64,000 nucleotides of DNA from Shimia sagamensis (GTDB lineage: Bacteria; Pseudomonadota; Alphaproteobacteria; Rhodobacterales; Rhodobacteraceae): contig NZ_FXTY01000004.1 in assembly GCF_900182745.1 (NCBI RefSeq), positions 124,001-188,000 on the forward strand, in the 5' to 3' direction. A model generated the notes under the pieces. That model did not search any database, had not been told where the DNA came from, and saw only the letters and a list, made by a program, of their open reading frames with translations. Positions 1 to 64,000 of the stretch are shown in pieces; position 1 is the first letter of the stretch; the number at the start of each line of letters is the position of its first letter. Both the position numbers and the translations under genes were made by a program.

Positions 1-1
1 C

Positions 2-844
2 CCGGAACACATGGAGCACTGGGGCACCGAAGAGGCGCTGCACCAAGGCTTTTATGACTTTGTGTCTAATATTCCTTTCTATGGCCTCGCGGTGTGCTGC
101 ACCGATGATCCGGATGTGCAGACATTGGTTGGCAAGATCACTGACCGGCGCGTGGTGACCTTTGGATTTAATGCCCAGGCTGATGTGCGCGCTGTGAACC
201 TGTCCTACAAAGCGGGAGTCGCGCATTTTGATATTCAGTTTCAGGCTGAGGATGCGGTGATTGAAGGCTGCACATTGCCAATGCCGGGGGATCACAACGT
301 CTCCAACGCGTTGTCTGCTGTGGCGATTTCACGGCATCTGGGCATGAAACTTGAGGAAATTCGCGCGGGCCTCGCAGCCTTTGGCGGGGTGAACCGGCGT
401 TTCACCAAAGTTGGCGAAGTTATGGGCGGCGTGCCTGTGATTGATGATTACGGCCACCACCCGGTCGAAATTGCCGCTGTACTGAAAGCCGCGCGTCAGG
501 CGTTGGGAGACAGCGGTGGGCGGGTGATTGCTGTGCATCAGCCGCACCGATACTCGCGTCTGCATTCACTGTTTGAGGATTTTTGCACCTGCTTCAACGA
601 GGCGGATGTTGTTGGCATTGCCGATGTCTTCGCGGCTGGAGAAACGCCCATTGAGGGAGCAGGGAGGGATGATCTGATTAAAGGGTTGGTCGCCCACGGG
701 CACCGGCACGCGAAAGCGATCTCAGAAGAGGCGGACCTTGTGGCGCTTGTAAGAGAGACAGCCAAGCCGGGTGACATTGTTGTATGCCTTGGTGCCGGTT
801 CGATCAGCGCGTGGGCCAATGCTTTGCCGGGCCATCTTGGCTAA
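2..844 (+). CDS. murC: UDP-N-acetylmuramate--L-alanine ligase, 3' part (starts outside window)
   Basis: MurC adds L-Ala to UDP-MurNAc in the cytoplasm, the first amino-acid step of peptidoglycan precursor synthesis. The frame is open to the left edge and reads PEHMEHW, the Mur ligase central-domain segment that follows the nucleotide-binding part, so the true start and the P-loop are upstream of the window. About 280 residues are present. Visible are the [11 protein letters not shown] segment (about residues 97-107 of the visible part), the YGHHPVEI motif of the C-terminal ligase domain and [10 protein letters not shown], all typical of MurC rather than MurD/E/F. It heads the dcw block seen here and is followed after 63 bases by a DUF2484 gene. 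Confidence 0.96.
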
Positions 845-907
845 ATCCTTGTCAAATGCGCCGCGCACGGTAGGCTGCGCGCGACTGATCTAGCCGGGAT
901 ATGTGAC

Positions 908-1177
908 GTGAGCCTTTCTTTGATCCTTGCCTGCTTTTGGGTGTTGGCGTCAGCCGTGGTGGCGGCTTTCCCGATGCGCCGACAATACGTGCCGGGGGTG
1001 GCTTTGTTGATCGCGGCCCCGGTACTCATAGGCGTGATTTTTTATGAACATGGCGTGCTCTTGGGCTTTGCAGCCCTGTTTGGCTTTGTGTCCATGTTCC
1101 GGCGCCCGCTTCTTTACTTTAGCCGCAAAGCGCTTGGCCTGCCTGTAGAGCGCCATGAGCCGGATGGCGATGCATGA
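908..1177 (+). CDS. DUF2484 family small membrane protein (first copy)
   Basis: An 89-residue hydrophobic protein with a GTG start. It has two to three predicted membrane segments (about residues 3-20, 29-46 and 48-63) and a basic, hydrophilic C-terminus. It matches the pattern of DUF2484, a Rhodobacterales family that I recall between murC and murB. It overlaps the next gene by 4 bases (ATGA), so the two are probably translationally coupled. The function is unknown; the position in the dcw cluster suggests a role in envelope or division, but this is only context. The family name is recalled from length, topology and position, not from a search. Confidence 0.75.
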   Translation: MSLSLILACFWVLASAVVAAFPMRRQYVPGVALLIAAPVLIGVIFYEHGVLLGFAALFGFVSMFRRPLLYFSRKALGLPVERHEPDGDA

Positions 1178-1440
1178 CTATTTCGATCACAGCAGCCTTT
1201 GTCTGGCTTATCGTAGCCAACCTGCGTGCGATGTTTCCATCCAAGGATCATCACTGGAAGTTTGCCTATGGGATGATCGCGATTGGCATTCCGATCTTGA
1301 TTGGTGTCGCGATCCAGAACAGTATCTGGTTGGCGCTGGTGCTGTTGTGCATGGGCGCGTGGATCATGCGATGGCCGGTGGTTTATCTGTGGCGCTGGAT
1401 CAAACGTGTGACCGGGATGGAGACCCCAAGTGATCCTTGA
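1174..1440 (+). CDS. DUF2484 family small membrane protein (second copy)
   Basis: An 88-residue hydrophobic protein starting at the ATGA overlap with the preceding gene. Topology resembles the first copy: an N-terminal helix, a central pair of helices (about residues 29-63), and a motif of the form FPxxxxxWKFAYGM near residues 21-34 that parallels FPMRRQYVPGVAL in the first protein. The middle W-x-RWPVVYL also parallels MFRRPLLYF. This suggests a tandem duplication with later divergence. It overlaps the next ORF by 11 bases, extending the coupled string. The function is unknown. Confidence 0.72.
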   Translation: MTISITAAFVWLIVANLRAMFPSKDHHWKFAYGMIAIGIPILIGVAIQNSIWLALVLLCMGAWIMRWPVVYLWRWIKRVTGMETPSDP

Positions 1441-1744
1441 TTTTACCCTCGCCCTGAACGCGCTGATCTGGTTTGCGACGATGATTCTGCCGCTTTATGG
1501 TCTGATTACCGGCTATAAGCGGCGCCGTGATCTGATGATGCGAGCGAGCTTGCTGATTGTCTGTTTAATTGTGGCCTTGCTGACGTTGGAGGTTACGCTC
1601 GATGTCGTGGCAATCCCTGGTCATGAAGAAGAACTTTCCGTCCTCCAGGGCTATCGCCAGTGGCTCTTCCTTGGGGCGTCCGGCAGCTTGGCGCTGGGGT
1701 GGGCACTGTTTGTCATGGGCAAAGCTCTGCGCGGGCGTAAGTAA
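1430..1744 (+). CDS. Hypothetical small membrane protein in the murC-murB interval
   Basis: A 104-residue protein starting at a GTG inside the end of the preceding gene (11-base overlap). Three hydrophobic segments are visible (about residues 5-26, 38-58 and 78-97), with a KRRRD cluster after the first and a KxxRGRK C-terminus, giving a likely cytoplasmic tail. I do not recognise a named family. It completes a run of three overlapping small membrane genes between murC and murB, so co-expression with the wall genes is likely. No catalytic motif is visible. Confidence 0.65.
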   Translation: MILDFTLALNALIWFATMILPLYGLITGYKRRRDLMMRASLLIVCLIVALLTLEVTLDVVAIPGHEEELSVLQGYRQWLFLGASGSLALGWALFVMGKALRGRK

Positions 1745-1821
1745 CCAAGCGCAAGCTCTTGCTGTGTGACTCGCGCTTCGGTATCGGTGCGCAATAGGCA
1801 TTTTGATTTCAAGGATATCTC

Positions 1822-2748
1822 ATGACCACATTGCCCACGCCGCGCGGAAAGCTGACTGAAGGCAAGGAGCTCTCGGGCCTGACGTGGCTGCGTGTGGGGG
1901 GACCGGCGGACTACTTGTTCCAACCGGCGGATGTGGAAGATTTGGCCGCGTTCCTAAAAGCCCTACCGGACGATGTGGCCGTGTTCCCAATGGGTGTTGG
2001 TTCCAACCTGATTGTGCGCGATGGCGGCTTGCGCGCTGTGGTGATCCGCATGGGGCGCGGGTTTAATCATATAGAGATTGAAGGCAATCAAGTGCGGGCC
2101 GGTGTGGCGGCGCTGGATGCGCATGTCGCGCGCAAGGCGGCGCAGGCGGGTGTGGATTTGACCTTCCTGCGGACGATCCCTGGCGCCATTGGGGGCGCAG
2201 TGCGCATGAACGCTGGCTGCTATGGCAGCTACACGGCGGATGTATTTGTCGCAGCCACGATAGTGACGCGGACAGGGGACATTGTGACACTCACAGCCGA
2301 AGATTTGAACTTCCAGTATCGTCAGACCGATCTGCCTGAAGGCTGGGTGATCGTTGAAGCGGTTTTGGAAGGCCCATCTTGTGATCCGGAAGCACTGGTG
2401 CAGCGCATGGACGATCAGCTTGCTAAGCGTGACGCATCGCAACCGACCAAAGATCGCAGCGCTGGCAGCACGTTTCGCAATCCGGCGGGATTTTCCTCCA
2501 CCGGGCAGGCGGACGACGTGCATGATCTCAAGGCTTGGAAAGTCATTGATGATGCGGGGATGCGTGGTGCGCGCGTTGGGGGCGCGCAGATGAGCGAGAT
2601 GCACTCCAACTTCATGATCAACACCGGTGACGCAACTGCCGCAGATTTGGAAAATCTTGGCGAGGAAGTCCGAAAAAGGGTTTTCCAAAACAGCGGAATA
2701 GACCTACAGTGGGAAATCATGCGCGTCGGGGAACCGGCGGCGGATTGA
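1822..2748 (+). CDS. murB: UDP-N-acetylenolpyruvoylglucosamine reductase
   Basis: MurB is the FAD- and NADPH-dependent reductase that makes UDP-MurNAc, upstream of MurC in the pathway. The 308-residue protein has the FAD-binding stretch ([11 protein letters not shown] near residue 20, [11 protein letters not shown] near residue 56), the [17 protein letters not shown] segment (about 118-134), the GSTFRNP motif whose Ser is the usual catalytic proton donor (about residue 215), and the terminal EIMRVG. The ATG at 1822 follows a purine-rich AAGGAT. Length and domain content are normal for the family. Confidence 0.97.
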
Positions 2749-2766
2749 TGCCTCAGTTTGGGCCCT

Positions 2767-2781
2767 TTAAGCGGTCATTAA
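2767..2781. promoter_or_regulatory. CtrA-type box upstream of ddl-ftsQ-ftsA
   Basis: The sequence is TTAA (2767-2770), seven bases, TTAA (2778-2781), followed by CC. It fits the full CtrA consensus TTAA-N7-TTAA exactly. It sits 19 bases after the murB stop and about 207 bases before the ddl GTG, so it would control an internal promoter of the dcw cluster. In Caulobacter CtrA acts at the ftsQA and ftsZ promoters; the role here is inferred from that. Confidence 0.6.
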
Positions 2782-2809
2782 CCAAGAGCTGAGAAGACTA
2801 ATAAAACAA

Positions 2810-2997
2810 GGGCGCAAAGCCCGAACTTAGGGTCCAAGACCCAATTGAGCGCAGGGCCATGTGCCCACCCCGAGCAGGCATTCTGTGCCTGATGTATAAA
2901 AGCACAGCCCAACGTGGCTGTGATAAAAGAGTCCAAAAGGGCTTGTATAAGAACAGGGCCAAAAATGGCCCGGGACATTGAGGCACAGTGGGACTGT
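2810..2997. repeat. Run of short inverted repeats between murB and ddl
   Basis: This 188-base stretch is almost filled by consecutive small perfect stem-loops: gggc/gccc 2810-2822, gggtc/gaccc 2830-2842, gggc/gccc 2854-2866, ctgtgc/gcacag 2883-2907, cacagcc/ggctgtg 2903-2922 (sharing bases with the previous one), gggcc/ggccc 2956-2971 and acagt/actgt 2985-2997. The last covers the ddl start codon. No protein frame makes sense here. The region lies between a CtrA box and ddl, so it would be a structured leader. The sequences of the stems differ, so it is not a simple copy-number repeat. Confidence 0.55.
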
Positions 2998-3908
2998 CAG
3001 AGCAGGCAACCCCCAAGGTGGCAGTATTGATGGGTGGCCCCTCCGCAGAACGAGAGGTGTCACTGTCGTCAGGGCGTGAATGCGCCGCTGCCCTACGGGA
3101 CGCAGGATTGGACGTGGTTGAGGTCGATGCAGGCCCCGATCTGGTTGCGCGTTTGCAAGAGATCAAACCGGATGTTGTGTTCAACGCTCTGCATGGACGC
3201 TGGGGCGAAGATGGCTGTGTGCAAGGCCTGCTCGAATGGCTGCGTATTCCGTACACGCATTCTGGCGTGCTGGCCTCTGCATTGGCGATGGACAAGCAGC
3301 GCTCCAAAGATGTGTTCAAGCGGGCGGGCTTGCCTGTGGTTGAAAGCGTGCTTGCCGACAAAGGGGAAGTGTCCAAGCGCCATGTTATGGCGCCGCCTTA
3401 TGTGGTCAAACCCAACAACGAAGGCAGCTCGGTTGGCATCTACATTGTCAACGAAGGCGCCAACACCCCACCGCAACTTGCGGAAACCATGCCGGATGAA
3501 GTGATGGTGGAAACCTTCGCGCCAGGCCGCGAGATGACGACCACAGTAATGGGCAACCGCGCGCTTGGTGTGACCGACATCATCACCGACGGTTGGTATG
3601 ATTATGAGGCCAAATATGCCGAGGGCGGCTCGCGTCACGAGATGCCCGCCAATATTCCCCAAGAAATTACCGATGCCTGTCTGGACTATGCCGTGCGGGC
3701 ACACGACGCGCTTGGCTGTCGGGGTGTCTCTCGCACCGATTTTCGCTGGGATGAAAGCCGCGGGCTCGACGGGTTGATCATTTTGGAGGTCAACACCCAG
3801 CCGGGTATGACGCCGACCTCGCTCAGCCCGGAGCAGGCCGCACATTATGACATGTCGTTCGCAGACTTCTGCGTCTGGATGGTGGAGGACGCCTCATGCG
3901 ATCGCTGA
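2988..3908 (+). CDS. ddl: D-alanine--D-alanine ligase
   Basis: Ddl joins two D-Ala residues with ATP for the peptidoglycan pentapeptide. The 306-residue protein has the N-terminal [19 protein letters not shown] glycine/serine loop (about residues 10-28), the ATP-grasp stretch [15 protein letters not shown] (about 139-153), FRWDE and the [10 protein letters not shown] metal/substrate motif (about 266-275). I keep the GTG start at 2988, preceded by TGAGG five bases upstream; the stem-loop at 2985-2997 covers this start codon. It overlaps ftsQ by 13 bases. Confidence 0.96.
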
Positions 3909-4774
3909 CGTCTGGCCGCCGCGACAACGCGCCCTCCCGTTGGGGGTATCGTTTTGAGCGGCTGATGTTGACGCCGCTGTTCCGTCTGTTCCTGCGGGTG
4001 GTGGTGCCATTTGCCGTTGTGGCGGGTAGCACAGCGATTTGGTTGTCTGATGAGGGGCGGCGCGAAAGCCTGAACCTTGCGGTGAGTGATCTCCGTCGTG
4101 AAATCGCAACTCGCCCAGAGTTTATGGTGTCTGCCATGACCGTGGATGGCGCCTCACAAGGCACGTCTGAGGACATTCGTGAAATCTTGTCTCTGAGCTT
4201 CCCAGCCAGTTCGTTTGATCTCGACCTGCCGGCGATCCGTGAACGGGTCGAAGAGTTGCCAGCGATTGCCAGTGCGGCGGTACGGGTGCGACCCGGCGGA
4301 ATTTTGCAGCTTAACATTGCGGAGCGCACGCCTGTTGTGGTGTGGCGCACCCACGAGGGGCTTACCCTTGTTGATCCGGAAGGTCATGTAACTGGTCCCG
4401 CCATTTCGCGTGTCGCGTATCCGCAGATGCCATTGATTGCCGGCGAGGGTGCTGAGCTGCATGTGCCGGAAGCATTGCGTTTGTTCTCTGCGGCAGCTCC
4501 GTTGAACTCACGTGTGATCGGACTCGTCCGTGTCGGTGAAAGGCGCTGGGATTTGGTGTTGGATCGCGGGCAGCGGATCAAGCTGCCTGAGCAGGGAGCC
4601 GTTGAGGCGCTGGACCGCGTGGTCGCGCTCAACAATGCCGAAGAGCTTTTGGAACGTGATGTAAAAGTGGTCGATATGCGTTTGGCACATCGGCCCACAG
4701 TACAACTAACAGAACAGGCCGTAGACGCCTGGTGGCAAGCAAGCCAGATGACGACAGGGACAGTGGGACAATGA
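3896..4774 (+). CDS. ftsQ: Cell division protein FtsQ
   Basis: FtsQ is a bitopic inner-membrane protein of the divisome that connects FtsBL and FtsW/FtsI with early components. The 292-residue protein has a basic cytoplasmic N-terminus, one membrane segment (about residues 33-52), a POTRA domain (about 78-148) and the FtsQ beta domain containing the R-x-PVVVWR stretch and LVDPEGHV. The ATG lies within the end of ddl (13-base overlap) and its stop overlaps the ftsA start (ATGA), so ddl-ftsQ-ftsA form one translation-coupled block. Confidence 0.95.
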
Positions 4775-6105
4775 CAGAGCTTTATCAGAGCCAGCGCGCC
4801 ATGCGTGCAATGCGCAAAGCAGCGATGCAGCGTGGTGTGATTGCGGTGTTGGATGTGGGGACGTCCAAGATTGCCTGTCTGGTGTTGCGCTTTGACGGCA
4901 CTGACCGTTTGGCCAGTGTTGAAGGCATAGGTTCCATGGCAGGCCAATCCGGCTATCGTGTGATTGGCGCCAACACCATCATGTCCCGCGGTGTGAAGTT
5001 TGGCGAAATTGACACCATGCAGGAAACCGAACGGGCCATCCGAACAGTGGTGCAGGCGGCACAGAAGATGGCGAAGATCCGTGTGGATCACGTAATTGCC
5101 TGTTTCTCTGGTGCGGAACCGCGCTCCTATGGTTTGGACGGGCAAATTGATCTCGAAGGTCACACGGTTGACGATCAGGACGTGGCCCGTGTGCTGGCGG
5201 CTTGTGATGTGCCGGACTACGGGGCAGACCGCGAAGTGCTGCACGCACAACCGGTGAACTTTGCGCTGGACCACCGTTCCGGCTTGGGTGACCCACGCGG
5301 TCAAGTAGGGCAGACGCTGACAACCGACATGCATCTGCTGACGGTGGATAAGGCTGCGGTACAGAACCTTGTGCATTGTATCCGACGCTGTGATCTGGAA
5401 CTCGCTGGGATTGCCTCCTCGGCTTATGTGTCCGGCATGTCCGCGTTGGTGGAAGACGAGCAAGAACTGGGCGCGGCCTGTATTGACATGGGCGGTGGGG
5501 CCACCAGCCTGTCAATCTTCATGAAGAAACACATGATCTTTGCTGACACCGTGCGTATGGGCGGGGATCATGTGACTGGCGACATTTCCATGGGGCTGCA
5601 GGTGCCGACCTCTACAGCCGAGCGCATCAAGACGTTCTACGGCGGCGTTGTGGCCACCGGCATGGATGATCGCGACATGATCGAGTTGTCCGGAGATACT
5701 GGCGATTGGGAGCATGATCGCCGCACCGTGAGCCGTGCCGAGCTGATTGGCATCATGCGTCCCCGTGTCGAAGAGATCCTCGAAGAAGTGCGAGCGCGTC
5801 TGGATGCGGCTGGCTTTGAGCATCTTCCAAGTCAGCAGATTGTGCTGACCGGTGGTGGCAGTCAAATTCCGGGTCTGGATGGGCTTGCGACAAAGATCCT
5901 GGGGCAGCAGGTGCGCCTTGGCCGCCCGATGCGGGTGCATGGGTTGCCGCAAGCGGCCACAGGGCCTGGCTTTGCAGCAACCGTGGGCATGTGCCTCTTC
6001 GCAACACATCCGCAGGACGAATGGTGGGACTTCGATCTGCCGGTGGATCGTTACAACACGCGGCCGTTTGGTAAAGCGGTCCGCTGGTTCAAAGAGAATT
6101 GGTGA
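4771..6105 (+). CDS. ftsA: Cell division protein FtsA
   Basis: FtsA is the actin-like ATPase that anchors FtsZ to the membrane and recruits later division proteins. I chose the ATG at 4771 (444 residues), which overlaps the ftsQ stop as ATGA and has a purine-rich sequence ahead; an upstream in-frame GTG at 4732 would reach back into ftsQ by 43 bases. Visible are the phosphate-1 loop VLDVGTSKIACLV (about residues 25-37), IDMGGGATSLSIF (phosphate-2) and VLTGGGSQIPGL (adenosine motif), plus the C-terminal amphipathic stretch RWFKENW for membrane binding. Confidence 0.96.
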   Translation: MTELYQSQRAMRAMRKAAMQRGVIAVLDVGTSKIACLVLRFDGTDRLASVEGIGSMAGQSGYRVIGANTIMSRGVKFGEIDTMQETERAIRTVVQAAQKMAKIRVDHVIACFSGAEPRSYGLDGQIDLEGHTVDDQDVARVLAACDVPDYGADREVLHAQPVNFALDHRSGLGDPRGQVGQTLTTDMHLLTVDKAAVQNLVHCIRRCDLELAGIASSAYVSGMSALVEDEQELGAACIDMGGGATSLSIFMKKHMIFADTVRMGGDHVTGDISMGLQVPTSTAERIKTFYGGVVATGMDDRDMIELSGDTGDWEHDRRTVSRAELIGIMRPRVEEILEEVRARLDAAGFEHLPSQQIVLTGGGSQIPGLDGLATKILGQQVRLGRPMRVHGLPQAATGPGFAATVGMCLFATHPQDEWWDFDLPVDRYNTRPFGKAVRWFKENW

Positions 6106-6144
6106 GAAAGGGGACGCAGTCGCGTTTTTGGGGGTGACCTCTGA

Positions 6145-6159
6145 TTAAGCCTTGGTTAA
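6145..6159. promoter_or_regulatory. CtrA-type box upstream of ftsZ
   Basis: TTAA (6145-6148), seven bases, TTAA (6156-6159): an exact match to the full CtrA consensus, 305 bases before the ftsZ ATG and 39 bases after the ftsA stop. With the matching box in front of ddl it makes a pair placed at the same two dcw positions that CtrA controls in Caulobacter. Binding has to be shown; the call rests on the motif and its position. Confidence 0.6.
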
Positions 6160-6463
6160 GTTCTGGATAACCGCGATCAAAACGCGGGTCCGGAGCGCCG
6201 AGCAGTGGTCTCCAAACATAAACATAGCAAACTCCTGCGGTGCATTTGTGCCCTGGGTGGTTGTGTAGTGTTGTGTGACACTTGTCTTGCCCCGCAAAAT
6301 ATGGCGGTTTCGGCAAGATGCCGCTAGTTTTTACATTTTTACCCCATATTTTGTGGCGAAATGCGCTTTTTGGGATGACGATTCTGCAAACCCTGTTTAA
6401 TAATGGAGCTGAGTAGGCAGAAAATAGCCCGCTGTGGCGGGTAAACAACAGGCGGACAGTTCT
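6160..6463 (+). promoter_or_regulatory. ftsZ upstream region with several stem-loops
   Basis: The 358-base ftsA-ftsZ gap holds no convincing gene. After the CtrA box it has small inverted repeats ccgcg/cgcgg (6171-6187), agtgt/acact (6267-6282), cggca/tgccg (6311-6323) and cccgc/gcggg (6428-6441). The last ends 22 bases before the chosen ftsZ ATG, just ahead of the AGGCGG ribosome-binding site. An A/T-rich part at about 6330-6365 is the most promoter-like stretch, but I cannot assign -35/-10 boxes with confidence. A long ftsZ leader is therefore likely. Confidence 0.4.
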
Positions 6464-8107
6464 ATGACATTGAATCTGACGATGCCCGACGAGGGTGATC
6501 TGAAGCCCCGCATCACCGTATTTGGTGTTGGCGGAGCAGGCGGCAACGCGGTCAACAACATGATCGACAAAGAGCTTGAAGGCGTGGAGTTCGTGGTAGC
6601 GAACACCGATGCGCAAGCGCTTCAGCAGAGCAAATCTGAAAGCCGCGTGCAATTGGGCGTGAAGGTCACCGAAGGTCTGGGCGCTGGGGCACGCGCAACC
6701 GTAGGTGCCGCCGCTGCCGAAGAAAGCATCGAGCAGATTGTTGACCACCTCGCAGGCGCACACATGTGCTTCATCACTGCAGGTATGGGCGGAGGCACCG
6801 GCACAGGTGCGGCCCCAATCATCGCGCAGGCAGCGCGTGAACTGGGCGTGCTAACCGTGGGTGTTGTGACCAAGCCATTCCAATTCGAAGGCGCGAAACG
6901 CATGCGTCAGGCTGAGGAGGGCGTGGAACAGCTGCAGAAGATGGTCGACACGCTGATCATCATTCCAAACCAGAACCTGTTCCGTTTGGCCAATGAGAAG
7001 ACAACCTTCACCGAAGCCTTCTCCATGGCAGACGATGTTCTGTATCAGGGCGTTAAAGGTGTGACGGACCTGATGGTACGTCCCGGCTTGATCAACCTCG
7101 ACTTTGCCGACGTGCGTGCCGTCATGGACGAGATGGGCAAAGCGATGATGGGCACTGGCGAAGCTGAAGGCGAAGATCGCGCCATTCAGGCGGCCGAGAA
7201 GGCCATTGCCAACCCGCTGTTGGACGAGATCTCGCTGCGCGGCGCCAAAGGTGTTCTGATCAACATCACCGGTGGTCATGATCTGACCCTGTTCGAACTG
7301 GACGAAGCAGCCAACCGCATTCGCGAAGAAGTTGACGCAGATGCGAACATCATCGTGGGTTCCACCATGGATGAGAACCTTGAAGGTGGCATGCGCGTGT
7401 CGGTTGTCGCAACGGGTATCGATGCGGCTGAGACCAACTCTGCAATGCCTTTGCCGCGTCGCTCCATGCGTGAGCCACTGACTGCGACACCAACCATCGA
7501 AACCGCGCAGCAAACACATGCTGCAGAAGAGGTTGCTGCGGTTGAGACAGCACCAGCAGCGACCGAGCCGTCGCTTTTCCATCAGATGGACGCTCAGCAG
7601 GTTGCTGCTCAGGAACAGATGGAAGACATCTTTGAGGACGAGGCACCAGCGGTTGCAACCGCACCAGTTGCGCCAACTTTTGATGCGGTGTCTGCCGGTG
7701 CGGATGTACCCGCGCCAGCCTATCAGCCAACCCCGGCTCAAGCTGTACAGCCTGAGATGTTCGAAGAGGAGCCGCAAGGCTTTGTTGCTCCTCAGCGTCC
7801 CGCACCAGGCACGCCGACTCCGCAGCTGATGCAGCGCCTGCAAGCCGCTGTTGAAAAAGCGCCCGCCGCTCCGGTTCGCCCGGCTGCTGCACCTGCGCCA
7901 GAGCCACGGGCAGAGGAACGTCCTCGGTTTGGGATCAACTCGCTGATCAACAAGATGACCGGCCATGCGGCAGAGCAGGGCGCGGCGCAAACCGCACAAC
8001 CCGTGCGCCAACAGCCTGCGGTTCAAACCAATGAACCAGCACCGCAAATGGACGAAGATCAGGAACGGATTGAAATTCCCGCCTTCCTGCGGCGCCAAGC
8101 GAACTAA
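6464..8107 (+). CDS. ftsZ: Cell division protein FtsZ
   Basis: FtsZ is the tubulin-like GTPase that forms the division ring. I take the ATG at 6464 (547 residues), preceded by AGGCGG at good spacing; an in-frame GTG at 6434 lies inside a stem-loop and would add ten unconserved residues. The globular domain has [12 protein letters not shown] (about residues 20-31), the signature [12 protein letters not shown] (about 107-118) and the NxDFADV synergy-loop region. A long Ala/Pro/Glu-rich linker (about 330-530), larger than in E. coli, leads to the conserved tail [11 protein letters not shown] that binds FtsA and other partners. Confidence 0.97.
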
Positions 8108-8130
8108 TTTATTTGTGAAATACTGTGAAG

Positions 8131-8160
8131 AGGCCGCCCAAATGGGCGGCCTTTTTGTTT
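8131..8160 (+). terminator. Rho-independent terminator after ftsZ
   Basis: A perfect 9-bp stem (aggccgccc 8131-8139 with gggcggcct 8144-8152), a 4-base AAAT loop and a following T-rich tract. It lies 24 bases after the ftsZ stop and separates ftsZ from lpxC. Confidence 0.9.
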
Positions 8161-8316
8161 TAAAAAACAGTGGATTGCGCCATTGTGCGCGATGTTTTGC
8201 CGATTTGTTACAGCGATGTTTCATGCCGTTACAAAGCTTTATTTGAGAAGACAGGGCAAAGCCTCTACCTCACTATTGCGGCCAATGGGGTGTGCCGCGT
8301 CACTTTGGGGAAACCA

Positions 8317-9240
8317 GTGCAAGCAACGCTAAAGACACCAGTTCATTTTCAAGGTACCGGCCTTCACACAGGCGCAACGGTGCACCTGACCATACGGCCT
8401 GCGTCCACCGATTATGGCATCTGGTTCAAACGCACTGATGTCCTTATCGGAGATGCGATGATCCCGGCACGCTGGGATGTGGTCGAGCAAACTGCGCTTT
8501 GTACCCGTATCAAAAATGAGGCTGGCGTTTCCGTTTCCACAATTGAACATCTGATGGCGGCGCTGGCTGGCTGTGGTATCCACAATGCGTTGATCGAGAT
8601 TGACGCACCAGAAGTGCCAATTCTGGACGGCAGCTCGGCTGATTTTGTGCACGGTTTTCTGAAGGCGGGTATTGTGCGCCAGGCCGCGCCGGTCTGGGCA
8701 ATCAAAGTGTTGCAGCCGGTGTCTGTGACGCGCGGTGATGCCACTGCTGCGCTATTGCCGGCGGATGAAATGCGCATCGATTTTCACATCGACTTCACCG
8801 ATGAGGCCATTGGTCAGCAGACCAAAGAACTGAACCTTGCCAACGGCAGCTTCATTCGCGAACTGTGCAATAGTCGCACCTTCTGCCGTCAGGCAGATGT
8901 GGAGGCGATGCAGGCCAGTGGTTTGGCGCTTGGCGGCGATCCAGCTGAAAACGCGGTGGTGTTTGATGGTGCGGACGTGCAGGCCAAGGGTGGTCTACGT
9001 CACGCGGATGAACCTGTGCGCCATAAGATGCTGGACGCGATGGGGGATCTTTATCTCGCTGGTGCGCCTCTGTTGGCCCATTACCGCGGTCACCGTGCTG
9101 GTCACTCTTTGACTAACGCCTTGTTGCGCGAGCTTTTCTCCCAACCTGACAACTGGCGTTTGGTAGAATGTGGCGCCTCACAAGCAGCCCGTTTGCCGGG
9201 GGCTGGCGTGCATATGGGCGAGTTTCCTGCCGTCGCATAA
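8317..9240 (+). CDS. lpxC: UDP-3-O-acyl-N-acetylglucosamine deacetylase
   Basis: LpxC is the zinc-dependent, committed step of lipid A synthesis. I chose the GTG at 8317 (307 residues, normal length) with GGGG just upstream, because the family starts with a short lead into the LKTPVHFQGTGLHTG segment; the frame is open farther up to 8170 but that part is not LpxC-like. Zinc ligands and catalytic residues are visible in STIEHLMAALAGCGI (about 74-88), HKMLDAMGDLYL (about 235-246) and GHRAGHS (about 257-263). It has its own region downstream of the ftsZ terminator. Confidence 0.95.
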   Translation: MQATLKTPVHFQGTGLHTGATVHLTIRPASTDYGIWFKRTDVLIGDAMIPARWDVVEQTALCTRIKNEAGVSVSTIEHLMAALAGCGIHNALIEIDAPEVPILDGSSADFVHGFLKAGIVRQAAPVWAIKVLQPVSVTRGDATAALLPADEMRIDFHIDFTDEAIGQQTKELNLANGSFIRELCNSRTFCRQADVEAMQASGLALGGDPAENAVVFDGADVQAKGGLRHADEPVRHKMLDAMGDLYLAGAPLLAHYRGHRAGHSLTNALLRELFSQPDNWRLVECGASQAARLPGAGVHMGEFPAVA

Positions 9241-9347
9241 ATACGGATCGCAACAAATCCGCCCAAAGGCGTTTTGCCCCGCAAATTTCTATGCTAACAG
9301 CGTGTGAAAGCGTGGGGAAATCCCGCAGGGAGCAGAAGGTAGGTACT

Positions 9348-10202
9348 ATGTCAGGCATCGGAACGCGCACCCGCCTCTTCGGTTCGGTTCTGGCTTTGGC
9401 CTTGGCGGTCGCATGTAGTGACAACAGTGCCAGTGATGCGCGCCGTGGCCTGATTGACATGGAGCAATTCACGCCGGAGCAGATCTTTGAACGCGGTGAA
9501 TTTGAAATCGCGCGAGATCGGGGCACCGATGCGGCGTTCTTCTTCTCCGAAATCGAGCGGCTTTACCCCTATAGCGAGTTGGCCAAGCGCTCCATGGTGA
9601 TGCAGGCTTTTGCCTATCATTCTGATGGGGCCTACCCAGAGGCGCGTGCTGCTGCACAGCGCTACATCGACTTCTACCCAGCAGACGAAGACGCGGCTTA
9701 TGCGCAGTATCTGTTGGCGCTGACCTACTACGATCAGATCGACGAAGTGGGACGCGACCAAGGCTTGACGTTCCAAGCCTTGCAAGAACTGCGTAAGGTG
9801 ATCGAAATCTATCCCGACAGCGAGTACGCCCGCTCTGCGATATTGAAGTTTGATCTGGCATTTGACCACTTGGCGTCCAAAGAAATGGAAATCGGCCGCT
9901 ACTATCTGCGTCGGGATCACTACAGCGCGGCAATCAAACGGTTCCGTGTTGTCGTTGAAGATTTTCAAACCACGACACATGCACCGGAAGCGCTGCACCG
10001 TCTTGTGGAAGCCTATTTGTCACTTGGTCTTTATGGCGAAGCCCAGACCGCTGCGGCAATTCTTGGCCACAACTTCCAATCCACAGAATGGTATCAGGAC
10101 AGCTTTAATCTATTGCGCGAAAACGGTCTTGAAGCCAAAGCGCAAGGCAGCAGCTGGCTCAATCAGGTCTATCGTCAGACCTTGCAGGGCAAATGGCTGT
10201 AA
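9348..10202 (+). CDS. bamD: Outer membrane assembly lipoprotein BamD
   Basis: BamD is the essential lipoprotein of the BAM complex that inserts beta-barrel proteins. The ATG at 9348 gives 284 residues, with a signal peptide ending in the lipobox LAVAC (Cys about residue 23), then the family segment FTPEQIFERGEFEI and five TPR-like helical repeats, e.g. LYPYSELAKRS and YPDSEYARSA. The GAAGGTAGG upstream acts as ribosome-binding site. The upstream part of the open frame overlaps lpxC and lacks any signal sequence. The lpxC-bamD-recN order is common in alphaproteobacteria. Confidence 0.94.
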   Translation: MSGIGTRTRLFGSVLALALAVACSDNSASDARRGLIDMEQFTPEQIFERGEFEIARDRGTDAAFFFSEIERLYPYSELAKRSMVMQAFAYHSDGAYPEARAAAQRYIDFYPADEDAAYAQYLLALTYYDQIDEVGRDQGLTFQALQELRKVIEIYPDSEYARSAILKFDLAFDHLASKEMEIGRYYLRRDHYSAAIKRFRVVVEDFQTTTHAPEALHRLVEAYLSLGLYGEAQTAAAILGHNFQSTEWYQDSFNLLRENGLEAKAQGSSWLNQVYRQTLQGKWL

Positions 10203-10236
10203 CAGGGGGCAGGGATACCCTGTTATGTGAGGTCTA

Positions 10237-11883
10237 ATGCTGCGCTCGCTTGAAATCCGTGACATGCTTATCATCGACCGATTGGACCTTGTCTTTCAGC
10301 CGGGATTAAACGTGCTGACCGGGGAAACCGGCGCCGGCAAATCGATTTTGCTCGACAGTCTTGGATTTGTGTTGGGGTGGCGTGGCCGCGCAGAGTTGGT
10401 GCGAGCCGGGGCCGATCAGGGGGAAGTGGTGGCGGAGTTCGATCTGCCGGATGGGCACCCTGCACATGCCATTCTTGAAGACGCGGGTTTGCCCGGTGGT
10501 AATGAACTGATCCTGCGGCGCATCAACCGCAGCGACGGCCGCAAGACGGCTTGGATCAACGACCGCCGCGTGTCGGGTGAGGTGCTGCGGCGCCTATCGG
10601 AAACACTACTGGAACTGCATGGCCAGCATGATGATCGCGGATTGCTTGACCCCAAAGGCCATCGCGACGTGTTGGACTTATTTGCAGGGACCGAGACACT
10701 AAGAGTCAAAACTCGTAAGACTTGGTCACATATGACTGGCGCTCGCAAATCTCTGAAGGCCGCGCAGATAGCATTGGAGGAAGCCAAGGCAGAAGAAGAT
10801 TTCCTGCGCCATGCCGTTGCGGAGCTGGATAAGTTGGATCCGCAACCGGGTGAAGAAGCTGAGCTCGATACCCGCCGCCGAATGATGCAAAACGCCGAAA
10901 AAGTGCGTGCAGACGTGAGCCGTGCCCATGCGGCACTTGGCAATGGTGGCGCGGAAAGCGCGATGAGCGACGCAATGCGTTGGCTGGGAGATGCCGCGGC
11001 AGAAACCGGCGACACACTTGAAGCGCCAGTGGCCGCACTAGAGCGGGCGATGAATGAACTGGCCGATTCGATCGACGGCGTGGAGCGCAGTTTGGAGGCC
11101 TTGGATTTCAATCCTCATGAGCTGGAAGAACTGGAAGAGCGCCTCTTCGCCATACGTGGATTGGCGCGCAAGTATAACGTGTTGCCTGATGAACTGGGCG
11201 CCTACGCCGAAGACCTGCGTGCACGTCTCACAGCGTTGGATGCCGGGGAGGGCGATATTGCGGCGCTGACGGCGGATTTAAAAGAAGCGGAAGCAGCCTA
11301 TGATGCGGCGGCGGAGGCTTTGACAGCGGCGCGTGGCAAATCAGCGAAGAAGTTGGACAAAGCTGTGATGGGGGAATTGGCTCCCCTAAAAATGGAGCGC
11401 GCGGTCTTCACAACCAGCGTAGCGCGGGGTGAAGCCGGTCCGGACGGACGCGACGCTGTGGAATTTGTGGTTGCGACAAACCCGGGCGCGCCGTCAGGTT
11501 CGCTGGCAAAGATTGCGTCGGGTGGCGAATTAAGCCGCTTCCTTTTGGCACTCAAAGTGTGCCTGACTGATGATGTCAGCGGCATGACCCTGATCTTTGA
11601 TGAAATAGACCGGGGTGTTGGCGGCGCTACAGCCGATGCAGTTGGCCGTCGCCTCAAAGCGCTGGCCGAAGGTGGGCAGGTGCTTGTCGTTACACATTCT
11701 CCACAGGTTGCGGCGCTTGGGGCACATCACTGGCAGGTGGCCAAGTCGGTCAAAAACGGCCAGACTCTGAGCCGCGTGGTGCCGCTGGACGACGGTGAAC
11801 GGGTGGATGAAGTGGCGCGTATGATCTCCGGAGATACCGTCACGCCTGAGGCACGGGCGGCTGCAAAAGCCCTAATGGGGTGA
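10237..11883 (+). CDS. recN: DNA repair protein RecN
   Basis: RecN is an SMC-like ATPase acting in double-strand break repair. The 548-residue protein has Walker A GETGAGKS (about residues 28-35), a signature-type QHDDRGLLD segment after it, a central coiled coil (about 150-380, Glu/Ala/Lys-rich), then the ABC signature SGGELSRFLLALK (about 428-440), Walker B LIFDEIDRGVGG (about 451-462) and VTHSPQVAALG. Length is normal. It lies 34 bases after bamD. No LexA-type box is obvious upstream. Confidence 0.95.
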   Translation: MLRSLEIRDMLIIDRLDLVFQPGLNVLTGETGAGKSILLDSLGFVLGWRGRAELVRAGADQGEVVAEFDLPDGHPAHAILEDAGLPGGNELILRRINRSDGRKTAWINDRRVSGEVLRRLSETLLELHGQHDDRGLLDPKGHRDVLDLFAGTETLRVKTRKTWSHMTGARKSLKAAQIALEEAKAEEDFLRHAVAELDKLDPQPGEEAELDTRRRMMQNAEKVRADVSRAHAALGNGGAESAMSDAMRWLGDAAAETGDTLEAPVAALERAMNELADSIDGVERSLEALDFNPHELEELEERLFAIRGLARKYNVLPDELGAYAEDLRARLTALDAGEGDIAALTADLKEAEAAYDAAAEALTAARGKSAKKLDKAVMGELAPLKMERAVFTTSVARGEAGPDGRDAVEFVVATNPGAPSGSLAKIASGGELSRFLLALKVCLTDDVSGMTLIFDEIDRGVGGATADAVGRRLKALAEGGQVLVVTHSPQVAALGAHHWQVAKSVKNGQTLSRVVPLDDGERVDEVARMISGDTVTPEARAAAKALMG

Positions 11884-12028
11884 TCTCCGGCCACTGGATC
11901 AAAAAATCCGCGCACAATCAGGCACTTTGGCGTGAAACCCTCTGCTTACCTCTTTGCGTTACAAGAAAATTCTGACTAGATCGGAAGTAACAACTTACAC
12001 CCCTCCCACCTGGAGATTTTGCAGCACT

Positions 12029-13717
12029 ATGGCGAAGTCGGTAGGCTCTTTTCTCGCTGAGAGCGCCCGTGAGGCGGCAGACACCTGCCGTGGCGGATGG
12101 AAAGTGTTGGTCCACAAAGGTCCAAGTCAGTTTCAGTTCTGGATCATTGCGCTTTGCATCGGGATTGCCGCTGGGTTTGCGGCGCTGTTGTTCCGCAAAG
12201 GCATCCATTGGTTGCAATCCACAATTTATGGCGCCGAAGACCTGAACCTCCTGCACACCTTTGCCAATACTCTGCCGTGGTATTGGTTGGTGATCATTCC
12301 GACAGTTGGCGGACTCATTGTTGGGATCGTTCTCAACAAGTTCACACCGGACGGGCGCGTGCGCTCTGTGGCGGATGTGATTGAGGGCGCGGCGCTGCAC
12401 GAGGGCCGCGTGGAAAGGAAGGCAGGGATTGCCTCAGCTTTTGCAAGCTTGATTACTCTGTCGTCTGGCGGTTCCACTGGCCGGGAAGGACCGGTGGTGC
12501 ATATTGCGGGCATGATCGCGACCTGGGTCAGTGTGCGGATCAACGCGGACGGCATTACGGGGCGTGATTTGCTGGGGTGCGCTGTGGCCGCAGCGGTTTC
12601 TGCAAGTTTCAACGCACCCATCGCCGGGGCACTTTTTGCCCTGGAAGTGGTGTTGCGCCATTTTGCTGTGCACGCCTTTGCGCCCATTGTGATTGCGTCT
12701 GTGGCGGGCACGGTGATCAACCGGCTGGAATTTGGCGATGTGACAGAGTTCACCCTCAACACCGGCACCGCGTTGCAGTTTTATCAGGAACTCCCGGCTT
12801 TCCTGATACTGGGCGGGGTGTGTGGCTTGGTGGCAGTGGCGCTGATGTGGACGATCTTTTGGGCCGATGACATGGCCAGCCATTTGCAGGATGATCTGCG
12901 AGTCCCACGTTGGCTACGCCCGGCGATCTCTGGCGCGTTGTTGGGCATTTTGGCGATCTGGTTCCCGCACATCATTGGCGTCGGTTATGAGACCACCTCT
13001 GCTGCGCTGACAGGCAACCTGCTACTGCACGAAGCGGTGGTGTTTGCGGTTCTCAAAGTTATTGCGGTCTCGATCACCATGGCCGGCCGCATGGGGGGCG
13101 GGGTGTTTTCGCCGTCACTAATGGTCGGGGCGCTGACGGGCTTGGCGTTTGGCATGATTGCTACGGCGATCTTCCCAGATGTCTCAGGCACTACCACGCT
13201 TTACGCCTTGGCTGGATTGGGGGCTGTTGCCGCCGCTGTGTTGGGCGCGCCGATTTCCACCACGTTGATTGTGTTTGAAATGACCGGCGACTGGCAGACG
13301 GGATTGGCCGTGATGGTGGCCGTGTCGATCTCCACGGCGCTCAGTTCGCGTCTTGTGGATGGCTCCTTTTTCCTTACCCAACTTGAGCGCCGCAATGTGC
13401 ACATCGCGGCAGGACCACAAGCCTATCTTTTGGCGATGTGTGGAGTCGGTAAGGTGATGCGGGGCAAAGACGACGCCAAGGCAGCCCCAGAAGACCGCTG
13501 CTGGGAGATGGTGTCAGAGGGGCTTTATGTGGACGGCACTGCGACGCTGGAAAGTGCCATGCCGCTCTTTGAGAACACCGGGGAGGCCTTTCTACCGGTG
13601 GTCACATTGGGGGGGGAAGATGCGCCGCCGGAGCTGTTGGGAGCGGTTTTCCACGTGGATGCGCTACGCGCCTACAACAAAGCGTTGGCGGCCACAGCAG
13701 CGGAAGAACATTCCTAA
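12029..13717 (+). CDS. CLC-family chloride channel/antiporter
   Basis: An integral membrane chloride protein of about 562 residues with the CLC fold (about residues 40-440) and a short C-terminal, CBS-like cytoplasmic part. Motifs: SGGSTGREGPVVH (gating glutamate in GREGP), FNAPIAGALFALE and GGGVFSPSLMVGALTG. The canonical GSGIP segment is replaced by GRVRSVADVIEG. The residue matching the internal proton glutamate of the E. coli exchanger (second E of IIEE) is Val here (ALEV), as in CLC channels. I chose the ATG at 12029; the frame extends to a TTG at 11954 without family features. Confidence 0.9.
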   Translation: MAKSVGSFLAESAREAADTCRGGWKVLVHKGPSQFQFWIIALCIGIAAGFAALLFRKGIHWLQSTIYGAEDLNLLHTFANTLPWYWLVIIPTVGGLIVGIVLNKFTPDGRVRSVADVIEGAALHEGRVERKAGIASAFASLITLSSGGSTGREGPVVHIAGMIATWVSVRINADGITGRDLLGCAVAAAVSASFNAPIAGALFALEVVLRHFAVHAFAPIVIASVAGTVINRLEFGDVTEFTLNTGTALQFYQELPAFLILGGVCGLVAVALMWTIFWADDMASHLQDDLRVPRWLRPAISGALLGILAIWFPHIIGVGYETTSAALTGNLLLHEAVVFAVLKVIAVSITMAGRMGGGVFSPSLMVGALTGLAFGMIATAIFPDVSGTTTLYALAGLGAVAAAVLGAPISTTLIVFEMTGDWQTGLAVMVAVSISTALSSRLVDGSFFLTQLERRNVHIAAGPQAYLLAMCGVGKVMRGKDDAKAAPEDRCWEMVSEGLYVDGTATLESAMPLFENTGEAFLPVVTLGGEDAPPELLGAVFHVDALRAYNKALAATAAEEHS

Positions 13718-13720
13718 ATG

Positions 13721-14368
13721 TCAGGAACCGTAGGCAATCACGCTGTCTGCTTCCATGGTGTAGGTCACATCCACATTGGTTTCACCGTCCACCATGTAGA
13801 GCGAGTGGCTGTCAAATTCGCTGCGCAGCTCGCCGCTTATCCAGACTGGTGTGTACAGGCTTTCTGTTGGATATCCTGCCGGATAGCGCACATGCACAAT
13901 TTGATTGGCTGGCGGGGGCGGGGTGTGAATGCAGGCGCCGACGGTTGGCACCAATAGGAACTCCACCGCGAGGCTGCCGTCCATTTCTAGCGGAAGAAGG
14001 TAGCCAGGCATGCGGATTGTTTGGCCGACCACTGCGGTGTTGGGGGTGCGGGATTCAGTTTCCAGCTTGGTCATGATGCGCAGGCGCTCTTCCAGCAGGA
14101 AGTCAGCGTCTATCCCTTCGTTGGCCAGTTCCACACGCAAACTGGCGGCGTCGTCTTCTGCGTTGTTGTCCGCATCGGTTTCGGCCAAGTAATCCAATCG
14201 CAAAATACGTGCCAAGGTTTGCATCTGCAGATCCGTCAGGGATTCAAACGGATTTTCAAATGCGGAGGCCGGGCTGGCGAGATCGGTCCAGTCTACGTCT
14301 TTGGTTTGTTCGGCTGTTCCGACAGAGGCTGCAAGCGAGAGGGCGGCAGACAGCAAAAGCGCTTTCAT
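13721..14368 (-). CDS. DUF3299 exported protein
   Basis: A 215-residue protein with a Sec signal peptide (about residues 1-19, cleavage after a TAxA-like site). The C-terminal half has the DUF3299 pattern: VGQTIRMPGYLLPLEMDGS, FLLVPTVGACIHTPPPP and NQIVHVRY (about 113-163). The Cys-x-His in GACIHTPPP is a possible metal-binding or redox site. It is the last gene of a minus-strand operon after an ABC ATPase and an FtsX-type permease, with 44 bases between; its stop is only 3 bases from the convergent clc stop. DUF3299 proteins next to this type of ABC transporter suggest a periplasmic partner. Confidence 0.8.
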   Translation of the reverse strand: MKALLLSAALSLAASVGTAEQTKDVDWTDLASPASAFENPFESLTDLQMQTLARILRLDYLAETDADNNAEDDAASLRVELANEGIDADFLLEERLRIMTKLETESRTPNTAVVGQTIRMPGYLLPLEMDGSLAVEFLLVPTVGACIHTPPPPANQIVHVRYPAGYPTESLYTPVWISGELRSEFDSHSLYMVDGETNVDVTYTMEADSVIAYGS

Positions 14369-14412
14369 GGTCGGGTCTCCGTTTCAAACAGGTTCAAGGT
14401 CATTTGTGCGGC

Positions 14413-15687
14413 TTACAGCCGTGTCGTCAAGCCATCCGCGAGTGTCATACGATACACGCGCCATGCTGGCAGCAAACTTGCCAATCCACCAAAACACAAG
14501 ACGGTGAGCAGCAGCATGACTTCGCGCGCGTTGAGGAGCTGTCCGCCCAATGTAACGCCAAAGCGCGCGGAAAGAAGCGGTTCAGCGATCAGGCTGGCAC
14601 TCCAGAAGATCACCAAGCCAAGGGTGATGCCAGCGGCGGTCACCAGTAGCGCCTCCAAAACGATCATCCACACCACATCCCGCGGCGCTGCACCAACGGA
14701 ACGCAGAATGGCAAACTCTCGGCGGCGGGCTTCCAGCGCGGCGGACAACATCACCACCATGCCAATCATGCTGGCAGCCACCACAGCCACGGACATGAGG
14801 CGCAAAGCGTTCTCAGCCGTGCCAGTGATCGACCAGAGCTGTAACAGTGCAACGTTGGGCATGACGGCAGCCAACGGCTCGGCCTTATAGGTTGCCACAG
14901 CGCGCTGCACACCGAGAACAGCTGTGCGGTTGCTGAGGCCGATGTAGATGGCGTTGATCTGATCTGGCACAAAGCCATGATCATGATCATGCTCATTGTC
15001 GTGGGAGGCATGATCCGCTTCTGCGAGGGCCGCAAAGGGGTCGGCGGAGCCTCGAGCGCTCTCCACGTGCAATTCGTCAAATCCCGCTAGCGAGATAAAC
15101 ACCATACGATCCACAGCGGTGTGGGTTCTGGTGAGCACACCTGTGATTTCGAAAGGGGCTTCATCATGCTGTTCCAGCGCCACGGCACCGGCGCCGTGGG
15201 CGTTGATGATCTCTGTGCCGACAGTATAGCCCAGACGTTCCGCCACCTCAGCGCCGATCACCGCGTCGTGGGTCTCAATGAAGGCTCCGCCCTTTGCAAA
15301 ACTCAGAGCTTGCCCGCGACTGTGTTTGAAATGCTCAAAATACTCTGAGGACGTGCCAATGACGGGAAAACCCTGATGATTGTCGCCCTGCATCAGAGGC
15401 ACAGCCCAGGCCACGCCGGGCATGTCTTCGACCATGTGTACCACGTCACCCGACAGGCCTGCGCCCGTGGAGCCAACGCCAAATACAGTGGCCAGAAGGA
15501 TTTGCACATCATTGCCGCGTGGCGCGATGATCAGATCGATACCCGAAGCAGAGTTGGCAAAAGATGTGCGCGCAGAGTCGCGCAATCGCTCTACGCTGAG
15601 GATCAGGGCGACGCTCAGGGCTATTGCCAGAACGGTGAGCGTGGCCACAAACCGGCGGTTCCACAGGCTTTGCAGCACCAGCGTCAT
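14413..15687 (-). CDS. ABC transporter permease, FtsX/MacB type, with His-rich loop
   Basis: A 424-residue permease: one N-terminal membrane helix (about 11-30), a large periplasmic domain, and three C-terminal helices (about 295-320, 340-370 and 390-410), the FtsX-like topology. Within the periplasmic part, about residues 225-245, is a segment ASHDNEHDHDHGF rich in His, Asp and Glu, a plausible metal-binding site. It overlaps the ATPase gene by 4 bases and is followed by the DUF3299 gene. Homologues act in lipoprotein or small-molecule export, but the His-rich loop and the DUF3299 partner point to metal handling. The substrate is not shown by the sequence. Confidence 0.82.
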   Translation of the reverse strand: MTLVLQSLWNRRFVATLTVLAIALSVALILSVERLRDSARTSFANSASGIDLIIAPRGNDVQILLATVFGVGSTGAGLSGDVVHMVEDMPGVAWAVPLMQGDNHQGFPVIGTSSEYFEHFKHSRGQALSFAKGGAFIETHDAVIGAEVAERLGYTVGTEIINAHGAGAVALEQHDEAPFEITGVLTRTHTAVDRMVFISLAGFDELHVESARGSADPFAALAEADHASHDNEHDHDHGFVPDQINAIYIGLSNRTAVLGVQRAVATYKAEPLAAVMPNVALLQLWSITGTAENALRLMSVAVVAASMIGMVVMLSAALEARRREFAILRSVGAAPRDVVWMIVLEALLVTAAGITLGLVIFWSASLIAEPLLSARFGVTLGGQLLNAREVMLLLTVLCFGGLASLLPAWRVYRMTLADGLTTRL

Positions 15688-16376
15688 GCGGAGACTCCTG
15701 GCTGCGTGAGATCGGTGATATTGATCACCCGGTCAAAGTGATGATCCAACCCGCTGTCATGGCTGACCATCAACAGGGCCGCGCCACTGCTTTGCGCCTG
15801 TTGGCTCAGCATGTGCATGAAGGTTTCTTTGGCCTCTGGATCAAGCGCGGAGGTGGGCTCATCCGCCAGAATGATTTCTGGCGTGCCAATCAAAGCCCGC
15901 GCTGCTGCCACACGTTGTTGTTGCCCAACGCTGAGCGCGCTGGCTTTGGAGTGTCCAAGGGTCTTCGGGTCGAGCCCCAAGCTGCTCATCAGCCGGTGTG
16001 CCTCGTCCTCAAGTGTCCCATCGATGCGCCCTTGACGGCGTTTGGAGAAGCGGCACGGCAGCAGGATATTGTCCACGGCGCTGAGCCAGGGAACCAAGTT
16101 GAACACCTGAAAGATCAATCCCATATGGTCTGCGCGAAACCGATCTCGTTTGCTGACAGGCAATGCGCCGATGTCTTGGCTGGCCACGGTGACTGCACCT
16201 GTCGGGATGTCTGTCACGCCGGAAATGGCGGCAAGCAACGTCGACTTTCCCGATCCGCTTGGGCCGCGCAGCATCACGCGTTCTCCTGCGGTGATATGCA
16301 AGGATGTATTTTGTAGGACCGGCGCAGTGCTGCCGGGCCAGACAAATGAAAAATCAGAAAGAACAATCTGCGACAT
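15684..16376 (-). CDS. ABC transporter ATP-binding protein (LolD/MacB type)
   Basis: The ATPase partner of the FtsX-type permease with which it overlaps by 4 bases. Taking the ATG at 16376 gives 230 residues, the usual size; a TTG at 16427 in the same frame would add 17 residues. Walker A RGPSGSGKSTLL (about residues 36-47), Q-loop, signature LSVGQQQR and Walker B ILADEPTSALDPE are intact, so an active ATPase is expected. The operon runs ATPase - permease - DUF3299. Confidence 0.88.
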   Translation of the reverse strand: MSQIVLSDFSFVWPGSTAPVLQNTSLHITAGERVMLRGPSGSGKSTLLAAISGVTDIPTGAVTVASQDIGALPVSKRDRFRADHMGLIFQVFNLVPWLSAVDNILLPCRFSKRRQGRIDGTLEDEAHRLMSSLGLDPKTLGHSKASALSVGQQQRVAAARALIGTPEIILADEPTSALDPEAKETFMHMLSQQAQSSGAALLMVSHDSGLDHHFDRVINITDLTQPGVSA

Positions 16377-16429
16377 AGGCGCACTGTTGGAGGAAAGCGC
16401 GTCGGTGTCCAGCGCGCATTTCGTCAAGT

Positions 16430-16771
16430 TCAGACGCGTTCAACCGCCACCAAGTCGCTGGTGTAAAACGCCAAATGGTCTTTGATGCGTTCCACCGCTT
16501 CGATAGGGGCTTCATAGCTCCAAGCTGAGTTGGCAATAGTCTGGCTTTTGGTCACAATGGAGAAGTGGTTGGCGTCACCTTTATGTGGGCAAAAGGTGGT
16601 CTTCTCGCTTGGGTCCAGAAACGCCATTGCGATGTCTGAGCGTGGGAAATAGATCACCGGCTTCAGGTCACCTTCGCTCAATTCCAACGCATTGTTGCTT
16701 TCACCCAGGATGGCGCCACCGGCACGGACAACCCAATTGCCTTCTGCTTTGCGGATTGTGATGTTTGTCAT
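16430..16771 (-). CDS. DUF427 domain protein
   Basis: A 113-residue protein of the DUF427 family, recognisable by IYFPRSDIAMAFLDPSEK, TFCPHKGDANHFSI and the AWSYEAPIEAVERIKDHLAFY segment. The family has a small beta-sandwich-like fold and no established function. It lies 53 bases ahead of the ABC operon in the same direction and 54 bases from the aminopeptidase gene, so it may share transcription with either. Confidence 0.85.
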   Translation of the reverse strand: MTNITIRKAEGNWVVRAGGAILGESNNALELSEGDLKPVIYFPRSDIAMAFLDPSEKTTFCPHKGDANHFSIVTKSQTIANSAWSYEAPIEAVERIKDHLAFYTSDLVAVERV

Positions 16772-16825
16772 GTGGTATCCCTCCTGGTTCGCGCTCGAAT
16801 AAAGATGTGGTGTAACAGCACCATG

Positions 16826-18637
16826 TCAGGCTGCGGAATGTGACAGCGCAGCGCAGGCCGCATCCAACCACATTTGTTGCTCCGGGGCGAGCCTAGGTGA
16901 CAACACTTGACGGCACGTCGCATGATACGCGTTGAGCCAATCCAGTTCCGCTTCGTTGAGCAGGTCGACAACCACCATGTCGCGGTCAATTGGTGCGAAG
17001 GTCAGGTTGCGGAACTGCAGCATTTTGCGGTGATCGTCACCACCGGGCAAGGCGGGGGCTTCCTCGACCACAATCAGGTTCTCAATGCGGATGCCAAAAG
17101 CCCCAGGGCGATAGTATCCCGGCTCGTTAGAGAGGATCATGCCAACCTCAAGCGGCGTGTCACTGACGCGGCTGAGACGCTGAGGCCCTTCGTGTACACA
17201 TAGGTAGGCGCCAACACCGTGGCCCAGTCCGTGATCAAAGTCCTGACCAGCCATCCAGAGCGGCAAGCGGCCAATGGCCTCGATGTGGCTACCTGCCACG
17301 CCTTTGGGGAAGCGCATCCGTGACACGGCAATCATGCCCTGAAGCACGCGGGTGAAGGCGATTTTGGCGTCCTCGCTGACGTTACCAATTGGCAGCGTGC
17401 GGGTGATGTCAGTGGTGCCATCGGCGTATTGCCCACCGCTGTCGAGCACCATCAGATCGCCATTTTGCAGCGGGCGGTTGGTCTCCTCGGTGACGCGGTA
17501 GTGCATGATCGCACCGTTTGGGCCTGCGCCCGCGATGGTGTCAAAACTGATTTCCAACAAGGCGTTGGTGGCGCGGCGGTACTCTTCCAGTTTGGTGACA
17601 ACATCAATTTCGCTGAGCGCGGTTTTTTCCTGTGCGTCAAACCAGCTGAGGAAGTTCACCACAGCCGCGCCATCACGCAGATGCGCCTCAGCCATGCCAG
17701 CAATCTCGGAGGCGTTTTTGCGCGCTTTTGGCATTACACACGGGTCTTGGCTGTAAGAGATGTCCGCATCGCTTTGCATCACCGCAGCTTGCACGGCAAT
17801 TGGCGCACTGCTTTTGTCGAGTCGCACTGTTCCTGAGAGTTGCGTGAGGTATGGAATGAAGGCGTCCGGCGCATGAACGCGGACAGCCTCACCCAGATGG
17901 TTCCGGACATCCGTGAGTTTCTGCTCGGCCATAAACAGGTCAACGGAGGAGTCGGAATTCAACACGGCAAACCCATGTGCCAGCGGGTTACGGGGAATAT
18001 CCGCGCCGCGAATGTTCAAAAGCCAGGCAATGCTGTCGGGCAGGGTGATTACGGCCGCAGTCTCGCCGTGGGCGTTCAAATCCGCTGCCAGGCGGGATCG
18101 TTTGTCGCCATGGGATTCACCTGCCACTTGTGTTGGATGGCTTTTAACCGCGGCCATTGGCGCGCCCGGCTGGTCGTCCCAAATGGCGTCAATCGGATTG
18201 TTCACAGGCACAAAAGTGATCATGTGGTCTTCGGTCGCCTTATGCAGCGCTTCCAGTTGACCCACGGTGTAAAGCCAAGGATCAAAGCCAACATGGCCGG
18301 TATCAAGGTTTTCCACGATCCATGGCCCCGGTAGGACCTCGGGCCAATCCACCGGCGTGAAGCAGTTTGCGACTTGCTCTTTTACCTGCGTGCGGTAGCG
18401 GCCATCAACAAACACTCCAGCGACGTCTTTCAGAACCACGCAAAACCCGGCAGAGCCAGTGAAACCGGTCAGCCATGCCAAGCGGTCGTCGCGTGGCGCA
18501 ACATATTCGCCTTGATGCGCGTCTGCGCGCGGGACGAGAAACCCGTCCAAGCCTTCTGCGGCCATTTGTGCCCGCAAAGCGGTCAGACGAGCGGGTCCCT
18601 GTTCCGGACGGGCGGTGACGACAAAATCCTGAAACAT
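16826..18637 (-). CDS. Xaa-Pro aminopeptidase (M24B family)
   Basis: A cytoplasmic dimetal peptidase that removes residues ahead of proline. The ATG at 18637 (603 residues) has AAGGAG eight bases upstream. Two creatinase-like N-terminal domains are followed by the pita-bread catalytic domain, whose metal ligands can be seen in LDSGGQYADGTTDITRT (two Asp), GHGLGHGVG and VHEGPQ (His), and SNEPGYYRPGAFGIRIE (two Glu). The length fits the long, three-domain form found in many proteobacteria. Confidence 0.92.
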   Translation of the reverse strand: MFQDFVVTARPEQGPARLTALRAQMAAEGLDGFLVPRADAHQGEYVAPRDDRLAWLTGFTGSAGFCVVLKDVAGVFVDGRYRTQVKEQVANCFTPVDWPEVLPGPWIVENLDTGHVGFDPWLYTVGQLEALHKATEDHMITFVPVNNPIDAIWDDQPGAPMAAVKSHPTQVAGESHGDKRSRLAADLNAHGETAAVITLPDSIAWLLNIRGADIPRNPLAHGFAVLNSDSSVDLFMAEQKLTDVRNHLGEAVRVHAPDAFIPYLTQLSGTVRLDKSSAPIAVQAAVMQSDADISYSQDPCVMPKARKNASEIAGMAEAHLRDGAAVVNFLSWFDAQEKTALSEIDVVTKLEEYRRATNALLEISFDTIAGAGPNGAIMHYRVTEETNRPLQNGDLMVLDSGGQYADGTTDITRTLPIGNVSEDAKIAFTRVLQGMIAVSRMRFPKGVAGSHIEAIGRLPLWMAGQDFDHGLGHGVGAYLCVHEGPQRLSRVSDTPLEVGMILSNEPGYYRPGAFGIRIENLIVVEEAPALPGGDDHRKMLQFRNLTFAPIDRDMVVVDLLNEAELDWLNAYHATCRQVLSPRLAPEQQMWLDAACAALSHSAA

Positions 18638-18771
18638 GGCGGCGCTCCTTGCAGCAAATGAATGGGCGTTCAGTGATACGCACTGCACTGGCAATGGCAA
18701 GCTGTAAAGCAGGCAGGGCGGTGTGCATCAAGGCGTTGCAAGAGATCGATGCGAGAAGGCAAGGGGGAGGG

Positions 18772-18809
18772 CACACGCCTGACCTCCGATGCGGGTCGCC
18801 AGGCGTGTG
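18772..18809 (-). terminator. Terminator hairpin of the decayed operon
   Basis: A perfect 10-bp stem (cacacgcctg 18772-18781 with caggcgtgtg 18800-18809) with an 18-base loop, 8 bases after the reconstructed stop of the exported-protein pseudogene on the minus strand. No strong T-tract follows, so the efficiency is uncertain. Confidence 0.55.
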
Positions 18810-18816
18810 GAGGGTC

Positions 18817-19351
18817 TTATGCGATTGGTGGTTTCCCCGAGCCGGTGAGGTAATTTTGGAGCCCACAACTTGCGTAACCGTCGCTGGGGCGCCAAGATCC
18901 GAGATGTCTGGAGCCGGACAGTGTTCGATCCAGCAAGACAGATAGTAGAGGTCGGACTCAGCGGTAAACCTGTTTGCGCCGTCCTGCATTTCGCCGCGAT
19001 AAACCGTGACATTCACCCCTTTTGGCACCCCGGTTGTGACATCCGCAAGAAAAGCAAAAATACGGATTTCAAAGCTGTTACCATCGACTTTGGTGATGCT
19101 CGCCGGGCTGTCGGTGAACTTCAAACCGCCCGCGCCAACCATCTAGCCACCAACAATGTTGGCCGTGTCGCCTGCATCCACATTCATCAGGTTTTGATAG
19201 GCGCCACCGTCGGGCAATACGCCAGTGACATCGACAAATCACGTACCAGCCAGTTGGTCTATGGCGGGCTTTGTGGTGCCTGCCGCTTGGCTCATCGAGG
19301 CAGTGACCAATGCAAGTGTGGCAACAAGAGACTTAGTTAGGAACGTTTCAT
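18817..19351 (-). pseudogene. Pseudogene of an exported protein
   Basis: Reading the minus strand from ATG 19351 gives MKRS then a stop, but the next frame continues as a signal peptide (SLVATLALVTASMSQAAG) and a mature protein whose frame carries one in-frame TGA (where GT-W-FVDVTG would be expected) and one TAG before MVGAGGLKF. The body includes ITKVDGNSFEIRIFAFLAD, GVNVTVYRGEMQDG and YYLSCWIEHCPAPD. A last frameshift leads to DGYASCGLQNYL and a stop at 18817. So there are two frameshifts and two nonsense codons. I do not recognise the family. It is the last of four broken genes on this strand. Confidence 0.7.
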
Positions 19352-19371
19352 AGACGTATCCTTCTGAGGTT

Positions 19372-19605
19372 TTATGCGTAGTCGGGGGTGGCCAAAACTT
19401 GGCTGTGCATGGCGCCATTCACTGCGGCGAGATAGCTCCTGGCGGTGTCGGCAGCGGATAAGCCGCTCTCTGTGGGCAGGCCAAACAGCGCCATTCTTTC
19501 TTTGACAAAAATGGGTGATACGACATTCATGCGCACCTGATCCACTTTGGTGGCTGCGGTGCGCGTGAAGGCTTCGATGGCAGCGCAGGAGGCGGCAATA
19601 GCGCT
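19372..19605 (-). pseudogene. C-terminal remnant of a short-chain dehydrogenase
   Basis: About 75 residues read like the end of an SDR: AAIEAFTRTAATKV (helix after the catalytic Tyr-Lys), VRMNVVSPIFV (the RVNxVSPG motif), ADTARSYLAAVNG and QVLATPDY. The whole Rossmann N-terminus with the NAD site and the catalytic Ser/Tyr is missing. It joins directly to the remnant of a DUF4336-like gene, which marks a deletion junction near 19605. Confidence 0.7.
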
Positions 19606-19943
19606 GGTCGAGGGCATCGGGTTCTGTGCCCTCCAACACCCAAAATTGCGTCCAGTAGCGATCCACGAAAAAGCATGGTCCAGCCCGTTCTGTGCGCCGA
19701 GATGATAGCCACCAAGCTTCACGATGTTTGTCACTTGTCCCAGCCCGTCCAGCGCCGCCAACCCGTCTTCGGACAGCCGGATTGGGCTGACCAGGGTCAG
19801 TTTGTTTTGGTCACGGAACACCGTCAATGCGCGGCTGATCCGCGTGCCGGCGCCATGGTGACACTACCGGTCACGTGATAAATGTCGGGAAACACCTCGC
19901 GAATTTCGGCATGTGGGGTGGCGGCAGGATATTTACACGACAT
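19600..19943 (-). pseudogene. DUF4336-like (metallo-beta-lactamase-fold type) pseudogene
   Basis: From ATG 19943, preceded by GAAGGA, the minus strand encodes SCKYPAATPHAEIREVF, then PDIYHVTGSVTMAP. A frameshift moves to LTVFRDQNKLTLVSPIRLS and LGQVTNIVKLGGYHLG, and a second one to DRYWTQFWVLEGTEPDA. This order resembles DUF4336-type proteins; the family name is recalled, not searched. The ATG overlaps the end of the dehalogenase remnant by 11 bases, so the two were once translationally coupled. The C-terminus is lost at the junction with the SDR remnant. Confidence 0.65.
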
Positions 19944-20539
19944 CACGATTTCCTTCGGTTTTGGTGCTTTTCAAAGCCAGATACCAATCGGCAAGCGCAT
20001 GCCCAGTTTTATGCGGGTGGTTCTCTTGCAGAAAATGCAGGCCTTGCCCGAGATCGACACTGGTCAAGTTGGAAAATTCTCTTGGATCCACGTCACATCT
20101 TTTTGGCGGATCAACACACCGGGATCGGCATGGAAGAACAGCTTGGGAAGGTCGCTTTCTGTGAGCCATTGAGCATAGCCCGCAACAGCACGTGAGATGT
20201 TTTCAGGCTTGCTTTCCACTGGTTCGTCACGTGGACATACGTAAAAAGGTTTGCGGCTTTTTTCAGTGGGAAATGGCGCAAGATAGCTGCCATTTCGGAA
20301 CGGTTCAAATCGCGCACTATCCAATCGGGCAGCATCTGTTTTACAAAGCTGTTCATCACGTCGAGCATCAGCCAACTGGCAAATGGTGAGCGGATCAGTT
20401 TCATCAATGTCTTGTCGGAGCGGCTGAGTGCTGGGCGGTCAATCTCTCCGTGCATCGCCTCCATGAAGACAATGCCATTGATTTTGTCGCGGTTGCGATT
20501 GGCAAAGGGGAAGTCAACGGAGATGTCTGTGTTGGTCAT
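19933..20539 (-). pseudogene. Haloalkane dehalogenase pseudogene
   Basis: Three frames together give an alpha/beta-hydrolase of the haloalkane dehalogenase type. The start reads ISVDFPF, the usual N-terminus, then jumps to ANRNRDKINGIVFMEAM, which normally follows the nucleophile elbow, so about 100 residues with the HGNPTS oxyanion loop and the catalytic Asp are missing. Then LPDWIVRDLNRSEMAA, a frameshift to APFPTEKSRKPFYV and YAQWLTESDLPKLFFHADPG, and another to LGQGLHFLQENHPH (with the catalytic His). Frameshifts and deletion make it non-functional. It is the first gene of the decayed operon. Confidence 0.75.
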
Positions 20540-20638
20540 TGTGAGGGTCCGCGGATGCTTGCTTTGATCTTTGGATAAATTCACGGAGCGTCGGAGAAAA
20601 GCATAGCCTTTCTACCATCTACGTCACACAATTAGACC

Positions 20639-20870
20639 ATGACCAATTTGGTCCATCTCAATGTTGTCGCCACGATTTGTGACTTGAGCAGTTTCCAGCT
20701 GGCCAGCGAAATGCGGAGTAAAGCGCGTTCTGCGGTCTCGTATTCGGTAAAACAGGTCGAAGAGCTTTACCAGATTCAGATATTTGACCGCTCCGGCCAT
20801 CGCCCAACCCTAACGCGGGATGGGCGGGTGCTGCTGACTCAGATCCGCCATCTGTTGGCGTCTGGCGGGG
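20639..20870 (+). pseudogene. Truncated LysR-type regulator (DNA-binding domain only)
   Basis: From ATG 20639 about 77 residues form a LysR helix-turn-helix: LVHLNVVATICDLSSFQLAS, KARSAVSYSVKQVEELYQIQ, IFDRSGHRPTLT and GRVLLTQIRHLLA. After that the family pattern stops and the frame runs into the 3' end of cobT on the other strand. The effector domain is gone. It is divergent from the dehalogenase remnant with 99 bases between the starts, the usual arrangement of a LysR gene and its target operon. Confidence 0.75.
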
Positions 20871-20899
20871 CATTTAGAACAACAAAGAGCGTAGCGGGA

Positions 20900-22774
20900 T
20901 CACCCCACTTTGCGCATGCCCATAACCCGCGCGCGGGCGCGTGGGTCATTGTCAAACAAGGCTGCCAACTGCTCTGTCATTGCACCGGCCAACTGTTCCA
21001 CATCAGTGATGGTCACCGCGCGGTCATAGTAGCGGGTCACGTCGTGGCCAATCCCAATTGCCAGTAGCTCCACCATCTTGCGTTTTTCGACCATGGCAAT
21101 CACGTCGCGCAGGTGCTTTTCAAGATAGTTGGCCGGGTTCACCGACAGGGTACTGTCATCCACCGGCGCGCCGTCAGAGATCACCATCAGGATTTTGCGC
21201 TGCTCTGGGCGGGCCATCATCCGGCGGTGCGCCCATTCCAGCGCCTCCCCGTCGATGTTTTCCTTCAGCAGGCCTTCTTTCATCATCAGGCCCAAGTTAG
21301 GCCGCACGCGCCGCCACGGAGCGTCTGCCTGTTTGTAGATGATGTGGCGCAGGTCGTTCAGGCGGCCCGGTTGTTGCGGGCGGCCATCGTTCAGCCATTT
21401 CTCACGGGCCAAGCCACCTTTCCACGCGCGGGTGGTAAAGCCGAGGATTTCAACCTTCACGTTGCAGCGCTCCAGCGTGCGCGCCAGCACGTCGGCACAG
21501 ATCGCCGCGATAGAAATAGGGCGACCGCGCATAGAGCCGGAGTTATCAAGCAACAGCGTCACAACCGTGTCGCGGAACTCGGTGTCATGCTCCATTTTAA
21601 AGCTGAGCGGCGTGGTCGGGTTGGCCACAACCCGCGCCAGACGGCCGGCATCCAGCGTGCCTTCTTCGAGGTCAAACTCCCAGCTGCGGTTCTGTTGCGC
21701 CTGAAGGCGACGTTGCAGGCGGTTGGCCAAACGGCTCACCGCGCCTTTGAGCGGCTCCAGTTGCTGATCGAGGTAGGCCCGCAGGCGTTCCAACTCGATG
21801 GGCTCCGCCAGCTCTTCAGCGGCAATCTCTTCGTCATTGGTGGTGTCAAAGGCGACATAATCCGGGTCGGCGTCCGAAATCGGCGGCGCGGGCGGCGGAT
21901 CAAGCGGCGCGTCACCGTCCGGCATCTCGGCCTCATCGGACATTTCGTCCTCTGCCATGTCATCCATGGTGACCTGCGCCTCAGACATGTCCTGCTGCTC
22001 TTCCTGAGATTGCTCAGGGCTGGCCTCAGTATCTTCCTCGTCGCTGTCGTCCTGACCCTGGCTGTCCGGATCGTCTTGTTCTTCGGCCTGTTCCTCAGCG
22101 TCGTCTTCCTGATCCTCGATATCGTCGGGATCATCCCCCAGCTGATCGCCGTAACCGAGGTCATCGATGATCTGGCGGGCGAATTTGGCAAAAGCCTGCT
22201 GATCGGACAACAAGTCTTGCAAGTCGTCGAGGTGATCGCCCGCGCTTTGCTCGATATAGCCGCGCCACAGGTTCATCACATTGGCTGCCGCAGGGGGCAG
22301 GTCGCGTCCGGTGGCGAGATGTCGGATCAGATAGCCCGCCGCAACGGGCAGGGGGGCCTGTTCCGTGGAGGTCATATCACCATAGCCGCGCCCGTTGGCT
22401 TCCTGGCTGATCTTCATGTCGATATTGGTGGCGGTGCCGGGCATGTCACGCGCGCCCATGCCTTCGCAGCGGGCGGTTTCCATGGCCTCATAGAGATCAC
22501 GGGCAATGCCCTGACCTGGCGCATAGCGCATGTGGGTGGCGTCATCGTGATACTTGCGCTGCAACGCCAGCGCATCTGCGGTGCCGCGGGCAAGAAGCAC
22601 CTCGTCACGGGACATGCGGCGGCTGATCTGCGGCAGGCGGATGCTGTCCCCGGACATGCCGGATGGGTCGACCGTGTAGGACACCGACAAATCCGGATCG
22701 TCGGCCATGACTTTAGTGGCCTCAGCCAGGGCCTTTTTAAACGGATCAGCTGGGTTGTCAGTTGGCTTTTTCAT
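20900..22774 (-). CDS. cobT: Cobaltochelatase subunit CobT
   Basis: CobT with CobS forms the AAA+ chaperone-like part of the aerobic cobaltochelatase (with CobN), which inserts cobalt into hydrogenobyrinate diamide in B12 synthesis. I take ATG 22774 (624 residues); the open frame extends upstream to 22936 without family features. An N-terminal domain (about 1-215) is followed by a very acidic linker (about 220-330), and a C-terminal von Willebrand A domain with the MIDAS-type DNSGSMRG (about residue 412). It lies 163 bases after cobS in the same direction. Confidence 0.95.
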
Positions 22775-22876
22775 AGTCGCACCCTGTCCATGGAAAGAGT
22801 TTCCCGCTAAGAGTGATCTTTGTCCAGCCTTTCGGGTGTCTTCGAAGGGCAGTGGCCGACCGCGTGCGGAAAACGA

Positions 22877-22906
22877 AGTGCCCGCCCATGGGGGCGGTCG
22901 GGCACT
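22877..22906 (-). repeat. Inverted repeat between cobS and cobT
   Basis: agtgcccg (22877-22884) and cgggcact (22899-22906) form an 8-bp stem in the cobS-cobT gap. There is no T-tract, so it is more likely an mRNA-stabilising or partial-attenuation hairpin than a full terminator. Confidence 0.4.
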
Positions 22907-22937
22907 GCCCGGCGTTGCCGCCGGGCGAGGCTGCAAT

Positions 22938-23924
22938 TTAGCCCAAGCTCACGCTGGCCGCGCTCTCAGGCAGCTCTTCGTCAAAGCAGCGCTGATAGAA
23001 CTCAGCCACGGTCTGGCGCTCCAGCTCGTCACATTTGTTCAGGAAGCTCAGACGGAACGCATAGCCGACGTTACGGAAGATTTCGGAGTTGGCGGCCCAG
23101 TTGATCACGGTCCGTGGGCTCATCACGGTGGACAAGTCGCCGTTCATAAACGCGGTCCGGGTCAGGTCAGCAACGGTCACCATTTGGTTGATGATCTTGC
23201 GGCCCTCGGCGGTGTTGTAGTGCGGCGCTTTAGACAGAATGATCGCGGCTTCAGCATCGTGGCTGAGGTAGTTCAGCGTAGAGACCAGAGACCAACGGTC
23301 CATCTGGGCTTGGTTGATCTGTTGCGTGCCGTGATACAGCCCGGTGGTGTCGCCCAGACCCACGGTGTTTGCGGTGGCAAACAGGCGGAAGTAGGGGTTT
23401 GGCGTGATCACTTCGTTCTGGTCCAGAAGCGTCAGTTTGCCGTCATGTTCCAGTACACGCTGGATCACAAACATCACGTCGGCACGGCCTGCGTCATATT
23501 CGTCAAACACAATGGCGGTGTTGTTGCGCAGCGCCCACGGCAGGATGCCTTCGTGGAATTCGGTGACCTGTTTGCCGTCGCGCAGTTTGATGGCGTCTTT
23601 CCCAATCAAGTCGATCCGGCTGATGTGGCTGTCGAGGTTCACACGCACACAGGGCCAGTTCAGACGGGCGGCAACCTGTTCGATGTGGGTCGATTTACCT
23701 GTGCCGTGGTAGCCCTGAATCATCACACGACGGTTGTGGCCAAAGCCCGCGAGGATCGCCAACGTGGTTTCAGGGTCAAATTTATAGGTCGGGTCAACTT
23801 CAGGAACGCGATCGGTGCGCTCTGCAAAACCCTTGATTTTCATGTCGCTGTCGATGCCGAACACTTCGCGCAGATCAATGTCTTCGGTGGGCTTTGTGTT
23901 GGTGTCCATCATGCCGTCCGCCAT
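22938..23924 (-). CDS. cobS: Cobaltochelatase subunit CobS
   Basis: The AAA+ ATPase subunit of aerobic cobaltochelatase. The 328-residue protein has the N-terminal [12 protein letters not shown] segment, Walker [11 protein letters not shown] (about residues 71-80), Walker [14 protein letters not shown] (about 137-149), sensor LFATANT and the C-terminal helical part. The first residues ([12 protein letters not shown]) contain alternative ATG codons, so the exact start could be a few residues downstream. It is transcribed ahead of cobT. Confidence 0.95.
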
Positions 23925-24120
23925 GTCCTCTGTCCTTCTCCCAGCGGCCCCTTAGGAACCGCCCAAATCTACCGGCCTTTGGTGCATCAATTCCTGCGGG
24001 ATCACAAGCAAAAGTCATCAAAAGACGCGGCGTTGTCACGAAACTCACAGCCATGTGCTAAGTCGTTAGTTGCTTCTGTGAGGATTGGTCCGCAAATCTA
24101 CGACCAAAGGAGGACGCAGA

Positions 24121-24591
24121 ATGCAACGTCGCCATTTCTTATCCGCCGCTGGTGCGGCAACCCTCACGGCTATGGTTTTGCCTCGTGCTTCGCTGGCCAA
24201 CGCGTTTGAAGTCACCCGAACGGAAGCGGAGTGGCGTGCCATGCTCACATCCGCGCAATACAAGGTGATGCGTGATGAAGGCACGGAGCGGGCAGGGTCG
24301 TCACCGCTGGATAAAAACTACGACAAAGGCACCTACCATTGCCGCGGATGTGACCTGAAGCTCTACAGTTCTAAACATAAGTACGACAGTGGCACCGGAT
24401 GGCCAAGTTTCTACAAGTCGCTCCCCAAAGCGATTGGAACCAAGGCGGACCGCAAATTGCTTCGGGTCCGCACCGAATGCCACTGTCGTCGTTGTGGGTC
24501 TCATCTGGGACACATCTTTGACGATGGCCCGAGACCCACGGGGAAACGCCACTGTCTGAATGGCGTTTCGCTGGTGTTTAAACCCAAATGA
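24121..24591 (+). CDS. msrB: Exported peptide-methionine (R)-S-oxide reductase
   Basis: MsrB reduces methionine-R-sulfoxide in proteins. The ATG at 24121 has a near-perfect AAGGAGG ribosome-binding site and gives 156 residues. The N-terminus RRHFLSAAGAATLTAMVLP ending in ASLANA looks like a twin-arginine (Tat) signal, so the enzyme probably works in the periplasm. The domain shows GTYHCRGCDLKLY and CHCRRCGSHLGH (two CxxC zinc sites), SGTGWPSFY and the catalytic Cys in GKRHCLNGVSL. There is no MsrA fusion. Confidence 0.93.
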   Translation: MQRRHFLSAAGAATLTAMVLPRASLANAFEVTRTEAEWRAMLTSAQYKVMRDEGTERAGSSPLDKNYDKGTYHCRGCDLKLYSSKHKYDSGTGWPSFYKSLPKAIGTKADRKLLRVRTECHCRRCGSHLGHIFDDGPRPTGKRHCLNGVSLVFKPK

Positions 24592-24651
24592 GGCCGGGTG
24601 CTCCGCCGCCGAGGTGGGGCATTTGGTTACGGTTGCGAAGCAACCCGGCCT
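24591..24651. terminator. Composite hairpin between msrB and the response regulator gene
   Basis: aggccgggt (24591-24599) pairs with acccggcct (24643-24651); inside the 3' arm ggttgc/gcaacc (24631-24645) gives a competing hairpin. It begins at the msrB stop and lies before the convergent response regulator stop, so it may act as a terminator in both directions. Confidence 0.5.
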
Positions 24652-24690
24652 CTCTTCCCCGAAGGAAGATCATGGGAAAGATAAGGCCAC

Positions 24691-25398
24691 TTACGCTGCC
24701 ACATCCTCCGGGGAATCTGAAAAGCGATAGCCCAGCCCATACAGGGTCTCGATCGCCATAAAGTCGGGCGCAACCTCGCGGATCTTGCGCCTGATGCGTT
24801 TGATCTGGCTGTCGATGCTGCGATCGGTGACAAACACGTCCCCGCCATAAGCAAGGTCCAGAATATTGGCGCGGCTAAGTACCTGTCCGGGGCGCTGTGC
24901 CACGATCCACAACACGTTGAATTCTGTGGCGGTCAGCGCAACCTCTTGGCCGTTCCAGCACGCTTCATGGCGCAACCGATCCAGGCGTAAGGCACCGCGT
25001 TGGATCACCGTAAGGTCGTCTGCGTCGCGCAAGTTGGGTGCGGCACTGCGCAGGGCAGCTGCCACACGGGCCCCAAACACCCGCATCGAAAACGGTTTCG
25101 CCAGGTAGTCATCCGCCCCCAAGCGCAGCATCATCGATTCCTCGGTGGCGCTGGCGGTGGTACTGAGAACAATCACCGGCACGCAATAGTTGTTGGTGAT
25201 CCGTTCCATAACCGTCAACGCATCCATCGTGCGTTGGCGCAGCTCCATGATCACCAAATCCGGGGATTGTCGGGCAAGGTCGCTTAGTGCGGTTTCAGGT
25301 GCGACGTGGCACAGGCACTCGTGCCCGTCGTGCAGCAAGACTTCCTGCATCGCCACCATGAGGCGTCGGTCCGGTTCGATCAGAAGGATTTTGGACAT
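24691..25398 (-). CDS. OmpR/PhoB-type response regulator with degenerate receiver
   Basis: A 235-residue regulator with an N-terminal receiver (about 1-118) and a C-terminal winged helix (about 130-228: LTATEFNVLWIVAQRPGQVLS, then SIDSQIKRIRRKI and the wing GLGYRF). In the receiver the phospho-acceptor position reads DLVIMEL, so Glu52 replaces Asp, and the acidic pair near residue 8 is EPD instead of an adjacent pair. The switch Thr/Ser (VIVLST) and Lys (LAKPF) remain. No sensor kinase gene is next to it. A phosphorylation-independent or Glu-mimicked active state is possible. Confidence 0.88.
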   Translation of the reverse strand: MSKILLIEPDRRLMVAMQEVLLHDGHECLCHVAPETALSDLARQSPDLVIMELRQRTMDALTVMERITNNYCVPVIVLSTTASATEESMMLRLGADDYLAKPFSMRVFGARVAAALRSAAPNLRDADDLTVIQRGALRLDRLRHEACWNGQEVALTATEFNVLWIVAQRPGQVLSRANILDLAYGGDVFVTDRSIDSQIKRIRRKIREVAPDFMAIETLYGLGYRFSDSPEDVAA

Positions 25399-25529
25399 GG
25401 CCGCCCCCTGAATTGACCGCGACGCACTGCCGCATCATTTCGTGTGATCGCCACAGGTTGTGGCTGCCCGCGCTGGTAAATCAATACCAACGGAACCAGG
25501 GCACTAAGCACTAAAGCACTGAAAAACAT
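25380..25529 (-). CDS. Small membrane ORF overlapping the response regulator start
   Basis: A 49-codon frame with ATG 25529 preceded by AAGGGAGG at four bases, a very strong ribosome-binding site. Residues 2-18 are hydrophobic (FFSALVLSALVPLVLIY), followed by a polar, basic tail (RNDAAVRRGQFRGRP). Its stop (25380-25382) lies inside the response regulator gene, an overlap of 19 bases, so coupled translation is likely. I do not recognise a family. It could be a single-span protein that acts with the regulator, or only a leader peptide. Confidence 0.5.
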   Translation of the reverse strand: MFFSALVLSALVPLVLIYQRGQPQPVAITRNDAAVRRGQFRGRPCPKSF

Positions 25530-25687
25530 GGCGCCTCCCTTCTGAGATCATGATGTGAAAATTCAAAGAGCCTGTGTTGTCTCTTCGTTCATCATGAAGA
25601 TGGGGAAGCTTCAGCGGGTTGCTTTGGGCAAAGCTGCCACTGTCTTGTCAAATTTTGCCAATCGTGGCCAAACGGCCAAACTTTGTC

Positions 25688-26704
25688 TTAGACAAAGGCT
25701 TGGCGGCGTTCTCCGGGAGATTGTCCGGTCCAACGTTTGAAGGCAGAGGCAAACGAGCTGACGTCAGAGTAGCCAAGCAGGAAGGCAATTTCGCTCTGGC
25801 TCATGTCGCTGTTTTTCAGATAACGATCTGCCATGGCTTGTCGAAAGTTGGACAAAACGGTTTGATAGGTGGTGTCGGCATCCCCCAAGCGTCGCGCCAA
25901 GGTGCGCGCACTCATGCCCAGATCACGCGCCACGTCGGACACTGAGGTCTGTCCTGTGGCCATGCGGTCAGCAATGGCGCGTTCCACGGTTAGTTCGATG
26001 TCAGATCGGTTCTTAGGCCTTTGCGCCAAAACCAAATCCGCATGAGCTTGAAGGATTTTGTGCAGCGCTTCGTCCGAAGTGCTGAGCGGCACGCTCAAAT
26101 CCGCAACGCGGTACTGCAAGCTGTTCCATTGGGCGCCAAAAGACACAGAACATCCAAGCAGTTTTTCCAGCTCTGCCGCATTGTGTTTGCGGCGGTGGCA
26201 GAATGTGACTTGTTTTGGCAGTACTGTGCGCGGCAGTAACCTATTGGTGCCGTGCAGGAATTGGCTCACTTGAGCTTCGACAAATCTCCCGACGTCTACT
26301 TTGGCCGGAATATCAAACCGCCAGCGGAAAATGCCGTCTTCCTCCAGGTGCGACACGTCGATCTCCATGGCGGTAGAGAACACTTTCCCGTAACGAGCCA
26401 GATTTGTAACTATACTATGGATGTCCTTAGACGTGCGCCCCAGATACCCAATCAACCCCAGTTTCGCAAAACGCCGGGTTTGTCCCCACCGCACAGCGAT
26501 AAGGTCATCTCCTGTCAGTGCAATCCCGTTGTCCAATATTCTGGCCAACCCCTGTAAGGAGGCAAGTTGTTCGCTGTCCTGCAATTCCTGCAGCGTCAGG
26601 CCGGTTCCCCTTAGGACGTCTGCTTCGGAAAAACCAAGGCTGATGACATATTCGGAAAAATCACGACCCATTGCGGTCGCATGTTTGGGATAGCTCTGCA
26701 TCAT
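25688..26704 (-). CDS. AraC-family transcriptional regulator (OruR/ArgR-like)
   Basis: A 338-residue regulator with an N-terminal ligand-binding domain of the arabinose-operon-regulator-like type (about 1-190, including LGLIGYLGRTSKD) and a C-terminal double helix-turn-helix (about 240-335) with SVSDVARDLGMSARTLARRL and SEIAFLLGYSDVSSFASAFK followed by WTGQSPGERR. Such proteins often control amino-acid or fatty-acid catabolic genes, but no obvious target is adjacent. There are 83 bases to the cyclase gene upstream of it on the map. Confidence 0.9.
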   Translation of the reverse strand: MMQSYPKHATAMGRDFSEYVISLGFSEADVLRGTGLTLQELQDSEQLASLQGLARILDNGIALTGDDLIAVRWGQTRRFAKLGLIGYLGRTSKDIHSIVTNLARYGKVFSTAMEIDVSHLEEDGIFRWRFDIPAKVDVGRFVEAQVSQFLHGTNRLLPRTVLPKQVTFCHRRKHNAAELEKLLGCSVSFGAQWNSLQYRVADLSVPLSTSDEALHKILQAHADLVLAQRPKNRSDIELTVERAIADRMATGQTSVSDVARDLGMSARTLARRLGDADTTYQTVLSNFRQAMADRYLKNSDMSQSEIAFLLGYSDVSSFASAFKRWTGQSPGERRQAFV

Positions 26705-26787
26705 GCGCTCACCTCACCGTATTTGTGGACCAAAATCAAGGTGCTGCGCGGGACCAATCACAGAGCATCTGGCAAACTCAACGCCGC

Positions 26788-28329
26788 TTAGGTATTGTCC
26801 AGTGCGTCTTGCACAGCTGCCGCGATTTTTGCACGGGTTTCTGCATCCATACCTTGCATTTCAACCACAAGATTCTCACCTTCTTCCCGCGCCGTGGCTG
26901 GGCGGCGGTTGGCACCATGACGTAACACGCGGTAAGGGATAATCTCTCGTGAGATGCCTTTGAAGTGCTGCGGCTCCAGCGCCTGAGCGTTTACCAAATC
27001 CTTGGCATGGGCATAGGTCTCATAACTCATGACAATACCACCAGGCTCAGCGATGCCTTCGAGGCGGGCAGCCAAGTTCGCCTCGGCCCCGATGATGGTG
27101 TAGTCCATGCGCGAGTCACTGCCAAAGTTGCCCACATTGCAGTAGCCCGTGTTGATCCCCATGCGGGCGCGAAACGGATGCTCGATGCCCTTGGCGCGCC
27201 ATTGCACTTCCAGCTCGTCCAGACGAGTTTGCATTTCCAGGGCCATACGCACACAGGCCCGTGCATCCTCTGTCACACCTTTGGATGTCGGGTCGCCAAT
27301 AAAGGCCACAATGGCATCACCAATAAACTTATCGATTGTGGCGCCGTGCTTTTGCGCAATTGCGCCCATTTCAGTGAAGTATTCGTTGAGTAACGCTGTC
27401 AGCTCTTCCGGCTGCATCCGCTCAGTTGTGGCGGTGAAATCTTTGATGTCGCTAAAGAACACTGTGAGTTTCTTGCGTTCAGTGCTGATCGAGACATCCC
27501 GCTCACCCTCAAAAATGGAGCGATAGACTTGCGGCTCCAGGTATTTCGATATCTTCAATGAAACATCGGCCAGAAAGGAATTGTTTTCGGTCAACTCATC
27601 ATTGGCCGTTGCAAATTTTTCAGCCAGGCGAAGCTGATGTTTGGCAAAGGCCAGACCAAATGTGCCCGCGATCAGCAAGTAGCTGAGCAGGAATTTGAAC
27701 GACGCCAAGTCCAACGTCAGGGGTTGGCGCACATGCACCACTTGAAGTCCACGCACATCGCCAACTTGCCAATCGGTCTTTGTGCTTTTCGGATGGGTGT
27801 TGTGACAACTCACACAGGACGCTTGCATGTAAACCGGTGCTGCCAGGGTCATCCGGTGATCAATCAGATTGCCTTCTTCGGCAATGATGTGATCGCGTTC
27901 GTTTTCAGGGTTCCGAAACGCTTGAAGGGCACGCGCCTCGAACTCAGTCATGTGACGTTGGTCACGGCCTGAGAACGGATAGTCCGAAACAAAGTGGTAA
28001 TCGACACCGGGCAGGATTTCAGAGAACCGAGCTGACAGCTCAATGGCTGCTGTGGCTGGGATTGGGAAGGCCCCTTCAATCTCGTGGTAATCATGCCGGG
28101 CTTCTGGCGCGCTTGGCGCAGCTTGAACACGTGCCACGACATTTTCCGCATAATAGGATCGTACATCATTCATCAATTTGTTCAGGCTGGTAGCCTGTCG
28201 ATGCAGATTGTGGTGAGACAGGCTGTTCAGGTCCAGCCACAGGGCCACTGGCAACAGCAACACCGCACCAGCCACAACGGTGTAGAGCCGCTTTGGGTGT
28301 GCCGTGAGGTATTCAATCAGTCGCCGCAT
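26788..28329 (-). CDS. Membrane adenylate cyclase with haem-binding DUF3365 (Tll0287-like) sensor
   Basis: A 513-residue class III cyclase. It has one membrane segment (about 15-33), a periplasmic domain with the c-type haem motif CVSCH (172-176) in the pattern of DUF3365/Tll0287-like domains, a second membrane segment (about 205-228), a short coiled linker and a cyclase domain (about 280-470). The catalytic metal Asps are in VFFSDIKDFT and FIGDAIVAF, and NLAARLEG supplies the transition-state Asn/Arg. Lys in DKFIGD and Asp in RMDYTIIG favour ATP over GTP. It probably senses redox or a gas such as NO or O2 and makes cAMP; the ligand is inferred. Confidence 0.88.
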   Translation of the reverse strand: MRRLIEYLTAHPKRLYTVVAGAVLLLPVALWLDLNSLSHHNLHRQATSLNKLMNDVRSYYAENVVARVQAAPSAPEARHDYHEIEGAFPIPATAAIELSARFSEILPGVDYHFVSDYPFSGRDQRHMTEFEARALQAFRNPENERDHIIAEEGNLIDHRMTLAAPVYMQASCVSCHNTHPKSTKTDWQVGDVRGLQVVHVRQPLTLDLASFKFLLSYLLIAGTFGLAFAKHQLRLAEKFATANDELTENNSFLADVSLKISKYLEPQVYRSIFEGERDVSISTERKKLTVFFSDIKDFTATTERMQPEELTALLNEYFTEMGAIAQKHGATIDKFIGDAIVAFIGDPTSKGVTEDARACVRMALEMQTRLDELEVQWRAKGIEHPFRARMGINTGYCNVGNFGSDSRMDYTIIGAEANLAARLEGIAEPGGIVMSYETYAHAKDLVNAQALEPQHFKGISREIIPYRVLRHGANRRPATAREEGENLVVEMQGMDAETRAKIAAAVQDALDNT

Positions 28330-28420
28330 AGCTGCTTCCTTGCTGTGTTCACGTATTCAAATGCCAGTGTTACCCAAGCCTTGTGGTAGCTCAAACGGCT
28401 TTCATGAATTTTTCCGTCGC

Positions 28421-28452
28421 AAAGAAAAAGGCGCGACCCTTCGGTCACGCCT
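28421..28452 (-). terminator. Terminator after the J-domain gene
   Basis: On the minus strand a stem (aggcg-x-gacc with ggtc-x-cgcct, 28429-28452, with one mismatch) is followed by a T-rich run (complement of 28421-28429). It lies 23 bases after the J-domain gene stop. Confidence 0.7.
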
Positions 28453-28474
28453 CATACCTTGCATCCATCCGCCC

Positions 28475-29098
28475 TTATTTGAAGTTGCGGCTTTCTTTGA
28501 TTTGCTCCCAAGCCCACATGACTTCTTGAAGCTGGTCTTCTTGGCTGCGGTCGCCGCCGTTCATGTCGGGGTGCAGCACTTTGATAAGTTTTTTATAGGC
28601 CTTGCGAATTTCGGCCTTGCTCCAACTGTCGTTGGCTTCCAGGATTTCCATGGCGCGGCGCTCGGTGGGTGGCAAGCGTTTGCCGGCCCCTCCACCCTTG
28701 CCGGGGTTCTGGGTGGCGTTGCCACCCAACACCTGATGTGGGTTTTCGATGCCCAAGCGGGCCCAGGCACGGGCTTCAGGGTCGGTGAACTTCTTGGTCT
28801 CACGCTCCCAGACTTTGTCTTTGGAGTTTTGTGCGTTCAGCTCAGCTTCGGTTTTGCCGTCAAAGAAGTTCCACTTAAGGTTATATTCGCGGATGTGTTC
28901 TTTGCAGAACCATTTGAATTCATCCAGCACATCGGGCGCACGCGGCGCACGATACGACCCAGATTCTTCGCAGCCGGGATGCTCGCAAACACGCGTGGAG
29001 GTCTCTGACGCTCCGGACATGCCCCGGCGTCCACGCGGGTTTTTCTTCTTTGCCGACTTTACCGACATATTGAAACCGAAGGGATCAGATTTTGTCAT
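28475..29098 (-). CDS. DnaJ-like J-domain protein
   Basis: A 207-residue protein with a C-terminal J domain (about 145-205): AMEILEANDSWSKAEIRKAY, the HPD tripeptide in VLHPDMNGGD (about residue 182) and a closing helix. The N-terminal part (about 1-140) has the conserved VCEHPGCEESGSYRAP (two Cys and His, a possible zinc site) and EFKWFCKEHIREYN (a further Cys and His). This type is common in alphaproteobacteria and is probably a DnaK co-chaperone, but the client is unknown. It is divergent from bolA. Confidence 0.9.
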   Translation of the reverse strand: MTKSDPFGFNMSVKSAKKKNPRGRRGMSGASETSTRVCEHPGCEESGSYRAPRAPDVLDEFKWFCKEHIREYNLKWNFFDGKTEAELNAQNSKDKVWERETKKFTDPEARAWARLGIENPHQVLGGNATQNPGKGGGAGKRLPPTERRAMEILEANDSWSKAEIRKAYKKLIKVLHPDMNGGDRSQEDQLQEVMWAWEQIKESRNFK

Positions 29099-29173
29099 AC
29101 GCGCACCTATTCGACTCGGAGCAGAGAGTTTACCCTAACCGGCGTCAGATTGAAGAGGCTGGAGACAAAAATT

Positions 29174-29434
29174 ATGAGCATCGCGCAGGAAATTCACGAC
29201 AAGTTGTCCGCAGCTTTTGCACCAGTCGACCTACAGGTTGTAGATGACAGCGCCAGCCATGCCGGACATGCCAGCGCTCCAGCGGGTGGGGAAAGCCATT
29301 TCAATGTGCGTATTCGTGCGGCAGCCTTTGCCGGTCAGACCCGAGTGGCCCGTCACCGTGCGGTGCACGCGGCGATTGGCGCAGATTTGGTTGCCCGTAT
29401 TCACGCACTTGCTTTGGACATCGACGCCGCCTGA
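29174..29434 (+). CDS. bolA: BolA family protein
   Basis: An 86-residue protein with the class II KH-like BolA fold: a N-terminal helix (IAQEIHDKLSAAFAP), VDLQVVDDSASHAGH with the conserved His used for [2Fe-2S] binding with monothiol glutaredoxins, ESHFNVRIRAAAF and the final RHRAVHAAIGADL with the invariant His. BolA proteins act in iron-sulfur cluster handling and stress response. I chose ATG 29174 because the family starts close to MSI(A/E); an upstream ATG at 29150 would add eight residues. Start spacing to GGAG is 10. Confidence 0.9.
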   Translation: MSIAQEIHDKLSAAFAPVDLQVVDDSASHAGHASAPAGGESHFNVRIRAAAFAGQTRVARHRAVHAAIGADLVARIHALALDIDAA

Positions 29435-29439
29435 CGCGG

Positions 29440-29928
29440 TTACTTTGACTGTTCCAGTGTTTCGACACGCTTCTTGAGCGCCACGTTCACGTCATCCACA
29501 GACTCGCTTTCGTCGGGGTCCTTCTCTGCTGAGGCACCGGTTTTGTCGCCGTCTTCCAGCACAAGGGCCACCTCGGGAGCAGTTGTGTCCTCTGGCTCAG
29601 CTTTGGTCGCGGGTGCCACTGGTTTTGCTTCAGGCGCCGGCAGCTCAGCCACCTTCGGCGCTTCCAGTGTCTCAGGCTGAAACACTGCCACATCGCCAGC
29701 CTTGGTACGGCGGAACACCAACACAGAGCGGTAGCTGGTGCTGGATCCCGTCAACCCGCTGCGCTCCTCATTGGGCAGAGTGTCAGCGCGTAGGTATTCC
29801 CACCCGTCCGCGCCCAAACGGTTCATCTCAATTTCCAGCGCGTTGGCAAAACGCCCGTCCGGCCCCTTGATGCCTTTGGCTTTTTGTCCCCGTGTCGGCG
29901 CAGGGATTACTTTATACTCATAAATCAT
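29440..29928 (-). CDS. DUF4177-type protein with acidic tail
   Basis: A 162-residue protein. Residues 1-75 have the DUF4177 pattern (YEYKVIPAPTR near the start, MNRLGADGWEYLRADTLP, then SYRSVLVFRR). The rest is Pro/Ala/Glu-rich and ends in a short coiled-coil-like VALKKRVETLEQ. It is convergent with bolA, with only 5 bases between stops. The function is unknown. Confidence 0.75.
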   Translation of the reverse strand: MIYEYKVIPAPTRGQKAKGIKGPDGRFANALEIEMNRLGADGWEYLRADTLPNEERSGLTGSSTSYRSVLVFRRTKAGDVAVFQPETLEAPKVAELPAPEAKPVAPATKAEPEDTTAPEVALVLEDGDKTGASAEKDPDESESVDDVNVALKKRVETLEQSK

Positions 29929-29976
29929 TGTAAAACTTTCGAAATTTCTGATGGTCTGCGCGTGACAATCGCGCGG

Positions 29977-30558
29977 TTATCTCGGTAAATTTCGCAGTCG
30001 CTCCGGGTATTCCGGCACCTCTGCGGAGTCCTTGAACATGGCCCAACTTGGGAACTGGTCCTGGTAGTCGCGTTTTTTGGACATTTGCGTGCGCATTACA
30101 GGTTGGCCAATTTCTTCGCCAAAAGCATCCACGCAAATTTGCACCAGCGGCCAGTCCTCGTGATAGTCGTGGCCAGCGATCATGCCGCCCACCTTCACTT
30201 TCTTGAACCAGTCAAACATCGTTTTTCCATGCTCTTCGCCGGTGTGGGCGTAGCCATCAATATAGACAAAGTCGAAATACTCATCCGGAAATGCATCCAG
30301 CGCGTCTTCAAATGTCATCCGCAACAGCCAGTAGTTCTGTCCCATGCCGATGTTTTTCAAAGCTTTTATATATTCTTTGGTGTTGTGGTGGTCGCCATAA
30401 ATATCGACCCCGTAAAGCTCCTTAAAGAGCCCACCTTCCATCAACCGTTTGGAGTACCAGCCACCGGCCACCCCAAGCTCAATGCCAATCAGCCCGTCGC
30501 GCTCCAGAAACTGCGGCAGTTCCTTGCGTTCTTGTATTATGTCGATCACGTCTACCAT
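29977..30558 (-). CDS. Class I SAM-dependent methyltransferase-like protein
   Basis: A 193-residue protein of the Methyltransf_24 type. Motif I is IGIELGVAGGWYSKRL (about 24-39), where ELG(V)xxG replaces the usual GxG, followed by YGVDIYGD (motif II acidic residue), FDFVYIDGYAHTGEEH and GGMIAGHDYHEDWPLV (about 125-140), which resembles methyltransferases that modify sugars or small phenols. No neighbour gives a substrate. The GC content and codon use seem somewhat lower than in the flanking genes, e.g. around 30250-30400. Confidence 0.78.
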   Translation of the reverse strand: MVDVIDIIQERKELPQFLERDGLIGIELGVAGGWYSKRLMEGGLFKELYGVDIYGDHHNTKEYIKALKNIGMGQNYWLLRMTFEDALDAFPDEYFDFVYIDGYAHTGEEHGKTMFDWFKKVKVGGMIAGHDYHEDWPLVQICVDAFGEEIGQPVMRTQMSKKRDYQDQFPSWAMFKDSAEVPEYPERLRNLPR

Positions 30559-30655
30559 TTGGCGGTCACCGTTTCATGAGGGTGCAGTGAGGTCCAGCAT
30601 TTTGGCCCCAAAAGTTCTGGCTTGGGTGGCAACCGTGTCACCCCTGCATCGCGGC

Positions 30656-31129
30656 TCATTTGTGGCGGATGCCCATCACACGCCCCACACGGGCCGGATG
30701 GGGCAGGGCGCTGTGTGCCTCTGACATGGCGGTAAACTTGGCTAAGATCTCGCCAGGCATTGGAGCGACACGGGGTCGGCTTTGGTCTATGTGCAACCCA
30801 ACACCTTCACCTGTGGCTGACACCCAGCCATCTGAGTGGATCAACTCCTGATAGAAGTGAAAACTCTTGGCATCATGATCCAACAACTGGAACGTGACAG
30901 TAACCATGTCTCCCAGGTGCAGTTCGCGTAAATAACACAAATGGAATTCGGCGGAAAATGTCGTGTTGCCGGTTCGGGCACGGTACTCTGGACCAAACCC
31001 AAGAACAGCCCCAAGCTGATCCACGCCCCGATCAAACAGTACGTTGTAATACGCCATGTTGAGGTGGCCGTTGAAGTCGAGCCACTGCTCTTCAACAGGC
31101 ATTGGCTTGGAGACAAATGGGCGGGTCAT
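30656..31129 (-). CDS. Acyl-CoA thioesterase (hotdog fold, 4HBT-like)
   Basis: A 157-residue hotdog thioesterase. The active-site motif DFNGHLNMAYYNVLFDRG (about 19-36) contains the catalytic Asp, then TTFSAEFHLCYLREL and the central AKSFHFYQEL. This pattern fits 4-hydroxybenzoyl-CoA thioesterase-like and betainyl-CoA thioesterase proteins. It stands alone, with no carnitine genes next to it, so I leave the substrate open. Confidence 0.82.
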   Translation of the reverse strand: MTRPFVSKPMPVEEQWLDFNGHLNMAYYNVLFDRGVDQLGAVLGFGPEYRARTGNTTFSAEFHLCYLRELHLGDMVTVTFQLLDHDAKSFHFYQELIHSDGWVSATGEGVGLHIDQSRPRVAPMPGEILAKFTAMSEAHSALPHPARVGRVMGIRHK

Positions 31130-31386
31130 GAAAATCCTCCTGATGCTGTCTCACCTGTATGACGGCCTGGCTTTAGAGGATCAACCGATGGGCGCGAAGG
31201 TAACGTAGCGGCGCGACGTATCCGCAGATGATCTTACAAGTCTATCTGATCAAATAGCCCATATTTTTAGGCAAAATCTGTCGGTTATTTCGCAAAAGTT
31301 GCCGCGCTTTCCGCGGCCCGATTCAGGCAAAACTTAAGGTTCAGAACCTACCGTTTCCTTGAGTGTGGGCAACGGTGAGTGGCGCA

Positions 31387-33534
31387 ATGAACTGGCGAGC
31401 AAAACGTCTTTCGACGGCAATGATTTTGATTTCCGGCTTGGTGGCTGGCTGCGGCGGGGAGGACACGCCAGCGGTGAAAGATACGGGCACCGACAAATCG
31501 GGTTCTTCGCTGCCAAAAACTGACAATCAGGTGTTGCTGGCTTCTTTTTTGAGCAGCTTGGACAGCGTGCGCTCACGGGCCAATCGGCTGCTGAGCGATG
31601 ATGTTCGGTATCGCGTTCAAGCGGCGGCCGGGGATCAGTTTGTTGATCGCAACAACAACCGGCGATTTGACTCCAGCACTGATACTCGCTTGCTAGGTAA
31701 CCCCATTGAGCATTCGGGTATCCATTACGCCCATGCGGCTGGCTTGACCGGCGCCGGCCAGGTCATTGCCTTTTCGGACAGCGGGTTTCGGCCCGGGCAT
31801 GAAGCGTTCTCAGGCAAAACCGTTACAATGGGCTCCGGCGTGTCACAGGATAATCACGGTACGTTTGTGGCCTCCATCGCCACCGGGATGTCTGATGACA
31901 TGATAGGGGTTGCGCCAAACGCCAACGCGATCTTTGGCAGCTTTGACTCCTACAGCCAGCTGGCGGAAACCGCCAATGCCGCCACACGGGCCGGTGCAGT
32001 TGCCTTAAACAATTCCTGGGGCTACTCGGGCATGAATGCGACCCGGTCTGATTACAACTTCATTTTCGGCTCAACGTCTGGCCGCAACTACCTCAATGCG
32101 CTGCGCACTTATGCCGACGACGGAATTGTTGTATTTTCCGTGTCCAATGATCATAGCGAAACCAATGTGGGGCTGATGGCGGGCTTGCCGGTTTTGGAGC
32201 CGTCTTTGGAGCAAAGCTGGTTGGCTGTTGTGAACGGTGTCCCACAAATGAACGGTGACGATGTTGTGTCTGCAGAGCGCGTATCTGCGGGATGCGGCGA
32301 GGCGGCGGCGTGGTGTATTTCCGCAAACGGCAGTTGGACAGGTGCCACCGCGAGCAGCAATAGCAGTTATTCGTTTGGCACAGGCACCTCTTATGCCGCG
32401 CCAACGGTTTCTGGTGCACTCGCGCTGTTGGCCGAAGCCTTCCCCGACATGACACATCAAGATTTGCGGATCAGACTTTTGGCGTCCGCTGACAATGAAT
32501 TTGATGGCTTTCGCCAGGCCGGATCGGTTGAGCTGGTGTCGGGGTTTGATCACGCTTACAGCGCAGAATGGGGCCACGGGTTTTTGGATGTTGCGGCGGC
32601 CCTTTTGCCAATTGGCCAAACCACTGTCACCACCAGCAACGGTACCGTGGTCAACACCAATGAACCGTTGGCCGTGGCTGGGAGCGCCAGCGGCGATGCG
32701 GTGGCACGGTCACTGCGCAATGTGGAGATCGTCGGCAAAGATACTCTGTCTGCGTCCTTTCTGATTGATGCTGGGCAGATGGTTGCCCATCGTCCAGCCG
32801 CTCCGATGTTTGCGGCGCATGACGCTCTAAATTTTGACCGTTATCGCGCACCAGAATTTGGCTCGGCGTCTTTCTTTGGCACGCGGGCGGGACTTCCGAT
32901 GCAACTCTTGGACAGCGAGTATGATCTGTCAATTTATCGCTCACGAAGCGGAGGGTCAGATCGCTTTGGCCTAGGGCTGCGACGCACCTTCGATCTTGGC
33001 GGTGCCAGCCTGCAGATTGGCGGTGGCCTTGGTGAGGACACAATGGATTTGCTGTCCGATTGGAACGGTGGCACCGACGCCTCTCTGATGTCCATGGATA
33101 TGGCCTTGTCCGCTGATGTGTCTGACAATGCTCAGATCGAATTTGCGCTCGGCTATGCGTTAGGGCAGGAGGCTTCCGGTCTTGGCCAGTCCGCGGACGT
33201 GTTGCTCAATGGGGGGGCAGTGACCTACGCGCATCAAAATGCGTTCTCACACAACGACCGGTTCAGCCTGTCCTTATCGATGCCAGCAGCGGTGTCTTCA
33301 GGTTCAACTTCTGTGGCGTTGCCAATGGTGAACGACGCGGGTGCGATCACCCATCAGAATGTTCCAATTGATTTGGCGCCGTCGGATCGGGAAGTGCGTT
33401 TGACCTTGAGTTACGAACGTCCGCTGACACGGCGCACAAATCTGGGTTTGTCCCTGGCGCATGCCATCAACCGAGGACACATCCCGGGTGCGCGCGAGAC
33501 CGCCGTGATGTTTGGTCTGCGGACGCGGTTCTAA
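31387..33534 (+). CDS. Lipoprotein subtilase autotransporter
   Basis: A 715-residue predicted surface serine protease. The ATG at 31387 gives a signal peptide with lipobox LVAGC (Cys about residue 23). A DRNNNRRFD stretch (about 83-91) resembles a calcium loop. The S8 peptidase domain (about 105-400) has the triad in AFSDSGF (Asp), NHGTFVAS (His) and GTSYAAPTVSG (Ser). The C-terminal third (about 480-715) is a predicted autotransporter beta-barrel ending in RTRF, with the final aromatic residue. The lipoprotein plus protease plus barrel design resembles NalP of Neisseria. A GTG at 31363 in frame is an alternative start. Confidence 0.87.
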   Translation: MNWRAKRLSTAMILISGLVAGCGGEDTPAVKDTGTDKSGSSLPKTDNQVLLASFLSSLDSVRSRANRLLSDDVRYRVQAAAGDQFVDRNNNRRFDSSTDTRLLGNPIEHSGIHYAHAAGLTGAGQVIAFSDSGFRPGHEAFSGKTVTMGSGVSQDNHGTFVASIATGMSDDMIGVAPNANAIFGSFDSYSQLAETANAATRAGAVALNNSWGYSGMNATRSDYNFIFGSTSGRNYLNALRTYADDGIVVFSVSNDHSETNVGLMAGLPVLEPSLEQSWLAVVNGVPQMNGDDVVSAERVSAGCGEAAAWCISANGSWTGATASSNSSYSFGTGTSYAAPTVSGALALLAEAFPDMTHQDLRIRLLASADNEFDGFRQAGSVELVSGFDHAYSAEWGHGFLDVAAALLPIGQTTVTTSNGTVVNTNEPLAVAGSASGDAVARSLRNVEIVGKDTLSASFLIDAGQMVAHRPAAPMFAAHDALNFDRYRAPEFGSASFFGTRAGLPMQLLDSEYDLSIYRSRSGGSDRFGLGLRRTFDLGGASLQIGGGLGEDTMDLLSDWNGGTDASLMSMDMALSADVSDNAQIEFALGYALGQEASGLGQSADVLLNGGAVTYAHQNAFSHNDRFSLSLSMPAAVSSGSTSVALPMVNDAGAITHQNVPIDLAPSDREVRLTLSYERPLTRRTNLGLSLAHAINRGHIPGARETAVMFGLRTRF

Positions 33535-33561
33535 GCCAGATCGTTAACGCCAAAAATGCGA

Positions 33562-33590
33562 AACGCGCCGGTTTTTGACACCGGCGCGTT
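33562..33590. terminator. Bidirectional hairpin between the autotransporter gene and gatB
   Basis: A perfect 11-bp stem (aacgcgccggt 33562-33572 with accggcgcgtt 33580-33590) and a 7-base loop in the 91-base gap between two convergent genes. The T-tract is weak. Confidence 0.7.
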
Positions 33591-33625
33591 ACAGTCGCGA
33601 TACAGACGTAAAACCGACGCGGCGT

Positions 33626-35134
33626 TTAGCCGTTCAGCTTCTGCGCCACCAATTGGTTAACGGCCTTTGGATTTGCCTTGCCGCCAGTGGCTTTCATCAC
33701 CTGACCAACAAACCAGCCCGCCAGTTTCGGGTTTTGTTTGGCTTTTTCCACCTGTGCAGGATTGGCCGCAATGATTTCGTCCAGAGCGGCTTCAATCGCG
33801 CCGGTATCGGTCACTTGTTTGAGGCCTTTTTCTTCCACAATCGTGGCTGGATCACCCTTGGTTTCGATATGAATTTCAAGGACTTCCTTGGCGATTTTGG
33901 TGCTGATCTCGTCTGACGCCACCATTGCGAGAATGGACGCGTTGGCTTCTGGCGCAACCAGATCTTGCGGTGCTTTCTCTGCTTTGTTGGCACGGCCCAT
34001 TACTTCGTTGATCACCCAGTTCGCGGTCTTTTTGCCGTCGCCTTTGCCCACGGAGGCTTCGAAGTAATTCGCCAGATCAACCTCAGCCGTCAAAACAGAG
34101 GCATCATACTCCGTGACACCGTAGTCATTGATAAAACGGGCTTTTTTCTCATCCGGCAGTTCCGGCAATCCTTTGCCAATGTCGTCTACCCACTCTTGTT
34201 CGATCTCCAACGGGAGCAGATCGGGACAAGGGAAATAGCGGTAATCATGCGCCTCTTCTTTGGAACGCATGGAACGGGTTTCGTTTTTGTCCGGATCATA
34301 CAGGCGGGTTTCTTGGCTGACTTCACCGCCCGCTTCAACAATCGCAATCTGGCGACGCGCTTCATATTCGATCGCGGCCTGGATAAACCGCATGGAGTTC
34401 ATGTTTTTGATCTCACAGCGTGTGCCAAGGTGCGAGAAGTCCTGTGTTTCCATGTACTTCTCATACTGCCCAGGACGGCAGATAGACACGTTAACGTCGG
34501 CACGCAGGTTGCCGTTCTGCATGTTGCCATCACAGGTGCCAAGGTAGCGCAGTATCTGACGCATCTTGGTCACGTAGGCGGCAGCTTCTTCAGGACCACG
34601 AATATCTGGACGGCTGACAATTTCCATCAGCGCAACACCGGTCCGGTTCAGGTCCACAAAGGACATGTTCGGGTCCATGTCATGCACGGATTTACCTGCA
34701 TCCTGCTCCAGGTGAATGCGCTCGATGCGCACCAAACGCGCTACGCCTGGCCCCATGTCGACCAGAATTTCTCCTTCGCCCACAATGGGTTCGTAGAGTT
34801 GGGAGATTTGATACCCCTGCGGAAGGTCTGGGTAAAAGTAGTTTTTGCGATCAAACGCGGACTTGAGGTGGATCTCGGCTTTCAGGCCAAGCCCAGTGCG
34901 CACTGCCTGCTCAACGCAGTATTCGTTGATCACCGGCAACATGCCCGGCATGGCGCTGTCGACAAAAGCGACGTTGGAGTTTGGCTCCGCGCCAAATTGG
35001 GTGGACGCGCCGGAGAACAGCTTTGCGTTGGAAGAAACCTGAGCGTGCACCTCCAAACCAATGACCAATTCCCAGTCATGTTTGGCGCCCGCGATCACTT
35101 TGGGCTTCGGGGTCTCATATGTCAGGTCGAGCAT
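33626..35134 (-). CDS. gatB: Aspartyl/glutamyl-tRNA amidotransferase subunit B
   Basis: GatB is the kinase/tRNA-recognition subunit of GatCAB, which turns Glu-tRNA(Gln) and Asp-tRNA(Asn) into the amidated forms. The 502-residue protein has [10 protein letters not shown] and KLFSG (about 24-41), the [18 protein letters not shown] zinc/metal region (about 94-111), and the C-terminal YqeY-like helical domain with [13 protein letters not shown]. Length is normal. gatA and gatC are not in this window. Confidence 0.96.
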
Positions 35135-35209
35135 CGCTCACGCTCCTTGAATATCTGGCTGATCTGCGTTCTAGGCCAGCCAGATAAAAGGAGCAAGAGG
35201 GCGGGTGTG

Positions 35210-36532
35210 TTATGGGTTGATTTGCGTGATGCCATCCGGCGAAAAATGCACAGTTTGCCCAGCCTGGAGGCCAGACATAAACGGCATGGCAACCGCTTGC
35301 AGTGCAACGTCGCGACCTTTGGCAGACAAGCGTTCTTTGGAGATTACACGCGATGTATTCTCAAATCCAATCTCCGCATGGCCCCAGATCAGCGGGTGAA
35401 TTTCGCGCAAATGTTCTCGCACAACCATGTCAAACCCAGCCCGTAGTGCAGGAGGAAGATCTTCGCGCAAACCATCTGCGCCGTATTGTGACCGCGCATG
35501 TTGCCAGCTGCGGTAGAGATGTGCGGCCATGAGATTGGCGGAATGTTGGTCACCATTTCGTCGCAAGGCGTCGGTCACGCCGTCAATGAAGTAGTCAACT
35601 TCCATCATCTCCAAGCCGTTTGGATCGACAAGCAATGCGTCAAACCAGACCCAAGCGTAAGCCCCTGCGCCCCAGATGTCATAGGTTTGGGCCGCAATTC
35701 TTCGGGCTTGCAGGTCGAGGTGGGAAAAATCTCCGTACCAGCGTGGCAACAGGTAATTGCCCAAAGCCCGCATGTGGCGTGGGTTGAGCGGATCCAGTTG
35801 GATCAGCGATTCAAACTCAGCGCAGAGCGTGTTGAGCGGCTGCGCCGATCCAGGCAGGAGCGCACAGCGCGCTGCTGACAGCGCCGGAGAGAAGTATTGT
35901 TTCGGGCAGTAGTTCTTCAGAATGTCGGATGCACGATCAAAATGTGCCTGAAATGCATCTCGGTTGGTGTCGCGTACATCATCTTTCGCGGTGGCGCCCC
36001 GCCAAGCCCAACCGATGTCAATGTGCATATGGGCCACAACCAACGCCATTGGATAGCTGTTGGGATAATCTTCCAACAGGACTTCAAGGGCTTCAATCCC
36101 GGAGAAAAAATCCGCTCCTTCTGCGGGGCGGCCATGCAGCAACGCGTGTTCTGCGGCACGCACAACGTCCGATCGTGCGCCAAAAAGCATAAGTTCCGCA
36201 AGCGGTGTACCCGTGGCGGTGGTGGCGCGGTTTTGATCGTGTGTGCGGATCAGTTCCTCAAGTTCTTCCCAGCGCTCCTGACGGGCGAGGAATTGACCAT
36301 GATCGCGAACTTTCTCACTTTCAATTTGATCCGGTGTGGAGGCGTTGATCGGAATTTCGAGACGGCTCAAAAGAGTGCGGAACGTGTTGGTCCCATCTCC
36401 AGAAAGATCAGATGTTTCAGGCTTGCGTGGCGCGGAAAACGCCTGCCCCAAACGGCGCAAAGCAGGCGTCGCAAGCGTAGATGCCGCTGGCACACCTTGG
36501 GATTTGGCCCGATCTCTGGAAAACAACTTCAT
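35210..36532 (-). CDS. Hypothetical protein, 440 residues
   Basis: A cytoplasmic-looking protein with no signal or membrane segment. The middle part is helical and TPR-like (ERWEELEELIRTHDQ, ALLHGRPAEGADFF, LIQLDPLNPRHMRALGNYLL). Aromatic-rich stretches (IWGAGAYAWVWFDALLVD) look conserved and could be an internal core. I do not recognise a named family. The start at ATG 36532 is followed by a basic N-terminus. It is transcribed alone between gatB and a small membrane-protein gene. Confidence 0.7.
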   Translation of the reverse strand: MKLFSRDRAKSQGVPAASTLATPALRRLGQAFSAPRKPETSDLSGDGTNTFRTLLSRLEIPINASTPDQIESEKVRDHGQFLARQERWEELEELIRTHDQNRATTATGTPLAELMLFGARSDVVRAAEHALLHGRPAEGADFFSGIEALEVLLEDYPNSYPMALVVAHMHIDIGWAWRGATAKDDVRDTNRDAFQAHFDRASDILKNYCPKQYFSPALSAARCALLPGSAQPLNTLCAEFESLIQLDPLNPRHMRALGNYLLPRWYGDFSHLDLQARRIAAQTYDIWGAGAYAWVWFDALLVDPNGLEMMEVDYFIDGVTDALRRNGDQHSANLMAAHLYRSWQHARSQYGADGLREDLPPALRAGFDMVVREHLREIHPLIWGHAEIGFENTSRVISKERLSAKGRDVALQAVAMPFMSGLQAGQTVHFSPDGITQINP

Positions 36533-36645
36533 TCTGGCTCCGATCTTGTCTTAGGTCGGACTATGCGAGCGCATTCAGGCTAAAAAAGGGCACCAAGTTG
36601 AAATCTTACGGTCAGATACTGCCCAATTTTGGCCGGAATTGTTAC

Positions 36646-37071
36646 TCAAATCAAGCGTAGGCGGTCGAGCTTGATTGGGATCTCGTGCCGGGTAAGAGCG
36701 GCCTCCAAATCTGTGCGAGGCGGCAAAACATCTTGTGGAATCCGTACTTTGGCGTCGTCGTGCATGATCACGGTGATGCGGAAGGCGACATTAAGACGGG
36801 TGGCGATATGCACAGATTTTATTTGATGGAAACCAAGCTCTGCCTCTTGAGTGGCGTTTTTCCAGCGTATGCCATCTTCATTCAGGTCAAAGGTCGCAAT
36901 TGGATTGAAAGCGACGTCCACCAGTGTCGGGACCATAATAAGAGACAATGCTGCGACAATACCCCAGTGGGTTCCATAAGCGAGGAGGCCGATCAGGCCG
37001 GAACTGACAACAAAGAGCACGATAAGACTGCGCGGGTTGCGGCCATGTTGGGTATGCTGAAGCGTGTCCAC
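36646..37071 (-). CDS. Hypothetical membrane protein (PH-like topology)
   Basis: A 141-residue protein with two adjacent hydrophobic segments (about 16-33 and 36-56) and a soluble C-terminal part starting with FDLNEDGIRWKN and containing ELGFHQIKSV, a layout like that of small bacterial PH-domain membrane proteins. It lies 2 bases after the SDR gene in the same direction and is therefore probably in its operon. The function is unknown. Confidence 0.65.
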   Translation of the reverse strand: MDTLQHTQHGRNPRSLIVLFVVSSGLIGLLAYGTHWGIVAALSLIMVPTLVDVAFNPIATFDLNEDGIRWKNATQEAELGFHQIKSVHIATRLNVAFRITVIMHDDAKVRIPQDVLPPRTDLEAALTRHEIPIKLDRLRLI

Positions 37072-37073
37072 AG

Positions 37074-37811
37074 TCAGCGTCCTCCTGATACGTCGAGTGT
37101 GCTGCCTGTGATGTAGGAGGCGTCATCAGACAACAAAAACATTATAGCGCGGGCAATTTCTTGTGCGGTGCCGGGACGTTGCATCGGAATTTTATGCGCC
37201 AACTGCGATGCGCGATCCGGCGCGCCGCCTTTGGCGTGGATTGCTGTGTCAGTGATGCCGGGACGTAGACAGTTTACGCGAATGCCTTGATTGGCCACTT
37301 CTTCAGCCAGACCTTTTGTAAATGTGTCAATGGCCGCCTTGGAAGCGGCGTAGTCGACATATTCATTGGCGGAGCCCGTGCGGGCGGCAACTGAGCTCAC
37401 GTTTACAATCGCGCCGGAACCTTGCGCTTGCATGCGGATGACGGCTTCTTTCGCGACCAGCATGGCGCCAATGACGTTCACGTCAAACATGCGTTTCAGG
37501 CGCGCGTGGGTGAAGGCGGTGACGGGGGCGCCTTGGTCGACGATGCCGGCGTTATTGGCTAGCGCGTCGACGCGGCCAAACCTGGCGTCGATTGCCTTGA
37601 ACATGGCGTCGATTTGGTCTGGCTCAGCTACGTCAGCCTGAAACAGTTCAGCACGGACGCCTAAGTTATGCGCTGTTTCGGCAATGGATTCAGCACCTTG
37701 CATGTCGCTTCGGTAGTTCAGCGCAAGGTCATAACCCGCTTCAGCCGCCAGCTTGGCAGTGGCGGCGCCAATGCCTGCGCTGGCGCCTGTGATTAATAGA
37801 ACCTTTGACAT
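37074..37811 (-). CDS. Short-chain dehydrogenase/reductase
   Basis: A 245-residue SDR with TGASAGIG (cofactor-binding, about 7-14), NNAG, the catalytic Ser in VNVSSVAART, Tyr-x3-Lys in VDYAASKAAID (about 154-164) and RVNCLRPG. The Arg in NYRSD after strand 2 suggests NADPH. Its start overlaps the pepN stop by one base. The closest families are 3-oxoacyl-ACP reductase and glucose-1-dehydrogenase-like SDRs, but the substrate is open. Confidence 0.88.
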   Translation of the reverse strand: MSKVLLITGASAGIGAATAKLAAEAGYDLALNYRSDMQGAESIAETAHNLGVRAELFQADVAEPDQIDAMFKAIDARFGRVDALANNAGIVDQGAPVTAFTHARLKRMFDVNVIGAMLVAKEAVIRMQAQGSGAIVNVSSVAARTGSANEYVDYAASKAAIDTFTKGLAEEVANQGIRVNCLRPGITDTAIHAKGGAPDRASQLAHKIPMQRPGTAQEIARAIMFLLSDDASYITGSTLDVSGGR

Positions 37812-40396
37812 TACGCCTCCAGAATACGGGTCACCATTTCGGTGGTGTCACGGCTAAGGCCGTTTTGTCCGGCAATGCGCTCCAATTGTGCTTTGAGCAG
37901 CGCCTGACGGTCGTCATCGTAGCGCTTCCATGTTTGGAAAGCGCTGCACATGCGTGCGGTGGTTTGCGGGTTCACCGGATCTAACTTTAGGAGCCAATCT
38001 GCCAGCACTTGGTAAGACGTGCCTGACGTGTGATGGAAACCGGCGTGGTGCGCGGCCATGACACCCATCACGGCACGGAACCGGTTGGGGTTTTTCCAAT
38101 CAAAGTCAGCATGTTGAGTAAGGTTGGCCACCGTGGCCGCAAGGTCTTCGGGTTTGGCAAACATCACCTGCATGGAGAACCATTTGTCGATCACCAGGCG
38201 GTCATCGTTCCATTGGTCATAGAAAGCGGCGATGGCGTTGTCCCCTTTGCCAGCATCTAGCAGTGCGCCAAAGGCGGCCAGTTGCAGCGTCATGTTGTCC
38301 GCGGATTTGTATTGCTTTTCAGCGGCTTCGCCGCCATCCAAACGGGTAAGCAAGGAGAGGGCGGCATTTGCAAGGCTGCGCTTGCCTGCGGGCTCGGCAT
38401 CCGGCGAGAAGGGCCCGGTGACTTGATTGGCGGTGTAAATGTCTGGCAGCAGGTCTGCAAAAGCCTTGGCTTTGGCATCACGCAGAGATTCCGTTGCGGC
38501 ATGGATCGCGGCTGGATCTGGGATTTGACCTTGTTTGTGCAGAATGCCTGCCAATTCGGACTGGGAGGGCTGCCCAAGCATCAGTGCGCGGTAGGCTGGA
38601 TCAAGTCTGTCGTCGCGCAAAAGCGCTTTGAGGCCAGAGAGATAGTCTTCGTTGTGGGCGGTGCCATCAACAATTGCCCCGATCAGGCTGTCGCGTGCCA
38701 GGTTGCGGCCCGCTTCCCAGCGATTGAAAGGATCAGTGTCATGCGCCAGCAGGAAGGCGCGGCGGGCGTTGTCGATATCTTGGGTCAACGTCACCGGGGC
38801 GGAAAAACCGCGTAAAACCGAGGGAATAGGACGGGTGGCGTGGCCTTTGAAAGTGAAACTTTTCTCAGTTTCGGTGAGTTCCAGAACTTGAGTAGGCAGC
38901 ACCTCATCGCCATTGTCGTTTAGCAGTCCCACCGCAACAGGAATGACCTGGGGTGCCTTTGTGTCCTGACCCGGGGTTGGGGCGCTGGACTGGCTGAGGT
39001 GCAGTGTGAAGATGTCGCCCTCAAACTCTTCGCGCACGGTGACTTCGGGTGTGCCGGACTGGGAATACCAAAGTTTGAATTGGGTCAAGTCGCGGCTGGT
39101 GCTGTCTTCAAATACTTTGATCCAATCCTCGATGGTGCAGGCTTGGCTGTCGTGGCGGTCAAAATAGAGGTCGAGCGCTTTGGCGTAGGCGTCATCTCCA
39201 ACCAAAGTTTTCAGCATGCCAATGACTTCGGCGCCTTTTTCATAGACGGTGGCAGTGTAGAAGTTGTTGATTTCCTGAAAGCTTTCGGGGCGCACCGGGT
39301 GGGACAGCGGGCCTTGGTCTTCAGGAAACTGGCGTCCGCGTAGGGCGAGCACATCGTCGATGCGTTTGACGGGTTCGGAGCGCATGTCTGCCGTGAATTG
39401 TGCGTCGCGGTAGACGGTTAGGCCTTCTTTTAGGCAAAGCTGGAACCAATCACGGCAGGTGATGCGGTTGCCGGTCCAGTTGTGGAAATACTCGTGCGCA
39501 ATAATGGCTTCGATGCGTTCAAAGTTGCCGTCTGTGGCGGTTTCAGGAGAGGCCAACACGCAGGAACTGTTGAAGATGTTCAGCCCTTTGTTTTCCATCG
39601 CGCCCATGTTGAAATCATCCACGGCGACGATATTGAATTCATCGAGATCGTATTCGCGACCGTAGACGTCTTCGTCCCATTTCATGGACTTTTTAAGGGC
39701 TTCCATGCCGAAAGCACATTTGTGCTCATCCCCGGGGCGGACGAAGATCGACAGGCGCACGTCTTTGCCGGACATGGTTTTGAATGTGTCTTCATGGGCA
39801 ATCAGATCGCCAGCCACCAAGGCAAAGAGATAAGCTGGCTTGGGCCAAGGGTCGATCCAAACGGCATAGTTGCTGTTGGGCGTGACGGTTTGGTCGGTGC
39901 CGTATTCGTCGCCGTTGCCGTTGGAGAGCAGCTCTGGCGTGTTTTCGACGTTGCCTTCGATGCGCACGGTGAAAGTGGCCATGACGTCCGGACGATCCGG
40001 GTAAAAAGTGATTTTGCGGAAACCTTCGGCCTCACATTGGGTGCAATACATGCCGTTTGACATGTAAAGACCTTCGAGTGCGGTGTTGGCCTCCGGGTTG
40101 ATTTCCACCTCGGCTTCCCAAGTGAAAGGGGCATCGGGGACATCAACTTCGATGCCGCCGTCCACCGCGCGAGGCGTAATCTCCGCGCCGTCAATCTTCG
40201 CATTGATCAGCTTAAGTTGTTCACCATGCAGGAAAAAACGATTATCGATGGCCGCTGGATTTGGACGGAACGCGATTTTGGAAAACACCCGTGTTTTGGT
40301 GGGGTGCAGGCGGAAGGTCAACTCGACGCCATCCACGATGAAGCCAAACGGGGTGTAATCTTTCAGATAGATCGTTTGCGGCGCGGCGTCTTTCAT
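37811..40396 (-). CDS. pepN: Aminopeptidase N
   Basis: A zinc aminopeptidase (M1) of 861 residues, of the gammaproteobacteria/alphaproteobacteria PepN type. I chose the ATG at 40396, which has GGAG six bases upstream; the frame runs to 40450. Motifs: MGAMENKGLNIF (substrate N-terminus recognition), HEYFHNWTGNRIT with HEXXH and the distal Glu in CLKEGLTV, and the four-domain length. It acts in the cytoplasm on peptides. It heads a minus-strand string with the SDR and the small membrane protein genes. Confidence 0.95.
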   Translation of the reverse strand: MKDAAPQTIYLKDYTPFGFIVDGVELTFRLHPTKTRVFSKIAFRPNPAAIDNRFFLHGEQLKLINAKIDGAEITPRAVDGGIEVDVPDAPFTWEAEVEINPEANTALEGLYMSNGMYCTQCEAEGFRKITFYPDRPDVMATFTVRIEGNVENTPELLSNGNGDEYGTDQTVTPNSNYAVWIDPWPKPAYLFALVAGDLIAHEDTFKTMSGKDVRLSIFVRPGDEHKCAFGMEALKKSMKWDEDVYGREYDLDEFNIVAVDDFNMGAMENKGLNIFNSSCVLASPETATDGNFERIEAIIAHEYFHNWTGNRITCRDWFQLCLKEGLTVYRDAQFTADMRSEPVKRIDDVLALRGRQFPEDQGPLSHPVRPESFQEINNFYTATVYEKGAEVIGMLKTLVGDDAYAKALDLYFDRHDSQACTIEDWIKVFEDSTSRDLTQFKLWYSQSGTPEVTVREEFEGDIFTLHLSQSSAPTPGQDTKAPQVIPVAVGLLNDNGDEVLPTQVLELTETEKSFTFKGHATRPIPSVLRGFSAPVTLTQDIDNARRAFLLAHDTDPFNRWEAGRNLARDSLIGAIVDGTAHNEDYLSGLKALLRDDRLDPAYRALMLGQPSQSELAGILHKQGQIPDPAAIHAATESLRDAKAKAFADLLPDIYTANQVTGPFSPDAEPAGKRSLANAALSLLTRLDGGEAAEKQYKSADNMTLQLAAFGALLDAGKGDNAIAAFYDQWNDDRLVIDKWFSMQVMFAKPEDLAATVANLTQHADFDWKNPNRFRAVMGVMAAHHAGFHHTSGTSYQVLADWLLKLDPVNPQTTARMCSAFQTWKRYDDDRQALLKAQLERIAGQNGLSRDTTEMVTRILEA

Positions 40397-40606
40397 CACG
40401 GTCTCCATTGGTTGCTCATCTTGGTGTAGCTTTTCGCGTGGGACCCGCAAGGGGGTAGGCGATTTTTTACAAAATGGATGTGCAGTTTCGCAAATCTATG
40501 GAAAAAGTTGAAAATCCCTTTGGTAAACAAAGGTAACCGGTTTTATTGCCTATAGAAAACATGTGCACTAATTGAGACGCGACGCCAGAGATGAGGAAGA
40601 TTCACA

Positions 40607-42739
40607 ATGACAAAGAGAATTGAGCAGCACGGGCTGCAAATTGCCGACGAGCTCTATGATTTCATTGTGAGCGAGGCGCTTCCAGGTACAGGCGTGGATG
40701 CAGATGATTTCTGGCAGGGCATGAGCCTTCTTGCGCATGATTTTGGCCCTAAGAACCGTGACTTACTGGCCAAGCGCGAGGAAATTCAACAGAAGGTTGA
40801 CGGTTGGCATTTGTCCCGCAAGGGCCAGGCGCATGATGCCGACGCTTATAAGGCGTTCCTTGAGGAGATTGGCTATCTGGTGCCTGAAGGTGCAGACTTT
40901 GCGGTGCAGACAGCCAATGTTGATCCGGAGATTGCAGCGATTCCCGGCCCGCAGTTGGTGGTTCCGATCACCAATGCGCGCTTTGCTTTGAACGCGGCCA
41001 ATGCGCGTTGGGGCAGCCTGTATGACGCGCTTTATGGCACCGATGCGATGGGCGATCTCCCTGCGAGCAAGGCTTACGATTCGGCGCGAGGCGCGCGTGT
41101 GATTGCCTGGGGGCGTGACTTCCTCGACAAGACCCTGCCTCTGGCTCAGGGCTCCTGGAAAGACATTGACGGTCTGTCCATTGAAGATGGGCAGCTGGTG
41201 CCGGCGCTCAAGCTGGCGGATGCCTTTGTGGGACACGTTGGCGATGCAGCCGCACCTACGCGTGTCTTGGTGAAAAACAATGGCCTGCACGTGATTATTG
41301 AAGTGGATCACGCGGGAAATATTGGCGCTGTGGACAAGGCAGGTATCAACGACATCACGCTGGAAAGCGCACTGTCCACGATCATGGATTGTGAGGATTC
41401 CGTCGCCTGTGTGGACGCCGAAGACAAGGTTGTGGCCTATGGAAACTGGCTTGGCCTGATGCGGGGCGACCTTGCGGAGGAGGTCTCCAAAGGCGGCAAG
41501 ACCTTTACGCGCCGCCTTAAAGATGACGTCTCCTTTACCGCAGCGAACGGTGAACAAACCTCGCTGAAAGGTCGCTCGTTGATGTTGGTGCGCAACGTTG
41601 GCCATCTGATGACCAACCCAGCGGTTCTGGATCGGGATGGCAACGAGATTGGCGAAGGTCTTATGGATGCGCTTGTGACCGTGATGATCGCGATGCACGA
41701 CCTGAAGCGGGAGAGTGGAAATTCGGTGCATGGTTCCGTCTATGTGGTGAAGCCGAAGATGCACGGGCCGGAAGAGGTGGCGTTCTCAGATGCGATCTTT
41801 GCCAAGGTTGAGGACATTCTGGGCCTGCCGCGCAACACGGTGAAGATGGGCATCATGGATGAGGAGCGCCGAACAAGCGCCAACCTCAAGGAATGTATCC
41901 GGGCGGCAAAAGGGCGGGTGGCGTTTATCAACACCGGGTTCCTGGACCGCACGGGTGACGAGATCCACACATCGATGGAAGCAGGGGCTTTCCTACGCAA
42001 GGGCGAGATGAAGGCCACGCCTTGGATACTGTCTTACGAGGATCGCAACGTGGACATCGGACTGGCCTGTGGGCTGCAAGGCAAAGCGCAGATTGGCAAA
42101 GGCATGTGGGCCATGCCGGACTTGATGGGCACGATGCTGGAGCAGAAGATTGGCCATCCGAAATCTGGCGCTAACTGTGCCTGGGTGCCATCACCAACCG
42201 CGGCCACACTGCACGCGACGCACTACCACGAGGTGGATGTGCTGGCGCGGCAGGAAGAAATCAAAGCGGGAGGCGCACGCGGGACGTTGGCCGATCTGCT
42301 GACTGTGCCGGTGATGGACGGGCAGAACCTCTCGGACGAAGAGATTGCCGCTGAGGTGGAAAACAACGCACAGGGCATTTTGGGCTATGTGGTGCGCTGG
42401 GTTGATCAGGGCGTGGGCTGTTCCAAAGTGCCTGACATCAATGATGTGGGCCTGATGGAAGACCGCGCGACCTGCCGGATTTCCAGCCAAGGTCTGGCCA
42501 ACTGGCTGCACCAAGGCGTGGTGAGTGAGCCGCAGGTGATGGCTGCGATGCAAAAGATGGCCGCCGTGGTGGATCGGCAAAATGCGAACGATCCGCTTTA
42601 TGCGCCAATGGCGCCAGGTTTTGACAGCATTGCCTTTCAGGCGGCGTGTGATCTGGTGTTCAAAGGGCGCATTCAACCGTCTGGCTATACTGAGCCGGTG
42701 CTGCATGCGCGGCGGTTGGAGTTGAAAGCCCAAGCATAA
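40607..42739 (+). CDS. glcB: Malate synthase G
   Basis: Condenses glyoxylate with acetyl-CoA to malate. The 710-residue length and the N-terminal [11 protein letters not shown] are typical of the monomeric G form. Motifs: [45 protein letters not shown] and [19 protein letters not shown], which carry the catalytic Arg/Glu/Asp region and the Mg2+ site. Roseobacters usually pair it with the ethylmalonyl-CoA pathway or isocitrate lyase; neither is in this window. The 156-base gap upstream is A/T-rich and likely holds the promoter. Confidence 0.96.
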
Positions 42740-42743
42740 TTTG

Positions 42744-42772
42744 AAGGCCGGGGGCTCCCCGGCCTTTTTCTT
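42744..42772 (+). terminator. Rho-independent terminator after glcB
   Basis: A perfect 10-bp stem (aaggccgggg 42744-42753 with ccccggcctt 42757-42766), a 3-base loop and a following T-rich tract, 5 bases after the glcB stop. Confidence 0.92.
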
Positions 42773-42844
42773 TGCGTTTTGGGGGCTTTCTCATTTGGGA
42801 GACGCGTCCTATGGTTACCTGCGCAACAAGACTAAGAGGCCAGT

Positions 42845-43624
42845 ATGACGCGTCCTGTCGTCGGGATCATCGGCAACCAATATCTGATCAATGACCAATA
42901 TCCGGCACATGCCGGAGGGACCATGAATTCCGAAGCGATTTCAGGGGTTTCGGGCTGTATGCCGCTGTTGATCCCGGCTGATCCACGGTTTGTCTCCGTC
43001 GAAGAATTGCTGGCGCAATGTGATGGCTTTCTGCTGACTGGCGGACGCCCCAATGTGCACCCCGAGGAATATGGCGAGGCGGCGACGGCGGCGCATGGGG
43101 AGTTTGACCGGGCGCGGGATGCGATTGTGCTGCCATTGGTGCGGGCCTGTGTGGAATCTGGGCAACCGTTTATGGGGATTTGCCGGGGATTTCAGGAGGT
43201 TAATGTTGCTATGGGTGGCAGCCTGTATCCGGAAATTCGCGACCTGCCGGGGCGGGACAATCATCGCATGCCGCCGGATGGCACGTTGGAAGAGAAGTTT
43301 GCGCTGCGACATACGGTGGAATTTGGTGAGAATGGTCCGTTCCATCACTTGTTTGGCAGTCAGAAAGTGATGACCAACACGCTGCACGGGCAGGGCATCA
43401 AGCGCGCGGGAAGTCGTGTGATTATAGATGGTTATGCGCCTGATGAAACGCCAGAGGCGATCTATATTGAGGGTGCGCCGGGGTTCACAATGTCGGTGCA
43501 GTGGCATCCGGAATGGGATGCGGCCAATGATCCGGTCAGCCGCCCTTTGTTTGAGGCCTTTGGCGACGCCGTACGGGCCTGGGCACATGGGCAAGAAGCG
43601 CGGTCCATGCTCAAGTCTGCCTAA
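42845..43624 (+). CDS. Gamma-glutamyl-gamma-aminobutyrate hydrolase-like (peptidase C26)
   Basis: A 259-residue class I glutamine amidotransferase-like hydrolase of the PuuD type. The nucleophile elbow is MGICRGFQEVNVAMGGSL (Cys about residue 111), the GG-R-NVHPEEYG segment (about 63-72) is a family mark and the catalytic His is in VQWHPEWD (about 220-227). PuuD cleaves gamma-Glu-GABA in putrescine degradation; here no other puu genes are adjacent, so the substrate may differ. Confidence 0.87.
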   Translation: MTRPVVGIIGNQYLINDQYPAHAGGTMNSEAISGVSGCMPLLIPADPRFVSVEELLAQCDGFLLTGGRPNVHPEEYGEAATAAHGEFDRARDAIVLPLVRACVESGQPFMGICRGFQEVNVAMGGSLYPEIRDLPGRDNHRMPPDGTLEEKFALRHTVEFGENGPFHHLFGSQKVMTNTLHGQGIKRAGSRVIIDGYAPDETPEAIYIEGAPGFTMSVQWHPEWDAANDPVSRPLFEAFGDAVRAWAHGQEARSMLKSA

Positions 43625-43748
43625 AGTTTAACGTCAAACATTGCAGCAATTTGGGCGTCGGTATCACGTCTGTATTGCGACTGTTTCACGACAGTCCGTA
43701 AAACTGGAATATGTTTTGGTTAACGCGGTCAGCGGGCTGGGTTAAGAA

Positions 43749-43784
43749 CGGTTAGGGGCTTGGTCTCTTCCTAGCCCCTAACCG
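43749..43784 (-). terminator. Hairpin after sqdB
   Basis: A 12-bp perfect stem (cggttaggggct 43749-43760 with agcccctaaccg 43773-43784) with a 12-base loop, starting 9 bases after the sqdB stop on the minus strand and followed there by TTCTTAA. It also faces the end of the + strand hydrolase gene. Confidence 0.7.
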
Positions 43785-43793
43785 ATTTGGCTA

Positions 43794-45053
43794 TCAGGCG
43801 CTGTCTTGAATTTGTGCAACGTCACCTGTGTCGCCCCGCGCTTTGCCCTCTTCGAGAGCTTCCACAGTGACAACACCAGGTTTCTGGTTTTTGGTCCAGG
43901 TGGTGGCGGCTGCGACCCGATCCCGGTTGATCCGATCTGCGTATTTTTGAGCAACCTGATAGGTGTCCGACAACAAGCCTTCGGCAAGTGTTGTCGGATT
44001 GAGGCCTAGCTTAAGGAAGCTGGCATTTGACACGCGCAGGTCGTTTTCTGCCGCCTCTTTGCGTGGGTTGTCCACCATAGCCACTTTGGCACCAGTCAGG
44101 CGTGCCACCAAATCTGCGAGCTCCCGCACGCGGTGGGTTTCAGTCATTTGGTTGCGGATGACCGGGCGGTCACCTTTTTCGGGTGGGTTGGAGATAGCCA
44201 GTTCGACACAACGCACAGTGTCGCGGATGTGAATGAAGGCGCGGGTTTGTCCGCCGGTGCCGTGCACGGTGAGCGGGTAGCCGATGGCGGCCTGCATCAG
44301 GAAGCGATTGAGGACGGTGCCGTAGTCGCCATCATAGGCAAAACGGTTGATCAGCCGCTCGTCGCGGCGGGTCTCATCAGTCTGAGTTCCCCAGACAATA
44401 CCTTGGTGCAGATCGGTCACGCGGATGCCGTCGTTCTTGGCGTAGAACTGGAACATCAGCTGATCCATGGTCTTGGTCATGTGGTAGATGCTGCCGGGAT
44501 TGGATGGGTACAGGATTTCGCGGTTGTGGATGACGTTTTCATCACCGCGCACCATGATTTGTTGATACCCTTCCGGAATTTCCAGCCCTGCGCCGTCGTA
44601 GCCATACACCCCCATGGTGCCGAGGTGCACGACGTGTGCGTCGAGATCCAACAGAACAAGTGCGGCCAGCAAATTGTGGGTGGCGTTGATATTGTTGTCG
44701 ACGGTGTACCGTTTGGGGCAAGCGCCACGCATGGAGTAGGGGGCGGATCGTTGCTCGCCAAAATGCACCACTGCGTCAGGTTTCAGCTCGCCGAGTAGAA
44801 TCGCCAGATCGTCGAACTCTTGTGCCACGTCCAGCTCAACAAAATTGATGGTCTTGCCGCTGACCTCTTTCCAGGCCTCAATACGTTCCTGAGTAGATTT
44901 GATCGGTGTCAGGCTGACCACGCCCAAGCGGTTGTCGATCTTGCGGCGCGACAGGTTGTCGACGATGGTGACGTTGTAGCCTTGTTCGCTGAGATAGAGG
45001 GAGGTCGGCCAGCCGCAAAAGCCGTCGCCACCTATTACTAAAACATTGCTCAT
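43794..45053 (-). CDS. sqdB: UDP-sulfoquinovose synthase
   Basis: SqdB makes UDP-sulfoquinovose from UDP-glucose and sulfite for the sulfolipid SQDG. The 419-residue extended SDR has GGDGFCGW (Rossmann loop, about 8-15), VDNLSRRKIDN, HFGEQRSAPYSM (about 97-108) with the family signature, the catalytic THLGTMGVYG-type segment (HLGTMGVYGYDG) and IPEG. These match the plant and Rhodobacter enzymes. The usual partner sqdD/sqdC genes are not adjacent. A 374-base region upstream likely carries the promoter. Confidence 0.9.
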   Translation of the reverse strand: MSNVLVIGGDGFCGWPTSLYLSEQGYNVTIVDNLSRRKIDNRLGVVSLTPIKSTQERIEAWKEVSGKTINFVELDVAQEFDDLAILLGELKPDAVVHFGEQRSAPYSMRGACPKRYTVDNNINATHNLLAALVLLDLDAHVVHLGTMGVYGYDGAGLEIPEGYQQIMVRGDENVIHNREILYPSNPGSIYHMTKTMDQLMFQFYAKNDGIRVTDLHQGIVWGTQTDETRRDERLINRFAYDGDYGTVLNRFLMQAAIGYPLTVHGTGGQTRAFIHIRDTVRCVELAISNPPEKGDRPVIRNQMTETHRVRELADLVARLTGAKVAMVDNPRKEAAENDLRVSNASFLKLGLNPTTLAEGLLSDTYQVAQKYADRINRDRVAAATTWTKNQKPGVVTVEALEEGKARGDTGDVAQIQDSA

Positions 45054-45427
45054 GCGCGTTCTCCTGATTGCTCGCTGAAAGACTGGATTTGTATAGTTTC
45101 GCTGGCGATTTCCAGTTCAGCCGGAATGTGATTTGGTCCAAAGAAGTCTTAAAAGGAGGGGGGTGTAGCAGTATTTAGGTTGCGACCCTCGGAATTTGTG
45201 GAAGTAATGGAAGCGTACGGCGGTGGATGATCGATCGTAAAGCTTAATTACTGAAGCGGGTTGCGCGTGAGACATTGGTTTTGACGGGCATCACCGAGAC
45301 GCCTTGAGAGCGCCCACAATTTCGGACACGAGAACTTTTCCTCACATTTTGCCGGCCCGCGAGGAAAGCGAGTTGTCCGGTCCTGCGCCTCAGAAGGCTT
45401 GTCTGGAGAGGCGGCCCCTTGGGCTAT
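45054..45427. other. sqdB upstream region with a two-part hairpin
   Basis: No gene is visible in these 374 bases. The only clear structure is a nested hairpin at 45323-45379: an outer stem cggaca/tgtccg and an inner stem tttcctc/gaggaaa, with a 17-base loop. It lies about 50 bases beyond the stop of the pentapeptide-repeat gene on the minus strand, so it could be its terminator, but no T-tract follows. Promoter boxes for sqdB cannot be assigned. Confidence 0.4.
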
Positions 45428-46114
45428 TTAGTGAACCCGCAAACCCAATTGTCCAAGCAAGATCGCAGCTTGTTGCTTGGACAGGATAGCGCCTTTAAAG
45501 CGCCTTAAGTCGGACAGCTTGATCCCGCCCAAGTCCGCGCCGCGCAGATCGGCATTTTCAAATCGGCTGTCGATAAGGTGCGTATCCCGCAGCGAACAAT
45601 CCTCAAACACGGCGTCGCGAAAATCACATTGGCTCATGTCAGCGTCGGTAAAATCCACCCGTTTGAGGGTCATCTTGCGAAACGAGAATTTGGGCAGAAC
45701 CGCGAGGGCCAACAACACATCTTCAAACTCAATGCCAATGGTGTGGGTTTCTCTGAGATCAGCCCCGGTCATTTTGCAATTGTGGAATTTTGAATGGGTG
45801 AGAGTGGCACCACGCAGGTTGGCGTTGCTGAAATCACCGCCATCGATTGTGCCGTCCGAAAAATTGACGCCCTGAAGCGAGAGACCGCCGGCGCGGCATC
45901 CCTTTAAAATGACGTCTTCAAGCGTGGCACTTTTGAAAGAGGCTTGGGACAGATTGCAAGCCTCAAACCGCCAACCAGTAAGATCGAGATCGGACAGATC
46001 CTGGCCCTCCAAGGTGCAGCGGGTGACGGTGTGCGGACGTTCAGTTCGGCTGGCTTGTTCAATCTCCGCGCGGGTTGGGCTGCAATCGGCAAACTGGTGG
46101 GTTTTGACAGGCAC
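45428..46114 (-). CDS. Pentapeptide-repeat protein
   Basis: A 228-residue protein mostly of A(D/N)LxX-type five-residue repeats, e.g. DLSDLDLTGWRFEACNLSQA, DFSNANLRGATLTHS and ENADLRGADLGG. Such proteins fold as right-handed quadrilateral helices. The size is close to Qnr-type gyrase-protecting proteins and it has similar breaks in the repeat (about residues 126-142, ALAVLPKFSF) but I cannot claim Qnr activity. It has no signal peptide and stands alone. Confidence 0.85.
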   Translation of the reverse strand: MPVKTHQFADCSPTRAEIEQASRTERPHTVTRCTLEGQDLSDLDLTGWRFEACNLSQASFKSATLEDVILKGCRAGGLSLQGVNFSDGTIDGGDFSNANLRGATLTHSKFHNCKMTGADLRETHTIGIEFEDVLLALAVLPKFSFRKMTLKRVDFTDADMSQCDFRDAVFEDCSLRDTHLIDSRFENADLRGADLGGIKLSDLRRFKGAILSKQQAAILLGQLGLRVH

Positions 46115-46202
46115 GCGGCGCTCCGGAGAATGAAATGTGGGGTAGGGTCTCTAAGCCATACGGTGGAATTTGTGGTTTGGAAAGGCAAAGCAGGATGTGG
46201 GA

Positions 46203-46224
46203 GCGGGAGCCGGGACGCTCCCGC
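46203..46224 (-). terminator. Hairpin after the 46.2 kb SDR gene
   Basis: gcgggag (46203-46209) pairs with ctcccgc (46218-46224) around an 8-base loop, 22 bases after the SDR stop on the minus strand. No T-tract follows. Confidence 0.5.
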
Positions 46225-46245
46225 ATTGTCGTCTGCGTGTTGTGT

Positions 46246-46998
46246 CTACATTTCACCGCCAGCCACTTGCAGCGTTTGCCCACGCACGGAATCTGCCATG
46301 TCGGAGCAGAGATAGAGTGCGGTGTGAGCGACCTCTTCGGGTTTGATCAGGCGGCCGTGCGGGTTCACGCCCACCATCATGTGGCGGGCTTCTTCCTCGG
46401 AACAACCGGTGCGGGCCATGATGCTTTCGATATTTTGATCGATGATCGCGGTTTCGACATAGGCGGGACATATGGCGTTGAAGGTGATGGGCTTTAGCGC
46501 ATAGTCCGCGGCCAAAGATTTGATCATGCCGTTTACCGCGTGTTTGGAGGTGGAGTAGGCAGGCGCGCCTTTCAATCCGCGAAGACCGGCGATCGAAGAG
46601 ATCACCATGACGCGGCCCCAGTCGGTTTGGTTCATCGATTTGAGGCTCTCGCGAATGGTGAGAAACACACCGTCGATGTTGATCGACATCATCTTGCGCC
46701 AAAATGCCATGTCGGTTTTGTGCAGGGCGCGGCCTTCGGCAATTCCGGCATTGGCGACGCAGATTTGAATCGGACCGCGTGCAGCCACAGCGGCTGCAAC
46801 GCCGTCGACCACCGAGGCCTCATCGGCCACATCCATAGCTAGCGGAAACAGACCGTCACTGGCGGCCTCTTCCAGTACGTTGAGGCGACGGCCGGTGATG
46901 GTGACTTGGGCACCCTCGGCGGCCAGTGCCTTGGCGATGGCAAGGCCAATGCCGGTGCCGCCGCCGGTGACCAATGCGTGTTTCCCCGATAGTGACAT
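46246..46998 (-). CDS. Short-chain dehydrogenase (3-hydroxybutyrate/3-hydroxyacyl-CoA type)
   Basis: A 250-residue SDR starting at ATG 46998 (GGGAG six bases upstream); the frame is open farther upstream. TGGGTGIGLAIAKAL (about 11-25), NAGIAEG, catalytic Ser in VISSIAGLRG, Tyr-x3-Lys in YSTSKHAVNG and the closing QTLQVAGGEM. The pattern (GRALHKTDM and the PAYVETAIID segment) is close to 3-hydroxybutyrate dehydrogenase-like enzymes. The Arg in TITGRRLN suggests NADPH. The substrate is inferred only by family resemblance. Confidence 0.87.
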   Translation of the reverse strand: MSLSGKHALVTGGGTGIGLAIAKALAAEGAQVTITGRRLNVLEEAASDGLFPLAMDVADEASVVDGVAAAVAARGPIQICVANAGIAEGRALHKTDMAFWRKMMSINIDGVFLTIRESLKSMNQTDWGRVMVISSIAGLRGLKGAPAYSTSKHAVNGMIKSLAADYALKPITFNAICPAYVETAIIDQNIESIMARTGCSEEEARHMMVGVNPHGRLIKPEEVAHTALYLCSDMADSVRGQTLQVAGGEM

Positions 46999-47347
46999 GT
47001 CGCTCTCCCAATGCTGTGTTGGGATCACCTTAGCGCGCGGATAAGACCGAACAAGCGTTCTGGTTGATTGCGCCGCAGGGTCACAAAGGCAGCCAGGAGG
47101 GTCAAAATGTCCGAGCGGGAATGCGGAAAAACCGCTCAAATTGGCATTTCGGACAAAACGCCTGTCTTATTTGGGGCGCGACATGCGGTTTTCTGGCCCT
47201 TTTTGACGCACGGCGGGTCTGTATCGTTGCAGTGTATCGACGGATCGTTAAACCAAGAGGCATGATGCGACGACGCGCAAAGACAATACCAATTTCAGGT
47301 CTGCGGCCTTGCCGTGGATCTGACGTGTTTTTGACAAGGACACTCCC
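46999..47347. other. Gap with a compound inverted repeat
   Basis: This 349-base intergenic region between divergent genes has no convincing ORF. At 47108-47155 it holds a long hairpin: tgtccga/tcggaca outside and gagcgg/ccgctc inside (47113-47118 with 47132-47137). A second pairing gaatgc/gcattt overlaps it, so two mutually exclusive folds are possible. The rest would hold the promoters of the SDR (minus) and of the methyltransferase gene (plus). Confidence 0.4.
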
Positions 47348-47806
47348 ATGAAATTAGTGCGGTCTCTTGATATTCCACCAGTGTGGCTTTTGGCGGCACT
47401 GGCATTTGCGTGGGTTCAATCCACGCGGTGGACATATGGATTGAGCTTTGGGCCGGTTTGGGCTGATCTTCTTGGCGGGTTGCTTGTGGGCGGGGGCGTG
47501 GTGTTGACCGCGTTGGCGGTGATGGAGATGCGGCGGCATCAAACCACAATTCATCCCCACAACGACAGTGCGCGCCTTGTTCAAAGTGGCATTTTCAAGC
47601 GCAGTCGCAACCCGATCTATCTCGCTGATGTGATGATCCTTGCGGGTTTCATCCTCTATTGGGATGCGGTGCTGGCCCTGCCTTTGGTGCCGGTGTTCCT
47701 GTGGATTTTGGAAAAACGCTTTGTCATTCCAGAAGAAAATCGCCTGCGGAAGACATTTCGGATGGATTTTGCGCGTTATTGCGAGAAAGTGCGCAGGTGG
47801 GTGTGA
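47348..47806 (+). CDS. ICMT/PEMT-like membrane methyltransferase
   Basis: A 152-residue protein with four hydrophobic segments (about 10-25, 38-58, 84-105 and 105-120) and the conserved isoprenylcysteine carboxyl methyltransferase-like end: TTIHPHNDSARLVQSGIFK, RSRNPIYLADVMILAG (about 86-101) and EENRLRKTFRMDFARYCEKVRRW. These residues bind SAM in ICMT and in phospholipid N-methyltransferases. AAGGAC precedes the ATG. The substrate is unknown. Confidence 0.82.
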   Translation: MKLVRSLDIPPVWLLAALAFAWVQSTRWTYGLSFGPVWADLLGGLLVGGGVVLTALAVMEMRRHQTTIHPHNDSARLVQSGIFKRSRNPIYLADVMILAGFILYWDAVLALPLVPVFLWILEKRFVIPEENRLRKTFRMDFARYCEKVRRWV

Positions 47807-47941
47807 TGCCGTTGCGTCGCAGAAATACGGGCCATTGTTTGTTTGCTTGTGCAGCAATTCAGGTGGCGTTAAAACATTATGCAAGTGCAGCACGGTCTGC
47901 GTGAAACATTATTGCTCTGACTCTGAAGGGGGATAAGACAG

Positions 47942-49513
47942 GTGAAGATAGGTACACCAAAAGAGGTGTTTGACGGTGAGAACCGGGTCGCGATGACTCC
48001 GGACTCGGCCAAACAGCTCCAGAAGCTCGGATATGAGTGCGCCATTGAAAGTGGTGCCGGTGCCGGTGCAGGATTTTCGGACGCCACATATGAGGCTGCC
48101 GGGGTTGAGGTCATCAAGACCGCAGCCGCGCTTTGGAAAGCATCTGACATTGTCGCCAAAGTGCGTCAGCCGGATGCGACTGAGCTCAAGCGCCTGACCA
48201 AAGACAAGACGCTGATCTCCTTCTTCAACCCAGCTGGGAACGAAGATGGCATGGACGCGGCCAAGGCCAAAGGCGCCAACGTGATTGCCATGGAAATGGT
48301 GCCACGCATTTCGCGCGCGCAGAAAATGGACGCGCTGTCCTCTATGGCCAACATCGCGGGTTACCGCGCAGTGATCGAGGCAGGCAACAACTTTGGCCGG
48401 TTCTTCACCGGTCAGATCACCGCCGCAGGCAAAGTGCCGCCTGCGAAGGTCTTGGTTGTGGGCGCTGGTGTGGCCGGATTGGCCGCGATTGGCACATCCA
48501 CCTCGTTGGGGGCCATCACCCTTGCGTTTGACGTGCGTCCGGAAGTGGCGGAGCAGGTTGAATCGATGGGCGCCGAGTTTGTTTACCTCGACTTTGAGGA
48601 AGAGCAGGCCGATGGCGCAGCCTCGGGTGGCTATGCGTCGGTGTCGAGCCCTGAGTTCCGCGAAGCGCAGCTTGCAAAATTCCGCGAGCTGGCACCAGAC
48701 GTGGACATTGTGATTACCACCGCGTTGATCCCAAACCGCGAAGCGCCTGAGTTGTGGACCGAAGATATGGTTGCGGCGATGAAGCCGGGTTCGGTGATTG
48801 TCGATCTGGCAGCGGAAAAAGGCGGCAACTGTAAGCTGACCGTGATGGACGAGAAGATTGTAACCGAGAATGGCGTGACCATCATCGGCTACACCGACTT
48901 CCCATCCCGTATGGCGGCGCAGTCTTCGACGCTTTATGCAACCAACATCCGTCACATGATGACCGACCTGACCCCTGAAAAAGACGGTCAGATCAATCAC
49001 GACATGGAAGACGATGTGATCCGCGGGGCAACGGTGACCTTTGAGGGTGACATCACTTTCCCACCGCCCCCTCCAAAGGTGCAGGCGATTGCAGCCAAGC
49101 CAAAAGAAGTGGTGCCGGAACTGACACCGGAAGAAAAACGCGCGGCCGAAGTGGCGGCGTTTAAGGCGCAGACCAAGCAGCAGGTGATGTTGCTGGGTGG
49201 TGGCGGGGCCTTGATCCTGTTGCTGGGGCTGGTGGCACCAGCCAGCTTTATGCAGCACTTCATTGTGTTTGCATTGGCGTGTTTTGTGGGCTTCCAGGTG
49301 ATCTGGGGCGTGGCGCACTCGCTGCACACACCGCTGATGGCTGTGACCAACGCGATCTCCTCGATCATCATCTTGGGGGCACTCATGCAGATTGGCTCTG
49401 GCAGCTTCCTTGTGATCCTGCTCGCGGCGCTTTCAGTATTCATGGCCGGGATCAATATCTTCGGCGGTTTCCTCGTGACACGGCGCATGCTCGCCATGTT
49501 CCAGAAATCCTAA
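47942..49513 (+). CDS. pntA: NAD(P) transhydrogenase subunit alpha
   Basis: PntA with PntB couples hydride transfer from NADH to NADP+ to proton entry through the inner membrane. The 523-residue form carries the soluble NAD-binding domain I (about 1-370: [45 protein letters not shown] and [11 protein letters not shown]) and the membrane segments (about 410-515) in one chain, unlike the split version in Rhodospirillum. The start is a GTG with GGGGG about 10 bases upstream. Confidence 0.96.
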
Positions 49514-49525
49514 GGAGGTCGAGCG

Positions 49526-50968
49526 ATGGAATACGGTTTTACAACCGCGGCATACGTTGTTGCGGCAGTGCTCTTCATCCTCTCCTTGGGGGGGCTGAGC
49601 AATCAAGAAAGCGCCAAGCGCGCAGTGTGGTACGGCATTTCCGGCATGGCGCTGGCTGTGTTTGCGACACTCATCGGCCCCGGTGCGGGGCTGTGGTGGC
49701 TGTCCGTTCCGCTGATCGCAGGTGGTGGCTTCATCGGCTACCAACTGGCCAGCAAGGTCGAGATGACCCAGATGCCGGAACTTGTGGCTGGCATGCACGC
49801 GCTGGTTGGTCTGGCTGCGGTGTTTGTGGGTCTCAATGCGCATTTTGAGATTGGCAACGCAGCGGAAGCTGTGGCGGCGGGTCCGGATGCGGTGAAAGAG
49901 CTGGGCACCTTTGGTAAGTTGATTGCCAAGAAGTCCGGCGTGGAGATCAGCATTTTGCTGGTTGAGCTGAGCCTTGGTGTCTGGATTGGGGCGGTGACCT
50001 TTACCGGCTCTCTGATTGCTTATGGCAAACTGTCCGGCAAGGTGAGCTCCAACGCCGAAAAACTGCCCGGTGGCCACATGCTCAACGCTGGCGCGGCGGG
50101 CCTCTCGGTGCTGTGCTTGATCTGGTATCTGAACACTGGTGGGTTCTTCCCGCTGTTGATCCTGACACTTGCGGCGCTGTTCATTGGCTATCACCTGATC
50201 ATGGGCATCGGTGGTGCTGACATGCCGGTGGTTGTCTCGATGCTGAACAGCTACTCCGGTTGGGCCGCTGCGGCGATTGGTTTCTCCCTGGGCAACGATC
50301 TGCTGATTGTGGTGGGTGCGCTTGTGGGCTCCTCCGGTGCAATTCTGTCCTACATCATGTGTAAAGCGATGAACCGCTCCTTTGTGTCGGTGATCCTTGG
50401 CGGCTTTGGTGGGACCACTGGTCCTGCGATGGAAGTTGAAGGTGAGCAGATTGCGATTGAAGCGGATGGTGTGGCCAGCGCGCTGGAAGATGCGGACAGC
50501 GTTGTGATCATCCCAGGTTACGGCATGGCGGTGGCACAGGCACAGCAGAACGTGGCGGAGTTGACCCGTCGCCTGCGTGCCAAGGGCAAAAACGTGCGTT
50601 TTGCAATCCACCCGGTTGCGGGGCGTCTGCCTGGGCACATGAACGTGCTCCTGGCCGAAGCCAAGGTGCCGTATGACATCGTGCTGGAGATGGACGAAAT
50701 CAATGATGACTTCCCGGAAACGGATGTGGCCATCGTGATTGGGTCCAACGACATCGTGAACCCGGCAGCCCAAGAAGATCCGAACAGCCCCATCGCGGGT
50801 ATGCCGGTTCTGGAGTGCTGGAAAGCCAAGCAGGTGTTTGTATCTAAGCGTGGTCAGGGTACCGGCTACTCCGGCATCGAAAACCCGCTGTTCTTTAAAG
50901 AGAACACACGCATGTTCTATGGTGACGCGAAAGCCAGCCTCGATAAGTTGCTGGGCATGATCGAGTAA
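49526..50968 (+). CDS. pntB: NAD(P) transhydrogenase subunit beta
   Basis: The 480-residue partner of PntA. It has about nine membrane segments (about 4-265) and the C-terminal NADP-binding domain III (about 300-480) with [45 protein letters not shown] and [16 protein letters not shown]. The ATG has AAGGAGG upstream and lies 12 bases after pntA. Function depends on the pair; the operon ends in a strong terminator. Confidence 0.97.
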
Positions 50969-50992
50969 TCGATCTTTGCCATAGAAAGTGGA

Positions 50993-51024
50993 AAGGGCGC
51001 CCTAGAATGGGGCGCCCTTTTTTA
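50993..51024 (+). terminator. Rho-independent terminator after pntB
   Basis: A 10-bp perfect stem (aagggcgccc 50993-51002 with gggcgccctt 51010-51019), a 7-base loop and a T-tract, 24 bases after the pntB stop. Confidence 0.92.
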
Positions 51025-51171
51025 TATGCGGCGGTGGAGGCGGACATGACGGAAGCCTCCGGAGGGGTATCTGGTGAATGAGAAGCTTGCGGCGCGTTGG
51101 CTCCTGTCGCTTTCTCATTCTTGAAATATCCCGGGGTAGACACAGCTTGCTGTGGCAGGGGCAGCGCCCCT

Positions 51172-52059
51172 TTAGGCGGTTTGCAGACGGGCTTCTTGGC
51201 GCAGAAGCGCAAAGGATGCCCCGACAATCAGAGCGGCGCCGAGCCACAGGCTGCCGGGCGGCGCATAGCCAAAGACCACCAATCCGAGTCCAATGTTGAA
51301 TGGCAGTTTGAGGTGATCAAACGGTTGCAGGTAAGCTGCGTCGGTGATGCTGTAGGCGCGGGCCAAGGCGTATTGAGCAATGGCGGTGCAAAGACCTGCG
51401 CCAACCAACAGAACACCGGCGGTGATGCCCTCAAAGCCTAGGCCTGTCTCCAGCGCGAGGCCGGCGTTGATCGGGGTGAGCAGCAGCAACAAGTAAAGCG
51501 TGAGCGTGGCCGGGCTTTCGGTGCTGCTCATTTGTTTGGTCATCAGGCTGGTGAGCCCCCAGAAGATGGCCGCGCCAACAGGATAAAGCGCATGGGGTGT
51601 AAAGGCGTCAGACCACGGCGCGAGAATGATCATGCCGCCGATGAAGCCTGTGACCACGGCCACCCAACGGTGTGCCGAGACGTGTTCGCCGAGCCAAAGC
51701 CCCGCAAGTACCGTGACAAAGAAGGGCGAGAGCATAATCAGGGCAATTGCTTGCCAGATAGGCACATATGCCAGTCCGGTGACCCAAAGCTGCACGCCTA
51801 TCACCGCACAGCCAACCCGCAATAGGTGTTTGGGCAAGGCGGCGGTGCGCAGCGCTTCGGGGGATTTGAGGACAATCCATGGCACAAGCCAGAGCGTGGC
51901 AATCAGATATTGCCAGAAGGCCACGCGGGTTGGTGGCAGGCCCATTTTCATCGTGCCCCATTGTACAATGGTGTTGACCAATGCGAACAGGAGGCCAGCA
52001 AAGATCATAAGAAAAGCCCCGGCGGTGGCCGGGCGAGTTTTGGTGAAAATGCGAGTCAT
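51172..52059 (-). CDS. ribN: Riboflavin transporter candidate (DMT/EamA family, RibN type)
   Basis: A 295-residue membrane protein with ten predicted helices, two EamA repeats, e.g. MIFAGLLFALVNTIVQWGTM near the N-terminus and VGAAIFWGLTSLMTKQ (about 167-182). I chose ATG 52059, preceded by AAAGGA, rather than the upstream end of the frame. The FMN riboswitch directly upstream on the same strand makes a riboflavin/FMN-related substrate very likely, and DMT transporters under such riboswitches are known as RibN. The gene symbol rests on this context. Confidence 0.82.
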   Translation of the reverse strand: MTRIFTKTRPATAGAFLMIFAGLLFALVNTIVQWGTMKMGLPPTRVAFWQYLIATLWLVPWIVLKSPEALRTAALPKHLLRVGCAVIGVQLWVTGLAYVPIWQAIALIMLSPFFVTVLAGLWLGEHVSAHRWVAVVTGFIGGMIILAPWSDAFTPHALYPVGAAIFWGLTSLMTKQMSSTESPATLTLYLLLLLTPINAGLALETGLGFEGITAGVLLVGAGLCTAIAQYALARAYSITDAAYLQPFDHLKLPFNIGLGLVVFGYAPPGSLWLGAALIVGASFALLRQEARLQTA

Positions 52060-52063
52060 GGCG

Positions 52064-52107
52064 TTGTCCTTTCGTCTGCGCTCACAACTCAAGGCAAAAC
52101 AGGACAA
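52064..52107 (-). promoter_or_regulatory. Possible Shine-Dalgarno-sequestering element of the FMN riboswitch
   Basis: On the minus strand the ribosome-binding stretch AGGACAA (52064-52070) is exactly complementary to TTGTCCT (52101-52107), which lies between the FMN aptamer and the start. Formation of this 7-bp helix would hide the ribosome-binding site of the transporter gene, so regulation at the level of translation is plausible. No intrinsic terminator is visible in the leader. Confidence 0.5.
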
Positions 52108-52142
52108 GCCAAACAGCGCCGTTGCCAGCTCTGCTCAGTTTC

Positions 52143-52345
52143 TTCCCGCTCTCTTCCATCCGGACTGTGACCGTCGGCTCAGGAATTGCACCTGATCTGC
52201 TGACACATCTTTGTTGGCTCCACAGCTTGGTCCGAAAACCGGTACCCACTTTTCGGGCTGTGGACGCGTCTAAAAGATGCCGCTCGCGGGCTTACAGCTG
52301 CGCTGCTTACCGCCGGTGGGGAATTTCACCCCGCCCTGAGAACGT
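52143..52345 (-). ncRNA. FMN riboswitch (RFN element)
   Basis: Read on the minus strand, the conserved RFN core is clear: CAGGGCGGGGTGAAATTCC at about 52337-52319, ACCGGCGGTAA and GCCCGCGAGCGGC, then CAGGTGCAATTCCTG, GCCGACGGTCACAGTC and finally CGGATGGAAGAGAGCGGG near 52143. The order and sequence match the FMN-binding aptamer found upstream of riboflavin genes. It precedes the ribN-type transporter by 84 bases and has a long variable arm. It is divergent from DUF3422. Confidence 0.95.
52220..52263. repeat. Palindromic repeat within the variable arm of the riboswitch
   Basis: An outer stem ccacagc (52220-52226) / gctgtgg (52257-52263) and an inner stem ccgaaaa (52232-52238) / ttttcgg (52250-52256) with an 11-base loop. 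The inner palindrome resembles a short CCGAAAA...TTTTCGG dispersed element that I recall as frequent in intergenic DNA of alphaproteobacteria. It replaces or extends the variable hairpin of the FMN aptamer. No second copy was noticed in this window. Confidence 0.55.
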
Positions 52346-52536
52346 TGCGGCCCAAAGGCGGACCGCGACGTAAGGGATAGGCGGGGAATTTGAAGAGAGC
52401 AAGACGTCAAATGTTAGCGATCTCATTTGAGCTATGTCTTTGGTATGCGGTGGTATTCCAGCAAGTCTTTGAAAATCAACAAAAACATTTACATTCGTAA
52501 CCGGTTGAGTAAGTTTGGCGCGATCAGGAGAAGAGC

Positions 52537-53817
52537 ATGTCCGCCATTCAAGACCATCCGTTGCGCTACAAACTGGCCAATGAACTTCACGCGCGTCCGT
52601 TTCCGACACTCACCGCGCCGTGCCGCGCGGTTTATATCGCCTGGCGCATTCCGCAGGATCAGGTGGGCGTGGATACGGCGGCAGAGCTGGAGCACCTCTA
52701 TGATTTATTGGACCGATTTGGCGCGCCCCATCCCCAACCGGGCGCGACACATTTTACCTGTCAAATTGGCCGAGACACGCTGAAGTGGGAGCAGCATGCG
52801 GAGTTTGTGACCTACACGATGTTCCTGCCACAGGTGAGCACGCGGGCGTTTGACCCAGCTGATCTGGATGTGTTTCCCGAAGACTGGTTGGAAGCTGCAC
52901 CGGGACAGCGGGTGACTTCGGCGATGATCCGGGTGGAAAACATGCCCAGCGACGAGCAGATGATCTCGCAAGTTTATGAGTGGTTTTTACCTGAGACAGT
53001 GGCAGCAAATTATGTGTTGGATCGAACCTGTGTTGTGGCCACGGATTTCCGTATTGCTGCCAACGGGCATCAGAACATGGCGGTGTTTGTGGCGCCGGAA
53101 ACCGGGGCGCGTCGTGTCGGGCGCGTGGTGCAGCGCTTATGTGAGATTGAAACCTACAAATGTATGTCGATGTTGGGCTATTTCCGGGTGAAGGCGATTT
53201 CGCGGGAGCTTGGGGCCTTGGAAACGGACGCAGGACGTTTGATGGGCCATTTGCGCAGCGACCGGGATGATGCTGCGGAAACGCTGCAGGCTTTGCTGGA
53301 GTTGTCCGGCGATGTGGAGCGTTTGATTGCAGATACGTCGTTTCGGTTTGGCGCGACCAGTGCCTACGAGAGCATTGTGCAGCAGCGGATCAAAATTCTG
53401 CGCGAAGAGCGGTTTCATGGGCGCCAGACGTTTAGTGAATTCATGACGCGACGCTATGATCCAGCGATGCGCACGGTGAACCACAGTGAGAGCCGCTTGC
53501 AGTCGTTGGCCGAGCGGGTGGGGCGCGCAGCGCAGCTGTTGCGGACCAAAGTGGAGGTGGCGCGTTCTGCGCAGAACCAATCGCTTTTGGAAAGCATGGA
53601 CCGGCGGGCGGACTTGGCGTTGCGTTTGCAAGAGACTGTGGAAGGCCTGTCGGTGGTGGCGATCAGTTACTACGCGGTCTCGTTGGCGGGTTATTTGGTC
53701 TATCCGTTGGCAACACCGCTGGGTGTGAGCAAAGGCGTGGTTTTGGCCGTGCTGACACCTGTTGTCGTGTTGGGAGTCTGGGCCATGGTGCGCCGGATTA
53801 AGGCGAAGATGCACTGA
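52537..53817 (+). CDS. DUF3422 family membrane-anchored protein
   Basis: A 426-residue protein of DUF3422. It starts with HPLRYKLANELHARPFPT (about 7-24), has RVENMPSDEQ and FVAPETGARRVGRVVQRLCE, a long helical part and two C-terminal membrane segments (about 375-392 and 400-418) followed by a basic tail. The family is common in proteobacteria and uncharacterised; the topology suggests a large cytoplasmic domain anchored at the inner membrane. It is divergent from the riboswitch-transporter unit. Confidence 0.88.
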   Translation: MSAIQDHPLRYKLANELHARPFPTLTAPCRAVYIAWRIPQDQVGVDTAAELEHLYDLLDRFGAPHPQPGATHFTCQIGRDTLKWEQHAEFVTYTMFLPQVSTRAFDPADLDVFPEDWLEAAPGQRVTSAMIRVENMPSDEQMISQVYEWFLPETVAANYVLDRTCVVATDFRIAANGHQNMAVFVAPETGARRVGRVVQRLCEIETYKCMSMLGYFRVKAISRELGALETDAGRLMGHLRSDRDDAAETLQALLELSGDVERLIADTSFRFGATSAYESIVQQRIKILREERFHGRQTFSEFMTRRYDPAMRTVNHSESRLQSLAERVGRAAQLLRTKVEVARSAQNQSLLESMDRRADLALRLQETVEGLSVVAISYYAVSLAGYLVYPLATPLGVSKGVVLAVLTPVVVLGVWAMVRRIKAKMH

Positions 53818-54068
53818 GAAAACTGGATTGGCTTTCTGTTGCGAATCAATGGCTTCTCTGCACCGCGGCAAGACGGGCAATGTAGGGAATACCATAGCCC
53901 GCTGCCGGAAATCATAGGGTTGCGAGGCTGTTATGGCGAAAAAACCGTTGAATTGAGCGGATTTCCACCAACAGGGGCGGACAATTCATTTCCGTTCTTC
54001 ATCTTTCTTCTTATAGTCAATTAGATGCATGCGAAAAGACCTGCACGCCCTCAGGGAGATAGACACCG

Positions 54069-54350
54069 ATGATCCGTTCGGAATTGATTCAGAAAATCGC
54101 AGACGAAAACCCACACCTCTACCAGCGCGACGTCGAGCGCATCGTAAATACGATTTTTGAGGAGGTCACCGAAGCAATGAGCCGCGGCGACCGTGTTGAG
54201 CTGCGGGGCTTTGGCGCGTTCTCCGTCAAACAGCGGGAAGCCCGCGTTGGACGCAATCCGCGCACGGGTGAATCGGTGGAAGTGGAAGAAAAGCACGTGC
54301 CGTTTTTCAAGACCGGCAAGCTTTTGCGGGATCGTTTGAACGGAAAGTAA
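54069..54350 (+). CDS. ihfB: Integration host factor subunit beta
   Basis: IHF-beta, a DNA-bending protein. The 93-residue protein shows [37 protein letters not shown] and the DNA-binding arm [15 protein letters not shown], and [16 protein letters not shown] at the end. The beta rather than alpha assignment rests on the MIRSELI start and the gap of 3 bases to lapA, a common beta-lapA arrangement. rpsA, often upstream, is not there. Confidence 0.94.
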
Positions 54351-54353
54351 GCT

Positions 54354-54704
54354 ATGCGCTACATTCGCTATGCATTTCTCGGCGGCTTGGCTGTCGTGTT
54401 GATTGCGGTTGCCTTGGCAAACCGTGATATTGTGACTCTCACGCTGTTGCCCGGCGCGGTGAGTGATTTACTTGGGCTCAACCACGCCATTCAGCTGCCG
54501 TTGTTTGCGGTGATCTTTATCGCCATCGTTTTCGGTGTGATCATTGGGTTTGTTTGGGAATGGTTGCGTGAGCACCGTCATCGGGCGGATAAGACCAAGG
54601 CGCAGAAAGAGCTGCACAAATCCCAGCGTGAAGTACGTCGTCTGAAAGGCCGCGAAGCGGAGAAGAAAGACGAAGTGCTGACGCTTTTGGATGAGGCAAG
54701 CTGA
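54354..54704 (+). CDS. lapA: LapA family (DUF1049) membrane protein
   Basis: A 116-residue protein with two membrane segments (about 6-23 and 45-68) and a cytoplasmic, Lys/Glu-rich coiled coil (about 75-112). In E. coli LapA and LapB tune LPS synthesis by control of LpxC degradation. It is immediately after ihfB and probably in one operon with it. Confidence 0.85.
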   Translation: MRYIRYAFLGGLAVVLIAVALANRDIVTLTLLPGAVSDLLGLNHAIQLPLFAVIFIAIVFGVIIGFVWEWLREHRHRADKTKAQKELHKSQREVRRLKGREAEKKDEVLTLLDEAS

Positions 54705-54743
54705 GCGCTTTGCATTGACCGAAAGGTCGGGTAGATCCACACC

Positions 54744-55388
54744 ATGGATATTCGGGTCAAAATTTGCGGACTGAAAGAGCCTGCCCATGTGGCTGCTGCG
54801 GCGGAAGCTGGTGCGGCCTATGTTGGGTTTGTCTTCTTTGAGAAGTCACCGCGCAACGTTGGCATTGCGCAGGCGCGTGATTTGGCGGTCGAGGCCCCCG
54901 TGGGCGTCGCCAAGGTGGCGCTGACCGTGAATGCGGATGATGCGTTTCTGGATAAGCTGGTCGAGACGGTTCCGCTGGATATGTTGCAGTTGCATGGCAG
55001 TGAATCCCCGGAGCGGGTGGCTGAGGTGCGGACGCGCTTTGGATTGCCGGTGATGAAGGCGATTGGCATTGCCGATGCGGAAGACGTGGCCAAGATCGAC
55101 ACTTACGGCGCGGTGGCAGATCAGCTGTTGGTGGATGCCAAACCGCCAAAGACTGCGGAGCTGCCGGGCGGCAATGGGCTGTCATTTGATTGGCGTTTGG
55201 TGAACCGTAAGTATTGGCCACGTCCCTGGATGTTGGCCGGTGGTTTGACTGCTGACAACGTCGCCGAGGCGGTCAAGATGACCGGTGCACGTCAATTGGA
55301 TCTCTCGTCAGGTGTCGAAAGCGCGCCGGGGGTGAAGGACATTGGCATGATCCGCGCCTTTATGAAAGCGGTTGAGAACGCGCTGTGA
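54744..55388 (+). CDS. trpF: Phosphoribosylanthranilate isomerase
   Basis: TrpF catalyses the Amadori rearrangement of phosphoribosylanthranilate in tryptophan synthesis. The 214-residue TIM barrel shows VKICGLKEP with the catalytic Cys (about residue 8), [25 protein letters not shown] and [22 protein letters not shown] (phosphate binding). The length is normal. It lies 39 bases after lapA. Confidence 0.96.
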
Positions 55389-55427
55389 CGCGCGGCGCGG
55401 ATCGCGCAGCCAGAGTTTGAGCATTGC

Positions 55428-55455
55428 AAAGCGCCGCAGTTGCCGGCGCTTTTTT
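55428..55455 (+). terminator. Rho-independent terminator after trpF
   Basis: A 9-bp stem (aaagcgccg 55428-55436 with cggcgcttt 55444-55452) with a 7-base loop and a run of six T, 39 bases after the trpF stop. Confidence 0.88.
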
Positions 55456-55644
55456 AATGCCTGCGCCTTGGCGAGGAAGATCTCGCGTTCTTTGGCGTAG
55501 CTGGACATGGGCTGTGGCTCAGTGGGTCGGCTAGGGAGGAGATAGAAATTCATCGGAAAGCCTCACGCTGTGTTTGGGCTTGACCACTCTGCCGATTTTG
55601 AGCTTCCATTATTAGAGTGCTTAAATGAGAGTTTGATTTCAAAA

Positions 55645-56472
55645 ATGGAACAATTGCCGTCTCTGGATGATCTGAGTCTGTTTGTGGACGTGGCCCGAGA
55701 AGGCGGTTTGGCGGGGGCGGCGCGCCGGACCGGAGCCACTGTGCCGACAATCAGCCGCAAGATGACTGCCTTAGAGCGGCAAATGGGGCGCAAATTGTTT
55801 GAGCGTGGGCCGCGAGGCTATGCGTTGACCGCGGAGGGACGCGCGGTTTTGGAGCAATTACAGGATCTCAAAGATGTCCAAGCGCGGCTGATGCGCAGCC
55901 TGGGGCAACCGGATGCGGTGCGGGTAAGGGTGACTGCTGGCGCTTGGACGGCGTCTTATTTGGCGCGGCGGTTGGCGCAGGTGTGGGATAAGGACGATCC
56001 GTGGCGACTGGAGTTTGTTGAAAGCACTCGAATGCTGGATATCGCCCGTCGGGATGCGGACATCGGGATACGCAGTCGCAGGCCGGATCAGCCGTGGTTG
56101 GCGGGGCGGCGCACATCCAAAGTCGAATTTGCGGTCTATGCCGCCTCAGACGATGTGAGGGGGTTTGTTGCGCTCAGTGCGGATGGGCCGTTGACACCGT
56201 CTGTGCGCTGGGTTCGGGAGCAACATGGGGCTGAGATCATCACAACCGCCTGCGAGGAGGGCACGCTGGTGGATTTGGCAGTGGCCGGTGTCGGGCGGGT
56301 GGTGATGCCGACCTTTGTGGCTAAAGACGTACAGGGTTTGAAACAGGTTGGACCGATCATTCCTGAACTCAGCCATGATGAGTGGCTGGTGTGCCATCAT
56401 GAGGCGCGGCACGATCCACCCATTCGTGCGGCATTGGAGGCGGTGGCATCGCTATTGACGTCCAAGCCCTGA
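55645..56472 (+). CDS. LysR-family transcriptional regulator
   Basis: A 275-residue LysR protein starting at ATG 55645. The helix-turn-helix (about 6-65) reads [40 protein letters not shown] and [12 protein letters not shown]. The effector domain has [13 protein letters not shown] near the end. It lies between trpF and trpB on the same strand. TrpI-type regulators of tryptophan synthase genes are usually divergent, so a role in trpB control is only a guess. Confidence 0.86.
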
Positions 56473-56578
56473 GTGGTGGCGTACCCTCACAGGGCCAGCC
56501 ATGCAATCAAGCGCTGTTTGCGCTTGCGCGTCCCCCTTGCGGCGTTTTAGGTATCTGCGACGCAAGGGAGAGACGCAT

Positions 56579-57832
56579 ATGTCCAACGATCTTTTCAACA
56601 GCTTTATGACCGGCCCCGATGAAAATGGCCGGTTTGGCGACTTTGGCGGGCGCTTTGTCAGCGAAACGCTGATGCCGCTGATCCTTGAACTGGAAGCGGA
56701 GTATGAAAAGGCCAAGGACGATGACAGTTTCTGGGCCGAGATGGATGATTTGTGGAAACACTATGTGGGCCGTCCTAGCCCGCTGTATTATGCCTCTCGT
56801 ATGACCGAAGAGTTGGGTGGTGCGAAGATCTACCTGAAGCGGGACGAGTTGAACCACACCGGCGCGCATAAGGTGAACAACGTGTTGGGCCAGATTATTC
56901 TGGCACGCCGCATGGGTAAGACGCGGATCATTGCCGAAACCGGTGCGGGTCAGCACGGTGTGGCAACCGCAACCGTCTGTGCGAAGTTTGGCCTCAAATG
57001 TGTTGTTTACATGGGCGCGCATGATGTGCAGCGTCAGGCGCCAAACGTGTTCCGGATGCGCCTGCTGGGCGCGGAAGTGGTGCCAGTGACCTCCGGTCGT
57101 GGCACGCTCAAGGACGCGATGAATGATGCGCTGCGTGATTGGGTGACCAACGTGAACGACACGTTCTACTGCATCGGCACAGCGGCGGGTCCGCACCCCT
57201 ATCCGGCGATGGTGCGCGACTTCCAGTCGATCATCGGCAAAGAAGTACGCTGGCAGTTGGCGGAGCAGGAAGGTGAAGGCCGTCTGCCGGACACGGTGAT
57301 TGCGGCGATTGGTGGCGGTTCAAATGCGATTGGGCTGTTTTACCCGTTCCTGGATGAGAAATCGGTCAACATCATTGGTGTAGAGGCCGGTGGTCGTGGT
57401 GTGAATGCGAAGATGGAACACTGTGCCTCGCTCTCTGGCGGACGCCCGGGCGTGTTGCATGGCAACCGCACCTATCTGTTGCAGGATGACGATGGTCAAA
57501 TCCTTGAGGGCTATTCGATTTCAGCAGGTCTGGACTATCCGGGCATTGGGCCGGAGCACAGCTGGCTGAACGACATTGGTCGCGCGCAGTATGTGTCGAT
57601 CACAGACAAAGAGGCGCTGGAGGCGTTCCAGTTCTCCTGTTCGATGGAAGGTATCATTCCGGCGCTGGAACCATGCCACGCGCTGGCACATGTGATGAAG
57701 ATCGCGCCCACATTGCCAAAGGATCATATTCTGGTGATGAACATGTGTGGGCGTGGCGACAAAGATGTGCAGACCGTGGCGCGGCATCTTGGGTTTGATA
57801 TGTCCGACACCGAAGGCCGCGCGGCGGACTAA
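56579..57832 (+). CDS. trpB: Tryptophan synthase beta chain
   Basis: TrpB joins indole and serine with PLP. The 417-residue protein begins at ATG 56579 with AAGGGAG upstream. Motifs: [49 protein letters not shown] with the PLP Lys (about residue 98), [15 protein letters not shown] and [14 protein letters not shown]. trpA is not in the window. It has its own terminator. Confidence 0.97.
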
Positions 57833-57856
57833 ACCCACCTTATGGAATGATGGAAT

Positions 57857-57883
57857 AGAGCGCTCTTTGGAGCGCTCTTTTTG
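57857..57883 (+). terminator. Rho-independent terminator after trpB
   Basis: A 9-bp perfect stem (agagcgctc 57857-57865 with gagcgctct 57870-57878), a 4-base TTTG loop and a T-tract, 24 bases after the stop. Confidence 0.92.
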
Positions 57884-58025
57884 CTTTGGGCAGGGCTGCC
57901 TATACCAAAGTGTGCTGCGGTGAACTGATGCGCACAAAAAAAGGGGCAGGTTTCAAACATCATGAAAAGAGGGCCAGAAGCAATTGGATTGCGCCGCCCG
58001 CAAAGCCTTTAGGAAAGGACATCTC

Positions 58026-58235
58026 ATGGCATTTATGAACACACCCGCAGTGCAGCCTTCCATGATGAGCCGCGCCAAAAAACTGGCAGAACGGATTGTC
58101 GCCTCCATGCAGGCACAGGGATATCTGGACATTGAGTTCATACTGACCGAAGGGCAGCTGAAGATTGTGGCAAGTAAAACAGGTGGGGCGCCGCAAACTC
58201 TGTACCTGATGCTGCCAGAGAGAGCACTTCGCTAA
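58026..58235 (+). CDS. Hypothetical small protein, 69 residues
   Basis: ATG 58026 has an AGGAAAGGA ribosome-binding site. The sequence has a helix (SRAKKLAERIVASMQAQGY, about 15-33), a short strand pair (DIEFILTEGQLKIVAS) and the end LYLMLPERALR. There is no signal peptide or membrane segment. I do not recognise the family. It marks the beginning of a stretch of accessory-looking genes. Confidence 0.55.
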   Translation: MAFMNTPAVQPSMMSRAKKLAERIVASMQAQGYLDIEFILTEGQLKIVASKTGGAPQTLYLMLPERALR

Positions 58236-58752
58236 GTTTTGGGCCTGCAGAAGCACATTAATTGAAGCGCGCGTACGGGTAGCATAGTTGCGCAAGTCAG
58301 GGCGGAATTTGAGAGTGGGTAAAATGTCGGTTAGAAGGCGCCCAAGACTACAGTCAAAATCTTCGGCTGGCATAAGGCGCCTGGCAAAGGGACCGAGCTT
58401 GTCGGTTGCAATGGATACGGTGCAAGAGCCGGTTGAAGCCGAAGCCGTGTTGACCGAGTACCGCGTTAAGTTAGTTACAAAGGGTCTGTTGGGGGAGCTC
58501 TTGTTGGGACTTTCTGGTGGGTTGCCCTCCAATGCGTACGGCGCAAACCCCACAAAATCAGAGGGACACACCTTGCGTGAGCGCCGTCGATTTGTGCTGT
58601 AGAGCCCCTAAACCTAAGTTTAGAGGCCTAAACGCGCAGTGAATGAGGGGGGGATTAAACTTTGTGACAATGGCGGTCGTGTGCCCAATCAGAAAAACAG
58701 GAGGGGCAATGCCGCATGGGTTCATGTGGCCCCAACTGACAAAGGACATTTT
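58236..58752. other. 517-base region without a convincing gene
   Basis: Both strands have open frames here (for example a + frame 58324-58602 and a long minus frame), but neither has a good start, a family pattern or normal composition. Near its right end (58608-58623) is a palindrome ctaaac-ctaa-gtttag with a further cctaaac at 58627-58633, about 130 bases before the acidic protein gene; it is a candidate operator. The region may be a decayed gene or a long leader. Confidence 0.4.
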
Positions 58753-59268
58753 ATGACACGTCTGCTTTTGACCTCCACCGCTGTCGCGCTTGGCCTATCC
58801 ACCACCGCCTTTGCGGATTCCTTTAAAAACCGGGTTGAACTTTCGTTTGAGCGTGCGGGCTATTCTGATGTGACTGTTACGGTCAAGGATGGTGTCCTCA
58901 CAGTGCGCTCCAACAAGGATGGCCTGTCTATTGAAAGTCTCTACGAGGTGGCAGGTGAAGAGTTGCTGCGACATGGAGAGTATGACGGCGAGGACGATGA
59001 CGAAGACGATGATGATGAAGACGGCGATGATGATCATGATGACGACAATGACGATGATCACGACGACGATGATGATCACGACGACGATGATGATCATGAC
59101 GACGATGATGATGACGATAGCGAAGACGACGATAGCGAAGACGATGAAGGCGAGGATGACGCCAGCGATGACGACGACGCCCGTGATAACGATGATGAAG
59201 AAGATGACGATGATGAAGAAGATGATGACGATGATGGCGATGGAGACGACGAAGAAGATGACGACTAA
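58753..59268 (+). CDS. Exported PepSY-like protein with Asp/Glu/His-rich tail
   Basis: 171 residues from ATG 58753 (AAAGGA upstream). A Sec signal peptide (about 1-21, ending TAFA) is followed by a small PepSY-like half (about 22-76: RVELSFERAGYSDVTVTVKDG, LTVRSNKDGLSIESLYEV, GEELLRHGEYD), and then about 95 residues almost only Asp and Glu. In the first half of the tail His occurs at regular spacing (HDDDDDHDDDDDHDDDD). The tail is a likely Ca2+ or other metal binder, or a charged surface polymer. Paralogous to the next gene; the function is unknown. Confidence 0.7.
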   Translation: MTRLLLTSTAVALGLSTTAFADSFKNRVELSFERAGYSDVTVTVKDGVLTVRSNKDGLSIESLYEVAGEELLRHGEYDGEDDDEDDDDEDGDDDHDDDNDDDHDDDDDHDDDDDHDDDDDDDSEDDDSEDDEGEDDASDDDDARDNDDEEDDDDEEDDDDDGDGDDEEDDD

Positions 59269-59271
59269 AAC

Positions 59272-59286
59272 CAGGCCTTTGGCCTG
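59272..59286 (+). terminator. Short hairpin after the first acidic gene
   Basis: caggcc (59272-59277), TTT, ggcctg (59281-59286), just 3 bases beyond the stop. It has no T-tract and may only stabilise the mRNA end. Confidence 0.4.
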
Positions 59287-59349
59287 ATTGCGGCGTGATT
59301 GCCATAGAACTTCGTGATAGGGAATTACGAGGGACCATCACCGCAACCC

Positions 59350-59381
59350 ACCGGCGCTGGCATTGGTTGGCGCCGGTTTTT
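59350..59381 (+). terminator. Terminator-like hairpin directly before the second acidic gene
   Basis: accggcgc (59350-59357) pairs with gcgccggt (59370-59377), followed by TTTTTG. The T-tract ends 14 bases before ATG 59396. It can stop transcription from the first gene or act as an attenuator for the second, as no separate promoter can be fitted between the hairpin and the ATG. Confidence 0.65.
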
Positions 59382-59395
59382 GTTGGAATAAATGT

Positions 59396-59902
59396 ATGAA
59401 AAAATTGGTCAAAACGCTTTCCGTACTTGCTGTCGTGAGCGCATGCCTGGCAACTCCAGCTCTGGCGGATGGTCGTGTGGATGCAATCACACGCCAACTT
59501 GCCGATCAGGGTTTTGGCCAGATCAAGGTCTCTCGCACCTTCCTCGGGCGTGTGCGGGTTGAGGCGCTGCGTGAAGGGCGGGAACGGGAGATTATTTTCA
59601 ATCCCCGGACCGGGGAAATTCTGCGGGACTACTGGGATGAAGACTCACCTGGCAGCGGTGGCTGGCTGCTGGGCGGAGGCGTGCGCGAAGAAGACGACCA
59701 AGAAGATCGCGCAGGGACCCGGCGGGACAGAGAAGAAGACCGTGACGACGATGATGACGATGATGACGAAGATCGCGACGATGGCGATGACCGTGATGAA
59801 GACGACCACGGCGGTGGTGACGACGATAATGATGACGACGGTGATGACGACGACGACGGTGATGACGACGACGACGATGATGATGGTGATGACGATGACT
59901 AG
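59396..59902 (+). CDS. Exported PepSY-domain protein with acidic tail
   Basis: 168 residues with a Sec signal peptide (about 1-25, ALA before DGRV), a PepSY domain (about 26-82: VDAITRQLADQGFGQIKVSR, RVRVEALREGREREIIFNP, RTGEILRDYWDED) and a tail that is first Glu/Arg-mixed (about 98-120) and then nearly all Asp with a few Gly and His. The layout parallels the gene before it, so the pair arose by duplication. PepSY domains often inhibit peptidases or act in sensing at the cell surface. The next gene encodes a membrane-bound regulator 36 bases downstream. Confidence 0.75.
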   Translation: MKKLVKTLSVLAVVSACLATPALADGRVDAITRQLADQGFGQIKVSRTFLGRVRVEALREGREREIIFNPRTGEILRDYWDEDSPGSGGWLLGGGVREEDDQEDRAGTRRDREEDRDDDDDDDDEDRDDGDDRDEDDHGGGDDDNDDDGDDDDDGDDDDDDDDGDDDD

Positions 59903-59938
59903 AAACTGTGGTCGTGCTGTGCTTATGAGGTCGACCGC

Positions 59939-60430
59939 GTGAACCGGCCGTTTTTACTTTTTGCGCTGGTGGCCTTGCAGGGGGTCTGTGCGTTTTTCTT
60001 TGTCGCGGACATCACGCTGACAGTGGTTGGGGCGCGGTCGTCTCCGATCAGTTGGCAAACCCGAGAGCTACTGGAAATTGGCGCCTCTTTGGGGTTGTTG
60101 CTGGGTGTTGTTCTGGGCTGGCTGGCGCTGCGACGCACGCTGGCGCAGAAGGCGCAGGTGGAGGAGAGCCTGCGAGGGGTTCAGAGTGCGTTTCGGGAGC
60201 ATCTAGAGGCGACGTTTCAGGTGTGGTCTCTGACGCCGGCTGAGCGGGACGTGGCGTTATTCACCATAAAAGGTATGTCGATTCAGGAGATTGCGGCGTT
60301 GCGCAACACATCTGACGGCACCGTGAAAGCCCAAAGCAATGCAATTTACCGCAAGGCAGGGGTCAGTGGACGGACACAGCTGCTCAGCTTGTTTTTGGAG
60401 GACTTGTTGGCGGAAGACGTCGACACTTAG
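59939..60430 (+). CDS. Membrane-anchored LuxR/NarL-type regulator
   Basis: A 163-residue protein from GTG 59939 (GAGG upstream) with two membrane segments (about 5-28 and 47-66), a short linker helix and a C-terminal LuxR helix-turn-helix (about 97-160): LTPAERDVALFTIKGMSIQE, IAALRNTSDGTVKAQSNAIY and RKAGVSGRTQLLSLF. It has no receiver domain, so the signal probably comes through the membrane part, directly or through the acidic PepSY proteins encoded just ahead. The arrangement suggests a small surface-sensing regulatory unit. Confidence 0.78.
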   Translation: MNRPFLLFALVALQGVCAFFFVADITLTVVGARSSPISWQTRELLEIGASLGLLLGVVLGWLALRRTLAQKAQVEESLRGVQSAFREHLEATFQVWSLTPAERDVALFTIKGMSIQEIAALRNTSDGTVKAQSNAIYRKAGVSGRTQLLSLFLEDLLAEDVDT

Positions 60431-60451
60431 CGTGTTGATCTGAGTTGCGGG

Positions 60452-60835
60452 TCAGCTGGCTTGGGTGACATCGTGCTCTTGCAAGACGCGCAGTGGCACA
60501 ATGTCTAAAGCGCGGACATGAGTGGCGGCGAGGTTGACCTTGGGGGCGCAGCCTTCGTCATGGGCTTGCAGGAAGCGGGCGGCGCAGAGGCACCATGATT
60601 CCCCCGGTTTCAGGCCAACAAAGTTGAAGTTTGGCCGCGGTGTCGAGAGATCATTGCCAACATATTTGGAATAGGCCAGAAACTCGGCGGTCATGACGGC
60701 GCAGACGGTGTGACTGCCTTGATCCTGATCACAAGTGTTGCACGCTCCGTCGCGGAAAAATCCGGTCAGAGGGTCAGTGGAACAGGATGCGAGCGTGTCG
60801 CCCAGCACATTCACGGAGCTGTCTTTTTCTACCAT
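60452..60835 (-). CDS. DUF2237 family protein
   Basis: 127 residues from ATG 60835. The DUF2237 pattern is clear: NVLGDTLASCSTDPLTGFFRDG, ACNTCDQDQGSHTVCAVMT, FLAYSKYVGNDLSTP, SWCLCAARFLQA and APKVNLAATHVRALDIV. The six or more conserved Cys suggest a metal- or disulfide-containing small protein. The family is uncharacterised. It is convergent with the LuxR-type gene. Confidence 0.87.
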   Translation of the reverse strand: MVEKDSSVNVLGDTLASCSTDPLTGFFRDGACNTCDQDQGSHTVCAVMTAEFLAYSKYVGNDLSTPRPNFNFVGLKPGESWCLCAARFLQAHDEGCAPKVNLAATHVRALDIVPLRVLQEHDVTQAS

Positions 60836-60960
60836 GGCCCGACTTTGGCATAGGGCGATTGCCGCAAGCAACGGTGTTGGCGCCGTGATGGGCTGGAAAA
60901 ACTTAAATGGTCATACAGGTTTGGATTGACCGCTCGAGTTGCACGGTGGAGCATGGGCGC

Positions 60961-62325
60961 ATGAAACAGATTCTTGAACCCGCCCGCCAGATTGATGTGA
61001 TCCATGAAACCGAAGTGCTGGTTGTGGGCTCCGGCCCCGGCGGATTGTCAGCTGCACTTGCGGCGGCACGCGCTGGTGTGGAGGTCACGCTTGTGGAGCG
61101 GTTTGGCTGTTTTGGTGGCAGCATCACAACCGTGGGTGTCGAAGGCATGCATTGGTATCGTCATGAGCAGACCGTGGAGAGTATGGGCATTCCCAAGGAG
61201 TTTGAGGACGCCGCCAAAGAAGCAGGCGCTGCGGTGCCGGAGAGCCAATCACTGAGCTATGAGATTGACAGTGAGGGGTTCAAACTGGTTGCGGATCACA
61301 TGGTGGAGCAAGCCGGTATTCACCCGATGCTGCACCGGGCCTTTGTGGCGCCAATTATGGACGGCGATGAGATCAAAGGCATCATCACGGAGTCCAAGGC
61401 AGGGCGTGAAGCCATATTGGCCAAGGTGGTGATTGACGCCACGGGCGACGCGGATATTGCCCATCGTGCAGGTGTTTCATGCCAGATGGCCCCAAGGGAA
61501 GATCTGATGGCGGCCTCGGTGATGTTCCACCTCGCAGGCGTGGACAAAAAGGCCTTTATGGAAGGCGTGAAGGCCGATCCGCAGACCTATGCCGATTGGG
61601 GTGGCGGTGGCGAATGGAACATTGAGACCTCTGGCAAGGAGGATGAGATGTTCTCACCGTTTCTGCACAAGCCGTTTGCGCAGGCCATAAAAGCTGGATT
61701 GATCCCACCGCATCTCAATACCATCGCAGGCACTTGGGGCGCTGTGCATGACAGTGGTGAGATGACCTACATGAACCTGGTGCATCTGGCGGGTATCGAC
61801 GGGACGGATCCGGACAGTTTGACGGCGGGGGAGATTGAGGGCCGCAAGCAGGCGATGCTGGCGATTGAGGCGCTCAAACACTTCATGCCGGGGTGTGAAA
61901 ATGCGCGGCTGCGGAACTTTGGCATGAGTTTGGGTGTTCGCGATACTCGCAAGGTGGACACGGTCTACCGCATGTCGGAGCTGGATGTGCGCGAGCAGGG
62001 GCGGTTTGAGGACAGCATTGGGATTTTCCCGGAATTTATCGACGGCTACGGCATTTTGATCCTGCCCACAACGGGGCGCTATTTTGAGGTGCCATACCGC
62101 AATCTTTTGCCTCAAGGCGTGAAGAACCTGATGATCTCAGGCCGCGCCACAGCCGGGCATAAGGTGGCCCATGCGGCGACGCGTAATATGGCGTGCTGTG
62201 CCGTGATTGGGCAGGGGGCTGGCGTGGCAGCAGCGCTGAGCGTGCAGCAGGGGCGGGCGCTGGAAGCGTTGAATATCACGGATATCCAAGTGGAACTGGT
62301 CCGACAGGGTGCGCGGGTGCACTAA
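60961..62325 (+). CDS. FAD-dependent oxidoreductase
   Basis: 454 residues from ATG 60961 (GGAG nine bases upstream). N-terminal dinucleotide fold VLVVGSGPGGLSAALAAARAG (about 18-38), LVERFGCFGGSITTVGVEG (about 44-62), VVIDATGDADIAHRAG (about 157-172) and the C-terminal FEVPYRNLLPQG and ISGRATAGHKVAHAATRNM, the pattern of FAD_oxidored proteins related to those that oxidise hydroxy or unsaturated acids. The GCFGG motif is often near a non-covalent FAD. The substrate is unknown; no neighbours suggest a pathway. Confidence 0.86.
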   Translation: MKQILEPARQIDVIHETEVLVVGSGPGGLSAALAAARAGVEVTLVERFGCFGGSITTVGVEGMHWYRHEQTVESMGIPKEFEDAAKEAGAAVPESQSLSYEIDSEGFKLVADHMVEQAGIHPMLHRAFVAPIMDGDEIKGIITESKAGREAILAKVVIDATGDADIAHRAGVSCQMAPREDLMAASVMFHLAGVDKKAFMEGVKADPQTYADWGGGGEWNIETSGKEDEMFSPFLHKPFAQAIKAGLIPPHLNTIAGTWGAVHDSGEMTYMNLVHLAGIDGTDPDSLTAGEIEGRKQAMLAIEALKHFMPGCENARLRNFGMSLGVRDTRKVDTVYRMSELDVREQGRFEDSIGIFPEFIDGYGILILPTTGRYFEVPYRNLLPQGVKNLMISGRATAGHKVAHAATRNMACCAVIGQGAGVAAALSVQQGRALEALNITDIQVELVRQGARVH

Positions 62326-62393
62326 AGCGCCAAAATGCGCCAGTGTTGTATCGTTGCGGCCATAAGGGAGTAGGGCATGTGGGGAGCGGCCGT

Positions 62394-62936
62394 TTAGGCT
62401 GGTTCTTGCTCGTGGCAAATTTGTTCGGCCTCGACCGGCTCCAGCGGCAGTTGCAGAAGATTGCAATACGGCATGCTCTGTTTCTGCTGATGGTGACGAC
62501 AGGTCTTGCACACCCCAAACGCCTTGCCGCCGTTTTTTGTGAGCAAGGAAATCAACGTATTGGTTAAAGTTTGCTCCAGGGATTTCTGCTCGTCTTCGGG
62601 GAGATCTGAGAGCATCGGGTCGAGCGCGGCTGGGTGCAGCGCGGCGCGAGTGCCTTCCTGGGTGAGATCATAGGATATCGACCTCTTATCGGTTTCTGAT
62701 CTGTTTTCGGACAGATATCCCTTTCGATCCAGTGCTTTGAGTGTCTGAGACATCGTGCCTCGTGTGGTTCCGAGGTATTCGGCGACATGGGACGGCGAGC
62801 GCGAAAACCGATTGGCGCGGGAGAGATACTTCAGCGCAGAAACCTGTGCCGGGTTGAGGTCTCCATGCCACGTTTGGGACGCGTTGAGGCGGGCCAATCG
62901 AACGATGAGTTCGCGGATAAGAACGTCTTTGGTCAT
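62394..62936 (-). CDS. MarR-family regulator with C-terminal four-Cys cluster
   Basis: A 180-residue protein. The winged helix (about 25-115) reads LNPAQVSALKYLSRANRFSR, SHVAEYLGTTRGTMSQTLKA, LDRKGYLSENRSETDKRS. After a helical part the last 40 residues hold Cys143, Cys146, Cys158 and Cys174 (CxxC-x11-C-x15-CH), with His148/149 near, a pattern unlike ordinary MarR proteins and suited to an Fe-S cluster or zinc. It is divergent from an exported-protein gene across an operator-like pair of repeats. Confidence 0.86.
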   Translation of the reverse strand: MTKDVLIRELIVRLARLNASQTWHGDLNPAQVSALKYLSRANRFSRSPSHVAEYLGTTRGTMSQTLKALDRKGYLSENRSETDKRSISYDLTQEGTRAALHPAALDPMLSDLPEDEQKSLEQTLTNTLISLLTKNGGKAFGVCKTCRHHQQKQSMPYCNLLQLPLEPVEAEQICHEQEPA

Positions 62937-62946
62937 ACGCCCAGTG

Positions 62947-62990
62947 TAGCGAGTCGAAACTACACTTGCAATAATAGCGAGTCGCTACTA
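62947..62990. promoter_or_regulatory. Paired operator between the MarR gene and the exported-protein gene
   Basis: Two copies of TAGCGAGTCG (62947-62956 and 62975-62984), 28 bases apart, each continuing as a partial or full palindrome: TAGCGAGTCGaaACTA in the first, TAGCGAGTCGCTA (perfect, 62975-62987) in the second. The flank gtgtag...ctacac extends the first. The position, in the 88-base divergent gap, and the dyad symmetry are typical for MarR binding. Confidence 0.75.
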
Positions 62991-63024
62991 GATGTCGGAT
63001 CGTTGATATCCAATGGAGACCAAA

Positions 63025-63768
63025 ATGTTCAGACCTATTTTACTCAGCGCTGTTTCCGGCGTTTTCGCTTCCGCTGCACTTGCTGGAGGCAACCACGCCA
63101 CCCATCAGGCCGACGCTGTAACCTCAGAAGCCAAAGTTGGTGTCGTTGAGGCCTTTGATATCCTCGCGGCGCATGTTCATCGCTCAGGCAACACAGTGAC
63201 TTTCCACATGACCACGAATGGTATCGCTGGCGCAGATAAACCGGCCGTCAATGGGGCTGTTGGCGGGGCAGATGTCTGGTCTTATGTGTGGCCAACATCT
63301 CTTGATCCCAGCGTTGTGGGATTTGATGAAGGGGCGGGCATTCTGGCGATGGCCGCGACCAGCCATCCAGACTTTGACGACACGCCGCTGTACGATGAAA
63401 ATCTTGATGGGGACACTGGCAATGACGGCGGGGTGTGGCACAGTCACTGGGTGGTGTTAGCGCCCACAGAAGCTTGTGGAGAAGGAGCTCTTGCCGTGAA
63501 GGACATTCCCGAGGGTGCAACACCAAACCTGCCAGCAACTTGGCCAGGATTTCCGATTTTGCTGGACAGTCCTGGTTTCACGCCAGTGTTTGATGGACCC
63601 GAGATTACCGTGAACGCCGCGATTATGGGCGGTGCAGAAGGCGCGTCCTATGATGGGGTGACTGCCGCGCTTCGCGTGAATGAAAGTGTGCACGCACCGC
63701 TGCTTTGTGTGACGGATGTGTTTGACGTAGCCTCTGGTGACCTATCCTTGCCTGGACGGGTCGACTAA
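63025..63768 (+). CDS. Exported protein of unknown function, divergent from marR
   Basis: 247 residues from ATG 63025 (TGGAGA six bases upstream; an in-frame ATG 12 bases earlier is weaker). A Sec signal peptide (about 1-20, ALAGG) is followed by a beta-rich body with VGVVEAFDILAAHVHRSGNT, GGADVWSYVWPTS, TSHPDFDDTPLYDENLDGD, GVWHSHWVVLAP and two Cys (ACGEGAL, LLCVTD) that may form a disulfide. Several His and Asp could bind metal. I do not recognise a family. It is followed by a terminator. Confidence 0.75.
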   Translation: MFRPILLSAVSGVFASAALAGGNHATHQADAVTSEAKVGVVEAFDILAAHVHRSGNTVTFHMTTNGIAGADKPAVNGAVGGADVWSYVWPTSLDPSVVGFDEGAGILAMAATSHPDFDDTPLYDENLDGDTGNDGGVWHSHWVVLAPTEACGEGALAVKDIPEGATPNLPATWPGFPILLDSPGFTPVFDGPEITVNAAIMGGAEGASYDGVTAALRVNESVHAPLLCVTDVFDVASGDLSLPGRVD

Positions 63769-63772
63769 TCAA

Positions 63773-63805
63773 AAAGCCGCGCATTTCAGGGAGACGCGCG
63801 GCTTT
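63773..63805. terminator. Bidirectional terminator
   Basis: aaagccgcgc (63773-63782) pairs with gcgcggcttt (63796-63805) around a 13-base loop, between the exported-protein gene and the convergent serine hydrolase gene. A-rich and T-rich flanks support termination in both directions. Confidence 0.85.
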
Positions 63806-63827
63806 CCATTTGGGTTTTCCAGACGCC

Positions 63828-64000
63828 TTACCCGCCCGCTGTTTCGGCGATCTCTCGGAACAAGGCGATGTTGCCATCTGTCACGCCGCTTTCCTTGAAT
63901 TTGCGGTCGGCGGAGTTCACCGCGATCACCACGCCGTGGGGGCGGTTGATGTAGATGTATTGGCCGTAAACGCCGATGCCGAAGAACTCGCCTTCACGCG
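63828..64000 (-). CDS. Serine hydrolase (beta-lactamase class C-like), C-terminal part
   Basis: The minus strand from the window edge encodes EGEFFGIGVYGQYIYINRP, HGVVIAVNSADRKF and a closing helix GNIALFREIAETAGG before the stop at 63828. This is the typical end of 6-aminohexanoate-dimer hydrolase/EstB-like serine hydrolases (the GxxGQxIxxxP segment of the last strands). The catalytic SxxK and YxN motifs lie outside the window. Confidence 0.75.
   Translation of the reverse strand, partial: REGEFFGIGVYGQYIYINRPHGVVIAVNSADRKFKESGVTDGNIALFREIAETAGG

Follow-up and report, generated by a model that had tools for sequence, protein, structure and literature searches.

Two putatively exported proteins with PepSY-like heads and acidic tails and a LuxR-type regulator with a predicted membrane anchor are encoded side by side in Shimia sagamensis. 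Comparison with related sequences indicates that these three genes are a real unit, conserved across the family, and supports an array of TAAAC palindromes as the unit's conserved operator. We lean toward the view that the unit is a self-regulating transmembrane LuxR/PepSY circuit for exported, often calcium-binding, acidic proteins, and that it takes part in envelope sensing.

Genes of the operon

The window is the whole stretch of 64,000 nucleotides that we analyzed. The genes and other features around the operon, apart from the operator itself, are:

58026..58235, + strand: small gene for a third PepSY-A-like domain that lacks both signal peptide and tail and is apparently cytosolic
58324..58602, + strand: small ORF 5' of the operator, weakly conserved
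58753..59268, + strand: gene A, exported PepSY-like protein with an Asp/Glu tail, 171 amino acids
59350..59377, + strand: 12-bp hairpin in the gap from A to B, with a T run after it; might act as a partial terminator
59396..59902, + strand: gene B, exported protein with a basic PepSY head and an Asp/Glu tail, 168 amino acids
59939..60430, + strand: LuxR-type regulator, predicted to be membrane-anchored, GTG start, 163 amino acids

The first-pass annotation had described two exported, acid-tailed proteins followed by a two-span LuxR protein without a receiver, and we confirmed this arrangement, with the LuxR gene starting 36 bases past the stop codon of gene B. All three genes are real, since the heads of A and B and the LuxR protein are conserved (dN/dS of 0.05 for each against the related locus L134) while synonymous sites are highly diverged. 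The closest named record of the LuxR protein, 98% identical, is from an uncultured Shimia MAG.

The small gene at 58026..58235, which lies between trpB and the operator, is a neighbor outside the three-gene core. It is kept in L134, L135, L138, and L139, and it is under purifying selection in the Shimia group (dN of 0.11–0.23 versus dS of 1.5–1.6 against L134, L135, and L138). Its match to our PepSY-A model is weak, at 16 bits. The ORF at 58324..58602 is doubtful as a true gene, judging from its comparison with relatives: it is 38.7% identical to its counterpart in L135 with a dN of 0.715, and tblastn found no match to it in L134 or L138.

The hairpin between A and B is also present in L133, L134, and L135, with paired changes in L134, and it may cause B and LuxR to be expressed less strongly than A. 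We rejected a terminator at this position as a feature of the family, as a hairpin was found in only 5 of 56 intergenic gaps from the family (1 in the shuffled control). No match to a sigma-70 promoter was found in 57800–60950. Elsewhere in the window, at 63013–63768, an exported-looking protein of 251 amino acids adjoins a MarR-type regulator; Pfam gave no match to it at E ≤ 1, and NCBIfam gave nothing convincing.

Conservation of the operon

Of 248 genomes sampled from the family, 146 have a LuxR relative (E ≤ 1e-10). The profile of the PepSY-B head (E ≤ 1e-6) matched proteins in 109 of the genomes, every one of which also has LuxR (hypergeometric 1.6e-38, uncorrected for kinship). That PepSY-B always occurs with LuxR bears out the idea that the three genes form a unit. 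The same holds when starting from the regulator. If LuxR regularly occurred apart from PepSY genes, this would argue against a unit; instead, 190 of 213 distinct LuxR relatives have a match to a PepSY model within 1.6 kb upstream (LuxR at E ≤ 1e-30, at least 1.3 kb of upstream sequence, PepSY domain at E < 0.05), and reading of the loci found further LuxR relatives with a PepSY neighbor that the models missed. No PepSY neighbor was found for three LuxR relatives in the family (L088, L103, and L106), nor within about 1.5 kb of four from other families (L236, L237, L239, and L241). The gene trpB lies within 4 kb upstream of LuxR in 146 of the 213 loci, many of which are too short to show it. (Some genomes are in both the sampled and the named set of loci, and related species do not count as independent cases.) A search for LuxR across the phylum (398 genomes, E ≤ 1e-25) found matches in 29 genomes; 8 of these belong to other families of the same class.

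LuxR and the basic-headed B protein are usually accompanied by a second exported acidic protein, whose gene comes first in the operon and differs between loci. It may encode a PepSY domain with an acidic tail, an EF-hand with an acidic tail, or an acidic protein without a recognized domain. The EF-hand that takes the place of PepSY scores above the Pfam cut-off in L030 and just below it in L081.

Proteins A and B

The last 96 residues of A (by our choice of boundary) include 64 Asp and 14 Glu, and the last 75 residues of B include 44 Asp and 7 Glu. The calculated pI of the B head is 9.9, versus 4.9 for A. Four arginines of the B head are invariant (R52, R54, R64, and R77).

A PepSY-type domain had been assigned to both proteins, and this stands for B in a weakened form and for A only by way of intermediates. 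B scores 18.6 bits against Pfam PepSY_2 (PF13670), below the gathering cut-off of 24.3, which is why we call it PepSY-like. Among 30 orthologues of B, 5 match PepSY_2 at E ≤ 0.01 (best 6.6e-6), and the tail-less relative L130 passes the cut-off with 47.7 bits. The predicted structure of B has a helix and four strands (pLDDT of about 95 for the head), which may correspond to the fold of PepSY_2 proteins; B differs from them in its score and in its long disordered acidic tail. With Foldseek, B had no PDB match at E ≤ 0.001, for which the disordered tail is the probable cause. A profile of B gave 11 matches among PDB sequences up to E = 1, none of which matches the PepSY head as a whole; the best two (E = 6e-4 and 8e-4) are to a mitochondrial termination factor and cover only profile positions 98–154, which is the tail. 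Gene A matches nothing in Pfam or NCBIfam, and even our PepSY-A profile scores it at −1.9 bits. Intermediate sequences in the relatives L138 and L139 suggest that it is kin to the PepSY-A proteins.

The acidic tail is not universal: among 60 listed B proteins, Asp and Glu make up from 9% to 74% of the residues past position 85. A simple pattern finds a twin-arginine-like start in 51 of the 221 B proteins, which would fit the export of a folded, and perhaps loaded, protein.

We also considered that the acid-tailed proteins might respond specifically to lanthanides, as a system akin to LanPepSY or lanmodulin. LanPepSY from Methylobacillus flagellatus is, like B, an exported PepSY protein, and according to the available part of PMC11845868 it is periplasmic and binds rare earths; by analogy, B could bind cations. 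The EF-hands in the first gene of L030 and L081 would also fit. However, LanPepSY has two PepSY domains, according to that part of the paper, where B has one, and the same part mentions no membrane LuxR partner. Furthermore, the protein of L012, which we had read as EF-hand-like, has no Pfam match. A lanthanide response seems very unlikely to us.

The predicted membrane regulator

The LuxR protein passes the cut-off for GerE (PF00196) with 29.8 bits versus 23.5, and no receiver domain was found in Pfam at E ≤ 1, as a response regulator would have. Its predicted structure (mean pLDDT of 85.5) consists of a helix at residues 4–30, a short loop at 31–38, a continuous helix at 39–95, and a GerE fold at 100–158. 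In this model, the hydrophobic helices (4–30 and 39 onwards) are in the same chain as the DNA-binding domain, and the long helix would run from the membrane straight into it. The two spans were assigned from hydrophobicity and the predicted structure. The loop has an invariant proline (P36) and ends with an invariant tryptophan (W39), and E43 and E46, just beyond, are invariant as well. The top fold matches in the PDB are to the LuxR/NarL-type proteins StyR, VraR, RcsB, CviR, and NarL (best E = 7.3e-3, none at E ≤ 0.001).

The nearest family in NCBIfam is that of the LIC13292 regulators (NF047608), which are of similar length; residues 76–160 of LuxR match positions 81–165 of the 166-position model. 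However, the score of 64.3 bits is far under the cut-off of 200.

A conserved operator

The first-pass annotation had proposed a palindrome at 58608–58623 as a candidate regulatory site. Our comparisons support it as the first and strongest site of a three-part array (none of the sites is assigned to a strand):

58608..58623: operator site 1, CTAAACCTAAGTTTAG, conserved in relatives
58628..58633: operator site 2, half-site CTAAAC, from column conservation at offset +20
58656..58671: operator site 3, degenerate TAAAC...GTGACAAT, from column conservation at offset +47

Across 60 aligned sites, the operator is one strong TAAAC-N4-GTTTA palindrome plus two weaker copies. These rows were selected for an exact first site, so the conservation of that site in the alignment is by construction; sites 2 and 3 are free of that choice. 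In many relatives, site 2 is a degenerate TAAACCnnnGGTTTA, and the family form of site 3 is TAAACCnnnGGTCAAT. In the window operon, the operator lies 144 bases ahead of the first gene, and its position in relatives is likewise before that gene.

By chance, the window alone would contain 0.77 matches with no more than two mismatches, and one was found, which is exact; the palindrome stands above chance because of its conservation, not because of this count. In the 4.5 Mb genome, YTAAACN4GTTTAR has a single site, which is 58608–58623 (the reversed control has 3), and the looser TAAACN4GTTTA has three sites. One of these, at C2:622623, sits at the start of a coding sequence, and we take it to be due to chance.

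The exact TAAACN4GTTTA occurs upstream in 58 of 73 named loci and in 74 of 124 sampled ones; the rest of the named loci, 894,425 bases, contains it once. If one mismatch is allowed, the operator is present in 65 of the 71 named loci and in 59 of the 71 sampled ones versus 4 of 332 control windows, and no such site was found in the other 6 named and 12 sampled loci. (For these counts, we required LuxR at E ≤ 1e-55 and enough upstream sequence, and 9 named and 35 sampled loci that are too short were set aside.) This conservation supports, at the level of sequence, the view that the palindrome array is the operator of the three-gene unit.

A composite pattern of the operator has one match each in 34 of 248 genomes (2 of 248 for the reversed control), and 32 of the 34 matches are within about 2.1 kb upstream of LuxR. 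The other two are on short contigs: one (L320) has a PepSY-like acidic gene 140 bases behind it, and the other (L319) is cut off. The window genome has no match to the composite pattern because its third site differs. In another genome, a composite operator-like array at L310 2460 (TAAACTGGGGTTTA plus TAAACCATCGGTCTA) has no evident exported target, and the LuxR operon of that genome has no exact site in the 1.5 kb that we examined.

Which protein binds the operator

The membrane LuxR is the putative binder, on evidence that is indirect but consistent. The exact operator is present for 124 of 167 LuxR proteins whose recognition helix has the type AQ[TS], versus 10 of 48 with other types, and for 0 of 9 in which histidine replaces the glutamine; this association is confounded by kinship, as the tree of LuxR proteins shows. 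Two loci of the cytochrome b561 type (L112 and L118, with the helix KAQS) have the operator about 110 bases before the PepSY gene. Where a LuxR relative adjoins a ferric-reductase-like gene, the exact palindrome is absent.

Alternatively, another regulator might bind the palindrome while this LuxR acts elsewhere. This could account for the LuxR orthologues without a site and for the sites away from the operon in G033, G059, and G115, which are genomes with no LuxR match. However, all 34 genomes with the composite site have both LuxR and PepSY-B, the presence of the operator tracks the type of recognition helix, and YTAAACN4GTTTAR is unique in the window genome. So we consider a different binder to be quite unlikely.

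Other candidate targets

With a tighter version of the single palindrome, we found 49 sites in 124 genomes, of which 34 were placed at the operon and 15 elsewhere. Away from the operon, the palindrome is rare. Six of these 15 are 122–160 bases before a start codon that has a plausible ribosome site and belongs to an exported or membrane protein; we assigned these targets by reading and without a chance rate, and a scan with the reversed pattern also gives matches. In G047, the target looks exported and has four EF-hands (EF-hand_5, 72.3 bits), and in G040 it is an RTX calcium-binding protein (205 bits). Three other targets have no Pfam match: a protein rich in Asp, Ser, Gly, and His with a signal-like start (G077), a Ser/Asp-rich protein with a twin-arginine-like start (G061), and a Gly/Ser-rich protein with a signal-like start (G041). 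In the window genome, the target is a ferric-reductase-like flavocytochrome. The site in G104 lies farther out, 295 bases before a protein that is 25% Asp and has no Pfam match. At the remaining 8 of the 15 sites, no exported or membrane gene was found at 122–160 bases.

In several genomes, the acidic first gene was not found in the operon, and the palindrome precedes an unlinked exported protein. Namely, in G040, G041, G047, and G077, no acidic first gene was found beside B and LuxR, as if it had been moved or replaced in trans; G104 and G061 retain the first gene. Also, in loci from two genera (L305 1777–2502 and L306 2526–3397), the palindrome and a calcium-binding gene come just after a carB-like gene, in the same direction. 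The calcium-binding protein has an EF-hand in one genus and is of the RTX type in the other (the carB-like genes were named by reading).

It had also been suggested that the unit senses contact with a surface. Exported acidic proteins do adjoin a membrane regulator, and one target away from the operon is an RTX protein, a class that includes surface proteins. However, in the loci that we read by eye, no gene for an adhesin, pilus, or biofilm recurs beside the unit, and we found nothing that points directly at a surface signal. We now regard a surface-contact sensor as extremely improbable.

Redox-protein relatives of the unit

The operator of the ferric-reductase-like gene in the window genome is 125 bases before the gene. 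It is kept at −125 in four close relatives, with changes in its central bases, and among 39 loci checked, the exact operator precedes this gene only in the window genome and these four. Homologues of the gene (E ≤ 1e-60) are present in 28 of 246 genomes and in 11 of 21 genomes of the genus. Five of these 11 have the exact site; all five, which are close relatives, have the acid-tail type of LuxR. A sixth genome with an acid-tail LuxR (G635) has a degenerate site at the gene, and in the other five, which are without an acid-tail LuxR, no site was found there.

Related regulators are found next to membrane heme proteins. In one branch, PepSY, LuxR, and a ferric-reductase-like flavocytochrome occur together, and in G015, G142, and G644 the ferric-reductase-like gene is directly behind a LuxR relative. 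A sister branch has three genes in a row, namely those for a tail-less PepSY protein, a cytochrome b561, and LuxR (PF01292 at 69.1 bits and PepSY_2 at 47.7 bits). PepSY, cytochrome b561, and membrane LuxR genes are also consecutive in L231, L240, L302, and L303. A literature search found nothing that joins PepSY with cytochrome b561. In a tree of 123 sequences, which includes the acid-tail group in part only, the acid-tail type is apart from the b561 and ferric-reductase types, with support values of 0.78 and 0.89, and the b561 locus L112 falls with the ferric-reductase branch. Neither the b561 nor the ferric-reductase branch gave a clear second operator in a de novo search for palindromes (at best 3 of 10, with a shuffle maximum of 2, and 1 of 6). 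At L258 (1020–3759), a ferric-reductase-like gene is flanked by two PepSY-like genes, one of them acid-tailed, and lies beside a response regulator, so that the same partners occur near a different kind of regulator.

We also considered that the signal might be the redox state, or the reduction of metal, at the membrane instead of a load of cations, with the acid-tailed branch being derived. The LuxR family would then work with PepSY proteins and membrane heme-b proteins. This would account for the sister branch with b561, for the ferric-reductase-like genes behind LuxR in three genomes and behind the operator in close Shimia relatives, and for the tree, in which the acid-tail type stands apart from the other two. 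Also, PepSY-type membrane proteins (PF03929 and PF16357) are linked to iron reduction in the available part of PMC8238504. However, in the acid-tail loci that we read, no redox gene was seen within the operon. The ferric-reductase-like gene is in just 28 of the 246 genomes, the exact operator is at that gene only in the window genome and its four close relatives, and the other targets away from the operon are exported proteins, two of which are calcium-binding by profile. The heme-protein partners do add to the redox reading, which we nevertheless consider unlikely. The cation reading, with calcium as the simplest choice, gains because EF-hand and RTX proteins sit behind the same operator.

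Proposed role of the unit

We propose that a dimer of the membrane LuxR binds the operator array and so controls its own operon. Our guess, with a slight preference, is that it would activate the operon rather than repress it. In some genomes, one more gene might be under its control, for example one for an exported protein of the EF-hand, RTX, or low-complexity kind; in the Shimia group, this gene may be that of the ferric-reductase-like flavocytochrome. On the other side of the membrane, the PepSY head of B would touch the short periplasmic side of LuxR (P36, W39, E43, and E46) and would set the activity of LuxR through the single long helix into the DNA-binding domain. Such a contact between the charges of LuxR and the invariant arginines of the B head might be competed for by the acidic tails, or else be released when the tails bind cations. 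In the periplasm, the tails would take up cations, in the first place calcium, or metal, and their load would change B's hold on LuxR. The main output would be a higher or lower amount of these exported acidic proteins themselves, which would make the circuit a homeostatic loop.

Some regulators of the ToxR, TcpP, and CadC class have a partner protein. Here, the DNA-binding domain is of the LuxR/GerE type and is C-terminal, after two predicted spans, and the partner would be a PepSY protein. The transmembrane regulators in the part of PMC10269533 available to us have a membrane segment and a DNA-binding domain in one polypeptide, as the LuxR protein is predicted to have; the main text of that review has no word starting with LuxR, GerE, or PepSY. 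The PepSY/LuxR unit is not described in the available parts of PMC10269533, PMC11996626, PMC8238504, and PMC11845868, and our literature searches, whose scope left out most subscription papers, found no published description of it. We place the unit with the known one-component membrane regulators, as a variant that we did not find described. Tentatively, PepSY plus membrane LuxR might make up an undescribed alphaproteobacterial class of transmembrane control, with exported PepSY proteins as the periplasmic partner, exported polyanions and calcium binders as the main products of a closed homeostatic loop, and an operator (and, in sister branches, also partners) shared with membrane heme proteins.

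If our proposal is correct, then the operon with PepSY-B and LuxR in 109 of 248 genomes of the family would be a defined signaling system, whose operator is known and whose candidate targets make a short list. The PepSY domain would be given a testable function: it would serve a one-component regulator as its periplasmic arm. And the circuit would offer a way in to the role of the exported poly-Asp proteins of these bacteria.
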